Source: Rubrivivax sp. (GTDB lineage: Bacteria; Pseudomonadota; Gammaproteobacteria; Burkholderiales; Burkholderiaceae_C). From it: a stretch of DNA of 57,759 nucleotides. The notes beneath the pieces were generated by a model. That model was not told the DNA's origin, did not search any database, and saw only the letters and a program-made list of their open reading frames with translations. Shown piece by piece: positions 1 through 57,759 of the stretch (position 1 is the first letter of the stretch; every line of letters begins with the position of its first letter). The translations under genes and the position numbers were made by a program. The stretch is taken from positions 1-57,759 of the forward strand of contig DYOR01000004.1 of NCBI GenBank assembly GCA_020720385.1, written 5' to 3'.

Positions 1-156
1 TCTTGGAGCTAAAAGCTGACCGGCTAAAGCCGGTGGCTTGAACCTTATGATGGACCGTCACAGCATGTCGCTCTACGCACTCCGGTGCGCAACCTACGAT
101 GTTGGAGACCGGCCGCCTACCTCGGGGCGGGGACCATGATGCCTAGAATCGGCGCC
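1..156. other. Left-edge intergenic region with a small palindrome
   Basis: No coding sequence is recognisable here. Positions 19-34 form a short perfect palindrome (ACCGGC, TAAA, GCCGGT), which could be a transcript hairpin or the end of a small insertion element lying outside the window; there is no T-run to make it a convincing terminator. The right end of the stretch holds the presumed metG -10 box at 144-149. Confidence 0.4.
144..149 (+). promoter_or_regulatory. TAGAAT -10 box of metG
   Basis: TAGAAT ends 7 nt before the metG ATG at 157, the usual distance from a -10 box to the transcription start, so the mRNA would begin at or next to the start codon. The same hexamer sits at the same distance upstream of the DUF2782, uvrD and tusA-like genes. 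No clear -35 box is seen. Confidence 0.5.
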
Positions 157-2208
157 ATGCCGCGCAAGCTTTTCGTCACCACCGCCCTGCCCTACGCCAA
201 TGGCCCGTTCCACATCGGGCACATCATGGAATACGTCCAGGCCGACACCTGGGTGCGCTTCCAGCGCATGCAGGGCCACGAGGTGCACTTCGTCTGTGCC
301 GACGACGCCCACGGCGCGCCCATCATGATCGCCGCGGAGAAGGCCGGCCTCACGCCGCAGCAGTTCGTCGCCGGCATCGCCGCCGGTCGCAAACCCTGTC
401 TGGACGGCTTTCACATCGCCTTCGACCACTGGCATTCCACCGACGCTCCGGAAAACCACGCGTTGGCGCAGGGCATCTACCGGGCGCTGCGCGCCAACGA
501 CCTGGTCGAAGTGCGTTCGGTGGAACAGTTCTACGACCCGCAAAAGGGCATGTTCCTGCCCGATCGCTTCATCAAGGGCGAATGCCCGAACTGCGGCGCC
601 AAGGACCAGTACGGCGACAACTGCGAGGTCTGCGGCGCGGTCTACGCCCCCACCGACCTGAAGAACCCGGTCTCGGCGCTCACCGGCGCCACGCCCGTGC
701 TGCGCACGAGCGAGCACTTCTTCTTCAGGCTCTCCGACCCGCGCTGCGTCGCCTTCCTCGAGGAGTGGACGCAGGACGGCCGCCTGCAGCCCGAGGTGGC
801 GAACAAGGTGCGCGAGTGGTTCAAGCGCGACGCGCAGGGCAAGGCGGGCCTGGGCGACTGGGACATCAGCCGCGACGCGCCCTACTTCGGCATCCAGATC
901 CCCGAGGCCCCGGGCAAGTACTTCTACGTCTGGCTCGACGCGCCCATCGGCTACCTCGCCTCGCTGCAGCACTGGCTCGCCAAGCAAGGCGTGGACATGG
1001 ACGCCTACCTCGCCGACCCCGAGGTGGAACAGATCCACTTCATCGGCAAGGACATCGTCACCTTCCACACGCTGTTCTGGCCCGCCACGCTCAAGTTCAG
1101 CGGTCGCAAGGTGCCCGACCGCATCTTCGTGCATGGCTTCCTCACCGTGAACAACGGCGAGAAGATGAGCAAGAGCCGCGGCACGGGCATCGATCCACTG
1201 CGCTACCTGGAGCTCGGGCTGGATGCCGAGTGGCTGCGCTACTACATCGCCGCCAAGCTCAACGCGCGCGTCGAGGACATCGACTTCAACCCCGAGGATT
1301 TCGTCGCCCGCGTGAACAGCGACCTGGTGGGCAAGTACGTCAACATCGCCAGCCGCGCCGCGGGCTTCCTCGCCAAGCGCTTCGGCAACCAGCTCTCCGC
1401 CGACCTGGGCGTGGAAGGGCGCGTGCTCCTCGACGGCCTGCGCGCGCACGCCGACACCATCCGCCAGCTCTACGAGGAGCGCGAGTTCGGCAAGGCGCTG
1501 CGCGAGGTGATGCTGCTCGCCGACCGCGTGAACGAGCATGTCGACCGCCACAAGCCCTGGGAACTGGCCAAGCGCCCGGAGATGGACGCCGCGCTGCAGG
1601 ACGTGTGCAGCGTGTGCATCGAGGCCTTCCGCGTGCTCACCATCTACCTCAAGCCGGTGCTGCCCGCGCTCGCCGCCAAGGTGGAGGCCTTCCTGCAGGT
1701 GCCGCCGCTGCAATGGGCCGACGCCCGGCATGCGCTGCGCGCGCACCGCATCGGCGCGTACAGCCACCTGATGCAGCGCGCCGAGGCCAAACAGCTCGAC
1801 GCGCTCTTCGAGCCGCCCGCCCCACCCGCACTCGAACCCGTGCGCCCCGGCGGCGAGGCGCTGGCCGAGGAGATCGGCATCGCCGACTTCTCCAAGATCG
1901 ACCTGCGCCTGGCGCGCATCGTCGCCGCCGAGCGCGTCGAGGGCAGCACCAAGCTGCTGCGGCTGACGCTCGACGTGGGCGAGGAGCGCCTGCGCAACGT
2001 CTTCAGCGGCATTGCCAGCGCCTACAAGCCCGAGCAACTGGTGGGCAAGCTCACGGTGATGGTGGCCAACCTGGCGCCGCGCAAGATGAAGTTCGGTGTC
2101 TCCGAAGGCATGGTGCTGGCCGCCAGCCACGCCGACGAGAAGTCCCATGCCGGCCTGTATGTGCTCGAAGCGGGGCCGGGCGCGCTGCCTGGCCTGCGCG
2201 TGCGCTAG
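157..2208 (+). CDS. metG: Methionyl-tRNA synthetase
   Basis: Charges tRNA-Met with methionine in the cytoplasm. The 683-residue protein starts [16 protein letters not shown], the usual beginning for the family; an upstream in-frame ATG at 85 would add 24 unconserved residues and lies before the predicted promoter. Class I signatures are present: the HIGH motif near residue 20, a zinc knuckle with four cysteines (CPNC...CEVC) near residues 145-160, and KMSKS near residue 335. The C-terminal 110 residues (from [12 protein letters not shown]) form the EMAP/Trbp111-like OB-fold that binds tRNA and dimerises the enzyme. Nothing unusual is seen. The SulP transporter gene follows 15 bp downstream and may be co-transcribed. 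Confidence 0.97.
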
Positions 2209-2223
2209 GGCCCAAGGCCGGGC

Positions 2224-3912
2224 ATGGCTTCCTGGTTCGATCGGCGACGCCTGCAGCCCTTCAGACCCCGATTGCTGGATGCCCTGCCGGGCTACAGCCG
2301 CCAACGCTTTGTCGCCGACCTGGGCGCGGGCATCACCGTGGGCATCGTGGCGCTGCCGCTGGCCATGGCCTTCGCCATCGGCTCGGGGGTGAAGCCCGAG
2401 GCCGGGCTGTTCACCGCCATCATCGCCGGCTTCCTCATCTCCGCGCTGGGTGGCTCGCACGTGCAGATCGGCGGCCCGGCGGGCGCCTTCATCGTCATCG
2501 TCTACGGCATCGTCGAGCGCTACGGCCTGGCCAACCTGCTCATCGCCACCTCCATGGCCGGCGTGCTGCTGTTCCTGATGGGGCTGCTCAAGCTGGGTGC
2601 CCTGGTGCGCTACATCCCGGTGTCCATCGTCATCGGCTTCACCAACGGCATTGCCGTGCTCATCGCGCTGTCGCAGGTGAAGGACCTGCTCGGGCTGAGG
2701 ATCGCCAAGCTGCCGGCGGACTTCTTCACCCAGATCATCGTGCTCGTGCGGCACCTCGACAGCTTCAGCCTGCCGGCCTTGCTCATCGGTCTGGCCTGCC
2801 TGGCCACGGTGGTGCTGTGGCCCAAGTCCTACACCATGCCCACTGCGCCCATGGGGGCCGTGGGCAAGTTGAGGCGCCTGGCTGCGCACGTCCCGGGCAC
2901 CGTCGTGGCGCTGGTGGGTGCCACCCTCGCCACGGTGGTGTGGCAGCTGCCGGTGGAGACCATCGGCTCGCGCTTCGGTGGCATTCCGCAGACCCTTCCC
3001 GCCTTCGCCCTGCCCGAGTTCAGCTGGGCCACGGCCAAGGATCTCTTCATTCCCACCCTCACCATCGCCCTGCTCGGGGCCATCGAGTCCCTGCTCTGTG
3101 CACGCGTGGCCGACAACATGACCGAGCTGCCGCGCCACGACCCCAACCAGGAGCTCATGGCCCAGGGCGTGGCCAACTTCCTCACGCCGCTGTTTGGCGG
3201 CATCCCGGCCACCGGCACCATCGCGCGCACGGTGACCAACGTGCGCGCCGGCGGCACCAGCCCGGTCGCGGGCATCGTGCACGCGCTGACCCTGCTCGTG
3301 GTCCTGCTCGCCGCCGCGCCGCTGGCGCTGCACGTGCCCCTGGCGGCGCTGGCCGGCATCCTGCTCTTCGTCGCCTGGAACATGGGCGAGTGGCACGAGT
3401 TCCACCGCCTGCGGCGCTTCGCGCTGACCTACCGCATCATCCTCGTCGGCACCTTCGTGCTCACCGTGGTCTTCGACCTCACCGTGGCGGTGGAAGTCGG
3501 CCTGGTGCTGGCCTGCGTCTTCTTCATCTGGCGCATGGGCCAGATGTTCCAGGTGCTGGACCACCGGCCCGACGAGCTTCCGCCCGGTGTGCAGGCCTTC
3601 GAGCTCTTCGGCTCGTTGTTCTTCGGCGCCGTGGGCCAGATCGAGGACCTGCCCGGGCGCGTGCGCACCGGCACACGCGCGGTGGTGCTGGAGATGCACC
3701 GCCTGATCTCGATGGACAGCTCGGGCCTGGACGCGATCAAGCAGCTGCACCGCGTGCTGCAGCGCAGCGAGGTGGCACTGGTGCTGGCCAACGTCAACGA
3801 CCAGCCGCTGTCGCTGATCCGCCGCTCGGGCTTCGAGGCCCTGCTCGGCGCCGAAAACATCGTGCCCAGCATGGCCGCCGCGCTGGGGGCGGAGGACCCA
3901 CTGGCCTTCTGA
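2224..3912 (+). CDS. SulP/SLC26-family anion transporter with STAS domain
   Basis: Inner-membrane secondary transporter of the sulfate permease family, with about 12 hydrophobic segments through residue ~430. Substrates in this family include sulfate, bicarbonate and C4-dicarboxylates, and the sequence alone does not choose among them. Landmarks are the GLFTAIIAGF and ALGGSHVQIGGPAGAF stretches of the SulP core near residues 60-100 and the PATGTIARTVTNVRAGG motif near residue 330. The C-terminal ~110 residues form a cytoplasmic STAS domain (VLEMHRLISMDSSGLDAI), which usually regulates transport. The length of 562 residues is normal. It begins 15 bp after metG. Confidence 0.93.
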   Translation: MASWFDRRRLQPFRPRLLDALPGYSRQRFVADLGAGITVGIVALPLAMAFAIGSGVKPEAGLFTAIIAGFLISALGGSHVQIGGPAGAFIVIVYGIVERYGLANLLIATSMAGVLLFLMGLLKLGALVRYIPVSIVIGFTNGIAVLIALSQVKDLLGLRIAKLPADFFTQIIVLVRHLDSFSLPALLIGLACLATVVLWPKSYTMPTAPMGAVGKLRRLAAHVPGTVVALVGATLATVVWQLPVETIGSRFGGIPQTLPAFALPEFSWATAKDLFIPTLTIALLGAIESLLCARVADNMTELPRHDPNQELMAQGVANFLTPLFGGIPATGTIARTVTNVRAGGTSPVAGIVHALTLLVVLLAAAPLALHVPLAALAGILLFVAWNMGEWHEFHRLRRFALTYRIILVGTFVLTVVFDLTVAVEVGLVLACVFFIWRMGQMFQVLDHRPDELPPGVQAFELFGSLFFGAVGQIEDLPGRVRTGTRAVVLEMHRLISMDSSGLDAIKQLHRVLQRSEVALVLANVNDQPLSLIRRSGFEALLGAENIVPSMAAALGAEDPLAF

Positions 3913-3919
3913 CGACGCG

Positions 3920-3925
3920 TAGAAT
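3920..3925 (+). promoter_or_regulatory. TAGAAT -10 box upstream of DUF3460-scpA
   Basis: A TAGAAT hexamer lies 37 nt before the DUF3460 start codon, just after the transporter stop codon. It is the same motif seen before metG and others, so DUF3460-scpA probably has its own promoter. No -35 box is obvious. Confidence 0.4.
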
Positions 3926-3962
3926 TTCCTGCCTTGCCCCGCCGCGCCGCCAAGCCGCCCCC

Positions 3963-4169
3963 ATGCCCCTGTTCTGGAAACCCTACAAGTCCGACGTCAC
4001 CGCCTTCATCGAGGTGCTGAAGGCGAACAAACCCACCCTCGAGGCCGAGCAGCGCGCGGGCCGCGCGCGCCTGTGGGACCGCGCGCTGGACCGCAGCGAG
4101 CAGGCCGAGTGGCGCGACGCAGCGCTGCCCCAGCAGCCCTACGTCTACCAGACGAAGACCGGCGCTTGA
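3963..4169 (+). CDS. DUF3460 family small protein
   Basis: A 68-residue, highly charged cytoplasmic protein beginning MPLFWKPYKSDVTAFIEVLK. It matches the DUF3460 family, which is about 60 residues long and typically lies immediately upstream of scpA in Burkholderiales, as here. Function is unknown; a link to the ScpA/condensin locus rests on neighbourhood only. Its stop codon overlaps the proposed TTG start of scpA, suggesting translational coupling. Confidence 0.85.
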   Translation: MPLFWKPYKSDVTAFIEVLKANKPTLEAEQRAGRARLWDRALDRSEQAEWRDAALPQQPYVYQTKTGA

Positions 4170-5002
4170 GCACGCCCGAACTCGCCGCCGAGAGCGAGGC
4201 GCCGATGCCGCAGGTGGTGGACCAGGTGGCGGTGGCGCGCCTGTACGGCGAGCCGCTGTTTCGCCTGCCCCAGGACCTGTACATCCCGCCGGACGCGCTG
4301 GAGATCTTCCTCGAGGCCTTCGAGGGCCCGCTGGACCTGCTGCTGTATCTCATCCGCCGGCAGAACTTCAACATCCTGGACATCCCGCTGGCCAGCGTGA
4401 CGCGCCAGTACCTGGAGTACATCGAGCAGATCCGCAACCACAACCTGGAGCTGGCGGGCGAGTACCTGCTCATGGCGGCGATGCTCATCGAGATCAAGTC
4501 GCGCATGCTGCTGCCGCCGAGGAAGAGCGCCGAGGGCAGCGAGCCCGAGGACCCGCGCGCCGAACTCGTGCGCCGCCTGGTCGAGTACGAGCAGATCAAG
4601 CTCGCCGCCGCGCGGCTCGACCAGTTGCCCTTGCTCGGCCGCGATTTCCTGCGCGCGCAGGTGCACATCGAGCGCAGCCTGCAGCCGCGCTGGCCCGAGG
4701 TCGACGCCGACGACCTGCGCCAGGCCTGGCGCGAGATCATCCAGCGCGCCAGCCTCAACCAGCATCACCACATCTCGCGCGAGCAGCTCTCGGTGCGCGA
4801 GCACATGAGCATCGTGCTGCGGCGCCTGCAGGGCCGGCGCTTCGTCGAGTTCCACGAGCTCTTCGACGCCGAGCGTGGCATGCCGGTGCTGGTGGTGACC
4901 TTCATCGCCATGCTCGAGCTCTCGCGCGAGCAGCTGCTCGAGGTGACGCAGGCCGAGGCCTTCGCGCCGATCTACGTGCGCCTGGCGTACACGCCGAGCT
5001 GA
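4166..5002 (+). CDS. scpA: Segregation and condensation protein A (ScpA)
   Basis: The kleisin subunit that bridges Smc heads in the chromosome-organising Smc-ScpAB complex. The core is clear: FLEAFEGPLDLLLYLIRRQN near the N-terminus, an acidic and arginine-rich middle, and a C-terminal winged-helix segment (GRRFVEFHELFDAERGMPVLV). I chose the TTG at 4166, which overlaps the DUF3460 stop codon, because it gives a family-like N-terminal extension; the first ATG, at 4205, is the alternative and gives a protein 13 residues shorter. scpB is not adjacent. The gene converges with the minus-strand polA group. Confidence 0.9.
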   Translation: MSTPELAAESEAPMPQVVDQVAVARLYGEPLFRLPQDLYIPPDALEIFLEAFEGPLDLLLYLIRRQNFNILDIPLASVTRQYLEYIEQIRNHNLELAGEYLLMAAMLIEIKSRMLLPPRKSAEGSEPEDPRAELVRRLVEYEQIKLAAARLDQLPLLGRDFLRAQVHIERSLQPRWPEVDADDLRQAWREIIQRASLNQHHHISREQLSVREHMSIVLRRLQGRRFVEFHELFDAERGMPVLVVTFIAMLELSREQLLEVTQAEAFAPIYVRLAYTPS

Positions 5003-5036
5003 GGCGCGGGGTCGACCACCGCGACAGGCGGCCCGC

Positions 5037-5438
5037 TCAGTGCAGCCGCCCCCGGCCCGGGCCCGTCGGCAGCGCGCCGCGCGGTGCGCCGGCTGTGGGC
5101 GCCGGCGGCACCCGCTCACCGGCAAACAGCGCCGCGGCGCGCACCTTGACCTCGAGCAGTTCGCTCGCGCTCACCGAGTACTGCCCGGTGACGCGGTTGA
5201 CGACGACGCTGAACTCGACCTCCTTGCCGGCGTTGGAGAGCGTGCCGCTGGTGAACTCGTAGTCCTCGGCTTCCCAGGGCAGGCCGCGCAGGCCGACGTC
5301 GTAGTGCGGGTACTCCACACGCTGGATCTCGCCGCTGGCCAGGTTGAGCACGGCCGTGCCCGTGATCACCTCGTCGCTCAACTCGTCGGAAATCGTGATC
5401 GGCACTTTCAGGTCCACTGCGCTCGCCCCAGGGTTCAT
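5037..5438 (-). CDS. Conserved hypothetical protein downstream of polA
   Basis: A 133-residue protein without signal peptide or membrane segment, read in the same direction as polA and starting 52 bp after the polA stop. The start at 5438 (MNPGASAVDLKVPITISD) was chosen over an upstream frame extension that overlaps polA. The body is mostly predicted beta-strand (EVITGTAVLNLASGEIQRVEY) with a proline/glycine-rich tail. I do not recognise a family with a known function. Confidence 0.7.
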   Translation of the reverse strand: MNPGASAVDLKVPITISDELSDEVITGTAVLNLASGEIQRVEYPHYDVGLRGLPWEAEDYEFTSGTLSNAGKEVEFSVVVNRVTGQYSVSASELLEVKVRAAALFAGERVPPAPTAGAPRGALPTGPGRGRLH

Positions 5439-5490
5439 CAGGCCGCGATTTTGCACGCCACGGGCCGGGCGCGTCCGGCCCGGGCGGCGC

Positions 5491-8241
5491 TCAATGCGCC
5501 TGGTCCCAGTTCGCGCCCACGCCCACGCCGGCCAGCAGCGGCACCTCGAGCCGTGCCACACCCGCCATGAGGCGCGGAATCGCCTCGCTGGCCCACGCCA
5601 GTTCGCCCTGCGGCACCTCGAGCACGAGTTCGTCGTGCACCTGCATGACCATCTTCGTGGCGCGCCGCTCGCGGTCGAGTTCGGCCTGCACGGCGATCAT
5701 CGCCAGCTTGATCAGGTCGGCCGCCGTGCCTTGCATGGGTGCGTTGATCGCCTGACGCTCGGCGCCGCTGCGCAGCTGGCCGTTGCCCGAGTGGATCTGC
5801 GGCAGCCACAGGCGGCGGCCGAACACCGTCTCCACGTAACCCTGCTCCTTGGCGCGCACGCGGGTCTCGTCCATGTAGCGCTTCACCCCGGCAAAGCGCG
5901 CGAAGTACTTGTCGATGTAGTCCTTGGCCGCCTTGGTCTCGATGCCCAGGTTGCTCGCCAGGCCGAACGCCCCCATGCCGTAGATGAGGCCGAAGTTGAT
6001 CACCTTGGCGTAGCGCCGCTGCTCGCTCGACACCTCCGGCACGGGCACGCCGAAGACCTCGCTGGCGGTGGCCTTGTGCACGTCGATGCCCTCGGCGAAG
6101 GCGCGCAGCAGCGCCGGGTCCTCGCTGATGTGGGCCATGATGCGCAGCTCGATCTGCGAATAGTCGGCGCTCATCAGCACGTGCCCCGGCGGGGCGATGA
6201 AGGCCTCGCGCACGCGCCGGCCCTCGGGCGTGCGGATGGGGATGTTCTGCAGGTTCGGGTCGTTGCTCGCCAGCCGCCCCGTCACCGCCACCGCCTGGGC
6301 GTAGTTGGTGTGTACGCGGCCGGTGGCCGGGTTGACCATCAGCGGCAGCTTGTCGGTGTAGGTGCCCTTGAGCTTGGCCAGGCTGCGGTGGTCGAGGATG
6401 CGCGCCGGCAGCGGGTAGTCGGCGGCAAGTTCGGCGAGCACCTCTTCGTCGGTGCTCGGCGCGCCACTGGCGGTCTTCTTACTCACCGGCAGGCCGAGCT
6501 TGGTGAAGAGGATCTCGCCGATCTGCTTGGGTGAGCCCAGGTTGAAGGGCTGTCCGGCGATGGCGTAGGCCTCCTGCTCGAGCGCGACCATGCGCTCGGC
6601 CAGCTCCTGGCTCTGGCGCGCGAGCACCGCCGAGTCGATGAGCACGCCATGGATCTCGATGCGCTCGAGGATCTCGCTCACCGGCATCTCGATGTGTTCG
6701 TAGACGAAGCGCAGTCCGGCATCCGCCTGCACCTGGGGCCACAGCACCTGGTGCACGTGCAGCGTCATCTCGCTGTCCTCGCCCGAGTACTCGGCGGCCT
6801 TGGCCACGTCGAGCTGGGCGAAGGGGATCTGGCTCACCCCCTTGCCGCACACGTCCTCGTAGCTCAGGCCCTTGCGCCCCAGGTGGCGCTCGGCCAGGCT
6901 TTCCAGGCCATGCGCCTTGTGCGCCTCGAGCACGTAGCTCTGCAGCATGGTGTCGTGGCGGTAGCCGCGCACGCCGATGCCGTGGTTGGCGAAGACGTGC
7001 AGGTCGTACTTGATGTTCTGCCCCAGCTTGGCCTTGCCCGCGTCCTCGAGCCACGGGCGCAGGCGCGCCAGCACCGCGTCCAGCGGCAGCTGCTCCGGCG
7101 CACCCGGGTAGGTGTGGGCCAGGGGCACGTAGGCGGCGCGGCCGGGCTCGGTGGCGAAGCTGATGCCGACGATGCGCGCGCGCATGCCGTCGAGCGAGTC
7201 GGTCTCGGTGTCGATGGCCACCAGCTCGGCGGCCTGCAGCTGCGCCAGCCAGTGCTCCAGCCGCTCCCAGGTGGAGACGGTCTCGTAGTCGCGCGCCAGC
7301 GCGGCGCGTGGCGGCGCCACGGCGTGGTCGGCGCGGGCCGCGGGCGCGCTGGCATCGGCGGCGGCGCCGGGCGACCCTTCGACCTCCTTGAGCCAGGTCT
7401 TGAAGCCGTAGCGCTGGTAGAAGTCGCGCAGGCCGCCGCGGTCCACCTCGCGCAGCGCCAGCGCTTCGAGCGCCGGCCAGCCGCTCACGTGGCTCGTCAG
7501 GTCGCAATCGGTCACCACCGTGATGAGCTTCCTGCCCGTGGGCAGCCAGTCCAGCGCCTTGCGCAGGTTCTCGCCCACGGCCCCCTTGATGCCGTCGGCC
7601 GCGGCCACCACGCCGGCCAGCGAGCCGTAGTCCGCAATCCACTTCGCCGCCGTCTTCGGGCCGACCTTCTCCACGCCGGGGACGTTGTCCACGGCGTCAC
7701 CCACCAGCGTCAGGTAGTCGACGATGCGCTGCGGCGGCACGCCGAACTTGGCCTGCACGCCGGCGATGTCGAGCTTCTCGTTGCTCATCGTGTTGATGAG
7801 CGTGACGTCCTCGGTGACGAGCTGCGCCAGGTCCTTGTCGCCGGTGGAGATGACCACCTTGTGGCCACTGCCGGCGGCCACCCGCGCCAGCGTGCCGATG
7901 GCGTCGTCGGCCTCGATGCCCGGCACCACGAGCACCGGCCAGCCGAGCAGGCGCACGACCTCGTGGATGGGCTCGATCTGCTGCACCAGCGCATCGGGCA
8001 TGGGTGAGCGCTGGGCCTTGTACTCGGGGTACCAGGCGTCGCGGAAAGTCGGCCCCTTGGCGTCGAAGACGCAGGCCGCGTGCTCGGCCGGGATCTGCTC
8101 GCGCAGCCGCTTCATCATCGCCACCATGCCGTGCACGGCGCCGGTGGGGAAACCGTCGGGCGCGCGCAGGTCGGGCATGGCGTGGTAGGCGCGGTAGAGG
8201 TAGCTCGAGCCGTCCACCAGCAGCATGATCTTCTCGCTCAT
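5491..8241 (-). CDS. polA: DNA polymerase I
   Basis: Fills gaps and removes RNA primers during replication and repair. The 916-residue protein starts MSEKIMLLVDGSSYLYRAYH. It has all three domains. The N-terminal 5'-3' exonuclease spans about residues 1-300. The 3'-5' proofreading domain keeps its exonuclease residues (IDTETDS, NIKYD, YSGED), so proofreading is predicted active. The polymerase domain has motif A (SADYSQIELR), motif B (RRYAKVINFGLIYG) and motif C (MQVHDELVLE). A long alanine-rich linker lies between the first two domains. Divergent DUF2782-thrB genes start 78 bp upstream. Confidence 0.97.
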   Translation of the reverse strand: MSEKIMLLVDGSSYLYRAYHAMPDLRAPDGFPTGAVHGMVAMMKRLREQIPAEHAACVFDAKGPTFRDAWYPEYKAQRSPMPDALVQQIEPIHEVVRLLGWPVLVVPGIEADDAIGTLARVAAGSGHKVVISTGDKDLAQLVTEDVTLINTMSNEKLDIAGVQAKFGVPPQRIVDYLTLVGDAVDNVPGVEKVGPKTAAKWIADYGSLAGVVAAADGIKGAVGENLRKALDWLPTGRKLITVVTDCDLTSHVSGWPALEALALREVDRGGLRDFYQRYGFKTWLKEVEGSPGAAADASAPAARADHAVAPPRAALARDYETVSTWERLEHWLAQLQAAELVAIDTETDSLDGMRARIVGISFATEPGRAAYVPLAHTYPGAPEQLPLDAVLARLRPWLEDAGKAKLGQNIKYDLHVFANHGIGVRGYRHDTMLQSYVLEAHKAHGLESLAERHLGRKGLSYEDVCGKGVSQIPFAQLDVAKAAEYSGEDSEMTLHVHQVLWPQVQADAGLRFVYEHIEMPVSEILERIEIHGVLIDSAVLARQSQELAERMVALEQEAYAIAGQPFNLGSPKQIGEILFTKLGLPVSKKTASGAPSTDEEVLAELAADYPLPARILDHRSLAKLKGTYTDKLPLMVNPATGRVHTNYAQAVAVTGRLASNDPNLQNIPIRTPEGRRVREAFIAPPGHVLMSADYSQIELRIMAHISEDPALLRAFAEGIDVHKATASEVFGVPVPEVSSEQRRYAKVINFGLIYGMGAFGLASNLGIETKAAKDYIDKYFARFAGVKRYMDETRVRAKEQGYVETVFGRRLWLPQIHSGNGQLRSGAERQAINAPMQGTAADLIKLAMIAVQAELDRERRATKMVMQVHDELVLEVPQGELAWASEAIPRLMAGVARLEVPLLAGVGVGANWDQAH

Positions 8242-8306
8242 GCGCCGATTGTGGCGCGCAGCACGGCGCGCGCTTTGCCTTGCGCGTTCTGCCCCGCGGC
8301 CCTGCG

Positions 8307-8312
8307 TAGAAT
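8307..8312 (+). promoter_or_regulatory. TAGAAT -10 box of the DUF2782-thrB operon
   Basis: TAGAAT ends 7 nt before the ATG at 8320, implying a leaderless or nearly leaderless transcript. It lies in the short divergent region shared with polA. Confidence 0.5.
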
Positions 8313-8319
8313 CCCCAGG

Positions 8320-8646
8320 ATGACGCCGACCCGAACGCTGGCCACTGCCATGCTGGCCCTGTGCGCAGCCCAGGTCTGCGCGGCGCCGGCCGCGGCGCTC
8401 CCACCGCCGGCGCCGGCTTCGGCGGCCGCTTCGGCAGCCCAGGGCGGGCTCCAGCGCACGGTGATCGAGGACGACGGCGTGCGCATCGTCGAGACGCGGC
8501 TGCGCGGCCAGCCCCAGCGCATCACCGTGCAGAGCAAGGTCGCCGGGGCGCGGCCCTACGAGATCCTCGTCGGCCGTGGTGGGCGCGACCCCTCGCAGGA
8601 CCGCGGCGCCGCCGGCCAGAGCACCTGGTCGCTGTTCGACTTCTAG
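8320..8646 (+). CDS. DUF2782 family periplasmic protein
   Basis: A 108-residue protein with a Sec signal peptide (MTPTRTLATAMLALCAAQVCAA), an alanine/proline-rich spacer, and a compact C-terminal domain (VIEDDGVRIVETRLRGQPQRI ending WSLFDF) that fits the DUF2782 family. Function unknown. The family is commonly found between polA and thrB in Betaproteobacteria, as here. thrB begins 7 bp after the stop codon, so the two are probably one operon. Confidence 0.8.
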   Translation: MTPTRTLATAMLALCAAQVCAAPAAALPPPAPASAAASAAQGGLQRTVIEDDGVRIVETRLRGQPQRITVQSKVAGARPYEILVGRGGRDPSQDRGAAGQSTWSLFDF

Positions 8647-8653
8647 ACGCGCC

Positions 8654-9622
8654 ATGGCGGTCTACACCGAGGTCGGCCGCGACGAAGCCGACGCCCTCTT
8701 CCAGCGCCTGGGCCTGGGGCCGCTGACCGACCTGCAGGGCATACGCGCGGGCATAGAGAACACCAACTACTACGCCACCACGGCGCGCGGCCAGTGGGTG
8801 CTGACGCTGTTCGAGCGCCTCTCGGCCGAGCAACTGCCCTACTACCTGCGCCTGATGCAACACCTGGCGCAGCGCGGCATCCCCGTGCCCGCACCGCAGC
8901 CCGCGCCCGATGGCACCCTGGTGCACCTCGTCGCCGGCAAGCCCGCGGCGGTGGTCACCCGGCTGCCCGGCAGCCACCGCGCGCGCCCGGCCGCGACGCA
9001 CTGCGAGCAGGTCGGCCGCATGCTCGCGCGCATGCATCTCGCGGCCATGGACTTCGAGCTCCAGCAGCCGCACCTGCGCGGCCTGGCGTGGTGGACCGAA
9101 ACCGTGCCCACGGTGCTGCCGCACCTGGCCACCGAGCAAGCCAGCCTGCTGCGCGACGAGCTCCTGTACCAGCAACACCTGGCCGCCTCGCCGGCGTTCG
9201 CGGCGCTGCCACGCGGGCCGATCCACGCCGACCTGTTCCGCGACAACGTCATGTTCGACGACACCGCGGGCCCGGACCGCCTGTGCGGCTTCTTCGACTT
9301 CTACTTTGCCGGCACCGACACGCTGCTCTTCGACCTGGCGGTGTGCCTCAACGACTGGTGCTGCGACGCCGCCAGCGGTGCCCTCGACGACACGCTGGCG
9401 CGCGCCTTCGTCGCCGCGTACGAGGGCGAGCGGCCGCTCGCCGGCGGCGAGGTGCGGGCGCTGCCCGCGGCCTTGCGCGCGGCGGCGTTGCGCTTCTGGA
9501 TCTCGCGCCTGTGGGATTGGCACCTGCCGCGCGACGCCGCGCTGCTGCAGCCCAAGGACCCGACGCACTTCGAGCGCGTGCTGCGCCAGCGCATCGCCCA
9601 ACCCTGGCATCCGCCACGCTGA
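8654..9622 (+). CDS. thrB: Homoserine kinase, ThrB-type of the APH/choline kinase fold
   Basis: Phosphorylates homoserine to O-phosphohomoserine in threonine biosynthesis. The 322-residue protein belongs to the aminoglycoside phosphotransferase-like (not GHMP) homoserine kinases found in Pseudomonas and Betaproteobacteria. Seen: the N-terminal MAVYTEVGRDEADALFQRL, the GIENTNYYATT glycine loop, the catalytic loop GPIHADLFRDNVMFD (HxDxxxxN) near residue 195, and the metal-binding DFYFAGTDTLLFDLA. Its stop codon is 4 bp before the next ATG. Confidence 0.93.
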   Translation: MAVYTEVGRDEADALFQRLGLGPLTDLQGIRAGIENTNYYATTARGQWVLTLFERLSAEQLPYYLRLMQHLAQRGIPVPAPQPAPDGTLVHLVAGKPAAVVTRLPGSHRARPAATHCEQVGRMLARMHLAAMDFELQQPHLRGLAWWTETVPTVLPHLATEQASLLRDELLYQQHLAASPAFAALPRGPIHADLFRDNVMFDDTAGPDRLCGFFDFYFAGTDTLLFDLAVCLNDWCCDAASGALDDTLARAFVAAYEGERPLAGGEVRALPAALRAAALRFWISRLWDWHLPRDAALLQPKDPTHFERVLRQRIAQPWHPPR

Positions 9623-9626
9623 CGCC

Positions 9627-10434
9627 ATGAGTCTGCTCCTCAAGCCCGTCCCCGCATCGCACGGCCCGCGCTGGATCGCCGACGCCTTCCGCCTCTACGC
9701 GCGCCGGCCCCTGGCCTTCACCGCACTCTTCGCCGTCTTCCTCTTCGCCGCCCTGCTCGTGGCCCAGGTGCCGCTGCTGGGTGGGCTGGCGCAGATGATG
9801 TCGCTGCCCATGCTCTCGCTGGGCTTCATGGTCGCCAGCCAGTCCGCACTGCTCGACGGCCCGGTGCACCCGCGCCAGTTCATCGAGCCGCTGCGCACGG
9901 ACGCGCTGCGCCGGCGCGCGCTGATCAAGCTGTGCGTCATCTACGGCGTGGCCGCACTCGCCATCCTGCTCGTGGCCGACGCCATCTCCGGCCACGCCTG
10001 GGCACGGCTGCAACAGATCCTCGCCAAGGGCGAGATGGACCAGGCGCAGGTCGATGCCCTGCTCGCCGAGCCCGGCGTCGGGCTGGGCCTGCTCCTGGGC
10101 ACCGTGCTCGTGGCGCTGCTCTCGGTGCCCTTCTGGCATGCCCCGGCGCTGGTGCACTGGGGCGGCCAGGGCGTGGCGCAGGCGCTCTTCTCGAGCACCC
10201 TGGCGGTGTGGCGCAGCAAGGGTGCGTTCCTCACCTATTCGCTCGCCTGGGGCGGCGTGATGTTGGCTTTCGGCACCGTGGCCGCGCTCGTGCTGGCCGT
10301 GCTCGGTGCGCCGCAGATGGCCGGCTTGCTGGGCGTGCCCGCCGGCCTGGTGTTCTCGGCCGTGTTCTACATCTCGCTGCTCTTCACCTTCAACGACAGC
10401 TTCGGCGGCGCCATCGAGGTGCCACCGGAGGGCG

Positions 10435-10451
<17 letters not shown>
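9627..10451 (+). CDS. BPSS1780 family membrane protein
   Basis: A 274-residue inner-membrane protein with about six hydrophobic helices. The N-terminal stretch WIADAFRLYARRPLAFTALF and the C-terminal LLFTFNDSFG fit the BPSS1780 family of unknown function, widespread in Burkholderiales. It follows thrB by 4 bp, so it is probably co-transcribed, and its last 17 bp overlap the 3' end of uvrD on the other strand. Confidence 0.8.
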
Positions 10452-12777
<2,326 letters not shown>

Positions 12778-12784
12778 GCGGACC

Positions 12785-12790
12785 ATTCTA
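12785..12790 (-). promoter_or_regulatory. TAGAAT -10 box of uvrD
   Basis: On the minus strand TAGAAT ends 7 nt before the ATG at 12777. The arrangement predicts a leaderless uvrD mRNA and excludes the upstream ATG at 12786 as start. A plus-strand TAGAAT for the GMP reductase lies at 12806-12811, so the two promoters are nearly back to back. Confidence 0.5.
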
Positions 12791-12805
12791 GGAGGGGCCC
12801 CGGCG

Positions 12806-12811
12806 TAGAAT
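12806..12811 (+). promoter_or_regulatory. TAGAAT -10 box of the GMP reductase gene
   Basis: A plus-strand TAGAAT 145 nt before the guaC ATG. If used, the transcript carries a long leader containing the palindromic repeat at 12881-12949. Confidence 0.4.
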
Positions 12812-12880
12812 TCACCACCGGTCTCGGCGATATCGCTCTGGCCGGTTTTGTTTTCTGCGGCCCGACCAAGGCCACGCGCG

Positions 12881-12949
12881 GATCCGGCTCCGCCGGGCCG
12901 CTGCGTGAGCCCCCTCGGGGGGCAACGACCGCAGGGAGCGTGGGGGCTC
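12881..12949. repeat. Palindromic intergenic element of Comamonadaceae type
   Basis: The stretch contains a hairpin CCGGC/GCCGG (12884-12888 with 12892-12896) and a block GAGCCCCC (12907-12914) that can pair either with the adjacent G-run (12917-12922) or with GGGGGCTC (12942-12949). I remember this arrangement as a dispersed intergenic repeat in Comamonadaceae genomes; only one full copy is in this window. It ends 7 nt before the guaC start codon, so alternative hairpins could affect translation of that gene. Confidence 0.55.
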
Positions 12950-12956
12950 CATCACC

Positions 12957-13934
12957 ATGGACATTTTCGACTACGACAACATCCTCCTGCTGCCGCGCCG
13001 CTGCCACGTGGAAAGCCGCAGCGAGTGCGACCCCTCGGTCGAATTCGGTGGCCGGCGCTTTGCGCTGCCGGTGGTGCCGGCGAACATGAAGACGGTGATC
13101 GACGAGCCGATCAGCGAGATGCTGGCGCGCAGCGGCCATTTCTACGTCATGCACCGCTTCGACCTCGACAGCGTGGCCTACGCCCGGCGCATGCGCGACA
13201 AAGGCCTCTTCGTCTCGCTCAGCTCGGGCGTCAGGCCGGCAGACTTCGCGGTCATCGACCGCCTTGCCGCGGAGGGCCTGGGCGCCGACTACATCACCAT
13301 CGACATCGCCCACGGCCACGCCGACAGCGTGCGCCAGGCCATCGCCCACATCAAGCAGCGCCTGCCTGGGACCTTCGTCATCGCCGGCAACGTGGCCACG
13401 CCCGAGGCGGTGATCGACCTGGAGAACTGGGGCGCCGACGCCACCAAGGTGGGCGTGGGCCCGGGCAAGGTGTGCATCACCAAGCTGAAGACGGGCTTCG
13501 GCACCGGGGGCTGGCAGCTCAGCGCGCTGAAGTGGTGTGCGCGCGTGGCCACCAAGCCCATCGTTGCCGACGGCGGCATCCGCCACCACGGCGACATCGC
13601 CAAGAGCGTGCGCTTCGGCGCCGCGATGGTCATGGTGGGCTCGCTCTTCGCCGGCCACGAGGAGTCGCCCGGCGTCACCGTCGAGGTCGACGGCAAGCTC
13701 TACAAGGAGTACTACGGCAGCGCCAGCGACTTCAACAAGGGCGAGTACAAGCACGTCGAGGGCAAGCGCATCCTCGAGCCGATCAAGGGCCGGCTCACGG
13801 ACACGCTGCGCGAGATGCGCGAGGACCTGCAGAGCTCGATCAGCTACGCCGGCGGGCGCGTCCTGACCGACCTGAAGAAAGTCAACTACGTCATCCTCGG
13901 CGGCGAGAACGCCGGCGAGCATCTCTTCATGTAG
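12957..13934 (+). CDS. guaC: GMP reductase
   Basis: Deaminates GMP to IMP with NADPH, returning guanine nucleotides to the purine pool. The 325-residue TIM-barrel protein lacks the CBS pair of IMP dehydrogenase. It shows the catalytic loop [17 protein letters not shown] with Cys173, and the phosphate-binding [17 protein letters not shown] and [11 protein letters not shown] segments. The pattern fits the GMP reductase type related to GuaC2 rather than GuaB. It is transcribed alone, with a long leader carrying a palindromic repeat. Confidence 0.9.
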
Positions 13935-13952
13935 TGCCCGCCAGCGCCGGGC

Positions 13953-15332
13953 TCAGCGGCCGAGCATGCCTTGGCGCTCCCCGGGTTCCACCCCCCAGCG
14001 CGGCACGCCGCGCTGCGATTGCGGCCGCTCGCGCGCGCTCGCCGCCGGGCAAGCGCCGCCGTCGGCGTAGTGCGCCGCGGCGCCCAGCAGCGGCTCGGCC
14101 AGGCTGCCGATGGGCGCGGTGAAGTCCTCGGCCACCGCGCAGGTCGCGCCGAAGCCGTCGAAGTAGCGCCCTTCGTTGCGCTCGTTGACGCTCTCGAAGT
14201 TCACCACGCTGTAGGTGAAGCCGCAGGCGCTGCTGGGCAGGAAGCCCACCGGCTTGCCGCAGCTGGTCTCGCCGATGGCGATGACCTCGATGCCGGCGCC
14301 GCGCAAGCCGTTGATGATCTGCTCGCTGGCCGAGCAGGTGCGCCGCCCCATGAGCACGAAGGCCCGTGGCAGGCCCAGCGCCGCGGCCGGCATGCTGAAG
14401 GGGAAGCGCTGGTTGTTGCTCGCCGCGCGCTTGTCGTTGTAGAGCAGCGTGGCATAGCTCAGCGGCGTCCCATGCAGATCGGTGCCGCGCAGGCCGGCGA
14501 TGTACGAGGCGAGCGTGGCACCGGTGGAGACCAGGCCACCGCCGTTGTAGCGCAGGTCGAGCACGACATCGCTCACCCCCGCGGTCTTGAACTGGGCAAA
14601 GGCCGTGTCCAGCGGCGCCAGGGCTTGGCTGATCATGTCCTTGACCACCACGTAGCCCAGCTTGCGCCCGCCCGCCGACTGCAGCACGGCGGCGTCGGTC
14701 ACCGGGGTGAGAGGGAAGACCGCAGCCACCAGCGAGACGCTGCGCTCGACCCCCAGGCGACGCAGCACCAGCGTCAGCGTATCGCCGGCATTCACGGCAC
14801 TGAGCGCCGAGAAGTCGTTGGCCGCGACGAGCACCGCGGCGGGCTGGCCGTTGATGCTCACGACCTCGTCGCCGCGCCGCACGCCCTGGGCCGCCGCCGG
14901 CGATGCCGCCTCGACGTGGCGCACGTAGAGCGGCTGCGTGCCGTCGCCGGCCACTTCGAGCCCGGCCACCGAGACGCCCCAGCCCAGCGTGGCGCCATCG
15001 CCGAAGAACAGGTTGAAGCTCTCGTTGGTCTCGCTGCGGCTCCAGCGGTCCGCAGGAAAGCTCGCGTCGGTGCCGGTGTAGAGCAAGGCATCGAAGAAGC
15101 TCTCCACCGTGGCGTATCCAGCCGGGCTGGGACGCGGCGCGAGCTTGTACCAGAAGTACCACTCGTCCATGTAGCCCGCCAGCCAGTTCTGGTGCTCGGC
15201 CACGCTGCAGGCCTGTGGCGCCACGCTGTCGTCCCCGCCGCCGCAACTGGCCAGCAGCACGGGCACGGTGGCCAGCGCGACGAGACGATGAATTGCGCGC
15301 GCCGCGCGACCCAATGCAGTGAGTGAAGGCAT
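13953..15332 (-). CDS. S41 family C-terminal processing protease, lipoprotein
   Basis: A 459-residue envelope protease. The N-terminus has a lipoprotein signal ([14 protein letters not shown]) with Cys at about residue 29, followed by a GGGDD linker. A PDZ-like domain ([17 protein letters not shown]) precedes the tail-specific protease core, where [10 protein letters not shown] carries the presumed catalytic serine and [11 protein letters not shown] the lysine. The C-terminal ~40 residues are low-complexity and uncertain. It diverges from valS across about 160 bp. Its substrate is unknown; the family degrades misfolded or C-terminally tagged envelope proteins. Confidence 0.88.
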
Positions 15333-15490
15333 CTTCGCGTCTCCAGCGGGGCCCCGTGCACCGCGTGTGTCAGTGGCTGCGGCCCCGGTCGGTTGCCAGA
15401 GGGCGGCGACCTACAATCGGCACCCCTCCTGCGCATTCTTCCATGGCCACGGCCTGCCGTGCCGGTTTGCCTTGTTTTGCCTCGCCCATC

Positions 15491-18346
15491 ATGACCGAGC
15501 TCGCCAAGTCCTTCGAACCCGCCGCCATCGAGGCCCGTTGGGGTCCGCTGTGGGCCGGCGCCGCCGCCCATTCGCCGACGCTGGACCCGGCCCGGCCTTC
15601 CTTCAGCATCCAGCTGCCGCCGCCCAACGTGACGGGCACGCTGCACATGGGCCACGCGTTCAACCAGACGATCATGGACGCGCTCACCCGTTACCACCGC
15701 ATGCGCGGCTTCAACACGCTGTGGCTGCCGGGCACCGACCACGCGGGCATCGCCACGCAGATCGTCGTCGAGCGCCAGCTGCAGGACGCCGGCCGCTCGC
15801 GCCACGACCTGGGGCGCAAGAACTTCGTCGCCCAGGTGTGGGAGTGGAAGGCGGCATCCGGCGCCACCATCACCAACCAGATGCGCCGCCTGGGCGACAG
15901 CGTGGACTGGTCGCGCGAGTACTTCACCATGGACGACAAGCTCTCCGCCGTCGTCACCGAGACCTTCGTGCGCCTGTACGACGAGGGCCTGATCTACCGC
16001 GGCAAGCGCCTGGTGAGCTGGGATCCGGCGCTGAAGTCGGCGGTTTCCGACCTCGAGGTGGAAAGCGAGGAGGAGGACGGCTTCCTCTGGCACATCCGCT
16101 ACCCGCTGGAGGACGGTTCGGGCTCGGTGGTGGTGGCCACCACGCGCCCGGAAACGATGCTCGGCGACACCGCCGTCATGGTGCACCCCGAGGACGCGCG
16201 CTACGCGGCACTCGTGGGCCAGCGCGTGCGCCTGCCGCTCACCGAACGCCTCATCCCGGTGATCGCCGACGCCTACGTGGACCGCGAATTCGGCACGGGG
16301 GTGGTGAAAGTGACTCCGGCGCACGACGCCAACGACTATGCGGTGGGCCAGCGCCATGGGCTGGAGATGATCGGCGTGCTCGACCTGGAGGCCAGGGTCA
16401 ACGCCAATGCCCCCGCGGCGTACCGTGGGCTGGACCGCTTCGTGGCGCGCAAGAAGGTCGTCGCCGACCTCGAGGCGCTGGGGCTGCTCGTGGAGACGAA
16501 GAAGCACCGGCTCACCGTGCCGCGCTGCGCGCGCACCGGCCAGGTCGTCGAGCCCATGCTCACCGACCAGTGGTTCGTCGCCGTGAACAAGGTGGCTGCG
16601 GACGGCAGCAGCATCGCCGAGAAGGCGCGCCACGCCGTGAGCAGCGGCCAGGTGCGCTTCGTGCCCGAGCAATGGGTCAACACCTACAACCACTGGATGG
16701 ACAACATCCAGGACTGGTGCATCAGCCGCCAACTCTGGTGGGGCCACCAGATCCCGGCCTGGTACGGCAGCGGCGGCGAGCTCTTCGTCGGCCGCGACGA
16801 GGCCGAGGCCCGCAGCCGCGCCGCCGCCGCCGGCTACAGCGGGCCGCTGACGCGTGACGAGGACGTGCTCGACACCTGGTACTCGTCGGCCCTGGTGCCC
16901 TTCTCCACGCTGGGCTGGCCGGCCAAGACGATCGAGCAGGACCTCTTCCTGCCCAGCACGGTGCTCGTCACCGGCTTCGACATCATCTTCTTCTGGGTCG
17001 CCCGGATGATCATGATGACCACGCACTTCACCCGAACGGCCGATTGCCCGGAGGGCAAGGTGCCCTTCCGCGACGTCTACATCCACGGCCTGGTGCGCGA
17101 CGCGCAGGGGCACAAGATGAGCAAGAGCGAGGGCAACGTGCTCGATCCGGTGGACCTGATCGACGGCATCGCCCTGCCGCCCCTGCTGGACAAACGCGTG
17201 GTCGGCCTGCGCAAGCCCGAGACCGCGCCGCGCGTGCGCAAGGACACCGAGAAGGAATTCCCGAGCGGTATCCCCGCCTTCGGTGCCGACGCCCTGCGCT
17301 TCACCATGGCGAGCTACGCCACGCTGGGGCGCAACATCAACTTCGACAGCAAGCGCTGCGAGGGCTACCGCAACTTCTGCAACAAGCTCTGGAACGCGAG
17401 CAAGTTCGTGCTCATGAACTGCCAGGGCAAGGACTGCGGGCTGCTCGAACACGCGCCGGACGCGTGCGCGCCCGGCGCCTCCGATGCCTACCTGCAGTTC
17501 TCTGCCGCCGACCGCTGGGTCAGCGGCGAGTTGCAGCGCGTAGAGGCTGCTGTCGCCCAAGGCTTTGCCGACTACCGGCTGGACAACGTCGCCAACGCCA
17601 TCTACGCCTTCGTCTGGGACGAGTACTGCGATTGGTACCTCGAGATCGCCAAGGTGCAGCTCGCCCGGGGCAGCGCAGCCGAGCAGCGCGCCACGCGCCG
17701 CACGCTCATCCGCACCTTGGAGACCGTGCTGCGGCTGCTGCACCCGCTGGCGCCATTCATCACCGCCGAGCTCTGGGAAAGCGTGGCTCCGGTGGCCGAG
17801 CGCAAGGGCACGCCGAGCATCGTCACCGCGCCCTACCCGCAGGCCCAGCCGGAGAAGATCGACCCTGCGGCCGATGCCTGGGTGGCGCGGCTCAAGGGCG
17901 TGGTCGCCGAATGCCGCCGCCTACGCAGCGAGATGGGCCTGCCGCCGGGCGAGCGCGTGCCCTTGCTCACCCTGGGTGACGAGGCCTTCGTGCACAGCGC
18001 CGCAGCGCTGTTGCAGGCGCTGGCGCGGCTGGCCGAGGTGCGCGCGCTGCCCGACGAGGCCAGCTTTGCCGCTGCCACCGCCAACGCCCCGGTGGCCATG
18101 AGCGGCGGCATGCGCCTGGCGCTGCACGTGCAGATCGACCTGGCCGCCGAACAGGCGCGCCTGGCCAAGGAGATCGCGCGTCTGCAGGGCGAGATCGGCA
18201 AGGCGCAGGCCAAGCTCGCCCACCAGAGCTTCGTCGCGCGGGCCCCCGAAGCGGTGGTAGCGCAGGAGCGCGCGCGCCTGGAAGACTTCAGGCAAGCACT
18301 GGACCGTCTTCAAGCCCAGCAAGATCGTCTGGCCGCGTCCTCTTGA
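15491..18346 (+). CDS. valS: Valyl-tRNA synthetase
   Basis: Charges tRNA-Val and edits threonyl errors. The protein is 951 residues, starting [19 protein letters not shown]; an in-frame ATG at 15443 would add 16 residues that do not look like the family. Class I motifs are the HMGH variant in [14 protein letters not shown] and [12 protein letters not shown] near residue 545; a CP1 editing domain lies between them. The last 65 residues form the tRNA-binding coiled coil ([20 protein letters not shown]). The final 59 bp overlap the 3' end of the gene on the opposite strand. Confidence 0.97.
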
Positions 18347-19304
18347 AATCGGCGCGCTCGGGCAGCGCGAAGAGCAGTTCGTCGACCCGCCGCGCCACCG
18401 CCCAGGCGCTGCGCTCGCGCGATTGCAGCGTCGTGGCGCTGACGCGTGGCGTGACCTGCAGGGTATCGACGTGGCGCAGCGGCCGCCCCGGGTCGAGCAG
18501 GCCGGGCTCCAGGCTGTCGAACCAGGCGGCGGCCAGCGGCCCCTGGGTCAGGGCCGCGGCCAGCGCGGTTTCGTCGAAGAGTGCGGAGTGCCCCAGGCAG
18601 ACGATGACCTGATCCTGCCGGCACTCGGCCAGCATGCGCTCGCCGAAGAGCCCCGCGTAGCGCGGGAAATAGGCCAGCAGCACGCACACGGCGTCGCTGC
18701 TGCGCAGCAACTCGGGCAGGAGCACGGGCTCCACGCCGGCGCGCGCCCAGCCGGCGTCCGAGCCGTGCACGCCGGGGTCGTAGCCGACGACGCGCGCGCC
18801 GAACGCGTTGAGGAGTTCGGCCAGGTGCTTGGCCGTGGGCGTCCCGCCCACCACGCCCACCGTCATGCCGCCGAGCTCGCGGCCCACGAGCAGGCCTTCG
18901 CTGTTGAGCACCGGCACCCGGCGCAGCATCTGCAGGATCGCGCCGATGGCGAACTCGGCCTCGGCCGCGGCGCTGGCGTTGGCTGGGCGCACGACCTCGA
19001 TGCCCGCACGGGCGCAGGCCTCGATGTCGATGTTCTCGGCGCCGGCGGACAAACGCCCCACGACACGCAGTTGCGGCGCGCGCTGCAGGGCGCTGGCGTC
19101 GAGGGCCACCGAGGGCGGGATGATCACCGCCCGGGTGCGCGCCAGGGCGCGGCGGAAGGCCTGCGGGTCCTGCGCCAGCTCCGGCATCATGCGCGCGCCA
19201 TGGCGTGCGCCCAGCCACTGAAGGACGTCGGCGCTCAGCGGTTCTACGATCAGGACATCCATCGGCTCGGGCGTGAAGGTGTCATACGGCGGGTAACGGG
19301 CCAT
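18288..19304 (-). CDS. 2-hydroxyacid dehydrogenase-like protein with altered catalytic residues
   Basis: A 338-residue protein with the two-domain fold of D-2-hydroxyacid dehydrogenases ([35 protein letters not shown]). Key residues differ from the active family. The position of the substrate-binding Arg (xxRG before xVDExAL) reads [11 protein letters not shown], and the catalytic His of TPHxA reads TPRVS. The nucleotide-binding GxGxxG is GGTPTA. The acidic DSLEPG is kept. It may be an inactive or repurposed paralogue. I chose the ATG at 19304; a TTG at 19313 and an ATG at 19262 are alternatives. It overlaps valS by 59 bp, tail to tail. Confidence 0.8.
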
Positions 19305-19344
19305 ATGCCACAATCGGCCGGAATAGGGTCATTCTAAAGAGCAC

Positions 19345-20211
19345 ATGCACGTCCAGAAGGCGATTTTTCCCGTTGCCGGCCTTGGTACACGCTTTCTGCC
19401 GGCGACCAAGGCGCAGCCCAAGGAGATGCTGCCCGTCGTCGACAAGCCCCTCATCCAGTACGCGGTGGAGGAGGCCTACGCGGCAGGCGTGCGCGAGATG
19501 ATTTTCGTTACAGGTCGACACAAGCGGCCCATCGAAGACCATTTCGACATGACCTTCGAGCTCGAAGTGGCGCTGGAGCAGGCCGGCAAGCGGGAACTGC
19601 TGGAGGTCGTGCGCAGCGTCAAGCCCGACGACATGGAGTGCATCTACGTGCGCCAGCCGCAGGCCCTGGGCCTGGGGCATGCCGTGCTCTGCGGGCAGCG
19701 CCTGGTGGGCAATCAGCCCTTCGCCGTGCTCCTGGCCGACGACCTGATGGTGGGGCAGCCGCCCGTGCTCGAGCAGATGGTCGAGCAGTTCGCGGAGTGG
19801 CGCGCCTCCATCATCGCGGTGCAGGAAGTGCCGGCCGAGCAGACGCGGCGCTACGGCATCGTCGCCGGCACCCCGGTCAACGAGCGCATGCTCGACATCA
19901 GCCGCATCGTCGAGAAGCCCGCCCCCGAGGACGCGCCTTCGCGCCTGGGCGTGGCCGGCCGCTACATCCTCACCCCGGGCGTCTTCCACGAGATCGCCAC
20001 CCAGCCGCGCGGCGTGGGCGGCGAGATCCAGCTCACCGATGGCATCGCCTCGCTGCTGCGGCGCGAAAAGGTCTTTGCCTACCGCTACGAAGGCAAGCGC
20101 TACGACTGCGGCAGCAAGGAAGGTTTTCTCGAGGCCAACGTGGAGCTGGCTCTGGCGCACCCCGAGCTCGGCCCGGGCTTCCGCCACTTCCTCAAGGGAC
20201 TGGACCTGTAG
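19345..20211 (+). CDS. galU: UTP-glucose-1-phosphate uridylyltransferase
   Basis: Makes UDP-glucose for polysaccharide and lipopolysaccharide synthesis. The 288-residue length is typical. The nucleotidyltransferase motif GLGTRFLPATKAQPKEMLP lies at residues 12-30, followed by VVDKPLIQYAVEEA, the VRQPQALGLGHAV loop near residue 100, and the metal-binding VLLADD. The ATG at 19345 gives the standard MHVQKAIFPVAG start. It appears to be monocistronic. Confidence 0.96.
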   Translation: MHVQKAIFPVAGLGTRFLPATKAQPKEMLPVVDKPLIQYAVEEAYAAGVREMIFVTGRHKRPIEDHFDMTFELEVALEQAGKRELLEVVRSVKPDDMECIYVRQPQALGLGHAVLCGQRLVGNQPFAVLLADDLMVGQPPVLEQMVEQFAEWRASIIAVQEVPAEQTRRYGIVAGTPVNERMLDISRIVEKPAPEDAPSRLGVAGRYILTPGVFHEIATQPRGVGGEIQLTDGIASLLRREKVFAYRYEGKRYDCGSKEGFLEANVELALAHPELGPGFRHFLKGLDL

Positions 20212-20220
20212 CGTGCGGGC

Positions 20221-20448
20221 TCAGCGGCGCCTGAGCACGTGCATGAAGTCGGTACCGGCGCTGACCTGCTCGACCAGTTCGTTGCCCGTCTGACGCGCAA
20301 AGGCCTGGAAGTCGCGCACCGAACCCGGGTCGGTGCAGGTGATGCGCAGCAACTCTCCGCTGGCCATCTCGGCCAGGGCCTTCTTCGCCTTGAGGATGGG
20401 CAGCGGGCAGTTCAGGCCCCGCGCGTCGACTTCCTTGCTCACGTCCAT
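20221..20448 (-). CDS. TusA/SirA-family sulfur carrier protein
   Basis: A 75-residue protein beginning MDVSKEVDARGLNCPLPILK with the CPxP motif whose cysteine carries persulfide sulfur in TusA-family proteins. It may supply sulfur for tRNA thiolation or cofactor synthesis; true TusA and the wider YeeD/SirA-like carriers cannot be separated on sequence alone. A TAGAAT box at 20457-20462 lies 8 nt before the ATG. cysM follows 59 bp upstream in coordinates with its stop facing this promoter. Confidence 0.88.
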   Translation of the reverse strand: MDVSKEVDARGLNCPLPILKAKKALAEMASGELLRITCTDPGSVRDFQAFARQTGNELVEQVSAGTDFMHVLRRR

Positions 20449-20456
20449 GGCAGGGG

Positions 20457-20462
20457 ATTCTA
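20457..20462 (-). promoter_or_regulatory. TAGAAT -10 box of the TusA-like gene
   Basis: On the minus strand TAGAAT ends 8 nt before the ATG at 20448, again predicting a leaderless transcript. Confidence 0.5.
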
Positions 20463-20507
20463 GGGCCGCGCCGCCGGGCTTGTCGTCACCCCGGGGTGAC
20501 GCGCCGC

Positions 20508-21428
20508 TCAGGCCGGGAAGACCCCCGTGGACAGGTAGCGGTCACCGCGGTCGCAGACGATGAAGACGATGGTCGCGTCCTGCACCTGGCGCGCCAGCTG
20601 CAACGCGACATGGCACGCGCCGGCGGCGGAGATGCCGGCGAAGAGGCCTTCCTCGCGCGCCAGCCGCCGCGCCATGTCCTCGGCCTCGGCCTGGCTCACC
20701 TGCACCAGTTCGTCGACCAGGCTGGCGTCGTAGATCTTCGGCTGGTAGGCCTGCGGCCACTTGCGGATGCCCGGGATGCGCGAGCCCTCCGCGGGCTGCG
20801 CGCCGATCACGCGCACCGCCGGGTTCTTCTCCTTGAGGAAGCGCGACACCCCGGTGATCGTGCCCGTGGTGCCCATGGCGCTGACGAAGTGGGTCACGCG
20901 CCCGGCCGTGTCGCCCCAGATCTCCGGGCCGCTGCCCTGGTAGTGCGCGCCCGGGTTGTCGGCGTTGGCGAACTGGTCGAGCACGCGGCCTTTGCCTTCG
21001 CGCTGCATCTGCTCGGCCAGGTCGCGCGCATATTCCATGCCCCCGCCGCGCGGCGTGAGGATGAGTTCGGCGCCGAAGGCGCGCATCGTCTGCGCGCGCT
21101 CCACCGAGAGGTCCTCGGGCATCACCAGCAGCATGCGGTAGCCGCGCATCGCCGCCGCCATGGCCAGCGCAATGCCGGTGTTCCCGGAGGTCGCCTCGAT
21201 GAGCGTGTCGCCGGGCCGGATCTCGCCGCGCCGCTCGGCGCCGGCGATCATGGCTATGGCCGGCCGGTCCTTCACCGAGCCGGCCGGGTTGTTGCCCTCG
21301 AGCTTGCCGAGCACGACGTTGCCGCGCGCCGCACCCCATTCACCGGGCAGGCGTTGCAGGCGCACCAGCGGCGTGTGGCCGATGGCGTCTTCGAGCGTCA
21401 TGTAGGACGGTGGCGTGGCGGCCTTCAT
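20508..21428 (-). CDS. cysM: Cysteine synthase B (O-acetylserine sulfhydrylase)
   Basis: Forms cysteine from O-acetylserine and sulfide or thiosulfate, using PLP. The 306-residue protein starts at 21428 behind a strong AGGAGG ribosome site; the longer open frame runs into the tRNA gene and is not real. Seen: the PLP lysine in NNPAGSVKDRPA, the substrate loop EATSGNTGIALAM, and the phosphate-binding SAMGTTGTITG. The wording of these motifs fits CysM better than CysK. It is divergent from tRNA-Leu. Confidence 0.93.
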   Translation of the reverse strand: MKAATPPSYMTLEDAIGHTPLVRLQRLPGEWGAARGNVVLGKLEGNNPAGSVKDRPAIAMIAGAERRGEIRPGDTLIEATSGNTGIALAMAAAMRGYRMLLVMPEDLSVERAQTMRAFGAELILTPRGGGMEYARDLAEQMQREGKGRVLDQFANADNPGAHYQGSGPEIWGDTAGRVTHFVSAMGTTGTITGVSRFLKEKNPAVRVIGAQPAEGSRIPGIRKWPQAYQPKIYDASLVDELVQVSQAEAEDMARRLAREEGLFAGISAAGACHVALQLARQVQDATIVFIVCDRGDRYLSTGVFPA

Positions 21429-21488
21429 CTGCGATTCCTCCTGGGCCGGCGATTGTGGCAGCCGAAGATGGTGCATGAGCCCGCATGT

Positions 21489-21494
21489 GATAAT
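21489..21494 (+). promoter_or_regulatory. GATAAT -10 box of the tRNA-Leu gene
   Basis: TGATAAT at 21488-21494 is a near-consensus extended -10 element ending 34 nt before the mature tRNA 5' end, in the divergent gap to cysM. No matching -35 box is clear. Confidence 0.4.
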
Positions 21495-21528
21495 CGCCGC
21501 CGCTTCGACGTGCCCCAGGGCACCACGC

Positions 21529-21613
21529 GCCCGCGTGACGAAATCGGTAGACGTAGCGGACTCAAAATCCGCCGCCGCAAGGCGTGCCAGTTCGAGTCTG
21601 GCCGCGGGCACCA
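21529..21613 (+). tRNA. tRNA-Leu, anticodon CAA
   Basis: An 85-nt class II tRNA. The 7-bp acceptor stem pairs GCCCGCG (21529-21535) with CGCGGGC (21603-21609), followed by A and an encoded CCA at 21611-21613. The anticodon arm GCGGA-CTCAAAA-TCCGC places CAA at the anticodon, decoding UUG. A variable arm of the size expected for leucine precedes the T arm (GTTCGAGTC). Rhomboid begins 37 bp downstream. Confidence 0.95.
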
Positions 21614-21650
21614 GCCGGGCCTCCTACCGCCCCTCCCCAGATCCTGCCCC

Positions 21651-22244
21651 ATGCCGCCGATTCCACCGCTCACCCGCAACCTGATGATCGCCTGCACGGT
21701 GGCGTATTGCCTGCAGCTGATCGTCCCCGGCCTGGGGCAATGGCTCGCGCTGTTCCCGCTGGCCAGCGGCTACTTCATGCCCTGGCAGGTGGTGAGCTAC
21801 GCCTTCCTGCACGGTTCTTTCGAGCACCTGTTCTTCAACATGCTCGGCCTGTGGATGTTCGGTGCCGAGCTCGAGCGCCTGTGGGGCCAGCGCCGCTACT
21901 GGCACTTCCTGCTCGCCGGGGTGCTGGCCGCCGCAGCCGCGCAGATGCTGCTCACCATGGCCACGGGTTCGCTCGTTCCCACCGTGGGCGCCTCGGGCGG
22001 GTTGTTCGCGCTGCTGCTGGCCTTCGGCATGCTCTTCCCCAACCGCATCATCGTGCCGCTGATCCCCCCCATCCCGATGAAGGCCCGCACCTTCGTCATC
22101 GTCTTCGGCGCGCTCGAGCTCGTGCTCGGCCTGTATGGCGGCGGCGGCGTGGCGCACTTCGCCCACCTGGGCGGGATGGTGGGCGGTTTCCTCATGATCC
22201 GCTATTGGCGCGGTCAGCCCCCGTTCGGCTCGCGCCGGCGCTGA
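21651..22244 (+). CDS. Rhomboid family intramembrane serine protease
   Basis: A 197-residue polytopic membrane protein with about six transmembrane helices. The catalytic dyad is visible: Ser115 in VGASGGLFAL and His172 in HFAHLGGMVGG, with the conserved LHGSFEHLFFNMLGLWMFG loop near residue 50. It should cleave membrane-spanning substrates within the bilayer; the substrate is unknown. Its last 31 bp overlap the convergent epimerase gene. Confidence 0.93.
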   Translation: MPPIPPLTRNLMIACTVAYCLQLIVPGLGQWLALFPLASGYFMPWQVVSYAFLHGSFEHLFFNMLGLWMFGAELERLWGQRRYWHFLLAGVLAAAAAQMLLTMATGSLVPTVGASGGLFALLLAFGMLFPNRIIVPLIPPIPMKARTFVIVFGALELVLGLYGGGGVAHFAHLGGMVGGFLMIRYWRGQPPFGSRRR

Positions 22245-23128
22245 AGGCCCTCGCGCACCGACGGGTAGCGCAAGCGCAGGCGCAGCTCGGTCTTCAGGCG
22301 CCGGTTGTCCAGGCGACGCGACTCGCCCATGAAGCTCAGCGACGTCGGGCCAAGCTGCTCGCGTGCCTGCTCGCGCGACAGGCGCGGCGCGCGCGGCAAG
22401 TCCCAAAGGTCGGCCGCCAGGTCGAAGTACTCGCCCATCTTCAGTTCGCTGTCGTCGCAGACGTGATAGATGCGCTGCGGCGCCCCGCGCACCAGCGCCG
22501 CGACACACGCACGCGCCAGATCGTCGGCGTGGATGTGGTTGGTGTAGACGTCATCGGCATCGGCCAGCACCGGCGTGCCGCGCCGCAGCCGCTCACGCGG
22601 GTCGCCTCCGGGGCGGTCCAGCGCGTAGATGCCCGGGATGCGCAGGATGGACACACTCACGCCGGCACGCCGGCCGAACCAGCGCGCTTGCGCTTCGGCG
22701 TCGACGCGGCGCGCCGCACGCTCGGTGCGCGGACGCACGGCCCGCGTCTCGTCCAGGCGCGCCCCCTGGCAGTCGCCGTAGACGCCGCTGGTGCTCGCGT
22801 AGACCAGCCGCCGCACCCGGCCCCCGCGTGCCAGGGCGCGCAGCAGGGCCAGCGTGCGCGTGTCGGTTCGTCCACTCGCCCGCGGCGGCGCCAGGTGCAG
22901 CACGGCGTCGGCCAGGGCGCCCAGACGGCCCAGCGTGGCCGCGTCGTCGAGGTCGCCAAGGAGCGGCACGGCGCCGAGCGCGCGCAGCGTGGCAGCTTGA
23001 GCCGCCGTGGTCGTCAGCGCCAGCACGCGCCAGCCCGGCGAGAGCGCGCGCAGCACGCGCTGCCCCACATCGCCGCAGCCGACGATGAGGAGAGTGGGCC
23101 GGCGGGCGCGGGCAGAAGGCAGGCTCAT
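22214..23128 (-). CDS. NAD-dependent epimerase/dehydratase-like protein (YeeZ type)
   Basis: A 304-residue atypical short-chain dehydrogenase. The nucleotide-binding motif is LLIVGCGDVGQRVLRAL near the N-terminus and the conserved YASTSGVYGDCQG lies near residue 120. The usual YxxxK active site is not evident, as in other YeeZ-like proteins, whose reactions are unknown. The start at 23128 (MSLPSARARRP) was chosen over one 20 codons upstream. It is divergent from the ferredoxin-reductase gene, 103 bp away. Confidence 0.82.
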   Translation of the reverse strand: MSLPSARARRPTLLIVGCGDVGQRVLRALSPGWRVLALTTTAAQAATLRALGAVPLLGDLDDAATLGRLGALADAVLHLAPPRASGRTDTRTLALLRALARGGRVRRLVYASTSGVYGDCQGARLDETRAVRPRTERAARRVDAEAQARWFGRRAGVSVSILRIPGIYALDRPGGDPRERLRRGTPVLADADDVYTNHIHADDLARACVAALVRGAPQRIYHVCDDSELKMGEYFDLAADLWDLPRAPRLSREQAREQLGPTSLSFMGESRRLDNRRLKTELRLRLRYPSVREGLQRRREPNGG

Positions 23129-23231
23129 GGCGTGGGCAGGCAGGCCAGGTAGACGACGTGCCAAGGGCGGCGTGCCAAGGGCGGGCACAATCCGCGATCG
23201 AGTTTACGTGCCCCCGCATCGCCCCCCTGCC

Positions 23232-24272
23232 ATGAGCTTTCACATCACCCTCGAGCCCGCCGGGCGCGAATTCACCGTCGACGCCGACGAGGCCATCCTC
23301 GCCGCGGCCATCCGCCAGGGCGTCGGCCTGCCCTACGGCTGCCGCGACGGTGCCTGCGGTTCGTGCAAGAGCCGCCTGCTCGAAGGGCGCGTGGAGCTCG
23401 GCCCGCACCAGACCAAGGCGCTCTCGGCCGAAGAACAGGCCGCCGGCCTGATCCTCACCTGCTGCGCCAAGCCGCAGACCGACTGCGTCATCGAAGCGCG
23501 CAGCGTGCCCGGCGCGGGCGACTTCCCGGTGCTCAAGCTGCCCTGCCGCGTCATCTCGGTGACCCGCGCTGCCAGCGACGTGGCCATCGTGCGGCTGCAA
23601 TTGCCGGCCAGCCAGAACCTGCAGTACCGCGCCGGCCAGTACGTCGAGTTCATCCTGCAGGGCGGCGCGCGCCGCAGCTACAGCATGGCCAATGCACCGC
23701 ACGACCTGGGCAGCCCGCCGGCCATCGAACTGCACATCCGGCATCTTCCCGGCGGCCTGTTCACGGACCATGTGTTCTCGGCGATGAAGGACAAGGACGT
23801 GCTGCGCATCGAGGGCCCTTTCGGCAGCTTCTTCCTGCGCGAGGACAGCGACAAGCCCATCATCCTGCTGGCCAGCGGCACGGGCTTCGCGCCGATCAAG
23901 GCGATCATCGAACACATGCGCCACAAGGGCATCACCCGCCCGGCCGCGCTCTACTGGGGCGGCCGGCGCCGCGCCGACCTCTACCAGCACGAGTGGTGCG
24001 AGCACGTCGCCGCGGAGTGGGCGCCGCTGCGCTACGTGCCGGTGCTCTCCGAGGCCGATGCATCCGATGCCTGGGCCGGCCGCACGGGATTCGTCCACCA
24101 GGCGGTGCTGGCCGACTGGCCGGACCTGCGCGCGCACCAGGTCTATGCCTGCGGCGTGCCGGTGATGGTGGAAGCAGCGCAGCGCGACTTCGTCGCGCGC
24201 TGCGGCCTGCCCGCCGAGGAGTTCTACGCCGACTCCTTTACCTCGGCGGCAGACAAGCCCGACCCAACCTGA
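23232..24272 (+). CDS. [2Fe-2S] ferredoxin-NAD(P)H reductase, AscD-like
   Basis: A 346-residue electron-transfer flavoprotein. Residues 1-90 form a plant-type ferredoxin with PYGCRDGACGSCKSRLLEG and a fourth cysteine in LTCCAKPQTDC. The FAD-binding RRSYSMANAP lies near residue 150 and the NAD-binding LLASGTGFAPIKAII near 215. Such proteins are often annotated as CDP-6-deoxy-delta-3,4-glucoseen reductase, but no deoxysugar genes are nearby, so the physiological partner is unknown. A Bug receptor gene follows 22 bp later. Confidence 0.88.
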   Translation: MSFHITLEPAGREFTVDADEAILAAAIRQGVGLPYGCRDGACGSCKSRLLEGRVELGPHQTKALSAEEQAAGLILTCCAKPQTDCVIEARSVPGAGDFPVLKLPCRVISVTRAASDVAIVRLQLPASQNLQYRAGQYVEFILQGGARRSYSMANAPHDLGSPPAIELHIRHLPGGLFTDHVFSAMKDKDVLRIEGPFGSFFLREDSDKPIILLASGTGFAPIKAIIEHMRHKGITRPAALYWGGRRRADLYQHEWCEHVAAEWAPLRYVPVLSEADASDAWAGRTGFVHQAVLADWPDLRAHQVYACGVPVMVEAAQRDFVARCGLPAEEFYADSFTSAADKPDPT

Positions 24273-24294
24273 CACCTCAAGCGCAAGGACCGCC

Positions 24295-25284
24295 ATGCCC
24301 AACCGCCGCCTCGCACTCATCGCCGCGTGCACTGCCCTCACCGCTCTCGCGGGCCCTGCCGCGCACGCCCAGGGCAAGCCCGTGCGCCTCATCGTGCCCT
24401 ACCCGCCCGGTGGGCCGCTGGACATCACCGCGCGCGTGCTCGCCGAGCGCGCCAAGGATCAGCTCGGCACCGTGGTGGTGGAGAACCGCCCCGGTGCGGG
24501 CGGCAACCTCGGCGCCGACCTGGCCGCCAAGGCCGCGCCTGACGGCACGACCCTGGTCATGGGCGCGGTGGCCACGCACGCCATCAACCCCTGGCTGTAC
24601 AGCAAGATGCCGTACGACCCGATCCGCGACTTCACCCCCATCACCTTGGTGGCCCAGGTGCCCAACGTGCTGGTGTTGAATGCCGAGACGGCGGCGCGCC
24701 TGGGCATCCACTCGCTGCCCGATCTGGTGGCCTATGCGCGCGGCAACCCGGGCCGTCTGAACTACGGCAGCGGCGGCAACGGCAGCGCCGGGCACCTGGC
24801 CGGCGAGATGTTCAAGGCGCAAGCCGGGCTCTTCGTCGTGCACATCCCCTACGCCGGCGCGCCGCCGGCGCAGCTGGCGCTGCTCAGCGGGCAGGTCGAC
24901 TTCAACTTCGACAACCTGGCTGCGGCGTCGGCCAACATCAGGAGCGGCAAGCTCAAGGCGTTGGCCGTGACCACGCGACGGCGCTCCAACGCCATGCCCG
25001 AGGTGCCCACGGTGGCCGAGGCCGGCGCCGCGCTGGGGCTGAAGGCCTTCGACATCAGCACCTGGTTCGGCATCTTCGCCCCGGCAGGAGTGGCCCCCGA
25101 GGTGAGCGTACGGCTCAACAAGGCCTTCGTCGACGCCCTCGCCTCACCCGAGGTCAAGGCGCGCCTGGCCGTGCTCATGGCCGAGCCTTCGCCCACCAGC
25201 CCGGAGCAGTTCGGGGAGTTCGTGCGACGCGAGCTGGCGAAGTACGAAAAGGTCGTCAAGGCCAGCGGCGCGCGAGCGGACTGA
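24295..25284 (+). CDS. Bug-family periplasmic solute-binding protein
   Basis: A 329-residue receptor with a Sec signal (LALIAACTALTALAGPAAHA) and the family hallmarks VRLIVPYPPGGPLDITARVLAE, VVENRPGAGGNLGAD and YGSGGNGSAGHLAGEMF. Bug (TctC-like) proteins bind carboxylates and are greatly expanded in Burkholderiales. No TctA/TctB membrane subunits lie nearby, which is usual for orphan Bug genes. The ligand cannot be predicted. Confidence 0.93.
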   Translation: MPNRRLALIAACTALTALAGPAAHAQGKPVRLIVPYPPGGPLDITARVLAERAKDQLGTVVVENRPGAGGNLGADLAAKAAPDGTTLVMGAVATHAINPWLYSKMPYDPIRDFTPITLVAQVPNVLVLNAETAARLGIHSLPDLVAYARGNPGRLNYGSGGNGSAGHLAGEMFKAQAGLFVVHIPYAGAPPAQLALLSGQVDFNFDNLAAASANIRSGKLKALAVTTRRRSNAMPEVPTVAEAGAALGLKAFDISTWFGIFAPAGVAPEVSVRLNKAFVDALASPEVKARLAVLMAEPSPTSPEQFGEFVRRELAKYEKVVKASGARAD

Positions 25285-25406
25285 CCCGTATCGTCATGAC
25301 CCTCCTGGTCAGGCCGACACACGTTCAAGGGATCGCGTTACGTCACACAGCGCACTTATCATCGCGCGCCAACCCCTCGCCTGCGCGGCTTCGCCTCGCC
25401 TCATTC

Positions 25407-25994
25407 ATGATGAAACATGCTGTCGCTCTGGTCTTGTGCTGCTTCGCGCTCGGAGGCCATGCCCAGACCACCGAGTCTGCGACCGTGCGCATCTGCGACG
25501 ACAAGGGCTGTTCGGATCGGCCGCGCGACTCGGCCACCTTCGACGCAACCAAGGACGACAACCCGCAGGAGACGCGTCGACTCGCCGCGCTGACGGAGAT
25601 TGCATCGAAGGATGCGCGCGCCGCATTTGATCTTGGTATGCGCTTGCTGCGCGGGGACGGCGTGCGCATGGACAGCTACAAGGCCCTGAAGTGGCTGCGC
25701 GAAGCGGGTGAACGAGGTGACCTACGGGCGCAGGCCGCCCTTGGTCGCATCTACCTGACAGGATTGCAGGAAATGGGGTCCGATCCCGCCGAAGCCGAGC
25801 GGTGGCTCTCGATCGCCGCTGAGCGCGGCGACAAGGAGTCCGAAAAGCTGCTGCCGGAGGCCCGCCAAGCCAAGAAGGACGAGCAGGCGCGTTACCGCTG
25901 GCGCGAGTTCCACCGCAAGAATGGCTACGGCTGGTGGTATGGCACCTACCCGTACTACTGGGCCTGGCACACGGATCACTGGTATCTGTACTGA
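25407..25994 (+). CDS. Sel1-repeat secreted protein with aromatic C-terminal tail
   Basis: A 195-residue exported protein. A signal peptide (MMKHAVALVLCCFALGGHAQ) is followed by a segment with two cysteines (RICDDKGCSD) and two or three Sel1-like helical repeats (AAFDLGMRLLRGDGVRMDSY, AQAALGRIYLTGLQ). The tail from about residue 172 is extremely aromatic (GWWYGTYPYYWAWHTDHWYL). Sel1 domains mediate protein contacts. The ATG at 25407 is followed directly by a second ATG. The CsgG-like lipoprotein gene starts 46 bp downstream. Confidence 0.8.
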   Translation: MMKHAVALVLCCFALGGHAQTTESATVRICDDKGCSDRPRDSATFDATKDDNPQETRRLAALTEIASKDARAAFDLGMRLLRGDGVRMDSYKALKWLREAGERGDLRAQAALGRIYLTGLQEMGSDPAEAERWLSIAAERGDKESEKLLPEARQAKKDEQARYRWREFHRKNGYGWWYGTYPYYWAWHTDHWYLY

Positions 25995-26040
25995 GCCCGG
26001 CATTTACTTTCCCCTCCCTTCACCCTACCCCATCGACATC

Positions 26041-26871
26041 ATGAACAAGTCAGCTTCAACCGGCTCCTGGATCATCATGCTCTGCACGCTGGCCTTGGCC
26101 GGCTGCGTCACCCCGGGCGGCGGCCTCGTTTCCACGGGCACCAGCGCCACCGAAGCCAAGGGCGGGGCCGCGGGCGGCACCAGCGTGGATGCCAACAGCA
26201 AGCTGCAACGCTGCGCCGCGCCGCTGGGCACGCTGGCGGTCGACGACGGCCGCGGCAAGGAGTGGTACGCCAGCTTCGGCCAGGCCACGCAGGTCACCTC
26301 CATCGAACCGCTGCTGCGGCTGGCGGTGCAGCAGTCCAACTGCTTTGTGATCACCTCGATTGGCAACAACCGCCTCGAAGGCAAGATGTCGTCCATCACC
26401 GACAAGCAGCGCAACTCGGGCGAGTTCCGCGCCGGCTCGCGCCAGGAAAAGGGCCAGCGCGTCGCGGCCGACTACTTCCTGGAGCCCCAGATCATCATTA
26501 ACAACGATTCCACCGGCAAGGTGGCCGGTGCGCTGGGCGGATTGTTCAGCCGCGGGTTGGGCGCCATCGCTGGGTCGCTCGAATCCAAGGCCTCGGTGGT
26601 GACACTCACGCTGATGGACATCCGCTCAGGCGTGCAGATAGGCATCGCCGAAGGCAATTCCACGGCCACCAACTACGGCGCCGCGCTGGGCGCGTTCGGC
26701 GGCGGCGCGGCGGGTGGTCTGAGCGGTTTTTCGCGCACGCCCGAAGGCAAGGCCACGGTGGCCGCCTTCATGGACGCCTACAACAGCATGGTGGTCTCGC
26801 TGCGCAACTACAAGGCGCAGGAGGTCAAGGGCGGCTTGGGTAAAGGCGGAGTGCTCAAGGTCGGCGACTGA
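26041..26871 (+). CDS. CsgG/HfaB-like lipoprotein
   Basis: A 276-residue protein with a lipobox LCTLALAGC (Cys at residue 22), then a low-complexity spacer, then a domain resembling CsgG-family outer-membrane secretion or assembly lipoproteins (LLRLAVQQSNCFVITS, VAADYFLEPQIIIN, VVTLTLMDIRSGVQIGIAEG). Glycine-rich stretches (AALGAFGGGAAGG) lie near residue 220. No curli subunit genes are present, so the role is unknown. It ends before a terminator shared with the convergent liv operon. Confidence 0.7.
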   Translation: MNKSASTGSWIIMLCTLALAGCVTPGGGLVSTGTSATEAKGGAAGGTSVDANSKLQRCAAPLGTLAVDDGRGKEWYASFGQATQVTSIEPLLRLAVQQSNCFVITSIGNNRLEGKMSSITDKQRNSGEFRAGSRQEKGQRVAADYFLEPQIIINNDSTGKVAGALGGLFSRGLGAIAGSLESKASVVTLTLMDIRSGVQIGIAEGNSTATNYGAALGAFGGGAAGGLSGFSRTPEGKATVAAFMDAYNSMVVSLRNYKAQEVKGGLGKGGVLKVGD

Positions 26872-26901
26872 TGTGCCAGCCCTGATCAAGCACGCGACAC
26901 C

Positions 26902-26924
26902 AAGGGGCCTGCGGGGCCCCTTTT
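26902..26924. terminator. Terminator between the CsgG-like gene and livF
   Basis: An 8-bp perfect stem (AAGGGGCC at 26902-26909, GGCCCCTT at 26915-26922) with a 5-nt loop and a short T-run on the plus strand. It sits between convergent genes and mainly terminates the plus-strand transcript. Confidence 0.8.
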
Positions 26925-26925
26925 C

Positions 26926-27639
<714 letters not shown>

Positions 27640-27652
27640 GGCGCTGCCCCGG

Positions 27653-28426
27653 TCAATGCTTGGCGACACCGAGGTAGGCCTCGATGACCTTCTCGTTGCC
27701 CTGCACTTCGGCCGGCGTGCCCTCGGCGATCTGCTTGCCGTAGTCGAGCACGGTGACGCGGTCGCACAAGCCCATCACCAGCTTCACGTCGTGCTCGATG
27801 AGCAGGATGGTGCGGCCGTCCTTGCGGATGCGGTCGATGAGCTCGCGCAGCACCACCTTCTCGGTGGCGTTCATGCCCGCGGCGGGCTCGTCCAGCGCGA
27901 TGAGCTTGGGGTCGGTGGCCAGCGCGCGGGCGATCTCCAGCCGGCGCTGGTCGCCGTAGGACAGCGTGCGCGCCTTGAATTCGGCGTACTTGCCGATGCC
28001 CACGTAGTCGAGCATTTCCTGTGCGCGCTGGGCGATGGCGGCTTCCTCGGCCTTGAAGCTGGCGGTGCGGAACACCGCGCCCACCAGCCCCGAGCCGGTG
28101 CGCACATGGCGCCCGACCATCACGTTCTCCAGCGCCGTCATCTCGGCGAAGAGACGGATGTTCTGGAAGGTGCGCGCGATGCCTGCCTTGGCCACCTCAT
28201 GCACCGCCGTGGGCTGGTAGGGCAGCCCGCCGAGCTCGAAGGTCCCGCCGTCGGGCGTGTACAGGCCGGTGAGGACGTTGAAGAAGGTGGTCTTGCCCGC
28301 GCCATTGGGGCCGATGAGGCCGTAGACCTGGCCTGCGTCGATGCGCATGCCCACGTCGGACAGGGCCTGCAGGCCGCCGAAGCGCTTGCTCACGCCGGCC
28401 ACGTTGAGAACGGATTGCGTCGTCAT
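27653..28426 (-). CDS. livG: Branched-chain amino acid ABC transporter ATP-binding protein LivG
   Basis: The first ATPase of the importer, 257 residues. Walker A is GPNGAGKTTFFNVL, the signature LSYGDQRRLEIARAL (the LivG variant of LSGGQ), Walker B LIALDEPAAGMN, and the family's ARTFQNIRLF follows. The ATG at 28426 is preferred to the GTG one codon upstream. It starts 13 bp after livM. Confidence 0.95.
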   Translation of the reverse strand: MTTQSVLNVAGVSKRFGGLQALSDVGMRIDAGQVYGLIGPNGAGKTTFFNVLTGLYTPDGGTFELGGLPYQPTAVHEVAKAGIARTFQNIRLFAEMTALENVMVGRHVRTGSGLVGAVFRTASFKAEEAAIAQRAQEMLDYVGIGKYAEFKARTLSYGDQRRLEIARALATDPKLIALDEPAAGMNATEKVVLRELIDRIRKDGRTILLIEHDVKLVMGLCDRVTVLDYGKQIAEGTPAEVQGNEKVIEAYLGVAKH

Positions 28427-28439
28427 CACATCTCTCCGC

Positions 28440-29519
28440 TCAACGCACCGACGCCGGTGCGCCCTTGCCGTGCTCGCGCGCCGGCCACAGGCCGCGCGGA
28501 CGCACGAGCATGATGACGATCATCGCCGAGGCGATGAGCAACTGGCGCAGGATGGACGCATCCAGTCGGCCGCCGGTCATGTCCTGCAGCGGCCCGGCGA
28601 CGTAGCGCAGCACCTCGGGCAGGGCGGCGAGCATCACCGCGCCCAGGATCACGCCGGGCAGGTGCCCCATGCCGCCGAGCACGACCATGGCCACGATCAT
28701 GATGCTTTCCATGAGGCTGAAGGACTCCGGCGAGACGAAACCCTGGAAGGCCGCGAACATCGAACCCGAAACGCCGCCGAAGGTCGCCCCCATGCCGAAG
28801 GCCAGCAGCTTCATGTTGCGCGTGTTGATGCCCATCGCCTTGGCGGCGATCTCGTCCTCGCGAATGGCCATCCAGGCGCGTCCGATGCGCGAGGTCTCCA
28901 GGCGGTGGCAGATGACCACGCTCGCCACCACCAGGCCGAGGAAGAGGTAGTAGTACATGGCCACCGACGAGACGCGGAACTCGCCGATGTCGAGCGCGCG
29001 GCCGAAGCTGAAACCGAGCAGGTTCATGCTGTCGATGCGGTCCAGCCCGCGCGGGCCGTTGGTGATGTTCAGCGGCTGCTCGAGATTGTTGAGGAACACG
29101 CGGATGATTTCGCCGAAGCCCAGCGTGACGATGGCCAGGTAGTCACCGCGCAGCTTGAGCACCGGCAGGCCGAGCAGCACCCCGGCCAGCGCGGCCAGCC
29201 CCGCGGCCAGCGGGATCACGGCCCAGACCGGCGCGTGCAAGCCCTGGGGAAAGGCGCTGGCGATCCACTCGAAGTTCTCGCTCAGGTGCGGCGAAGCGAG
29301 CAGCGCATACATGTACGCCCCCACCGCATAGAAGGCAACGTAGCCCAGGTCGAGCAGGCCCGCGTAGCCGACGACGATGTTCAGGCCCAGGGCGAGCAGC
29401 ACATACAGCAATGCCAGCGCCATGATGCGCACCCAACCCTGGCCGAACTGCTGGGCCACCAGGGGCAGCGCCAGCAGCGCGAGCGCGCAGATGGCAAATA
29501 CGACGTACTTGGATTTCAT
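28440..29519 (-). CDS. livM: Branched-chain amino acid ABC transporter permease LivM
   Basis: A 359-residue inner-membrane permease with 8-10 hydrophobic segments. Family markers are LNIVVGYAGLLDLGYVAFYAVGAY near residue 45 and the cytoplasmic coupling loop SRIGRAWMAIREDEIAAKAMGIN near residue 215. It follows livH by 13 bp. Confidence 0.95.
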   Translation of the reverse strand: MKSKYVVFAICALALLALPLVAQQFGQGWVRIMALALLYVLLALGLNIVVGYAGLLDLGYVAFYAVGAYMYALLASPHLSENFEWIASAFPQGLHAPVWAVIPLAAGLAALAGVLLGLPVLKLRGDYLAIVTLGFGEIIRVFLNNLEQPLNITNGPRGLDRIDSMNLLGFSFGRALDIGEFRVSSVAMYYYLFLGLVVASVVICHRLETSRIGRAWMAIREDEIAAKAMGINTRNMKLLAFGMGATFGGVSGSMFAAFQGFVSPESFSLMESIMIVAMVVLGGMGHLPGVILGAVMLAALPEVLRYVAGPLQDMTGGRLDASILRQLLIASAMIVIMLVRPRGLWPAREHGKGAPASVR

Positions 29520-29532
29520 GGCCGGCGCTCCT

Positions 29533-30456
29533 TCAGGCGCGGTCCGCGACGCGTTCGCCGAGCAGGCCCGCAGGCCGCAGCGTCAGCACCAGGATGAGGG
29601 CGAGGAAGGCGAAGATGTCCGAATACTGGCTGCCCAGCACGCCCCCGGTGAGCGGGCCAAGGTAGCCCGCACCCATGGCCTCGACCAGGCCGAGCACGAT
29701 GCCGCCGACCACCGCCCCGGCGAGGTTGCCGATGCCGCCGAGCACGGCCGCGGTGAAGGCCTTCAGCCCGGGCAGGAAGCCCATCGAGTGCTGCACCGTG
29801 CCGTAGTTCGCCGCCCACATCACGCCGGCCACTGCGGCCAGCGTCGCGCCGATGATGAAGGTGGCGGAGATGACGAAGTCCGGACGCACCCCCATGAGCG
29901 CGGCCACGCGCGGGTTTTCGGCCGTGGCACGCATCGCGCGCCCGAGCTTGGTGCGGTTGACCAGGTACATGAGCCCCGCCAGCACCACCGCGGTGAGCCC
30001 GAGGATGAGGCATTGGGTGACGCTGATCACCGGCCCGCCTAGGTTGATGGGGTCGGTGGGCAGGAGCAGCGGATAGGGCTTGGGATTGGGCTTCCAGACG
30101 ATCATCGCCAGCGTCTGCAGCAACAGGCTCATGCCCATGGCGGTGATCAGCGGCGCCAGCCGCGGCGCGTCGCGCAGCGGGCGGTAGGCGAGCTTCTCGA
30201 TGCTGAAGTTGAGCAGTGAACACACGACGATGGCGCACACCAGCGAGATGAGCATGATGAGCCAGCCCGGCAACCCGGAATCGGCCAGCGCCGAGACCAC
30301 GGTCCAGCTCGTCAGCGCGCCCACCATGAGCACTTCGCCGTGGGCGAAGTTGATCAGGTTGATGATGCCGTACACCATCGTGTAGCCCAGCGCCACCAGG
30401 GCATACATGCTGCCCAGCACGAGGCCGTTGATGAGCTGCTGGAAGAAAGTTTCCAT
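29533..30456 (-). CDS. livH: Branched-chain amino acid ABC transporter permease LivH
   Basis: A 307-residue permease starting METFFQQLINGLVLGSMYAL, the canonical LivH start; the 36-codon upstream extension is not used. The NLINFAHGEVLMVGAL motif and coupling loop RTKLGRAMRATAENPRVAAL are present. It is the first gene of livHMGF. The periplasmic receptor livK is not adjacent and must be encoded elsewhere. Confidence 0.95.
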   Translation of the reverse strand: METFFQQLINGLVLGSMYALVALGYTMVYGIINLINFAHGEVLMVGALTSWTVVSALADSGLPGWLIMLISLVCAIVVCSLLNFSIEKLAYRPLRDAPRLAPLITAMGMSLLLQTLAMIVWKPNPKPYPLLLPTDPINLGGPVISVTQCLILGLTAVVLAGLMYLVNRTKLGRAMRATAENPRVAALMGVRPDFVISATFIIGATLAAVAGVMWAANYGTVQHSMGFLPGLKAFTAAVLGGIGNLAGAVVGGIVLGLVEAMGAGYLGPLTGGVLGSQYSDIFAFLALILVLTLRPAGLLGERVADRA

Positions 30457-30562
30457 GGATCGAGGTCTCCCGTTGCCGCTGCGCCCGCAGCCTGGAGAGA
30501 ACTCTGGCAAGGACCGTGCCCTGCCTTCCCTGCCGGCCCGGGAGTGGCGGCGATGGGGCGGC

Positions 30563-30590
30563 ATTCTAGTTGGGGGCTGACAGTTGTCTT
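30563..30590 (-). promoter_or_regulatory. Candidate promoter of the livHMGF operon
   Basis: On the minus strand AAGACA (30585-30590) and TAGAAT (30563-30568) are separated by 16 bp, about 107 nt before the livH ATG. It lies in the otherwise empty 184-bp gap between livH and rarA. Confidence 0.45.
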
Positions 30591-30640
30591 GCAGGGCTTA
30601 CCCCCTGGGCAACCGCACGATTCACTGCCATGGCCTGCAC

Positions 30641-31963
30641 TCACCGAGGCTTGTTCAGCGCTTCATCCTGTTCGCGCAATTCACTCAGACGCTGCGCAAT
30701 GCGTTGTTCGAGCCCGCGATCCACCGGCGTGTAAAAGCGCATCCCTTCGAGCCCATCGGGGAGGTAGCGTTCGCCGGCCGCATAGCCGCCGGGTTCGTCG
30801 TGCGCGTAGCGGTAGCCTGCGCCGTGCCCGAGGCCCTTCATCAGCGCCGTCGGTGCATTGCGCAGGTGCAGCGGCACCGGGCGCGAGCGGTCGCCATGCA
30901 CCTGCTCGCGCACGGCATTCCAGGCCTTGTAGACGGCGTTGGACTTGGGCGCCACGGCCAGGTAGACCACCGCCTGCGCCAGGGCGAGCTCGCCCTCGGG
31001 CGCACCCAGGCGCTCGAAGACCTCGGCGGCATCCAGTGCCAGGCGCAGCGCGCGCGGGTCCGCCAGGCCGATGTCCTCGCTCGCCATGCGCACCAGGCGG
31101 CGCGCCGCGTAGCGCGGGTCGGCGCCGGCGTCGAGCAGGCGCGCCAGCCAATACAGCGCCGCGTCCGGGTCGGACCCGCGCACCGACTTGTGCAGCGCCG
31201 AGATGGTGTCGTAGAAGACGTCGCCGCCCTTGTCGCCGCGGCGCAGCAGTTCGCCCAGCGTGGCCTCGAGTCGCGCCTCGTCGAGCTCGCGTGCCCCGGG
31301 CTGCGCCGCCGCCAGGTTCTCGTAGGCGTTGAGCAGGCGCCGTGCATCGCCGTCGGCATGCTCCACGAGGCGGCCGCGCGCCGCCTCGGTGAGCGCTGGC
31401 GCAGCGAGCAGTGCCTGCGCCCGCGCCAGCAGTTCGATCAGATCGGTGTCGGCCAGCGGCTTGAGCACGTGCACGGTGGCGCGCGAGAGCAGGGCCGAGT
31501 TGACCTCGAAGGACGGGTTTTCGGTGGTCGCGCCGACGAAGCTGAAGAGACCGGCCTCCACGTGCGGCAGGAAGGCGTCCTGCTGCGCCTTGTTGAAGCG
31601 GTGCACCTCGTCGACGAAGACCACCGTGGCGCGACCGCGCCCGCGCAGCGCCTGGGCCTGCTCGACCGCTTCGCGGATGTCCTTGACCCCGGCGAGCACC
31701 GCCGACAGGACGATGAAGTGCGCCCCGGTGGCCCCGGCCAGCAGCCGCGCCAGCGTGGTCTTGCCCACGCCGGGCGGTCCCCACAGGATCATCGAGGGCA
31801 GCCGCCCGGTTTCGAAAGCCACGCGCAGCGGCCGCCCGGCGCCCAGCAGATGGCGCTGCCCGACCACCTCGTCGAGGTGCTGCGGGCGCAGCCGCTCGGC
31901 CAGCGGCACCGAGCCGGCGGGAGCCGGCATGTCGTCGGCGAACAGGGCGTCCTGCTCAGGCAT
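30641..31963 (-). CDS. rarA: Replication-associated recombination protein A (MgsA/WRNIP1 family ATPase)
   Basis: A 440-residue AAA+ ATPase acting at stalled replication forks. Seen: PLAERLRPQHLDEVVGQRHLL at the start, Walker A WGPPGVGKTTLARLLA near residue 60, Walker B VVFVDEVHRFNKAQQDAFLP near 115, sensor 1 GATTENPSFEVN, and the C-terminal tetramerisation region (DPDAALYWLARLLDAGADPR). It is 12 bp downstream of lolA, completing the ftsK-lolA-rarA operon. Confidence 0.95.
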   Translation of the reverse strand: MPEQDALFADDMPAPAGSVPLAERLRPQHLDEVVGQRHLLGAGRPLRVAFETGRLPSMILWGPPGVGKTTLARLLAGATGAHFIVLSAVLAGVKDIREAVEQAQALRGRGRATVVFVDEVHRFNKAQQDAFLPHVEAGLFSFVGATTENPSFEVNSALLSRATVHVLKPLADTDLIELLARAQALLAAPALTEAARGRLVEHADGDARRLLNAYENLAAAQPGARELDEARLEATLGELLRRGDKGGDVFYDTISALHKSVRGSDPDAALYWLARLLDAGADPRYAARRLVRMASEDIGLADPRALRLALDAAEVFERLGAPEGELALAQAVVYLAVAPKSNAVYKAWNAVREQVHGDRSRPVPLHLRNAPTALMKGLGHGAGYRYAHDEPGGYAAGERYLPDGLEGMRFYTPVDRGLEQRIAQRLSELREQDEALNKPR

Positions 31964-31975
31964 GGCGAGCGCTCG

Positions 31976-32584
31976 CTACTGCTCGATCACGTCGGCGCCC
32001 GCGGGGGGCGAGAAGCGGAACTGCGCGGCGTCGATGGCGACGTTGGCCTCGAAGTGCGAGAAGCGCAGAGCCGAGCGCTGGCCGAAGCTGTCGGTGATCT
32101 CCACCGCCGCCAGCTCGCGGTCCTTGAAGCCCACGCGCATGGACTGGAAGGGGCCGTCCTTGGCGCGCGGCGTGGCCAGCGCCCACTCCATGCCGTCGAG
32201 CGTGGGCTGCGGCGCGAGCACGAACTGCGCGTCGAGCGCACCGCCGGCGAGCAGCGCCGCCGGCGTGGCCCCGAGCGCGGAGGCCACGGCGCGCGAGCTG
32301 GCCTGGTTCAGATCGGCGTCGTAGATCCACACCTTGGCGCCGTCGGCGACGATGAGCTGCTCGAAGGGCTTGCGGTAGGCGAAGCGGAAACGGTTGGGGC
32401 GCAGGAACTCGAACTCGCCGCTGGAGATCTTCTTGCGCGCGCCGTCGGTCGAGGTGACCGTCTGCGTGAACGACGCGCGGCCGCTCTTCACTTCGCGCAC
32501 GAACTCGCGCAGCGTGTCCACCGCGTCGGCGTGGGCGGCACCCACGGCGGCACACCACATGAGGGCGAAGCAGGCGCGCCGCAT
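31976..32584 (-). CDS. lolA: Outer-membrane lipoprotein carrier protein LolA
   Basis: The periplasmic chaperone that takes lipoproteins from LolCDE to the outer membrane. It has 202 residues including a signal peptide ([19 protein letters not shown]) followed by the mature start DAVDTLREFV. The conserved FTQTV and GEFEFLRPNRFRFAYRKPFEQ strands are present. The ATG at 32584 overlaps the ftsK stop codon in a TGATG arrangement, implying translational coupling. Confidence 0.92.
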   Translation of the reverse strand: MRRACFALMWCAAVGAAHADAVDTLREFVREVKSGRASFTQTVTSTDGARKKISSGEFEFLRPNRFRFAYRKPFEQLIVADGAKVWIYDADLNQASSRAVASALGATPAALLAGGALDAQFVLAPQPTLDGMEWALATPRAKDGPFQSMRVGFKDRELAAVEITDSFGQRSALRFSHFEANVAIDAAQFRFSPPAGADVIEQ

Positions 32585-34890
32585 CACTCCTCCCGCTTGG
32601 GCACGATGATCTCGCGGTTGCCGCTGTGGCCCATGGCCGAGACCAGGCCCGACTGTTCCATCTGCTCGAGCAGCCTGGCGGCGCGGTTGTAGCCGATGCG
32701 CAAATGCCTCTGCACCAGCGAGATCGACGCACGCCGGTGCTGCAACACCACCGCGACGGCCTGGTCGTACATCGGGTCGGCCTCACCCGCTCCCGCGCCG
32801 GCCTCACCCGCCGCGGCCTCGCCGTCGAGCACGCCGCCCTCGAGGATGCCTTCGATGTAGTTGGCCTCACCCTGGCTGCGCAGGTACTGCACCACGCGGT
32901 GCACCTCGTCGTCGCTGACGAAGGCGCCGTGCACGCGCACGGGCACGCCGCTGCCCGAGGAAAGAAAGAGCATGTCGCCCTGGCCGAGCAGGGTCTCCGC
33001 GCCCATCTGGTCGAGGATGGTGCGGCTGTCGATCTTGCTGCTCACCTGAAAGCTCAGCCGCGTCGGGATGTTGGCCTTGATCAGCCCGGTGATCACGTCG
33101 ACGCTGGGCCGTTGCGTGGCGAGGATGAGGTGGATGCCCGAGGCGCGCGCCTTCTGCGCCAGGCGCGCGATGAGCTCCTCGATCTTCTTGCCCACCACCA
33201 TCATCAGGTCGGCGAGCTCGTCGATCACCACCACCACGTGGGGCAGCCGCTCCAGTGGCTCGGGCGCGTCGGGCGTGAGGCTGAAGGGGTTGGACAGCTT
33301 CTCGCCGCGCTCGCCGGCCTCGTTGATCTTCTTGTTGTAGCCCGCGAGGTTGCGCACGCCGAGCTTGCTCATGAGCTTGTAGCGCCGCTCCATCTCGCCG
33401 ACGCACCAGGTGAGCGCGTTGGCGGCCTGCTTCATGTCGGTGACCACCGGCGCGAGCAGGTGCGGGATGCCCTCGTAGACACTCATCTCGAGCATCTTCG
33501 GGTCGATGAGGATGAGCCGCACGTCGCGCGCCTCGGCCTTGTAGAGCAGGCTCAGGATCATCGCGTTGATGCCCACGCTCTTGCCCGAGCCGGTGGTGCC
33601 TGCCACCAGGCAGTGAGGCATCTTCGCCAGGTCGGCGACGATGGGGTTGCCGATGATGTCCTTGCCCAGCCCGAGCGTGAGCTGGCTGGCCGAGGTGTTG
33701 TAGACCTCCGAGCCCAGGATCTCCGACAGGCGGATGGTCTGCCGGCGCGCGTTGGGCAACTCGAGGGCCATGTAGTTCTTCCCCGGGATGACCTCGACCA
33801 CGCGGATGCTCACCAGCGAGAGCGAGCGCGCCAGGTCGCGCGCCAGGCCGACGATCTGCGCACCCTTCACGCCGACGGCGGGTTCGATCTCGTAGCGCGT
33901 GATCACCGGGCCGGGCGAGGCCACCACCACGCGCACCTCGACGCCGAAATCCTTGAGCTTCTTCTCGATCAGCCGCGAGGTCATCTCCAGCGACTCGGCC
34001 GGCACGGTGTCGTGGCGGCCAGGCACGGCATCGAGCAGGTCGACCTGCGGCAGCTTGGTGTCGACGAGTTCGGCGAAGAGCGGCTTCTGGCGCTCCTTGG
34101 CGACGCGCCGCGAGGGCGGGATCTCCGCCAGCGTGGGCTCGATCACCAGGGGCAGGTGCTCCCCGGTCTCGTGGCGCTGCACCTCCGCCACCTGTTCGCG
34201 CTCGAGTGCCGCGAGTTCACCCAGGCGGCGGTCCTCCAGCGCCTCGCGGCGGCTGTCACGGCTCTCGCGCAGGCGCTCGATGCGCTCGCCGATGGCATCG
34301 GCCCAGTGCAGCCAGGAGAAGCGCAGCGCCCACGCCAGGCCCACCACGAGCAGCGCAATCCACAGCACCCCCGAGCCCGCGAAACCCAGCCAGCGCATCG
34401 ACGCCGGCCCCAGCGTGTAACCCAGCACGCCGCCGGCGTACCCGGGCAGCAAGGGCTCCCAGCGGTACAGCCGGGTCCACTCCAGCGCGCTGCTGGCCGC
34501 CAGCAGCAAGGCCAGTCCGGCCCAGAACTGCCACGCCGCAGCAGGGGAGTCGGCCGGCGCTGCGCGCAGTCGACGCGCCAGCGCGGTGAGCCAGGCGCGC
34601 AGCGCCACCGGCACCAGCCACCAGCCCGAAAAGCCGAAGACAAAGAGCACCATGTCGGAGACGCGCGCCCCGAGCACGCCGACGCGGTTGTGCAGCGCCT
34701 GCCCGTTGCCCGAGGTCGAGAAGGCCGTGTCGCCAGCGTCGTGGGTGACCATGGCGAGGAGGAACAGCAGCCATGCCACCGCCCCCGCCAGCATCAGCGC
34801 CTGCTGGCGCCAGCGCCGCGCACCCCAGCCCTGGCCAACGGCCATGCCAGCGCCCGCATCGCCACTCAGTGAACCCAGGGGAAAACTCAT
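32584..34890 (-). CDS. ftsK: DNA translocase FtsK
   Basis: Couples septation to chromosome segregation and dimer resolution at dif. The 768-residue protein starts [15 protein letters not shown]; longer upstream frames have no family content. An N-terminal membrane domain of about four helices (residues 25-185) is followed by a short linker. The motor has Walker [17 protein letters not shown] and Walker [19 protein letters not shown]-terminal gamma winged helix ([21 protein letters not shown]) reads KOPS. It is the shorter linker form usual in Betaproteobacteria. Confidence 0.95.
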
Positions 34891-34934
34891 GGGCCGGATT
34901 GTGGCCGATGCCGGCGCGCCACCCTCCGTGGCCT

Positions 34935-36729
<1,795 letters not shown>

Positions 36730-36745
36730 AAGGCGCGGATAGCGT

Positions 36746-36751
36746 TATAAT
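36746..36751 (+). promoter_or_regulatory. TATAAT -10 box of rpmB-rpmG
   Basis: A consensus TATAAT lies 81 nt before the rpmB ATG, just after trxB. No strong -35 box is evident. Confidence 0.5.
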
Positions 36752-36832
36752 TATGAGCTTTGCCGGCAGGCACGTCGCCACAGCGCGACCTGCACCCGCC
36801 AGGCGGCACGATCAACATTCCTGGAGAGCGTC

Positions 36833-37066
36833 ATGGCACGCGTCTGTCAAGTCACCGGCAAGCGCCCGATGGTGGGCAACAATGTTTCGCACGCGAACAA
36901 CCGCACCAAGCGCCGCTTCCTGCCCAACCTGCAATACCGGCGCTTCTGGCTGGAGACGGAAAACCGCTGGGTGCGCCTGCGCGTGAGCAACGCCGCGCTG
37001 CGCCTGATCGACAAGAAGGGCATCGAGGCGGTCGTGGCCGACCTGCGCGCCCGCGGCGAAATCTGA
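36833..37066 (+). CDS. rpmB: Ribosomal protein L28
   Basis: A 77-residue large-subunit protein starting [21 protein letters not shown], with the basic [13 protein letters not shown]. It has the normal length. GGAGAG lies 7 nt upstream. rpmG follows 17 bp later. Confidence 0.97.
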
Positions 37067-37083
37067 ACGTTTAGGAGAGCAGC

Positions 37084-37254
37084 ATGGCAGCCAAAGGCGG
37101 ACGCGAGAAGATCAAGCTGGAGTCCACGGCGGGCACCGGGCACTTTTACACCACGAGCAAGAACAAGAAGACCACGCCCGAGAAGCTCGAATTCCTGAAG
37201 TTCGACCCGAAGGCACGCAAGCACGTGCTGTACAAGGAAATCAAGCTCAAGTAA
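37084..37254 (+). CDS. rpmG: Ribosomal protein L33, zinc-independent form
   Basis: A 56-residue protein ([20 protein letters not shown] start, ending YKEIKLK). It contains no cysteine, so it is the C-minus form that needs no zinc. GGAGAG lies 5 nt upstream of the ATG. The gene is the last of the rpmB-rpmG pair and is followed by a strong terminator. Confidence 0.96.
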
Positions 37255-37276
37255 GGCTCCCGCGCCTGATCAACGA

Positions 37277-37300
37277 CCCGCCTCGATGGCGGGTTTTTTC
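37277..37300 (+). terminator. Terminator after rpmB-rpmG
   Basis: CCCGCC (37277-37282), a 5-nt loop, GGCGGG (37288-37293) and six T residues form a canonical Rho-independent terminator 22 bp after rpmG. Confidence 0.92.
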
Positions 37301-37415
37301 TTGATCCGCGGCAATACCGTGGTGCGGTAACGACCCTGTCATGCGTTGCCGCTAACCTGGGCAGCACTGCGGGCTGCACGCCCTCCCCTGGCTTTCCGTG
37401 ATCGAGGCTCTCGCG

Positions 37416-39338
37416 ATGAATCCGAACCGCTCCCGCCCCCGTGCCTTTCACCGACCCCTGGGCGCATTGCTGGCCATGGCCGGTGTGCTCTGCGCTCCCG
37501 CCACCGTGCACGCCGGGGCCGCGCAGCCGGTGAAGGTGGAGTTCAGCGCCACGCCGGCGCCGCGCACCGAGTCGATGATGCTGCGCACCTACTCCACCTC
37601 GACCGCCACGGTGACGTTCGCCGACGGCAGCGCGAAGGACTATCCGCTCGCGTACCACACGCTGTTCAGGAACACCGACCTGGTGGCCACGGTGGGGGGC
37701 AAGCGCCATGCCGCCGGGCAGCTCTACGACCACAAGATGCAGCCGATCATCGACCCGAGCGGCGACCCGGTGATCGCCGAGACGCCCGACGCCAACAGTC
37801 TGCTCAAGATCGGCTCCAAGCTCATGCTCGTCAGCCACTGGGAGTACGACGACGTGCTCGCCAGCGGCGAGACCGCCTACAAGAAGAAGGACTGGTACAG
37901 CCGCATGCCCATGAGCATGAGCCTGTCGGAGCTCAGGCAGTCGCGCGACGGCGCGCTCTCCCTGGCGCGCCAGAAGCCCATCGACTTCAGCTCCATCGAC
38001 GGCGGCTGGATCTTCTGCTTCGGCTCGCAGACGCCATGGAACACGCACCTGGGCGGCGAAGAAGACTACGACCTGTACTTCGTGCCCGGCGAGAAGGCCT
38101 ACAAGACCACCGAGGCCGGCCTGCGCGCCATGAACGAGGTGTACTTCCGCGGCACGCGCCAGGCCAACCCCTACCACTACGGCTACCCGACCGAGGTGGC
38201 TCCCAAGGCCGATGGCTCCTACCGCGTGACGCGGCACTACGAGATGGGTCGCGGCACCTGGGAACTGGCCCTCTTCGCCCAGGACGGGCGCACCGCCTTC
38301 TACGGCGACGACGGGCTGTACTCGGGACTCTTCATGTTCGTCGGCGACCAGGTCAACGCGCCGGCCGCCGGGGGCACGCTCTACGCCGCCAAGTGGAAGC
38401 AGACTTCGCCCGACGGCAGCGATGGCGGCACGGCCAACCTGGCCTGGGTGCGCCTGGGCTCGTCGAAGGCCGGGGAGATCAAGGCGCTGGTCGACAAGGG
38501 CATCAGCATCAACGACATCTTCGAGTTCTCGCTCGCCGCCAAGGAGGGCTTCGTGCCCACGCGCGCGGGGTCGGCCGAGACCGTCTGGCTGCGCCTCAAA
38601 CCGGGCATGGAGCAGGCCGCCGCCTTTCTCGAATCGCGCCGCTACGCCGCCTACCTGGGTGCGACCACCGAGTTCACCAAGGGCGAAGGGGTGGCCATCA
38701 ACCACGCCGACAAGAAGCTCTACTACGCGATGAGCTACATCCAGACCTCGATGAAGGCCAACGACGGCGGCCCGGTGGACGACATCCGCCTGAAGGAGAA
38801 CAAGGCCGGCGCCACCTACACCATGGACATGGCCGGCGCGCAGACCGACAGCATCGGCCGCGCCATTGCCTCGGCGTACGTCCCGGTCCGCGCCTACGTC
38901 GAGCCCGCGCTGCTCGGCCGCCCGATGGCCGTGGACGCGCTGGGCAACACCGCCGACCCCGAGTTCATTGCCAACACCGACAACATCTTCTTCGCCGAGA
39001 AGATGCGCACGCTGTTCATCGGCGAGGACTCCGGCAACCACGTCAACAACTTCGTCTGGGCCTACCACGTCGACACGAAGAAGCTCACGCGCATCCTCAG
39101 CCTGGCCGCGGGGGCCGAGTCCACGGGCCTGCAGGTGGTGCAAGACCTCGGCGGCCACGCCTACGTCATGAGCAACCTCCAGCACCAGGGCGACTGGATC
39201 AGTTCGACGCCGGCGGCACTCAAGGCCAGCCTGCTGGCCAAGGCGCGGGAGATGTACGGAGCCAACCGGCACGGGACGCCCAACTATCGGCTGCAGGCGC
39301 ATGTGGGCTACATCGGCGGGCTGCCCGGTTTCAAGTGA
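37416..39338 (+). CDS. Secreted PhoX-like (DUF839) protein
   Basis: A 640-residue exported protein. The signal peptide (residues 1-33, LGALLAMAGVLCAPATVHAG) looks like a Sec rather than a twin-arginine signal, unlike most PhoX. The body has beta-propeller features of PhoX/DUF839 phosphatases (GEEDYDLYFVPGEKAYKTTE, GGTLYAAKWKQ, EGVAINHADKKLYYAMSY, DNIFFAEKMRTLFIGED). Phosphatase activity is not proven by these. The ATG at 37416 is preferred to a GTG six codons upstream. Its stop codon is 1 bp before the cytochrome-like gene, so both are one unit. Confidence 0.78.
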   Translation: MNPNRSRPRAFHRPLGALLAMAGVLCAPATVHAGAAQPVKVEFSATPAPRTESMMLRTYSTSTATVTFADGSAKDYPLAYHTLFRNTDLVATVGGKRHAAGQLYDHKMQPIIDPSGDPVIAETPDANSLLKIGSKLMLVSHWEYDDVLASGETAYKKKDWYSRMPMSMSLSELRQSRDGALSLARQKPIDFSSIDGGWIFCFGSQTPWNTHLGGEEDYDLYFVPGEKAYKTTEAGLRAMNEVYFRGTRQANPYHYGYPTEVAPKADGSYRVTRHYEMGRGTWELALFAQDGRTAFYGDDGLYSGLFMFVGDQVNAPAAGGTLYAAKWKQTSPDGSDGGTANLAWVRLGSSKAGEIKALVDKGISINDIFEFSLAAKEGFVPTRAGSAETVWLRLKPGMEQAAAFLESRRYAAYLGATTEFTKGEGVAINHADKKLYYAMSYIQTSMKANDGGPVDDIRLKENKAGATYTMDMAGAQTDSIGRAIASAYVPVRAYVEPALLGRPMAVDALGNTADPEFIANTDNIFFAEKMRTLFIGEDSGNHVNNFVWAYHVDTKKLTRILSLAAGAESTGLQVVQDLGGHAYVMSNLQHQGDWISSTPAALKASLLAKAREMYGANRHGTPNYRLQAHVGYIGGLPGFK

Positions 39339-39339
39339 G

Positions 39340-41409
39340 ATGAGCGCGGCCCGCGGCGGCCCGCGTCCTGCACGGCCGCGCCGTCTGGCGGGCCGCTGGC
39401 AGGTGTGGGCCACGGCCGCGGCGCTCATGGTGCTGGGCCCGGGTGCGAGGGGCGCACCGCTGGTCGCGGACGCCGCGGCCTTGCGCATGCCGCCCCCTCC
39501 GCTGCGCGGCGAGACAATGTACCGCGGCAGCCTGCCCAACCCCCACGCGCACATTCCGGCGCAGTGCCACGTCGAGACCAGCCACGGGCAGCAGAACGCC
39601 TGCCTCTTCTGCCACACCGACGGCGTGTGGCAGCGTCGCCTGGGCAACAACAACCCGCAGGCCGGCGCCAACCCCAACCTGGGCAACTTGCAAACGCAGT
39701 ACGCCTTCGGCGTCTACGACCACCCGTTCGTGCCCAACTCCAGCATCAACCCCTGGATCAACACCTTGCAGCCGCAAGTGCTGCGCGCCGCGGTGGCGCG
39801 CCTCGGCGAGCACCCCGCGGCCTGGGACATGCTGGCCTACATGCGCAGCGACAACTGGGCGGCGGCCTACGCGCAGCGCCCGCGCCAGGGGGCCGCGTGG
39901 GACAGCGGCGTGGACCACCCCATGCGCCTGTTCCCGGCCCTCGACCCGGCCGACCTGCCCGCCGGGCCCGACGGCTTCGTGCGCACGCGCCGCACCGCGG
40001 GCCGCACGCAGGTGCTGTGGCGCGACGCCAGCGGCGCGCACACCGGCTGGCGCGCCGTCAACTTCATGCCCTACGGCATCTTCACGCCCATGGCCGGCAG
40101 CGTCTCGGGCATCTACCTGCGCCTGCCCACGGCGTTCATGAAGAACGCCGCCGGCGCCTTCGACCAGCGCGCCTACGAAGCCAACCTCGAGCTGCTCGAG
40201 CGCAACATCCAGGACCGCCTCCGCGCCGCCGACCCGCCGCACTATGGCGGCGGCGCGGCGGGTGTGGCCATCGTGCGCGGGCAGTATCCGCTGGGCACCG
40301 AGTTCGCCCACCCGCTGCACTACGTGGACGTGGCCGCCGACGGCCGCGACGCGCGGCTCAGCCCGTTCCCGGGCACGCGTTCGCGGCGCGTGAAGGAGAT
40401 CCGCTGGATGCTCAAGGTGCAGGCGTGGCACCCCGGCGAGTTCGGCATGGCGCTGAAGGACGAATCGGCCCCCATCCACGCCCACCCGCAGCAGGGCTGG
40501 ATCGAGAACGGAGCGGGCTGGCTGCTGGCCGGCTGGATCGAGGATGCCCGCGGCGCGCTGCGGCCGCAGACGCCGTCGGAGCTGGTGCAGTGCGTGGGCT
40601 GCCATTCGGGCAACGTGCGCCAGTCCGAGATCGGCCAGCACGCCACCTTCACCTCGGGCAGCGGCAACACCATCGACTCGACCTGGGCCTTGCCGCGCAA
40701 GTTCGCCGGCGCCACCGGCTGGCGCGAGATGGACTATCTGGGCTATGTCGCGCCACGCGGCGCCGAGGTGGCTGGCAGCCTGACCACGCCCGAGCCGCTG
40801 AACCGCGGCCAGGGGCGTGGCGAGTTCGGTTTCTTCCTCGACCATGTGGTGGGCGCCTCCCTCTACGGCGAGATGCCCGCGGCGATGGAGGCGTGGCTCG
40901 AGACGCACATCCGGCGCACGCGCGGCTACAGCGCCGACTGGCCCGCGCTCGAGCCGGCCGTCGCCGGCAAGGACGTGGAGGCCATCGCCCGCATCCAGAC
41001 CCGGCGCCGGGGCCTGATGCGCGAACTCACAGCTCGCGGCGAGTACAAGGACGGGCAGGGGCGCATCCATGCCGCACTGCTCGTGCCGACGCCGCGTGAC
41101 GCGCTCGAGGCGGCGCGGCGCTACCGCCAGGTGGTGGTGACGCAGCGCTACGACTTCGGCAAGGACGTGTTCCCCGACACGCCCTTCACGCTGCGCTACT
41201 TCCGCCGCAGCGCCGACGCCTTCACGCACCAGGACGGGCGGCCCTATGCCATCGGCGAGGTCATCACCGACCGGCCGGTGAACGCCAGTCCGGGCGATTT
41301 CACGTATGGCGTCGGCGTCACGCCCACGCTCATCGACGACACCTTGCTGCCCGGCGACCCGCGCCGTACCTTCGTGCCCGACTACGTGCCGCTGCTCGGC
41401 CGGCCGTAG
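39340..41409 (+). CDS. Exported cytochrome c-like protein with two CXXCH sites
   Basis: A 689-residue protein with a probable signal sequence (WQVWATAAALMVLGPGARGA). Two covalent haem sites are visible, C88LFCH92 and C418VGCH422; no further CXXCH is seen. The long region between them (FMPYGIFTPMAGSVSGIYLR) matches no family I know. It starts 1 bp after the PhoX-like gene and should be translated with it. The pairing suggests an electron-accepting partner for an exported enzyme, but this is inference from position. Confidence 0.8.
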   Translation: MSAARGGPRPARPRRLAGRWQVWATAAALMVLGPGARGAPLVADAAALRMPPPPLRGETMYRGSLPNPHAHIPAQCHVETSHGQQNACLFCHTDGVWQRRLGNNNPQAGANPNLGNLQTQYAFGVYDHPFVPNSSINPWINTLQPQVLRAAVARLGEHPAAWDMLAYMRSDNWAAAYAQRPRQGAAWDSGVDHPMRLFPALDPADLPAGPDGFVRTRRTAGRTQVLWRDASGAHTGWRAVNFMPYGIFTPMAGSVSGIYLRLPTAFMKNAAGAFDQRAYEANLELLERNIQDRLRAADPPHYGGGAAGVAIVRGQYPLGTEFAHPLHYVDVAADGRDARLSPFPGTRSRRVKEIRWMLKVQAWHPGEFGMALKDESAPIHAHPQQGWIENGAGWLLAGWIEDARGALRPQTPSELVQCVGCHSGNVRQSEIGQHATFTSGSGNTIDSTWALPRKFAGATGWREMDYLGYVAPRGAEVAGSLTTPEPLNRGQGRGEFGFFLDHVVGASLYGEMPAAMEAWLETHIRRTRGYSADWPALEPAVAGKDVEAIARIQTRRRGLMRELTARGEYKDGQGRIHAALLVPTPRDALEAARRYRQVVVTQRYDFGKDVFPDTPFTLRYFRRSADAFTHQDGRPYAIGEVITDRPVNASPGDFTYGVGVTPTLIDDTLLPGDPRRTFVPDYVPLLGRP

Positions 41410-41651
41410 CTTGCGCCGCAGCGCGTGGCGCGCCGTGCGCCGTGCGTCGGGCCGGATGCCACGATGGCCTCGAGCAGGGTGCCGTTGCGACAAGGTCCTT
41501 CACGGCCGCGCCTTCACTCAGGCATTCCCTGAGCGCAGAATCCGGCGCGGCCCGATGGTTGCCCTCCCCAAGCGTGGCAAGAATCACGACCTGTCAGGAC
41601 ATGCACCCACGCGTCGCTGGCAACCGATTCAACGACGCCCCTGAATCCACC

Positions 41652-41813
41652 ATGTTCAAGTCCGCTGACCGGCCCCCCGTCCTGCTCTTCCTGATGCTCT
41701 TCACGGCCATGCTGGCCGGCGTGTTGGGCCTGGCCGCGATCTCCACGACACTCGATCCCGCGGCCGACACCGCGGCCCCCATCGAGCCTGTGCCCAAAAC
41801 CCAAGAGGAGTGA
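41652..41813 (+). CDS. Small single-pass membrane protein upstream of aqpZ
   Basis: A 53-residue predicted protein, MFKSADRPPVLLFLMLFTAM, with one hydrophobic helix (residues 9-31) and an acidic C-terminal tail ending EPVPKTQEE. It stops 3 bp before aqpZ and the GAGGAG at its 3' end serves as the aqpZ ribosome site. The GC-rich context and tight coupling support it as real. Function unknown. Confidence 0.6.
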   Translation: MFKSADRPPVLLFLMLFTAMLAGVLGLAAISTTLDPAADTAAPIEPVPKTQEE

Positions 41814-41816
41814 ACG

Positions 41817-42509
41817 ATGATGAACAAGTACGCAGCCGAGTTCGTCGGCACCTTCTGGCTGGTCCTGGGCGGATGCGGCAGTGCCGTGCTGGCCGCGGCG
41901 TTTCCGGGCCTGGGCATCGGGCTGCTCGGGGTCTCGCTGGCCTTCGGCCTGACCGTGCTGACGATGGCCTTTGCCATCGGCCACATCAGCGGCTGCCACC
42001 TCAACCCGGCCGTGTCCGTGGGCCTGTGGGCCGGCGGCCGCTTCGAGGCGCGCGACCTGCTGCCCTACATCGTGGCGCAGGTGCTCGGCGCCCTGGCCGC
42101 GGGCGGCGTGCTCTACATCATCGCCAGCGGCAAGCCCGGGTTCGACGTCGCCGCCGGCTTCGCATCGAACGGCTTCGGCGCCCATTCGCCCGGGGGCTAC
42201 TCGCTGCTTGCGGCCCTGGTGTGCGAGGTGGTGATGACGGCGATGTTCCTGGTCATCATCCTCGGCGCCACCGACGAGCGGGCGCCGAAGGGCTTCGCGC
42301 CGATCGCCATCGGCCTGGCGCTCACGCTGATCCACCTCATCAGCATCCCGGTGACCAACACCTCGGTCAACCCGGCGCGCAGCACCGGCGTGGCCTTGTT
42401 CGCCGGCGGCTGGGCCATCGAGCAGTTGTGGGCCTTCTGGGTCGCACCCCTGGCCGGCGCGCTGCTCGGTGCAGTGGTCTACCGTGTCATCGGTGCCCGC
42501 GAGCGTTGA
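41817..42509 (+). CDS. aqpZ: Aquaporin Z
   Basis: A 230-residue water channel with six transmembrane helices and two half-helices bearing the NPA motifs GCHLNPAVS (near residue 63) and TSVNPARS (near residue 184). The arginine after the second NPA and the narrow-pore residues favour water over glycerol. The start can be at either of two consecutive ATGs. It converges with the PAS-LuxR gene. Confidence 0.95.
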
Positions 42510-42586
42510 CGTGGATGGGCCTGGCCTCCACCCTGGCCCGGCCGCGAGCGGCGGCACATCAGCGGCCCAGGGCGGCGCCCGTGCGC

Positions 42587-43192
42587 TCAGCTCAAGCCCA
42601 CCAGCCTGGAGATCATCTCGCTTGCGCTCTGCGCCCCGACCTTCTTCATGATGCGGGCCCGATGACCTTCGACGGTTCGCGGGCTGACCCCCAGCGCGCG
42701 GGCGATCTCCTTCGTCCCCCGCCCCGCGGCAATCTGACGCACGATCTCCCGCTCCCGAACCGTCAATGACACGACCGTCGGGCGTCGTGCCGAGATGTCC
42801 TCGAACATCCAGACGGCACAGGCGAAGGGTTGTTCGCGTCGCAACGAGCGCCCCGCGACATGGCACCAGAACAGCCGCCCGCTGCGATGACGCATGATGC
42901 GCTCGTCGCTGTACTGCCCCGTGCGTTGCATCACCGGCAGCCCCTGCGCGCCGATGTGTTCGAACTCGGCTCGAGAGGGGTAAAGACACTCCAGCGACTG
43001 GCCCACCAGCCGCGCGGGGTCTTCACCGAACATCGAACCGAACGCCGCATTGCAGCGCTGGATCGTGCGCTCGCGTGAAACGCACAGCCCGACCGGCGCC
43101 AGGTCGAACGCCAGGGCCAGATCGTCGGCGTTGTCCGCCGGCGCTGGCTGGCTGCCTTCGTCGTGCATCGGCGTCATCCGGGAAACCCCCAT
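42587..43192 (-). CDS. PAS-LuxR family transcriptional regulator
   Basis: A 201-residue regulator with an N-terminal PAS domain (LAFDLAPVGLCVSRERTIQRC, then SGRLFWCHVAGRSL) and a C-terminal LuxR-type HTH (LTVREREIVRQIAAGRGTKE). It has no receiver domain, so it probably senses a ligand or redox state through PAS rather than phosphorylation. It is divergent from the thiolase operon by 76 bp, which suggests it controls that operon. Alternative starts lie at 43177 and 43168. Confidence 0.85.
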   Translation of the reverse strand: MGVSRMTPMHDEGSQPAPADNADDLALAFDLAPVGLCVSRERTIQRCNAAFGSMFGEDPARLVGQSLECLYPSRAEFEHIGAQGLPVMQRTGQYSDERIMRHRSGRLFWCHVAGRSLRREQPFACAVWMFEDISARRPTVVSLTVREREIVRQIAAGRGTKEIARALGVSPRTVEGHRARIMKKVGAQSASEMISRLVGLS

Positions 43193-43268
43193 GAGGTAGT
43201 GCTACGTCTATCACGCTCGGTGCCAGTTTCCTACAGTCGCCGCTCGAAAAGACCTAAGGGGATTCACT

Positions 43269-44435
43269 GTGGGAACGTGCATGGTGGGATGGGCGCACTC
43301 ACGTTTCGGGCGACTCGACGACCAGGACATCGAGTCGCTGATCTGCGGCGTCGGCCGCCAGGCCATCGGCCACGCCGGCATCGAGGCCGGTGCCATCGAG
43401 GGCATCTGGCTTGGCCAGCTCAACGGGGGCTTCGTTCCCGAGATCTTCCCTTCTTCGCTGGTCCTGCAGGCCGACGACGCGTTGCGCTGGGTGCCGGCGA
43501 CGCGGGTCGAGAACGCTTGCGCCTCGGGGGCCGCGGCCCTGTACGCCGCCTGCGACGCCATCGAGTCCGGCCGGGTGAAGGTGGCGCTGGTCGTCGGTGC
43601 CGAGAAGATGACGAGCGTGAGCGGCGCCGAGGTCACGCGCGTCCTGGCGAATGCCTCGTATGTCAAGGAAGAGGCGGCGAAGGGTCTGAGCTTCCCGGCC
43701 ATCTTCGCCCAGATGGCGCAGGCCTATTTCGAGCGCTACGGTGACCACTCGGCCGCGCTGGCCCGGATCGCCGCCAAGAACCACGCCAACGGGGTGCACA
43801 ACCCATGGGCGCAGATCCGCAAGGACCTCGGCTTCGACTTCTGCAACACGGTGTCGGAGAAGAACCCGCTCGTTGCCGCGCCCTTGCGCAAGACCGATTG
43901 CTCACTCGTCTCCGACGGCGCCGCGGCGATCGTCCTGGTCGATGCTTCGCTGGCCGCTCGCTTTGCGCGTGCCGTCGCACTGCGTTCACGCGCGCAGGTG
44001 AGCGACTACCTGCCGATGTCGCGCCGCGACACGATTTCGTTCGAAGGCCCGCGGCGGGCCTGGGCCCGCGCCCTGGCCGATGCACGGTGCGGCGTGGACG
44101 ACCTGTCATTCGCCGAGGTGCACGACTGCTTCACCATTGCCGAACTCCTGTCCTACGAGGCGATGGGGCTGGCACCGCCCGGACAGGGAGCGCGGCTGCT
44201 GGCCGACGGCGTGGTCATGGCCAACGGCAGGCTGCCCGTGAACCCCTCGGGCGGCCTGAAGGCCAAGGGTCACCCGGTGGGTGCCACCGGTGTGTCGATG
44301 CATGTGCTGGCGGCGATGCAACTCATGGGAGAGGCCGGCGCAATGCAGGTCCCCGGAGCCGAGCTGGCCGGTGTCTTCAACATGGGGGGCTCGGCGGTGG
44401 CCAGCTACGTCAGCATCCTGGAGCGCGCACGATGA
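43269..44435 (+). CDS. SCP2-type thiolase
   Basis: A 388-residue thiolase-fold enzyme. The nucleophile is Cys84 in ENACASGAAAL and the C-terminal GHPVGATGVSMHV holds the catalytic His. The second catalytic cysteine of classical thiolases is absent (GVFNMGGSAVASY), as in SCP2-like thiolases. It also has VHDCFTIAELLSYEAMGLAP. It presumably cleaves a beta-ketoacyl-CoA. The GTG at 43269 is used because the ATG at 43281 would cut into the first strand. Its stop overlaps the next ATG. Confidence 0.88.
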   Translation: MGTCMVGWAHSRFGRLDDQDIESLICGVGRQAIGHAGIEAGAIEGIWLGQLNGGFVPEIFPSSLVLQADDALRWVPATRVENACASGAAALYAACDAIESGRVKVALVVGAEKMTSVSGAEVTRVLANASYVKEEAAKGLSFPAIFAQMAQAYFERYGDHSAALARIAAKNHANGVHNPWAQIRKDLGFDFCNTVSEKNPLVAAPLRKTDCSLVSDGAAAIVLVDASLAARFARAVALRSRAQVSDYLPMSRRDTISFEGPRRAWARALADARCGVDDLSFAEVHDCFTIAELLSYEAMGLAPPGQGARLLADGVVMANGRLPVNPSGGLKAKGHPVGATGVSMHVLAAMQLMGEAGAMQVPGAELAGVFNMGGSAVASYVSILERAR

Positions 44436-45964
44436 ACCTGGCGCAACTGCTGGTGCGTGCTGCACGGGTCCATCCCGAGCGCGTGGCGGTGCTGCTGGGG
44501 GACCAGCCCGTGCTGAGTTACGCGCAACTGGCGCACCGAGCCGCGCGGCTCGCCGGCCACCTCAGCGGCACGCTGGGCCTGCTGCCCGGCGACCGCGTGG
44601 CCCTGTTCATGACCAACCATGTGGGTTACCTCGAGGTGTTGTACGCCGCCTGGTGGGCCGGGTTGGTGGTGGTGCCGATCAATGCCAAGCTGCATCCGCG
44701 GGAGGTCGAGTTCATCCTGGACGACTCGGGAGCAGCGGTGCTCTTCGTCTCCGATGCTCTCTTGCCGGGCCTGCGGCCGTTCCTGGGCGGCCTGCCCTCG
44801 TTGAAGAAGGTGTTCACGCCCGACGGTCCCGAGTGGAGCGCGGCCCTGGCCGATGCCGCCATGACGCCGATCCACCGTGAACCCGACGATCTGGCCTGGC
44901 TCTTCTACACCTCGGGGACCACCGGCCGACCCAAGGGCGTGATGCAGACCCATCGCAACCTGTACGCGATGACGGCGTGCTACTTCATGGACGTGGACGA
45001 TGTGTCGATGGACGATGCGATCGTCTACGCCGCGCCCATGTCGCACGGGGCCGGCATCTACAACTTCGCCTTCGTTGCCAGGGCGGCGCGCCATGTCGTC
45101 CCGGTCTCCGGAGGCTTCGACCCCGCCGAACTGGTGGCGCTCTCGAGCAGCATCGGTCGCCTGTGCATGTTCGCCGCCCCCACCATGGTCAAGCGCCTGG
45201 TCGAGCACGTCGCGGCCAGTGGCGCCCCCGTGGAGGGCTTCAAGACCATCGTCTACGGGGGCGGGCCGATGTACGTCGAGGACATCCGCCAGGCCTTGAC
45301 GACGATGGGCCCGCGCTTCGTGCAGATCTACGGCCAGGGCGAATCGCCGATGACCATCAGCGCGCTGGCACGGGAGCAGTTGGCCGATGGCGCGCATCCG
45401 CGCTGGACCGAGCGCATCGCGTCGGTCGGCGTCGCGCAGACCCTGGTCGAGGTGCGGGTGGTCGCGCCAGACGGCGCGCCCGTGCCCGTCGGGGACACCG
45501 GCGAGGTCATCGTGCGCGGCGAGACCGTGATGGCCGCCTATTGGCACAACCCGCAGGCCACGGCCAAGACCCTGCGCGATGGCTGGTTGTGGACCGGTGA
45601 CATGGGTGCGCTGGACGCCGACGGATTCCTGACGCTGAAGGACCGCTCCAAGGACGTGGTCATCAGCGGCGGCTCGAACATCTACCCGCGCGAGGTCGAG
45701 GAGGTGCTGCTGCGCCACCCTGGCGTGCGCGAGGTCTCGGTGATCGGCCAGCCCGACGCCGAATGGGGCGAGGTCGTCGTGGCGTTCGTGGTCGGCGACG
45801 GTGTCCAAGCCGAAGCCCTGGACGCCCTGTGCCTGGAGCACATCGCACGATTCAAGCGCCCCAAGCGCTACCACTTCGTCGGCGCATTGCCCAAGAACAA
45901 CTACGGCAAGGTGCTGAAGACCGCGCTGCGCGAGATGCTGCTCAACGGAGAACCCGCATGCTGA
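44432..45964 (+). CDS. Acyl-CoA synthetase (AMP-forming)
   Basis: A 510-residue adenylating enzyme that activates a carboxylic acid with ATP and CoA. Motifs: the P-loop FYTSGTTGRPKGVMQTHRN near residue 155, YGGGPMY, YGQGESPMTIS, GWLWTGDMGALDADGFL near 385, and the C-terminal catalytic lysine in KNNYGKVLKTALREML. The substrate is not predictable. The ATG overlaps the thiolase stop (ATGA), and its stop overlaps the next start by 7 bp. Confidence 0.92.
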   Translation: MNLAQLLVRAARVHPERVAVLLGDQPVLSYAQLAHRAARLAGHLSGTLGLLPGDRVALFMTNHVGYLEVLYAAWWAGLVVVPINAKLHPREVEFILDDSGAAVLFVSDALLPGLRPFLGGLPSLKKVFTPDGPEWSAALADAAMTPIHREPDDLAWLFYTSGTTGRPKGVMQTHRNLYAMTACYFMDVDDVSMDDAIVYAAPMSHGAGIYNFAFVARAARHVVPVSGGFDPAELVALSSSIGRLCMFAAPTMVKRLVEHVAASGAPVEGFKTIVYGGGPMYVEDIRQALTTMGPRFVQIYGQGESPMTISALAREQLADGAHPRWTERIASVGVAQTLVEVRVVAPDGAPVPVGDTGEVIVRGETVMAAYWHNPQATAKTLRDGWLWTGDMGALDADGFLTLKDRSKDVVISGGSNIYPREVEEVLLRHPGVREVSVIGQPDAEWGEVVVAFVVGDGVQAEALDALCLEHIARFKRPKRYHFVGALPKNNYGKVLKTALREMLLNGEPAC

Positions 45965-46740
45965 AAGGTCACACCGCTCTGGTCACGGGATCGACGCAAG
46001 GCATCGGACTGGCCGTGGTGCGAGGCCTGGCGCAAGCCGGTGCCGACGTGATCATCCACGGCATCGAGCCTCCCGGCCAGGGCGAAGGCATCGCCGCCGA
46101 GATCGCCGCACAGGGCGGCGTGAAGGCCGCCTACGTGTACGCCGATCTTGCCCGTGCCGAGGAGGCCGAGGGCCTGGTGGCCGCCGCCACCCGGGCGCTG
46201 CGCGCCCCCGACATCCTGGTCAACAACGCCGGCATCCAGTACACCTGCCCGGTCGAGAGCTTCCCGCTCGATCGCTGGAACGCCATCATCGCGGTCAACC
46301 TGACGGCGGCCTTCCTGACGATGAAGGCGGCACTGCCCGCGATGCGCCAGCAGGGCTGGGGGCGTGTCGTCAACATCGCCTCCGTGCATGGCCTGGTGGC
46401 TTCGGTCAACAAGGCGGCTTACCTCGCCGCCAAACATGGCCTCGTCGGCATGTCCAAGGGCGTGGCGCTGGAGAGCGCCCGCCAGGGCATCACCGTCAAC
46501 TGCATCTGCCCGGGCTGGACCGATACCCCGATCATCCAGCCGCAGATCGATGCGCGCGCCGCCCACTTCGGCGGCGACCGTCAGGCGGGCATCCGCGACC
46601 TGCTGAGCGAAAAGCAACCCAACCTGACCCTGCTGCCGCCCGAGCGCATCGGCGATGCCGCGGTGTTCCTGTGCAGCGATGCGGCCGCGGGAATCACCGG
46701 CGTGGCCCTGCCCATCGACGGCGGCTGGACCGCCCAATGA
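45958..46740 (+). CDS. 3-hydroxybutyrate dehydrogenase-type short-chain dehydrogenase
   Basis: A 260-residue SDR closely resembling 3-hydroxybutyrate dehydrogenases. Seen: the NAD motif TGSTQGIGLAV, NNAGIQYTCPVE, the catalytic Ser in NIASVHGLVAS, Tyr-Lys in AAYLAAKHG, and the C-terminal ITGVALPIDGGWTAQ. It likely oxidises a 3-hydroxyacid. It overlaps the ligase gene by 7 bp and is the third gene of the thiolase operon. Confidence 0.9.
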   Translation: MLKGHTALVTGSTQGIGLAVVRGLAQAGADVIIHGIEPPGQGEGIAAEIAAQGGVKAAYVYADLARAEEAEGLVAAATRALRAPDILVNNAGIQYTCPVESFPLDRWNAIIAVNLTAAFLTMKAALPAMRQQGWGRVVNIASVHGLVASVNKAAYLAAKHGLVGMSKGVALESARQGITVNCICPGWTDTPIIQPQIDARAAHFGGDRQAGIRDLLSEKQPNLTLLPPERIGDAAVFLCSDAAAGITGVALPIDGGWTAQ

Positions 46741-46774
46741 ACGACCTCGCCCCACACGACGCAAGGAGACAAGC

Positions 46775-46956
46775 ATGATGAGGTCGACCGCTGCGCGGTA
46801 AGCGGCGCGGTGGAGACGATGCGCAGCATCAAGCGCGCCCTCGACCCGAAGAACATCATGAATCCGGGCAAGGTGTTACTGCTCGAGCACGGTGACACCT
46901 CAATGACGGAACCTTCATGCACTTCGGGTGAGAGGGCTCCAATACGTCATCGTTGA
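46775..46956 (+). pseudogene. C-terminal remnant of an FAD-linked oxidase
   Basis: In one frame this stretch reads DEVDRCAVSGAVETMRSIKR, then ALDPKNIMNPGKVLLLEHGD, and continues to a TGA at 46954-46956. The conserved end of FAD-oxidase_C proteins (glycolate oxidase GlcD or D-lactate dehydrogenase) is xxIKxALDPxxIxNPGKVL, so this is a 3' stump. About 450 upstream residues are missing. It lies 35 bp after the SDR gene, in the same direction, so the operon probably once had a fourth gene. Confidence 0.75.
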
Positions 46957-47024
46957 TTTCGACATGCGCCGCTCCTGTTCGGCCGTGGCCCGCCGGCGCC
47001 GTGGAACTTCACCACGAACGTGCA

Positions 47025-47879
47025 TCAACGACCCCCTCTCACCGACGCGGTGAGTTGCCGGTAAACCTCGGTCGACACCCGGGTCAGCAACTGCTCGTCG
47101 GCGCCTGCCGATATTGCATAGCCGAACGGACCTTCGACCCAGTAGAAGACCTTGACCGGGCCTTGCTCGGCGAAGCGGAACGCAGTGTCGGCGTTCTTGC
47201 CGCCCCCGGGGTCGGTGACTTCATCGGACACGTACAGCGTCAGCTTGCCGCCATTGGCGTCGCGGTACATGAACTGGGCCACCGGGCCGCGCCCTCCCGG
47301 CAGCAGGCGACCGCCTTCGAGCGAGTAGCCGAGCGCCTGCAGGTGCGGTGGTTTCATCGGCGCGCCCATGCGCTTGGACAGCCAGGCGACGAGCTGATCC
47401 TCGTGGGCGGCATCGACTTCGACCGGGCGGCGCTCGTCCGGGCTGTAGACCGCATGAGCCACCGCGGCACGCTGCGCGAATCCGGCGGCCGAAGCCATCG
47501 CAACGGCCTGCGGCGCGCGCCCCGTGGCGACAGTCACCGGCGCGTCAGCGCCGGCCACCATGACATGCAGGCCCCATCCGGTCGTGCCACTGGCCAGCGC
47601 GATCGCGAAGCTCGCGGCGAGCTGCTGCAGGTACCACGGCCGCCGCGGCCGCACCGCCGCTTTGCGCACCCGCGGCGGCAGCGCTTCATCCAGCACCGGA
47701 TCGAACAAGGCGTGCAGCCCCTCCTTCTGCGCTACGTAGGCGGCCACGCGTGCCGCCTCCTCGGGCCGCGACGCGAGCCAGGCCTCGACCTCGGTCTGGC
47801 GCTCGGCCGTCATCTGCCCATCGACATAGGCGTGCAGCACGGCTTCGTTGATCGGTGTGTTCGGGTGCATCGGGCTCAT
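47025..47879 (-). CDS. Membrane anti-sigma factor 1
   Basis: A 284-residue protein with a cytoplasmic N-terminal anti-sigma domain (HAYVDGQMTAERQTEVEAWL) and one transmembrane helix near residues 84-108, then a long periplasmic domain. The N-terminal domain has no HxxxCxxC zinc motif. The periplasmic portion shares the pattern LVAWLSKRMGAPM / GYSLEGGRLLPG / GPVAQFMYRD with anti-sigma 2 of this window. It follows sigma 1 by 7 bp. It should sequester sigma 1 until an envelope signal releases it. Confidence 0.85.
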   Translation of the reverse strand: MSPMHPNTPINEAVLHAYVDGQMTAERQTEVEAWLASRPEEAARVAAYVAQKEGLHALFDPVLDEALPPRVRKAAVRPRRPWYLQQLAASFAIALASGTTGWGLHVMVAGADAPVTVATGRAPQAVAMASAAGFAQRAAVAHAVYSPDERRPVEVDAAHEDQLVAWLSKRMGAPMKPPHLQALGYSLEGGRLLPGGRGPVAQFMYRDANGGKLTLYVSDEVTDPGGGKNADTAFRFAEQGPVKVFYWVEGPFGYAISAGADEQLLTRVSTEVYRQLTASVRGGR

Positions 47880-47886
47880 GGCTTGC

Positions 47887-48393
47887 TCACTTGACGACCT
47901 TCAGGCGCTGCGGTGTCTCTCGGCCCTCCATCAGCGCACGCAGGCGCTCGCGGCCGCGTGACAGGCGCGACATCACGGTGCCGATCGGAATGCCCAGCGT
48001 GGCCGCGACTTCGGCGTAGGACATGTCCTCCAGGCCCACCAGCAGCACGACCTGCTTCTGTTCGAGCGGCAGCAGCTCCAGCGCGGCCTGCAGGTCGCGC
48101 AGGCTCAGCCGATCGCCCTGGGTCGGGGCCACCGGCACCTCGGGCGTGTCGTCGTCCATTTCCACCAGGCTGAGTCGCGGGCGGCGCACGCGGTCGACGT
48201 GCAGGTTGTGCATGATGCCGAGCAACCAGGCGCGCATGTCGGAGACGCCGCGCCACAGGCCGGCCTTGGACCAGGCACGCACGAGCGTCTCCTGGACCAG
48301 GTCGTCAGCATCGTCGCGATGGCGCGTCAGCGCCTGCGCGTAGCGGCGCAGCCTCGGCACGCAACTCAGCAGCAGCTGTTCATCGTCCTGCAT
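47887..48393 (-). CDS. ECF sigma factor 1
   Basis: A 168-residue ECF sigma factor with region 2 (DDADDLVQETLVRAWSKAGL) and region 4 (LPLEQKQVVLLVGLEDMSYA, then VAATLGIPIGTVMSRLSRGR). It is the third gene of an operon led by the NTF2-like and COG4315 genes, behind promoter P1. The P1 motif matches those near sigma 2, so autoregulation is likely. The ATG at 48393 is 30 bp after the COG4315 stop. Confidence 0.93.
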   Translation of the reverse strand: MQDDEQLLLSCVPRLRRYAQALTRHRDDADDLVQETLVRAWSKAGLWRGVSDMRAWLLGIMHNLHVDRVRRPRLSLVEMDDDTPEVPVAPTQGDRLSLRDLQAALELLPLEQKQVVLLVGLEDMSYAEVAATLGIPIGTVMSRLSRGRERLRALMEGRETPQRLKVVK

Positions 48394-48423
48394 GCGTGGC
48401 TCCGAGCGATGTCGCGCGCGAGT

Positions 48424-48804
48424 TCACTCCTTGATGACATGCCAGACGCCTTTGAAGCCGTCGCCGCTGCGCTCGCCCGGCTTCTGGTCCGGCAAGTAGG
48501 TGTAGATCGGCTTGCCATGGTACGACCACTGCAGCGAGCCGTCGTCGCGCGTGACGAGCCCGAGCGGGCCGCTGGGCCTGGCGCTGCCTGCGGCCGCCGG
48601 CGCGGGCGGCCACAACGAGGCGCAGGGCCCGTTGCAGACACTCTTGCCGCTGCCGGCTACGTCGTTGTCGAAGGTGTAGAGCGTCATGCCCTTCGCTTCG
48701 ACGAGCACCCCATTGGTGAAACGAGTTGGCGCCTCGGCGGCACCGGCCGTGTTCAGCACGGCCAGTGCCAGCGCCGCGAGGGATGCGGGAACGTTGATGT
48801 TCAT
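48424..48804 (-). CDS. COG4315 secreted repeat protein
   Basis: A 126-residue exported protein with signal peptide MNINVPASLAALALAVLNTA and two repeats of the Lipoprotein_15/COG4315 type (GMTLYTFDNDVAGSGKSVCNG, and WSYHGKPIYTYLPDQKPG). A disulfide between the two Cys (VCNGPCASLWPP) is likely. Function unknown; the family appears in stress-induced operons. It is the second gene of the P1 operon, 30 bp after the NTF2-like gene. Confidence 0.85.
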   Translation of the reverse strand: MNINVPASLAALALAVLNTAGAAEAPTRFTNGVLVEAKGMTLYTFDNDVAGSGKSVCNGPCASLWPPAPAAAGSARPSGPLGLVTRDDGSLQWSYHGKPIYTYLPDQKPGERSGDGFKGVWHVIKE

Positions 48805-48834
48805 CTGGACCTCCTCGATGTCTGCCGCAGCGGC

Positions 48835-49269
48835 TCAATAGGCGGATGCGACCGCGAGTTTGGGGTCGATCTGCCAGGTTTCGCTGACGATCCGGCCTTC
48901 GCGGAAGGTCAGCACGTAGCGCACCTTGATCGGCGCCTTGCCCTCGAACAGCACGTTGGCGGAGACGGTCGCCCCCTTCGGATTGATCGATTCCTCGATC
49001 GCACCCACGCTGAGCTTGCGCGGGCTCTGGCCCTGCGTGAACTTGGTCCACACGCTGCGAATAGCGTCGGGCGTCGCGTAGGTGCCGTCCAACGGCCCGC
49101 CGACCCAGTTGAACTGGGCCTGGTCGGCATAGGCACGCATCACGACTTGCAGGTCGCCGGAGGCGATGGCCTGGAAATGCGTGAGCGCGTCGTCGGCCGG
49201 GGCGGCATTGACGGTGCCGGTCAGGGCAAGCAGGGTGGCCGCGAGGGCGGCAGTCGGGAGCTTGAACAT
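48835..49269 (-). CDS. Exported NTF2/SnoaL-like protein
   Basis: A 144-residue protein with signal peptide MFKLPTAALAATLLALTGTV and an NTF2-like cone fold (ALTHFQAIASGDLQVVMRAY, VRYVLTFREGRIVSETWQID). No catalytic residues are obvious. It is the first gene after promoter P1, followed by COG4315, sigma 1 and anti-sigma 1. The ATG at 49269 is used because the longer frame crosses P1. Confidence 0.85.
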   Translation of the reverse strand: MFKLPTAALAATLLALTGTVNAAPADDALTHFQAIASGDLQVVMRAYADQAQFNWVGGPLDGTYATPDAIRSVWTKFTQGQSPRKLSVGAIEESINPKGATVSANVLFEGKAPIKVRYVLTFREGRIVSETWQIDPKLAVASAY

Positions 49270-49283
49270 GGTTTCGATTCCTG

Positions 49284-49362
49284 AAGTGAAGGTGGACAAA
49301 GGTGTGGCGAGCGGCCGGCTCCCATCGGTAGACGGGAGCTGGCCGCCATTCATTCCAGGGTG
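49284..49362. repeat. Palindromic promoter repeat, copy 1
   Basis: An ~80-bp segment nearly identical to 51124-51207. It contains GCGGCCGGCTCCC, a 10-nt loop with the -10 box, then GGGAGCTGGCCGC (one G:T wobble), plus the flanking AAGTGAAGGTGG and ATTCATTCC. The arms span the spacer and the start region of P1, so it could be an operator or a duplicated promoter. Confidence 0.7.
49327..49356 (-). promoter_or_regulatory. ECF promoter P1 for NTF2-COG4315-sigma1-anti-sigma1
   Basis: On the minus strand GGAATGAA (49349-49356) and GTCTAC (49328-49333) are separated by 15 bp; the leader to the ATG at 49269 is about 50 nt. The same pattern precedes the PEP-CTERM gene, sigma 2 and the DUF4148 gene. 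The -10 box lies within the loop of the palindrome at 49311-49347. The further 170 bp upstream to the AcfC-like gene contain no recognisable gene. Confidence 0.65.
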
Positions 49363-49530
49363 CTTGAACTACTGCCCGTGTGGCCGGCGCTGTCGGTCCA
49401 GCGCACCACGGCCGTGGCTCTCGTGTCGTCGGCGCGCGTGGCGGGGCAAGACCCTCCCGCCCGACCAGCGGCCCCGGCGGGAGGAACGTCACCCAGTCAG
49501 CGTCGCCAGGCAGCAGGCGGGTCAATGTGT

Positions 49531-50292
49531 TCAGCGCTTCCAGCCCTGTCGCTTGAATACCTGCTCTCCCAGATCCGATTTGAGGTAGGCGACGAACTGC
49601 GCAGCGGCCTTTGTCTCATGGCCGCGGGCAGTCACGGCGATATCGGTGGCGCGCCAGATCGTCAGCTCCGGCTCGACGGCTACCATGTCAGCGACGGCGC
49701 TGTCGTTGATCTGCCAGTGTGTCCAGATCAGCCAGGCGTCGATGTCGACCTGTTCGCCCCAGCGTTTACGCGCCATGCCGGAATTCGGGGCGAAGGCGAC
49801 GATGTTGCCGCGAAAGCCCTTGAGCAGCCCGATATCCCCGCTGCGCCCGGCCGCGTCCTCCCACATGCCGACCTGTCCTGCGCCCTCGGTGACCATGATC
49901 TTCATGCCGGGCTTGGTGAGGTCGCGCAAGCCCTTGATGGACTTCGGGTTGCCTTTGCGCACGAGGATGGCAGAGGGACGAAGGTAGAGTGGTTCGACGG
50001 TGCTTTCGTCAATCTGCCCGGCGAAGGCGGTGATGAAGCTGCTCATCATGTTTTCCGAGCCCGAGAAGATGAGGTGAGCGTCGCCTTTGGCCTGTTCAAG
50101 CCAAGCGGGTGTCGGCCCGGCGGTCACGACGACCTCGATTCCCTTTTCCTTGGCGAAGGCCTTCGCCAGTTCCTTGACGGCCGGAGCCGGGCCGCCAGGA
50201 CCGTAGATCCTGAGCGTTTCGGCGTGTGCCAAATGGACGGACAGGATCAATCCGGCGAGCAGAGCGGCAACGAGTGTGACGGGTTTGCGCAT
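49531..50292 (-). CDS. AcfC-like periplasmic substrate-binding protein
   Basis: A 253-residue protein with signal peptide (VTLVAALLAGLILSVHLAHA) and a type II periplasmic binding fold related to ModA and the accessory colonisation factor AcfC (TLRIYGPGGPAPAVKELAKA, LIFSGSENMMSSFI, APNSGMARKRWGEQV). No ABC permease or ATPase is adjacent, so it is an orphan receptor. It lies 98 bp downstream of the PEP-CTERM gene and may be read from P2. The ligand is unknown. Confidence 0.82.
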   Translation of the reverse strand: MRKPVTLVAALLAGLILSVHLAHAETLRIYGPGGPAPAVKELAKAFAKEKGIEVVVTAGPTPAWLEQAKGDAHLIFSGSENMMSSFITAFAGQIDESTVEPLYLRPSAILVRKGNPKSIKGLRDLTKPGMKIMVTEGAGQVGMWEDAAGRSGDIGLLKGFRGNIVAFAPNSGMARKRWGEQVDIDAWLIWTHWQINDSAVADMVAVEPELTIWRATDIAVTARGHETKAAAQFVAYLKSDLGEQVFKRQGWKR

Positions 50293-50390
50293 GGCGTGGT
50301 TTTCGGATGGATACGGGACAGGAGATGGACAAAGGAGGTCGTGGCATGGCCCTCAGGCACCGGCCCGAGAGCCACGCTTCACGCCCTGCC

Positions 50391-51104
50391 TCAGGACCGG
50401 CTTTGCGCGCGACGCTGCGCACGCTTCACGTTGGCACCAATCAAGCCCAAGCCCGCCAAAAGCAGGGCATAGGTCTGCGGCTCGGGAACGGCTGTGACCT
50501 GGAACCCAAGGTTGGCTCCGTCCGGGGCGAAGTCGCTGATCTGGTTGTTCTTGCCCAGCCCAACGCGCGGCCACAGATTCCAGGTGTACTGGCTGGGGTC
50601 GCTTCTGAAGCCGGCTGTGGCGGGAGCAAACAAGTCAAGCGACAGACCTTCCACCGTGACCGCGCGGCCTGCGATGTCGATGTCGCCCGAGTCCAGCGCG
50701 GTCACTTTGCTGTTGATGAAGTCGTTGTAAATGCCCGTGCCGTCTGGGCGCACGATGAGCACCGAATCGAAGAACACGCCGCTGCCGATGGAAGGCGAGC
50801 CGGCCAGAAAGCGCTCGGTGCCGCGCCCACGGTCGATTCCCCAGACATACAGCGCACCGGCTGTCAGCCCCACTTCGTCGGCCAGGATGGTGCTGAAGGA
50901 AAAGGACTTGTCAGCGCCATCGTAGAAGGCGGCAGCCGTGATGACATCCAGGTCGCCATTGGCTGGCCCGGCGGTGTAGGAGGGCAGGAAATCGTTGTAT
51001 GCATCGACAACCGCGAAGGGACTGGCGGTGGCGTGTGCGGCGCAGACCCCTGCTGCTGCGGCGATGAATGCCGTCCGCAAGGCGCGGTCTCGTAGGCGTG
51101 ACAT
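50391..51104 (-). CDS. PEP-CTERM sorting domain protein
   Basis: A 237-residue exported protein with N-terminal signal MSRLRDRALRTAFIAAAAGV, a beta-rich middle with no known enzyme motifs, and a C-terminal PEP-CTERM signal: VPEPQTYALLLAGLGLIG followed by basic residues KRAQRRAQ. Such proteins are processed by exosortase and usually belong to the exopolysaccharide matrix. The exosortase is not in this window. The start at 51104 follows a GGAG site, behind promoter P2. Confidence 0.9.
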   Translation of the reverse strand: MSRLRDRALRTAFIAAAAGVCAAHATASPFAVVDAYNDFLPSYTAGPANGDLDVITAAAFYDGADKSFSFSTILADEVGLTAGALYVWGIDRGRGTERFLAGSPSIGSGVFFDSVLIVRPDGTGIYNDFINSKVTALDSGDIDIAGRAVTVEGLSLDLFAPATAGFRSDPSQYTWNLWPRVGLGKNNQISDFAPDGANLGFQVTAVPEPQTYALLLAGLGLIGANVKRAQRRAQSRS

Positions 51105-51123
51105 GTGTTCTCCTTTGATGGGC

Positions 51124-51207
51124 AAGTGAAGGTGGTGAGAGATGCTGCGAGCGGCCGGCTCCCATCGGTGGACGAGAGCCGGCCGCCATTTATTCCATCC
51201 GGGCACC
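51124..51207. repeat. Palindromic promoter repeat, copy 2
   Basis: The second copy of the ~80-bp segment at 49284-49362. The arms GCGGCCGGCTCCC and GAGAGCCGGCCGC pair with one mismatch; the position that is a G:T wobble in copy 1 is a G:C pair here, while copy 2 has a C:A mismatch elsewhere. The loop again holds the -10 box. Confidence 0.7.
51167..51196 (-). promoter_or_regulatory. ECF promoter P2 for the PEP-CTERM gene
   Basis: On the minus strand GGAATAAA (51189-51196), then 15 bp, then GTCCAC (51168-51173), one base from the GTCTAC of the other sites. The leader to the ATG at 51104 is about 57 nt. Confidence 0.6.
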
Positions 51208-51302
51208 GTGAAGCGCCCCAACGGATCGGCGCTCAGGCCGACGGGGTGAGTGCCTGGCCCAGCGTGCCGTCGACCACCCAGGTCAGAAGAACTTCCGCGG
51301 GT

Positions 51303-51479
51303 TCATGCCTGCCTAAAGCGCGAACCGACCTGCTCGGCGTAGCCGTCGAACACCAGCGTCGGCGGCCGCTTCGCGAACAGGCCGAAGGCGGGCAGCGCCA
51401 GCGGATGCATCGCCTCGCCGAGCCGCAGCCCCTCCGCGTACGGCCAGGCGCGCACCGGCGAACGCAGCCCAGGCGTCTA
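51303..51479 (-). pseudogene. Possible C-terminal remnant of MsrP/YedY-like oxidoreductase
   Basis: The frame, running from a TAG at 51479 to a TGA at 51303-51305, contains [20 protein letters not shown] then FGLFAK. This resembles the WPYVEGLRLDEAMHPL segment of MsrP, the molybdopterin methionine-sulfoxide reductase. The sequence after FGLFAK does not match MsrP, so it may be a fusion of fragments. No complete gene is present in 51209-51509; this is the only coding signal seen. Confidence 0.5.
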
Positions 51480-51509
51480 GGCAGCAGGGTCAGAAGCTGG
51501 TCATGACGA

Positions 51510-52439
51510 TCATTTCGGGCTGGCCGGGTTCAGAGGGAAACAGCTCAGATCGTCGGCAAACGCGACCGGGCCGGCATAGCGGGCGCGAATCGCGGCGAGC
51601 GTTTCGGCCTCGCGGCCCAGGGTGCGCAACATGCGGTGCGACAACACCAGCTTCTTGACTCCGGCCTGTGCGGCGATGCGGCCAATGTCATCGGGCGTCA
51701 TGTGCAGCGAGTGCACCGCGCCAGTGGTGCCGACGGGGACCGCGTTGTGCGCGACGAAAATATCGGCGTCGCGCGCGAGGGCTATCAGTTCCCCTTTGCC
51801 GCTGGTGTCGCCCGAAAACGCGACGACTGCGCCGGCGATCTCGACGCGCCACGCCAGCGCGGGCAGGGAGCCGTGTTCCACGGCGGCCGCGCTCAATCGC
51901 ATATCGTGGAATGTCGCCACGTTCACAAGCTTGCCGTCGGCTTTCACCTCTTGCGCTTCGAGCGTGTAGCTGCCACTGCCGTCGAGAAAATCGCCCAGGT
52001 AGCGGAACGCGCCCGCCTTGCCGAACAGGGCGTCGGTGAAGGCCACCGCACCCGGCATGCGCGCGTTGCCAGGCGGGCCATAGACCGGCAGTGCACGGCG
52101 GCGGTCTTCGAAGTAACTGGATTTGACCAGCGCGGCAAAGTCGCTCGAGTGGTCGGCGTGGAAATGCGTGAACGCGACGGCATCGAGATCGGCCATGGTG
52201 GCCCCGGCCTCGCCGAAGCGCAGCTTCACGCCGCCGCCCGCATCGACCAGCAGCCGCGCTCGGCCGTCCTGCCACACGAGATAGCCGCTGGACGCGCGCT
52301 TGTCCGCCGCCTCAGGGCCGCCCGAGCCAAGCACCTGCACCGCCACACCCGACGCCTCGCACTGCGTCGCTGCCGCTGACGACGCACTCAGGACAGACAG
52401 GCCTGCGCAGACGGCACACCACAGGATCGATATACGCAT
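51510..52439 (-). CDS. Exported metallo-beta-lactamase-fold hydrolase
   Basis: A 309-residue protein with signal peptide MRISILWCAVCAGLSVLSAS and a metallo-hydrolase domain: FTHFHADHSSDF (HxHxDH), VAFSGDTSGKGEL and VLSHRM. The overall pattern resembles the ribonuclease Z/arylsulfatase-type periplasmic MBL proteins. The substrate is unknown. It starts just after the trpG-like remnant on the same strand; the upstream gene is DUF305. Confidence 0.86.
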   Translation of the reverse strand: MRISILWCAVCAGLSVLSASSAAATQCEASGVAVQVLGSGGPEAADKRASSGYLVWQDGRARLLVDAGGGVKLRFGEAGATMADLDAVAFTHFHADHSSDFAALVKSSYFEDRRRALPVYGPPGNARMPGAVAFTDALFGKAGAFRYLGDFLDGSGSYTLEAQEVKADGKLVNVATFHDMRLSAAAVEHGSLPALAWRVEIAGAVVAFSGDTSGKGELIALARDADIFVAHNAVPVGTTGAVHSLHMTPDDIGRIAAQAGVKKLVLSHRMLRTLGREAETLAAIRARYAGPVAFADDLSCFPLNPASPK

Positions 52440-52441
52440 AT

Positions 52442-52527
52442 TCAGACTCCAGGTTTGAGGAAGCTGGCGAGCATGGCGTGGCCGTGCTCGGTGAGGATGG
52501 ACTCGGGATGGAACCGCACGCCATGAC
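52442..52527 (-). pseudogene. C-terminal remnant of anthranilate synthase glutaminase (TrpG-like)
   Basis: In one minus-strand frame this segment reads HGVRFHPESILTEHGHAMLA then SFLKPGV and stop (52442-52444). This is the end of TrpG/PabA glutaminases, with the catalytic HPE. The first ~170 residues are missing and the reading frame upstream is unrelated. No trp genes are nearby, so it is a transplanted or decayed fragment. Confidence 0.75.
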
Positions 52528-52584
52528 GTCGCCGTCGTCTGCCCATGCAGTGATGGCTGGTATCCCGCTCCGTGTTGACGCGCA

Positions 52585-53094
52585 TCACCGCGGTCCGCGG
52601 GTGCCGCCGAGCGAGGGGAACTCGGGCGCGCCCGCACCGCCCTCTTTGCGCAGCAACGCCAGGCGCCGCTGCATGCCTTCGATCTCGACCGTCTGCCCGG
52701 CGATGATCTCATCGGCCAACTGGCGGGTCACCGGGTCGCGACCGTACTGCAACACCAGGCGTGCCATGTCGACCGCGCCCTGATGGTGGGGCACCATCAT
52801 GGCGAGAAAGTCCACGTCGGGGTTGCCGCTGTAGCCCGGGGCGTGCATGGCTTCCATCATCACGGCCATGCCGGTGTCCATCTCTTGCTGGAAGTCGGAC
52901 GATGGGGTCGGCAGCGATGCCCCGTGCCCGTGATGCTGCGGGCCAACCGCCCACACGGCACTCACGGCGGCTGCCGCAGCGACCGCAGGCACCGTGAGCA
53001 ACTGCGCCAGATGTCGCCGTCGGGACGTGCTCACTGGAGTGCCTTCACGCTGCGCGCTCCGGTACTCGCCCTTGGGGCGGCCCGGCGTGCTCAT
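52585..53094 (-). CDS. DUF305 family exported protein
   Basis: A 169-residue protein with an N-terminal region leading to a hydrophobic segment (LAQLLTVPAVAAAAAVSAVW) and a DUF305 ferritin-like helical domain: MDTGMAVMMEAMHAPGY, DVDFLAMMVPHHQGAVDMAR and LADEIIAGQTVEIEGMQRRL. His/Met-rich motifs suggest metal binding, often copper. The ATG at 53094 overlaps the beta-propeller gene stop (ATGA); a GTG at 53034 is another start. Confidence 0.86.
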   Translation of the reverse strand: MSTPGRPKGEYRSAQREGTPVSTSRRRHLAQLLTVPAVAAAAAVSAVWAVGPQHHGHGASLPTPSSDFQQEMDTGMAVMMEAMHAPGYSGNPDVDFLAMMVPHHQGAVDMARLVLQYGRDPVTRQLADEIIAGQTVEIEGMQRRLALLRKEGGAGAPEFPSLGGTRGPR

Positions 53095-54458
53095 GCCGTT
53101 TGCCCCTTCGTGCCCGGGCGCACGTAGACAAGGTTGATGCTCTTCTTGTTGCGCAGTTCGCCTGAAGGCAGTTTCAAGCTGCCGAGCGGAATCTGCGCGA
53201 TGAACCCAGGCCGCAGCGGATCGCTCACGTCGAACGCGCTGCAGACGGTCTGGCCAGCGTTGGGCGTGCCCGGCAGTTCGTCCTGCTCGTGGGCGACGTA
53301 GAGAAGCGTGTTCTCGGGGTTGGTCCACAGCCCGTGCGCCTCCCGGCCGTGGCTGAAGAAGCTGCCGACCATGCGGCGCTGTCCGCGCATTGCCCCGCGA
53401 TCGATGATCGCAATCTGGCTGGAAGCCACGCCGCCGGGGCCGCCGTCGTCGACCCGCGCGAGGCTGGCATAGGTCACGCTGCCACGTGCGTTGGAGACGA
53501 ACTCCACGTGATTGGGCCGTGCCCCCATGCCGAGCGCCATGCTGTCGACTAGATCGAAGCCCCCCCGAGTCGAGCGACACGACAGCGCATCGGCCAACTT
53601 GTGCGAGAACCAGACCTCATCACCCTCGGCCGTGGTCTTCATGAAGGGCGTGAAGCCGGGCTTGTCCTGCGCAGAGATGTCCAAGGTCGTGAGCTGTTCC
53701 GGCCTGGAGTGGCCGTCCGGCCCCGCATTGACGCGCAAGACGTCAACGCGCGCCACCTTCTGGCTGGACACGAAGGCCAGCGTGCCCTCGCGGTTGAACC
53801 AGACCTGCGCAGGGCCGCTCAGAGTGGGCAAGTACTGCCGCACCGGCGAGAGGTCCGCCCCTCGAAGGTGGCGCAGTGCCTGAGCCACATCCAGGATGGC
53901 GATGCGGGCCTCGCCGCGCATGGTGACCCACAACTCCTTGCCGTTGCGCGTGAACGTGGGCTCGTGCGGCTCACGGCCAAGCAGGATGCCGCTGGACAGG
54001 CGCTCGCGGCTCGTCGATTCGCCAGCCGCCGGATTCGGCGCGTTGCCGATGACACGCCTCTCGACCGCGTCGATCAGGTAGATGTTGCTCGAGCCGCGGC
54101 CGCTGGTCGCCAGCAAGGTGCCGTCTGGTGATGGCACGGCACCATGGGCGTCGATGCAGCCGTGATACAGGGGCTTGTGGATCATCGCCGCATGAGTCGG
54201 TGCCACACCCGCCGTGACATAGCGGAACGGAGGCCGCGGGTCCTCGTCGAAACTTGTCAGGTTGATGGTGGTGTCGACCACGTTGCGGTGCGGATCGATG
54301 ACGACCAGGGTGTTCGAGTCCTCGTTGGTGATGAAGACACGGTCACGCGGGTCGATGCCGCCAGGCGCGGCCACGCCCTGTGCCGTCACCGCGGGCAATG
54401 CGACGGCGGCGGATGCTGCGAGGCTTTGCTTCAGGAAATCACGTCTGTCCAGTGTCAT
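53091..54458 (-). CDS. Tat-exported YVTN beta-propeller protein
   Basis: A 455-residue protein with a twin-arginine signal (TLDRRDFLKQSLAASAAVAL) and about seven beta-propeller blades of the YVTN/cytochrome-D1-like type (VFITNEDSNTLVVIDPHRNV, NIYLIDAVERRVIG, QIAIIDRG). Propeller-type proteins bind metals or haem or act as scaffolds; no enzyme motif is seen. Tat export implies folding in the cytoplasm, perhaps with a cofactor. It overlaps DUF305 by 4 bp. The 170-bp gap to anti-sigma 2 has no visible ECF box. Confidence 0.85.
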   Translation of the reverse strand: MTLDRRDFLKQSLAASAAVALPAVTAQGVAAPGGIDPRDRVFITNEDSNTLVVIDPHRNVVDTTINLTSFDEDPRPPFRYVTAGVAPTHAAMIHKPLYHGCIDAHGAVPSPDGTLLATSGRGSSNIYLIDAVERRVIGNAPNPAAGESTSRERLSSGILLGREPHEPTFTRNGKELWVTMRGEARIAILDVAQALRHLRGADLSPVRQYLPTLSGPAQVWFNREGTLAFVSSQKVARVDVLRVNAGPDGHSRPEQLTTLDISAQDKPGFTPFMKTTAEGDEVWFSHKLADALSCRSTRGGFDLVDSMALGMGARPNHVEFVSNARGSVTYASLARVDDGGPGGVASSQIAIIDRGAMRGQRRMVGSFFSHGREAHGLWTNPENTLLYVAHEQDELPGTPNAGQTVCSAFDVSDPLRPGFIAQIPLGSLKLPSGELRNKKSINLVYVRPGTKGQTA

Positions 54459-54628
54459 GGGGTTCCTTGTATGGGAGAGTGAATGGTGGGACTGACTGCG
54501 CTCGATGGCGATCGAGCGGCGGCGCAGACCCCGAAAGCCGAGTTCAAGAGCAGTTCCCCGGTCTTGAAGAGAGCCGTGCGTGCGGGTACTGCGTTCGAAC
54601 CGCGTTGCGCTTGCGGTGGGTGGATGCC

Positions 54629-55405
54629 TCAAGTCGTTGGCTTCGACCTCGCCTGCTTTCTGACCTCATCGGCAACCGGGTGCAGCAGGCTTGGCGGCTC
54701 CGTGCCGACCATGCTGTAGCCCATGCCGAGGGCCGCCCACGAGAAGCCCCCAAGGTTCCCCGCGGACTGTTCCATCATGGGAGCCTCCTTCTCATGGGCC
54801 ATCGGACGAATCATCAGGGCCACCCGCGTTCCGTCCGTGCGGTCATAGAAGAAGAGACCGGCGGGGCCATGACCCGTGGCAACCAGCCTGCCGCCCACAT
54901 AGTGGTAGCCGGATTGGCTGAGGTCGGGGATCTCGACCGGCCGCTTCAGCTTGTTCGAAACCAGGGTCACAAGCGCGTTCTTGTCGGCGTCGCCGACGGG
55001 GTCCGTCGCATAAGCCGTGTAGCTGCTGCGAGCCTCCCCCGCCAGCACGGCAATTCCGCCCGTCGGCTGCCATGCAACGCGCATCTGCCAACCGCCGAAC
55101 GTGCCGGTTCCCAGCGAGAGCAGCACGGCTGCAGCCATCTGCCAGCCCCAGGGTCGCGACGCGCGTCGACGGGCCATCGATGTGGCAATCTTCAGGCGCT
55201 CAGGCACCGGCTCATCCGCGATCGGCGCAAGCGCTGAGCGCAGCATTTGGCGCTGGGCGGCAAACTTGGCAACCACAGCCGCGGCCTCCGGACTCCGGTC
55301 CAGGTAGTCCTGAACCTCCTTGCGCCGAGGTGCATCCAGCGCGCCGTCGACGAAGGCGTGCAGTTCCTCCTCGACGACGGGAGCAGGTGACGAATGCGTG
55401 GCCAT
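54629..55405 (-). CDS. Membrane anti-sigma factor 2
   Basis: A 258-residue paralogue of anti-sigma 1: N-terminal domain LHAFVDGALDAPRRKEVQDY without zinc cysteines, a transmembrane helix (WQMAAAVLLSLGTGTFGGWQ) near residue 100, and a periplasmic domain with LVTLVSNKLKRPVEI, GYHYVGGRLVATG and AGLFFYDRTDG. It abuts sigma 2 with no spacer, so the pair is co-translated. Confidence 0.87.
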   Translation of the reverse strand: MATHSSPAPVVEEELHAFVDGALDAPRRKEVQDYLDRSPEAAAVVAKFAAQRQMLRSALAPIADEPVPERLKIATSMARRRASRPWGWQMAAAVLLSLGTGTFGGWQMRVAWQPTGGIAVLAGEARSSYTAYATDPVGDADKNALVTLVSNKLKRPVEIPDLSQSGYHYVGGRLVATGHGPAGLFFYDRTDGTRVALMIRPMAHEKEAPMMEQSAGNLGGFSWAALGMGYSMVGTEPPSLLHPVADEVRKQARSKPTT

Positions 55406-55939
55406 TTACTTTGCCCTCCGCAAAAGAACCTCGCCCTGGGGACGAGCCGCTTGAACGCCTTGTCCTTCGAGCGCACGCTGCAGGCGCTCTCTGCCACGCG
55501 CAAGTCGAGACATCACCGTACCGATGGGAATGTTGAGCAACTTGGCCGCCTCGGCGTAGGTCAGGTCCTCAACGGATACCAGCAGGATCACACTGCGCTG
55601 ATCTTCCGGCAACGCGGCCAGCGCCTTCATCAGCTCTCCATGACGAACCCTGTGCTCCTGCGCAGCGGGTGCCGCCAGAGCCGACTCTTCAACCTCGGCA
55701 AGGTCGATGTGCAATCCACGCCGGGCGTCCTGGCGCAACTTGTTGATGATGAGGTTGTGCGCAATGGCAAACACCCACTGCCGGGTATCTTCTTCACGCC
55801 GTCTGGAGCCCCAATGACTGATCACGCGCTCAAGGCAGTCCTGCACCAGGTCGTCGGCGAGATCCCGATCCCGCAGCATCGCGCCGGCGTAGCGACGCAG
55901 CGCCGGAATCAGCGGTTCGACCGCCGCGGTGAGATCCAT
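55406..55939 (-). CDS. ECF sigma factor 2
   Basis: A 177-residue ECF sigma factor (start MDLTAAVEPLIPALRRYAGA). Region 2 holds DRDLADDLVQDCLERVISHW; region 4 has LPEDQRSVILLVSVEDLTYA and AKLLNIPIGTVMSRLARGRE. The recognition helix is almost identical to sigma 1. I moved the start from the ATG at 56005 to 55939 because the first lies too close to promoter P3 to be transcribed, and GGGAG precedes the second. Anti-sigma 2 follows immediately. Confidence 0.9.
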   Translation of the reverse strand: MDLTAAVEPLIPALRRYAGAMLRDRDLADDLVQDCLERVISHWGSRRREEDTRQWVFAIAHNLIINKLRQDARRGLHIDLAEVEESALAAPAAQEHRVRHGELMKALAALPEDQRSVILLVSVEDLTYAEAAKLLNIPIGTVMSRLARGRERLQRALEGQGVQAARPQGEVLLRRAK

Positions 55940-56007
55940 GCCATCGCTCCCGTTCAATTGCTCGGCGACCTGCTTCGAGTCGACAGGGCCGCCGTGCCCC
56001 GCCATCT

Positions 56008-56036
56008 CGTAGACAAGCGAGCCCGGGGTTTATTCC
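56008..56036 (-). promoter_or_regulatory. ECF promoter P3 for sigma2-anti-sigma2
   Basis: On the minus strand GGAATAAA (56029-56036), 14 bp, then GTCTAC (56009-56014). The -10 box lies only 3 nt upstream of an ATG at 56005, which is therefore probably not used; the transcript would begin near 56002. Confidence 0.65.
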
Positions 56037-56097
56037 CCCGAGCACCCTTCTCCGCACACTTGCGGCGGCGCCGTCATTGCACTGCGCATCCTGATCC

Positions 56098-56493
56098 TCA
56101 GTTCAGAGCGACCTGGCTTTGGCTCATCATCACACGCTCGCCCGCCATGCGGATCGCCTCCAGTTGCAGCGGCGTGGCGTCAGGCACGCCGATCTCGCCG
56201 TAGCTCGTGAGGCCGAGGCGCTTGGCTTCGATCGTCTCGGCGACGACTTGCGCGCGCGACTTCGTCGACCGGAAGCCGAGGCCGGCAATGCGCTCCACGT
56301 CGCTGTCGTTGCGCGCGATCAGGCCGGCGCGCGAGGCGGCGGCGGTCTCGGCGGCGACTTCGGCACGCGTCTTCGTGGACTTGAAGTTGTCGATCTCCGG
56401 CGCAATCGTGATGTCGTCTGCGAAGGCGGCGGTCGCGCCGAAAAGCGTCACGCCGGCAGTCGCGGCGACGAGCAGGAATTTCTTGCTGAACAT
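56098..56493 (-). CDS. DUF4148-like exported protein with an internal duplication
   Basis: A 131-residue protein with signal peptide MFSKKFLLVAATAGVTLFGA and two imperfect repeats (NFKSTKTRAEVAAETAAASR and GFRSTKSRAQVVAETIEAKR), consistent with the DUF4148 family common in Burkholderiales. Function unknown. It has its own ECF-type promoter P4 and a long leader with a 9-bp hairpin. It stops 159 bp before sigma 2. Confidence 0.78.
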   Translation of the reverse strand: MFSKKFLLVAATAGVTLFGATAAFADDITIAPEIDNFKSTKTRAEVAAETAAASRAGLIARNDSDVERIAGLGFRSTKSRAQVVAETIEAKRLGLTSYGEIGVPDATPLQLEAIRMAGERVMMSQSQVALN

Positions 56494-56596
56494 GATCAAA
56501 GGCTCCATACGTGAGTTGAGAGTGGGTCGAGAGGGGTGGCCGCCGCTCCAGGTTGAGGAGCGACAGGGCAGGAGCCGATCGAGCGTTCGCGTCCTA

Positions 56597-56618
56597 AAGT
56601 CGGTCTGCGGACCGACTT
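56597..56618. other. Hairpin in the leader of the DUF4148 gene
   Basis: AAGTCGGTC (56597-56605) and GACCGACTT (56610-56618) form a perfect 9-bp stem with a TGCG loop. It lies inside the predicted ~150-nt leader. There is no T-run, so it is not a clear terminator; it could stabilise the mRNA or bind a regulator. Confidence 0.55.
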
Positions 56619-56648
56619 GCGGAGGTACTCGTTGCAGCCCTGTCTCTG

Positions 56649-56677
56649 CGTAGACAGTGGCACCGCCCGGTTATTCC
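56649..56677 (-). promoter_or_regulatory. ECF promoter P4 for the DUF4148 gene
   Basis: On the minus strand GGAATAAC (56670-56677), 14 bp, then GTCTAC (56650-56655). CTGTCT/AGACAG inverted repeats overlap the -10 box. The leader to the ATG at 56493 is about 150 nt. Apart from this promoter and the hairpin, the 56509-56820 gap holds nothing I recognise. Confidence 0.65.
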
Positions 56678-56820
56678 GCGCGCACCCTACGGCGCAAGGC
56701 GACGACGGCGTTGCGCCGGCCGCTGGGCTTGACCCGTCCCGATTAGCGATGAAGTTCAGCAAGCTCACGCTGTGAGCCAGTGGCCGACGAAGATGGGCGC
56801 GTCCCAACAGGAGATGCGCC

Positions 56821-57211
56821 ATGCAGATGAACCGAGTTCAGTTCCAGAAGGGTCTGTCTACGCCTGAGTTTCTGGCGCTCTACGGCACCCAGGAGCAGTG
56901 CGAGCAGGCCCTGGTGGCGGTGCGCTGGCTGTCGGGCTTCGTCTGCCCGGCGTGCGGCGTGATGGAATCGCGCACGACGTTTCGCCGCCAGGGTCGGTTG
57001 TACTGGCAGTGCTCGGGCTGCGAGCATCAGTGCAGTGTGACCAGCGGGACGGTCTTTGGCTCCACCAAGCTGCCGCTGACGCTGTGGTTCCTGGCGATGC
57101 AATTGCTGACCCAGTCCAAGACCAACGTCTCTGCGCTCGAACTCAAGCGCCAGCTGGGCGTTTGCTACCGCACCGCCTGGCTCGTCAAGCACAAGCTGCT
57201 TGTGGCCCTGG
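56821..57211 (+). pseudogene. IS1595-family transposase, interrupted
   Basis: The frame encodes the N-terminal ~130 residues of an IS1595-type transposase: FLALYGTQEQCEQALVAVRW, a zinc ribbon with FVCPACGVMES and WQCSGCEHQCSVTSGT, then LWFLAMQLLTQSKTNVSALE and the HTH-like YRTAWLVKHKLL. The homology stops near 57205, where the left end of an IS21-type element begins. The DDE catalytic domain is absent from the window. It cannot be active as seen. Confidence 0.85.
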
Positions 57212-57759
57212 TGGCCACCCAAATTCCCCCACCCATGGCCACCTCAAATTCCTCCACCCTGACCGTGCTTCGATGAGGCGCTGATCAGGCCGGCAAGGCC
57301 GGCTGGTCAGGGCCGAGCAGGACGTTACTTTCCACCCCCTCATTACCGAGGGGATACAAGGAGTGAACGTCTTGAAGCCACATTTGCAGACAACGATCTG
57401 GACCCTGCTGGAAGCGGGTTCCAGCCAGCGAGAGATCGAGCGGGTCACGGGGATCGATCGCAAGACGATCCGCGCGTACGAGAAGCGATTCGCCACCGCT
57501 GCCCCGGCAACTTCCCCCGGGGTGGCCACCGGCGCGGCGCCGCAAATTCCCCCACCCCGGCCACCGACCTCGGCTGCGGTGACGGCAGCGGTGACAGCCT
57601 CAGCCTGCGAGCCCCACCGCGCCTTCATCGAAGCCCAGCTTCGACTGCGCCGCAATGCTATGGCCATCTACCAGGACCTGGTGGACCTGCACGGCTTCAC
57701 CGGGGCCTACAACTCGGTCAAGCGCTTTGCGGGCAAGCTGCGCCACCGCGAGCCCGAGC
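57212..57759 (+). mobile_element. IS21-family insertion sequence, left part
   Basis: Starts with TGGCCACCCAAATTCCCCCA at 57212 and has a second similar copy, TGGCCACCTCAAATTCC, at 57236, which looks like the repeated terminal sequences of IS21 elements. A palindromic stretch (CAGGCCGGC/GCCGGCTG) follows at 57288. The istA gene begins at 57363 and continues beyond the window; istB is outside. The element interrupts the IS1595 transposase. Confidence 0.75.
57363..57759 (+). CDS. istA: IS21-family transposase IstA, N-terminal part
   Basis: At least 132 residues before the right edge. The N-terminal HTH is TLLEAGSSQREIERVTGID followed by KTIRAYEKRF. A proline/alanine-rich linker and then LVDLHGFTGAYNSVKRFAGK, typical of IstA, follow. 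The start is the GTG at 57363, preceded by AAGGA; a TTG at 57372 is possible. The DDE core lies outside the window. Confidence 0.85.
   Translation, partial: MNVLKPHLQTTIWTLLEAGSSQREIERVTGIDRKTIRAYEKRFATAAPATSPGVATGAAPQIPPPRPPTSAAVTAAVTASACEPHRAFIEAQLRLRRNAMAIYQDLVDLHGFTGAYNSVKRFAGKLRHREPE

Follow-up and report, generated by a model that had tools for sequence, protein, structure and literature searches.

The locus described here is an ECF26-type version, of the S. meliloti RpoE1/RpoE4 kind, of a known regulatory system, and we consider it likely that it contains two sigma/anti-sigma circuits with their own promoter sets (P1 and P2 for one, P3 and P4 for the other), some cross-talk, and a periplasmic sulfite or related-oxidant signal. 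This view is built on the four sites, their uniqueness, the operon order, the homology to RpoE1, EcfR1 and SMc01418, the conservation in relatives and a split in spacer length, all established by sequence comparison. A sequence-only reading of the window (the whole 57,759-nucleotide stretch of Rubrivivax sp. DNA that was analysed) had suggested an undescribed system. That suggestion has to be given up, because the motif, the operon of Lipoprotein_15, sigma and anti-sigma genes, and the PEB3/AcfC-type target match the ECF26/RpoE1 systems described in the accessible parts of PMC3511301, PMC6180224 and PMC6527743.

Results

When the whole assembly (3,355,934 bases (3.36 Mb), 210 contigs, completeness 93.06) was searched for GGAATRA-N15/16-GTCYAC, four copies were found and no fifth, and the backward pattern used as a control gave 0. 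All four are on the minus strand of the window: P1 at 49328-49356 (GGAATGA-N16-GTCTAC), P2 at 51168-51196 (GGAATAA-N16-GTCCAC), and P3 at 56009-56036 and P4 at 56650-56677, both exact copies of GGAATAA-N15-GTCTAC. The earlier reading had thus placed the sites correctly, and its remark that the window holds no other good copy extends to the whole assembly. It had also taken P2 as the only site one base off; P2 does deviate (GTCCAC), but so does P1 (GGAATGA). The sites lie just before genes or operons, as had been noticed, with 58, 63 and 156 nt between the end of the -10 box and the ATG of the NTF2, PEP-CTERM and DUF4148 genes, respectively. Only 0.01 copies of the relaxed pattern are expected in the window, and four copies were reached in 0 of 100 shuffles. 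A looser pattern, GGAAT-N17/18-GTCNAC, gave eight matches in the assembly, namely the four sites and one each on contigs C9, C41, C132 and C163, against one match for its control. These results support a predicted ECF-type autoregulating promoter set heading both sigma/anti-sigma loci and the exported-protein genes, and the four sites are presumably active promoters.

All genes discussed below are on the minus strand. The putative P1 operon starts with an NTF2/SnoaL-like exported protein (48835..49269; PF12680), followed by a secreted Lipoprotein_15 (COG4315-type) protein homologous to SMc01418 (48424..48804; PF03640), the ECF26-type sigma factor sigma1 (47887..48393; PF08281/PF04542) and anti-sigma1 (47025..47879). 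P2 is the putative promoter of a PEP-CTERM exported protein (50391..51104; PF07589), which is 41% identical over 138 residues to a protein of the Methylibium T29-B plasmid, and probably also of a PEB3/AcfC-family periplasmic binding-type protein (49531..50292), whose PDB sequence matches are PEB3 (2e-55) and AcfC (2e-49). The latter gene had been overlooked in the earlier reading.

P3 would drive sigma2 and anti-sigma2, probably together with YncE and DUF305 genes. The ORF of sigma2 (55406..55939; ECF26-type) opens at 56005, but the ATG at 55939, preceded by GGGAG, is the more likely start because the ATG at 56005 is just 3 nt past GTCTAC. Anti-sigma2 (54629..55405) is followed by a YncE-type protein with a Tat-like leader (53091..54458; PF10518 just under the cut-off), which matches the gene after anti-sigma2 in the relative G475 at 85%, and by a DUF305 protein (52585..53094; PF03713), whose start overlaps the YncE stop (ATGA). 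P4 is the putative promoter of a DUF4148 exported protein (56098..56493; PF13663); a literature search combining DUF4148, sigma factor and Burkholderia found no paper. A secreted MBL-fold hydrolase (51510..52439; PF12706) is of uncertain regulon membership, and its 33% homologue in T29-B comes after a motif-preceded gene.

The ECF26 consensus is GGAATA at -35 and GT/CGTC at -10 according to the consulted parts of PMC6180224 and PMC6527743, and the window motif conforms to it and to the mapped rpoE1 and rpoE4 promoters. The published S. meliloti promoter string led to an Ensifer USDA 6670 locus (L035) where Lipoprotein_15, sigma and anti-sigma genes come next, as in the P1 operon; the Lipoprotein_15 proteins of the two loci are 42% identical over 93 residues. 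A Lipoprotein_15 gene (PF03640) upstream of an rpoE1-like sigma gene, which is an ECF26 trait, is present for sigma1, and none was found at the sigma2 locus. An anti-sigma gene directly downstream, another such trait, is present at both loci, and both anti-sigmas are homologous over their full length to an Ensifer EcfR1-type protein (34% identity for anti-sigma1, 31% for anti-sigma2). Anti-sigma1 has one candidate transmembrane segment, and the hydropathy maximum of the anti-sigmas is in mid-protein, with modest values of 1.31 and 1.02. Since both are cysteine-free, the ZAS zinc/thiol type (HxxxCxxC) was ruled out, and membership in ECF16 (SigF/NrsF) was ruled out by the GGAATRA/GTCYAC promoters and by anti-sigmas with no DUF1109 match in Pfam. 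For 7 of 7 sigma factors (sigma1, sigma2, Ensifer RpoE1 and RpoE4, S. meliloti RpoE6, the further Ensifer sigma L040, and C123 of the genome of the window) the top NCBIfam match was NF009164, with every score under the curated cut-off of 185, while the EcfG-like Ensifer sigma L039 was best matched by another model. Placement of the two sigmas by a tree was dropped because ECF26 was not separated from the EcfG-like rows, which share an open fork with it, and the tree gave sigma2 no definite place. The nearly identical recognition helices of sigma1 and sigma2, pointed out earlier as a link between them, are indeed alike, but IPIGTVMSRL is typical of the family, Ensifer RpoE1 and S. meliloti RpoE6 having it too, and is therefore weak evidence.

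When GTT is allowed at -10, a counterpart of the P1 promoter precedes the orthologous operon at 24 of the 31 other loci (opposite strand, 2; reversed, 0; mean of 200 shuffles 0.1, largest 2); the footprint is absent from the other seven, one of which is truncated. With strict GTC at -10, just 9 of 33 upstream regions had matched. Of 299 other genomes of the order, 77 encode a homologue of sigma1 at an E value of about 3e-33 or better; GGAATAA-N15/16-GTYTAC occurs in 32 of these, compared with 20 of the 222 lacking such a homologue. The looser GGAATRA..GTCYRC matched 113 of these genomes, but its backward control also matched many, and single matches were therefore not used as evidence. Three genomes of the same genus contain neither the motif in the looser form nor a sigma2 match. 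In G475, 207 nt separate the P3 counterpart from the downstream ORF start that was taken for sigma2 in that genome, and ORFs resembling DUF4148 follow a P4 counterpart in G475 (a weak Pfam match) and in G511 (judged by eye). The PEB3/AcfC gene was found at E<=1e-40 in 6 of 300 genomes, our own included, and shares a contig with a sigma1 homologue in three of the five others. No motif was found upstream of this gene, on its strand, in four plasmid loci (L116-L119) or five genome loci (L121-L125), and a protein search of Ensifer USDA 6670 gave no match. The one exception is a chance match within a gene in L121.

How far the resemblance of the four sites can be trusted depends partly on P1 and P2, which have 74 bp in common with 64 identities (49284..49357 and 51124..51197, minus strand), including an inverted repeat (49311-49346, centred near -10, and 51151-51186). 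The repeat as a dispersed element was ruled out: its 18-mer has just two exact copies in the genome, those at P1 and P2. Because the pair is a local duplication, only three of the four sites are independent, and one could put the likeness of all four down to chance or to DNA repetition. This is very improbable, as the duplication is absent from P3 and P4, about 0.23 motif copies are expected genome-wide from base composition, and the promoter site is conserved at other loci. A second question is whether one signal drives both sigma loci, as first proposed. The shared promoter type stands, but a single circuit is weakened by the gap between GGAAT and GTC, which is 18 nt at P1 and P2 and 17 nt at P3 and P4. 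All 7 of 7 sites of the sigma2 lineage have a gap of 17, whereas among 45 distinct sites from other loci only 5 do and the remaining 40 have 18; G475, which holds both modules, has 18 before sigma1 and 17 before sigma2. Because the split follows both lineages and recurs in G475, we favour two parallel, partly insulated sub-regulons. Tentatively, sigma1 may prefer GGAAT-18-GTC and sigma2 GGAAT-17-GTC, so that one base pair of spacer, serving as a code, might be what mainly insulates two sulfite/oxidation-sensor circuits whose -35 and -10 boxes are nearly identical; no claim of such insulation between paralogous ECF sigmas was found in the accessible parts of PMC3817407 and PMC6180224, and it may still be published. 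Somewhat doubtful, given these counts, is a shared regulon in which both sigmas read all four promoters interchangeably and the gap merely tunes strength. It would fit the nearly identical boxes and recognition helices, the partial overlap of S. meliloti RpoE1 and RpoE4 and the documented cross-activation in that species, where three of its four ECF26 sigmas can switch on the same ECF26 promoter (PMC3511301 and PMC10880074, in part), and the 1-bp spacing differences noted, with a suggested effect on strength, in the consulted part of PMC6527743.

As for the signal, "envelope stress" as first proposed is too general, and the neighbouring genes offer a better guess. A module in G075 comprises anti-sigma1, a PEB3-type protein and the SorA sulfite dehydrogenase, and in both Methylibium T29-B and Acidovorax T1 a plasmid carries SorA next to the module; in G475 the motif is followed by DUF4148-PEB3-MsrP-MsrQ. 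SorA or MsrPQ in the relatives' modules suggests periplasmic sulfite or methionine-oxidation stress, and the most likely signal would be periplasmic sulfite or a related oxidant making methionine sulfoxide. A signal such as reactive chlorine or another oxidant instead of sulfite is a lesser possibility, consistent with the G475 gene order and with the Msr genes under several ECF16-group systems (PMC8315932, in part). However, the MsrPQ linkage occurs in one genome only, compared with three loci for SorA, and the 3.5-kb msrPQ locus of our own genome is without the motif. ECF16 SigF/NrsF, moreover, resembles the G475 cluster in its control of periplasmic methionine-sulfoxide repair but has another promoter, (T/C)GTAAC-N17-CGAA, and a six-helix DUF1109 anti-sigma, so our system perhaps works alike without being a member. 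With sulfite, two points need to be kept in mind: some ECF26 sigmas give no response to compounds that generate sulfite (PMC3511301, in part), and there is no SorA among the two PF00174 matches of our own genome, the strong one being MsrP.

Discussion

We propose that each anti-sigma, with a cytoplasmic N-terminal domain, one membrane segment and a periplasmic C-terminal domain, would hold its own sigma at the membrane until a periplasmic signal frees it, by whatever release mechanism. The freed sigma would then transcribe its own operon and one nearby exported-protein operon from GGAATRA/GTCYAC promoters. Most likely, sigma1 would act on P1 (NTF2, Lipoprotein_15, sigma1, anti-sigma1) and P2 (PEP-CTERM, PEB3/AcfC), with gap 18, and sigma2 on P3 (sigma2, anti-sigma2, YncE, DUF305) and P4 (DUF4148), with gap 17, with some cross-talk between the two. 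If true, a spacer code would allow a sulfite/oxidation sensor that has been duplicated to control two separate sets of exported proteins, and, if the split is real, it provides a simple rule, open to testing, by which cross-talk between duplicated ECF sigma factors is avoided.

The closest known system is S. meliloti RpoE1/EcfR1 (SMc01418-rpoE1-ecfR1, target SMc02156), which likewise has an 18-nt gap in its promoter (GGAATAAA/GTCT), a Lipoprotein_15 gene at the operon head and an anti-sigma homologous over its full length. SMc02156 belongs, like the window protein, to the PEB3/AcfC-type family, a homology traced only through the family members cited in the paper. In contrast to that system, the P1 operon is headed by the NTF2 gene, the PEB3/AcfC gene is behind the PEP-CTERM gene, and the cluster adds a second sigma pair with YncE, DUF305 and DUF4148. 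The sulfite-oxidation circuits of S. meliloti RpoE4 and St. novella SigE (ECF26) share -35 GGAAT and -10 CGTC with our sites, and RpoE4 is also similar in its autoregulation and its partner ECF26 sigma with overlapping targets, but no SorT/SorA was found in the genome of the window.

ECF26 circuits are known mainly from alpha-proteobacteria, and the cluster would represent a beta-proteobacterial, partly plasmid-borne version, with PEP-CTERM, NTF2, DUF4148, DUF305 and PEB3/AcfC-type proteins, and MsrPQ in a relative, as new candidate targets. In its accessible part, the 2019 paper (PMC6527743) found no close RpoE1 homologue in group 3 and did not see the consensus upstream of beta-proteobacterial sulfite-oxidase genes. 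In this group, we found that an RpoE1-like operon with the motif adjoins SorA on two beta-proteobacterial plasmids, though with only ~35-40% identity to Ensifer ECF26 sigmas.

Four predicted promoter sites mark a probable ECF26-type regulon

The locus of the predicted promoter sites P1–P4 is a real, locus-specific regulon of the ECF26 type (the group of the S. meliloti RpoE1/RpoE4 sigmas) with two sigma/anti-sigma pairs, and its kind is already known. As the sequence-only reading had described, all four sites lie on the minus strand, each ahead of a gene or operon. That reading allowed one deviating base, at P2; P2 (51168-51196, GGAATAA-N16-GTCCAC) does deviate, but so does P1 (49328-49356, GGAATGA-N16-GTCTAC), and P3 (56009-56036) and P4 (56650-56677) are exact matches to GGAATAA-N15-GTCTAC. 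In a pattern scan with GGAATRA-N15/16-GTCYAC over the 3,355,934 bases and 210 contigs of the assembly, only P1–P4 were found and the backward control gave 0; about 0.23 matches would be expected genome-wide from base composition, and 0.01 in shuffled windows, against the four seen. A looser form of the motif had eight matches in the genome, P1–P4 included, and one in the control.

P1 and P2 have 74 bp in common (64 identities), so the four sites amount to three independent ones. The common segment holds an inverted repeat (49311-49346 and 51151-51186) with its centre close to the -10. In both P1 and P2 it takes in some of the spacer, the -10 and the start region, and each copy has one imperfect pair, at a differing position. 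Both copies fold better than 200 of 200 shuffles (-16.9 and -18.9 kcal/mol as DNA), and an 18-mer from the repeat has two exact copies in the whole genome. The repeat could be an operator or a relic of duplication.

P1 precedes genes for NTF2/SnoaL_2, Lipoprotein_15, sigma1 (47887-48393) and anti-sigma1 (47025-47879), in this order. P2 precedes a PEP-CTERM gene and a gene absent from the earlier list, whose periplasmic binding-type product matched PEB3 (2e-55) and AcfC (2e-49) in a search of solved structures. Behind P3 follow sigma2, anti-sigma2 (54629-55405), YncE-type and DUF305 genes, with an MBL-fold gene farther along, and behind P4 a DUF4148 gene. The sigma2 start formerly placed at 56005 is only 3 nt from the -10, and 55939 is the more likely start. 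Judged by eye, the proteins other than the sigmas carry Sec- or Tat-like leaders at their N-termini. Terminator-like sites in the region did not exceed chance (3 seen, 5.9 expected).

PMC6180224, PMC6527743 and PMC3511301 describe, for the ECF26 sigmas of S. meliloti, the consensus GGAATA/GT, autoregulation and activation by sulfite; according to them the rpoE1 operon has a 'lipoprotein 15' gene first and the anti-sigma downstream, and SMc02156 is a periplasmic-binding-type target whose cited homologues include acf genes and PEB3. A published promoter string, used as a query, found one locus, in Ensifer sp. USDA 6670 (L035), where it is followed by Lipoprotein_15, sigma and anti-sigma genes, in that order; identities to the window proteins are 42% (Lipoprotein_15), 34% (anti-sigma1) and 31% (anti-sigma2). 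NF009164 was the top NCBIfam model for all seven of sigma1, sigma2, RpoE1 and RpoE4 of Ensifer, RpoE6 of S. meliloti, a further Ensifer sigma (L040) and that on contig C123 of the own genome, with every score under the model's cut-off, and an EcfG-like Ensifer sigma had another top model. A tree of 37 sigma sequences left the ECF26 group without resolution. Support for membership comes from the promoter, the operon and the anti-sigma rather than from the sigma phylogeny. With 7,965 of 8,000 scored candidates at E≤0.001, the anti-sigma belongs to a very large family, a further sign that systems of this kind are common. A third ECF26-like sigma of the own genome (C123, 2020-2493) is 45% identical to sigma1, and its 3.2-kb locus has no motif.

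The promoter motif is conserved in relatives

Of 300 genomes of the order, the own one among them, 103 have a sigma1 homologue (E≤1e-20). In 24 of 31 other loci (29 of 30 retrieved sigma1-homologue loci, own left out, less two duplicate rows, plus four plasmid loci), GGAATA-N15..18-GT[CT] stood no more than 200 nt ahead of the operon's first gene, compared with 2 on the opposite strand, 0 reversed and a mean of 0.1 (largest 2) in 200 shuffles. The -10 in these 24 was GTT in 18 and GTC in 6, GTT being the commoner form in the sigma1 orthologue loci (L049-L077). Among the 299 other genomes, 77 have a sigma1 homologue at about E 3e-33 or better, and 32 of these contain GGAATAA-N15/16-GTYTAC; of the other 222, 20 contain it (one-sided Fisher 1e-9). 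Of its 64 matches, 16 lay ≤2 kb upstream of such a homologue on the same strand.

Spacer length separates the two sigma loci

It had been proposed that one signal drives both sigma loci, and cross-activation among ECF26 sigmas is documented in PMC10880074 and PMC3511301. However, the gap between GGAAT and GTC is 18 nt at P1/P2 and 17 nt at P3/P4. In the sigma2 lineage, represented by five genomes that carry a close sigma2 (60-90%), the gap was 17 at 7/7 same-strand sites in the 4 kb upstream (6/6 with a stricter pattern), whereas at other sigma loci it was 18 at 41/46 (40/45 with one duplicate removed); the Fisher values of 6e-6, or 3e-5 with the stricter 6/6, are rough because the counts take in related genomes. 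One relative, G475, has both modules, with gap 18 in the sigma1 module (identities to the window: NTF2 71, Lipo15 68, sigma1 74, anti-sigma1 63%) and gap 17 in the sigma2 module (sigma2 90, anti-sigma2 86, YncE 85, DUF305 77%). This split, kept also in G475, favours two parallel circuits over one signal common to all, and is a feature of the regulon that can be tested and may be new.

Neighbours in relatives suggest a candidate signal

Judged from neighbours in relatives, the signal may be periplasmic sulfur chemistry. In Methylibium sp. T29-B and Acidovorax sp. T1, the sigma1 module is plasmid-borne and adjoins a further sigma, sulfite oxidase and cytochrome c genes, with the motif ahead of NTF2 on both plasmids. 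Genes for anti-sigma1, a PEB3-type protein and the sulfite dehydrogenase SorA are consecutive in G075, NTF2-PEB3 is divergent from sigma1 in G287, and a Massilia forsythiae plasmid has a PEB3-type gene near a putative sulfate exporter, a TDT transporter and a molybdopterin oxidoreductase. In G475 (L186, 4334-7504), the motif is followed by DUF4148, PEB3-type, MsrP and MsrQ genes, which may tie ECF26-type promoters to periplasmic methionine-sulfoxide repair. Against a sulfur-chemistry signal, nine other loci had no motif ahead of their PEB3-type gene, and PF00174 had two matches in the own genome, one weak and the other an MsrP with no motif nearby. Since anti-sigma1 and anti-sigma2 contain no cysteine, a thiol or classic zinc switch is excluded for both.

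The T29-B plasmid additionally has the motif ahead of Lipoprotein_15-sigma1 and, at 119-147 of L031, between a gene annotated as YeiH family and a beta-propeller lactonase-MBL pair; its regulon may accordingly be wider.

The cluster looks accessory and mobile

Three same-genus genomes had no motif, even in the looser form, and no sigma2 match at E≤1e-30, and plasmids carry modules closely related to that of sigma1; from this distribution the cluster looks accessory and mobile. Just past P4, an ORF on the plus strand (56821-57276) has an IS1595-type transposase zinc-ribbon domain. The ORF from 57372 to the window end, for which a Pfam search gave no match, looks like the start of an IS21-type transposase. 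Between an SDR gene and anti-sigma1 lies a short remnant-like stretch (46740-47020), which we take to resemble an FAD-linked oxidase C-terminus.
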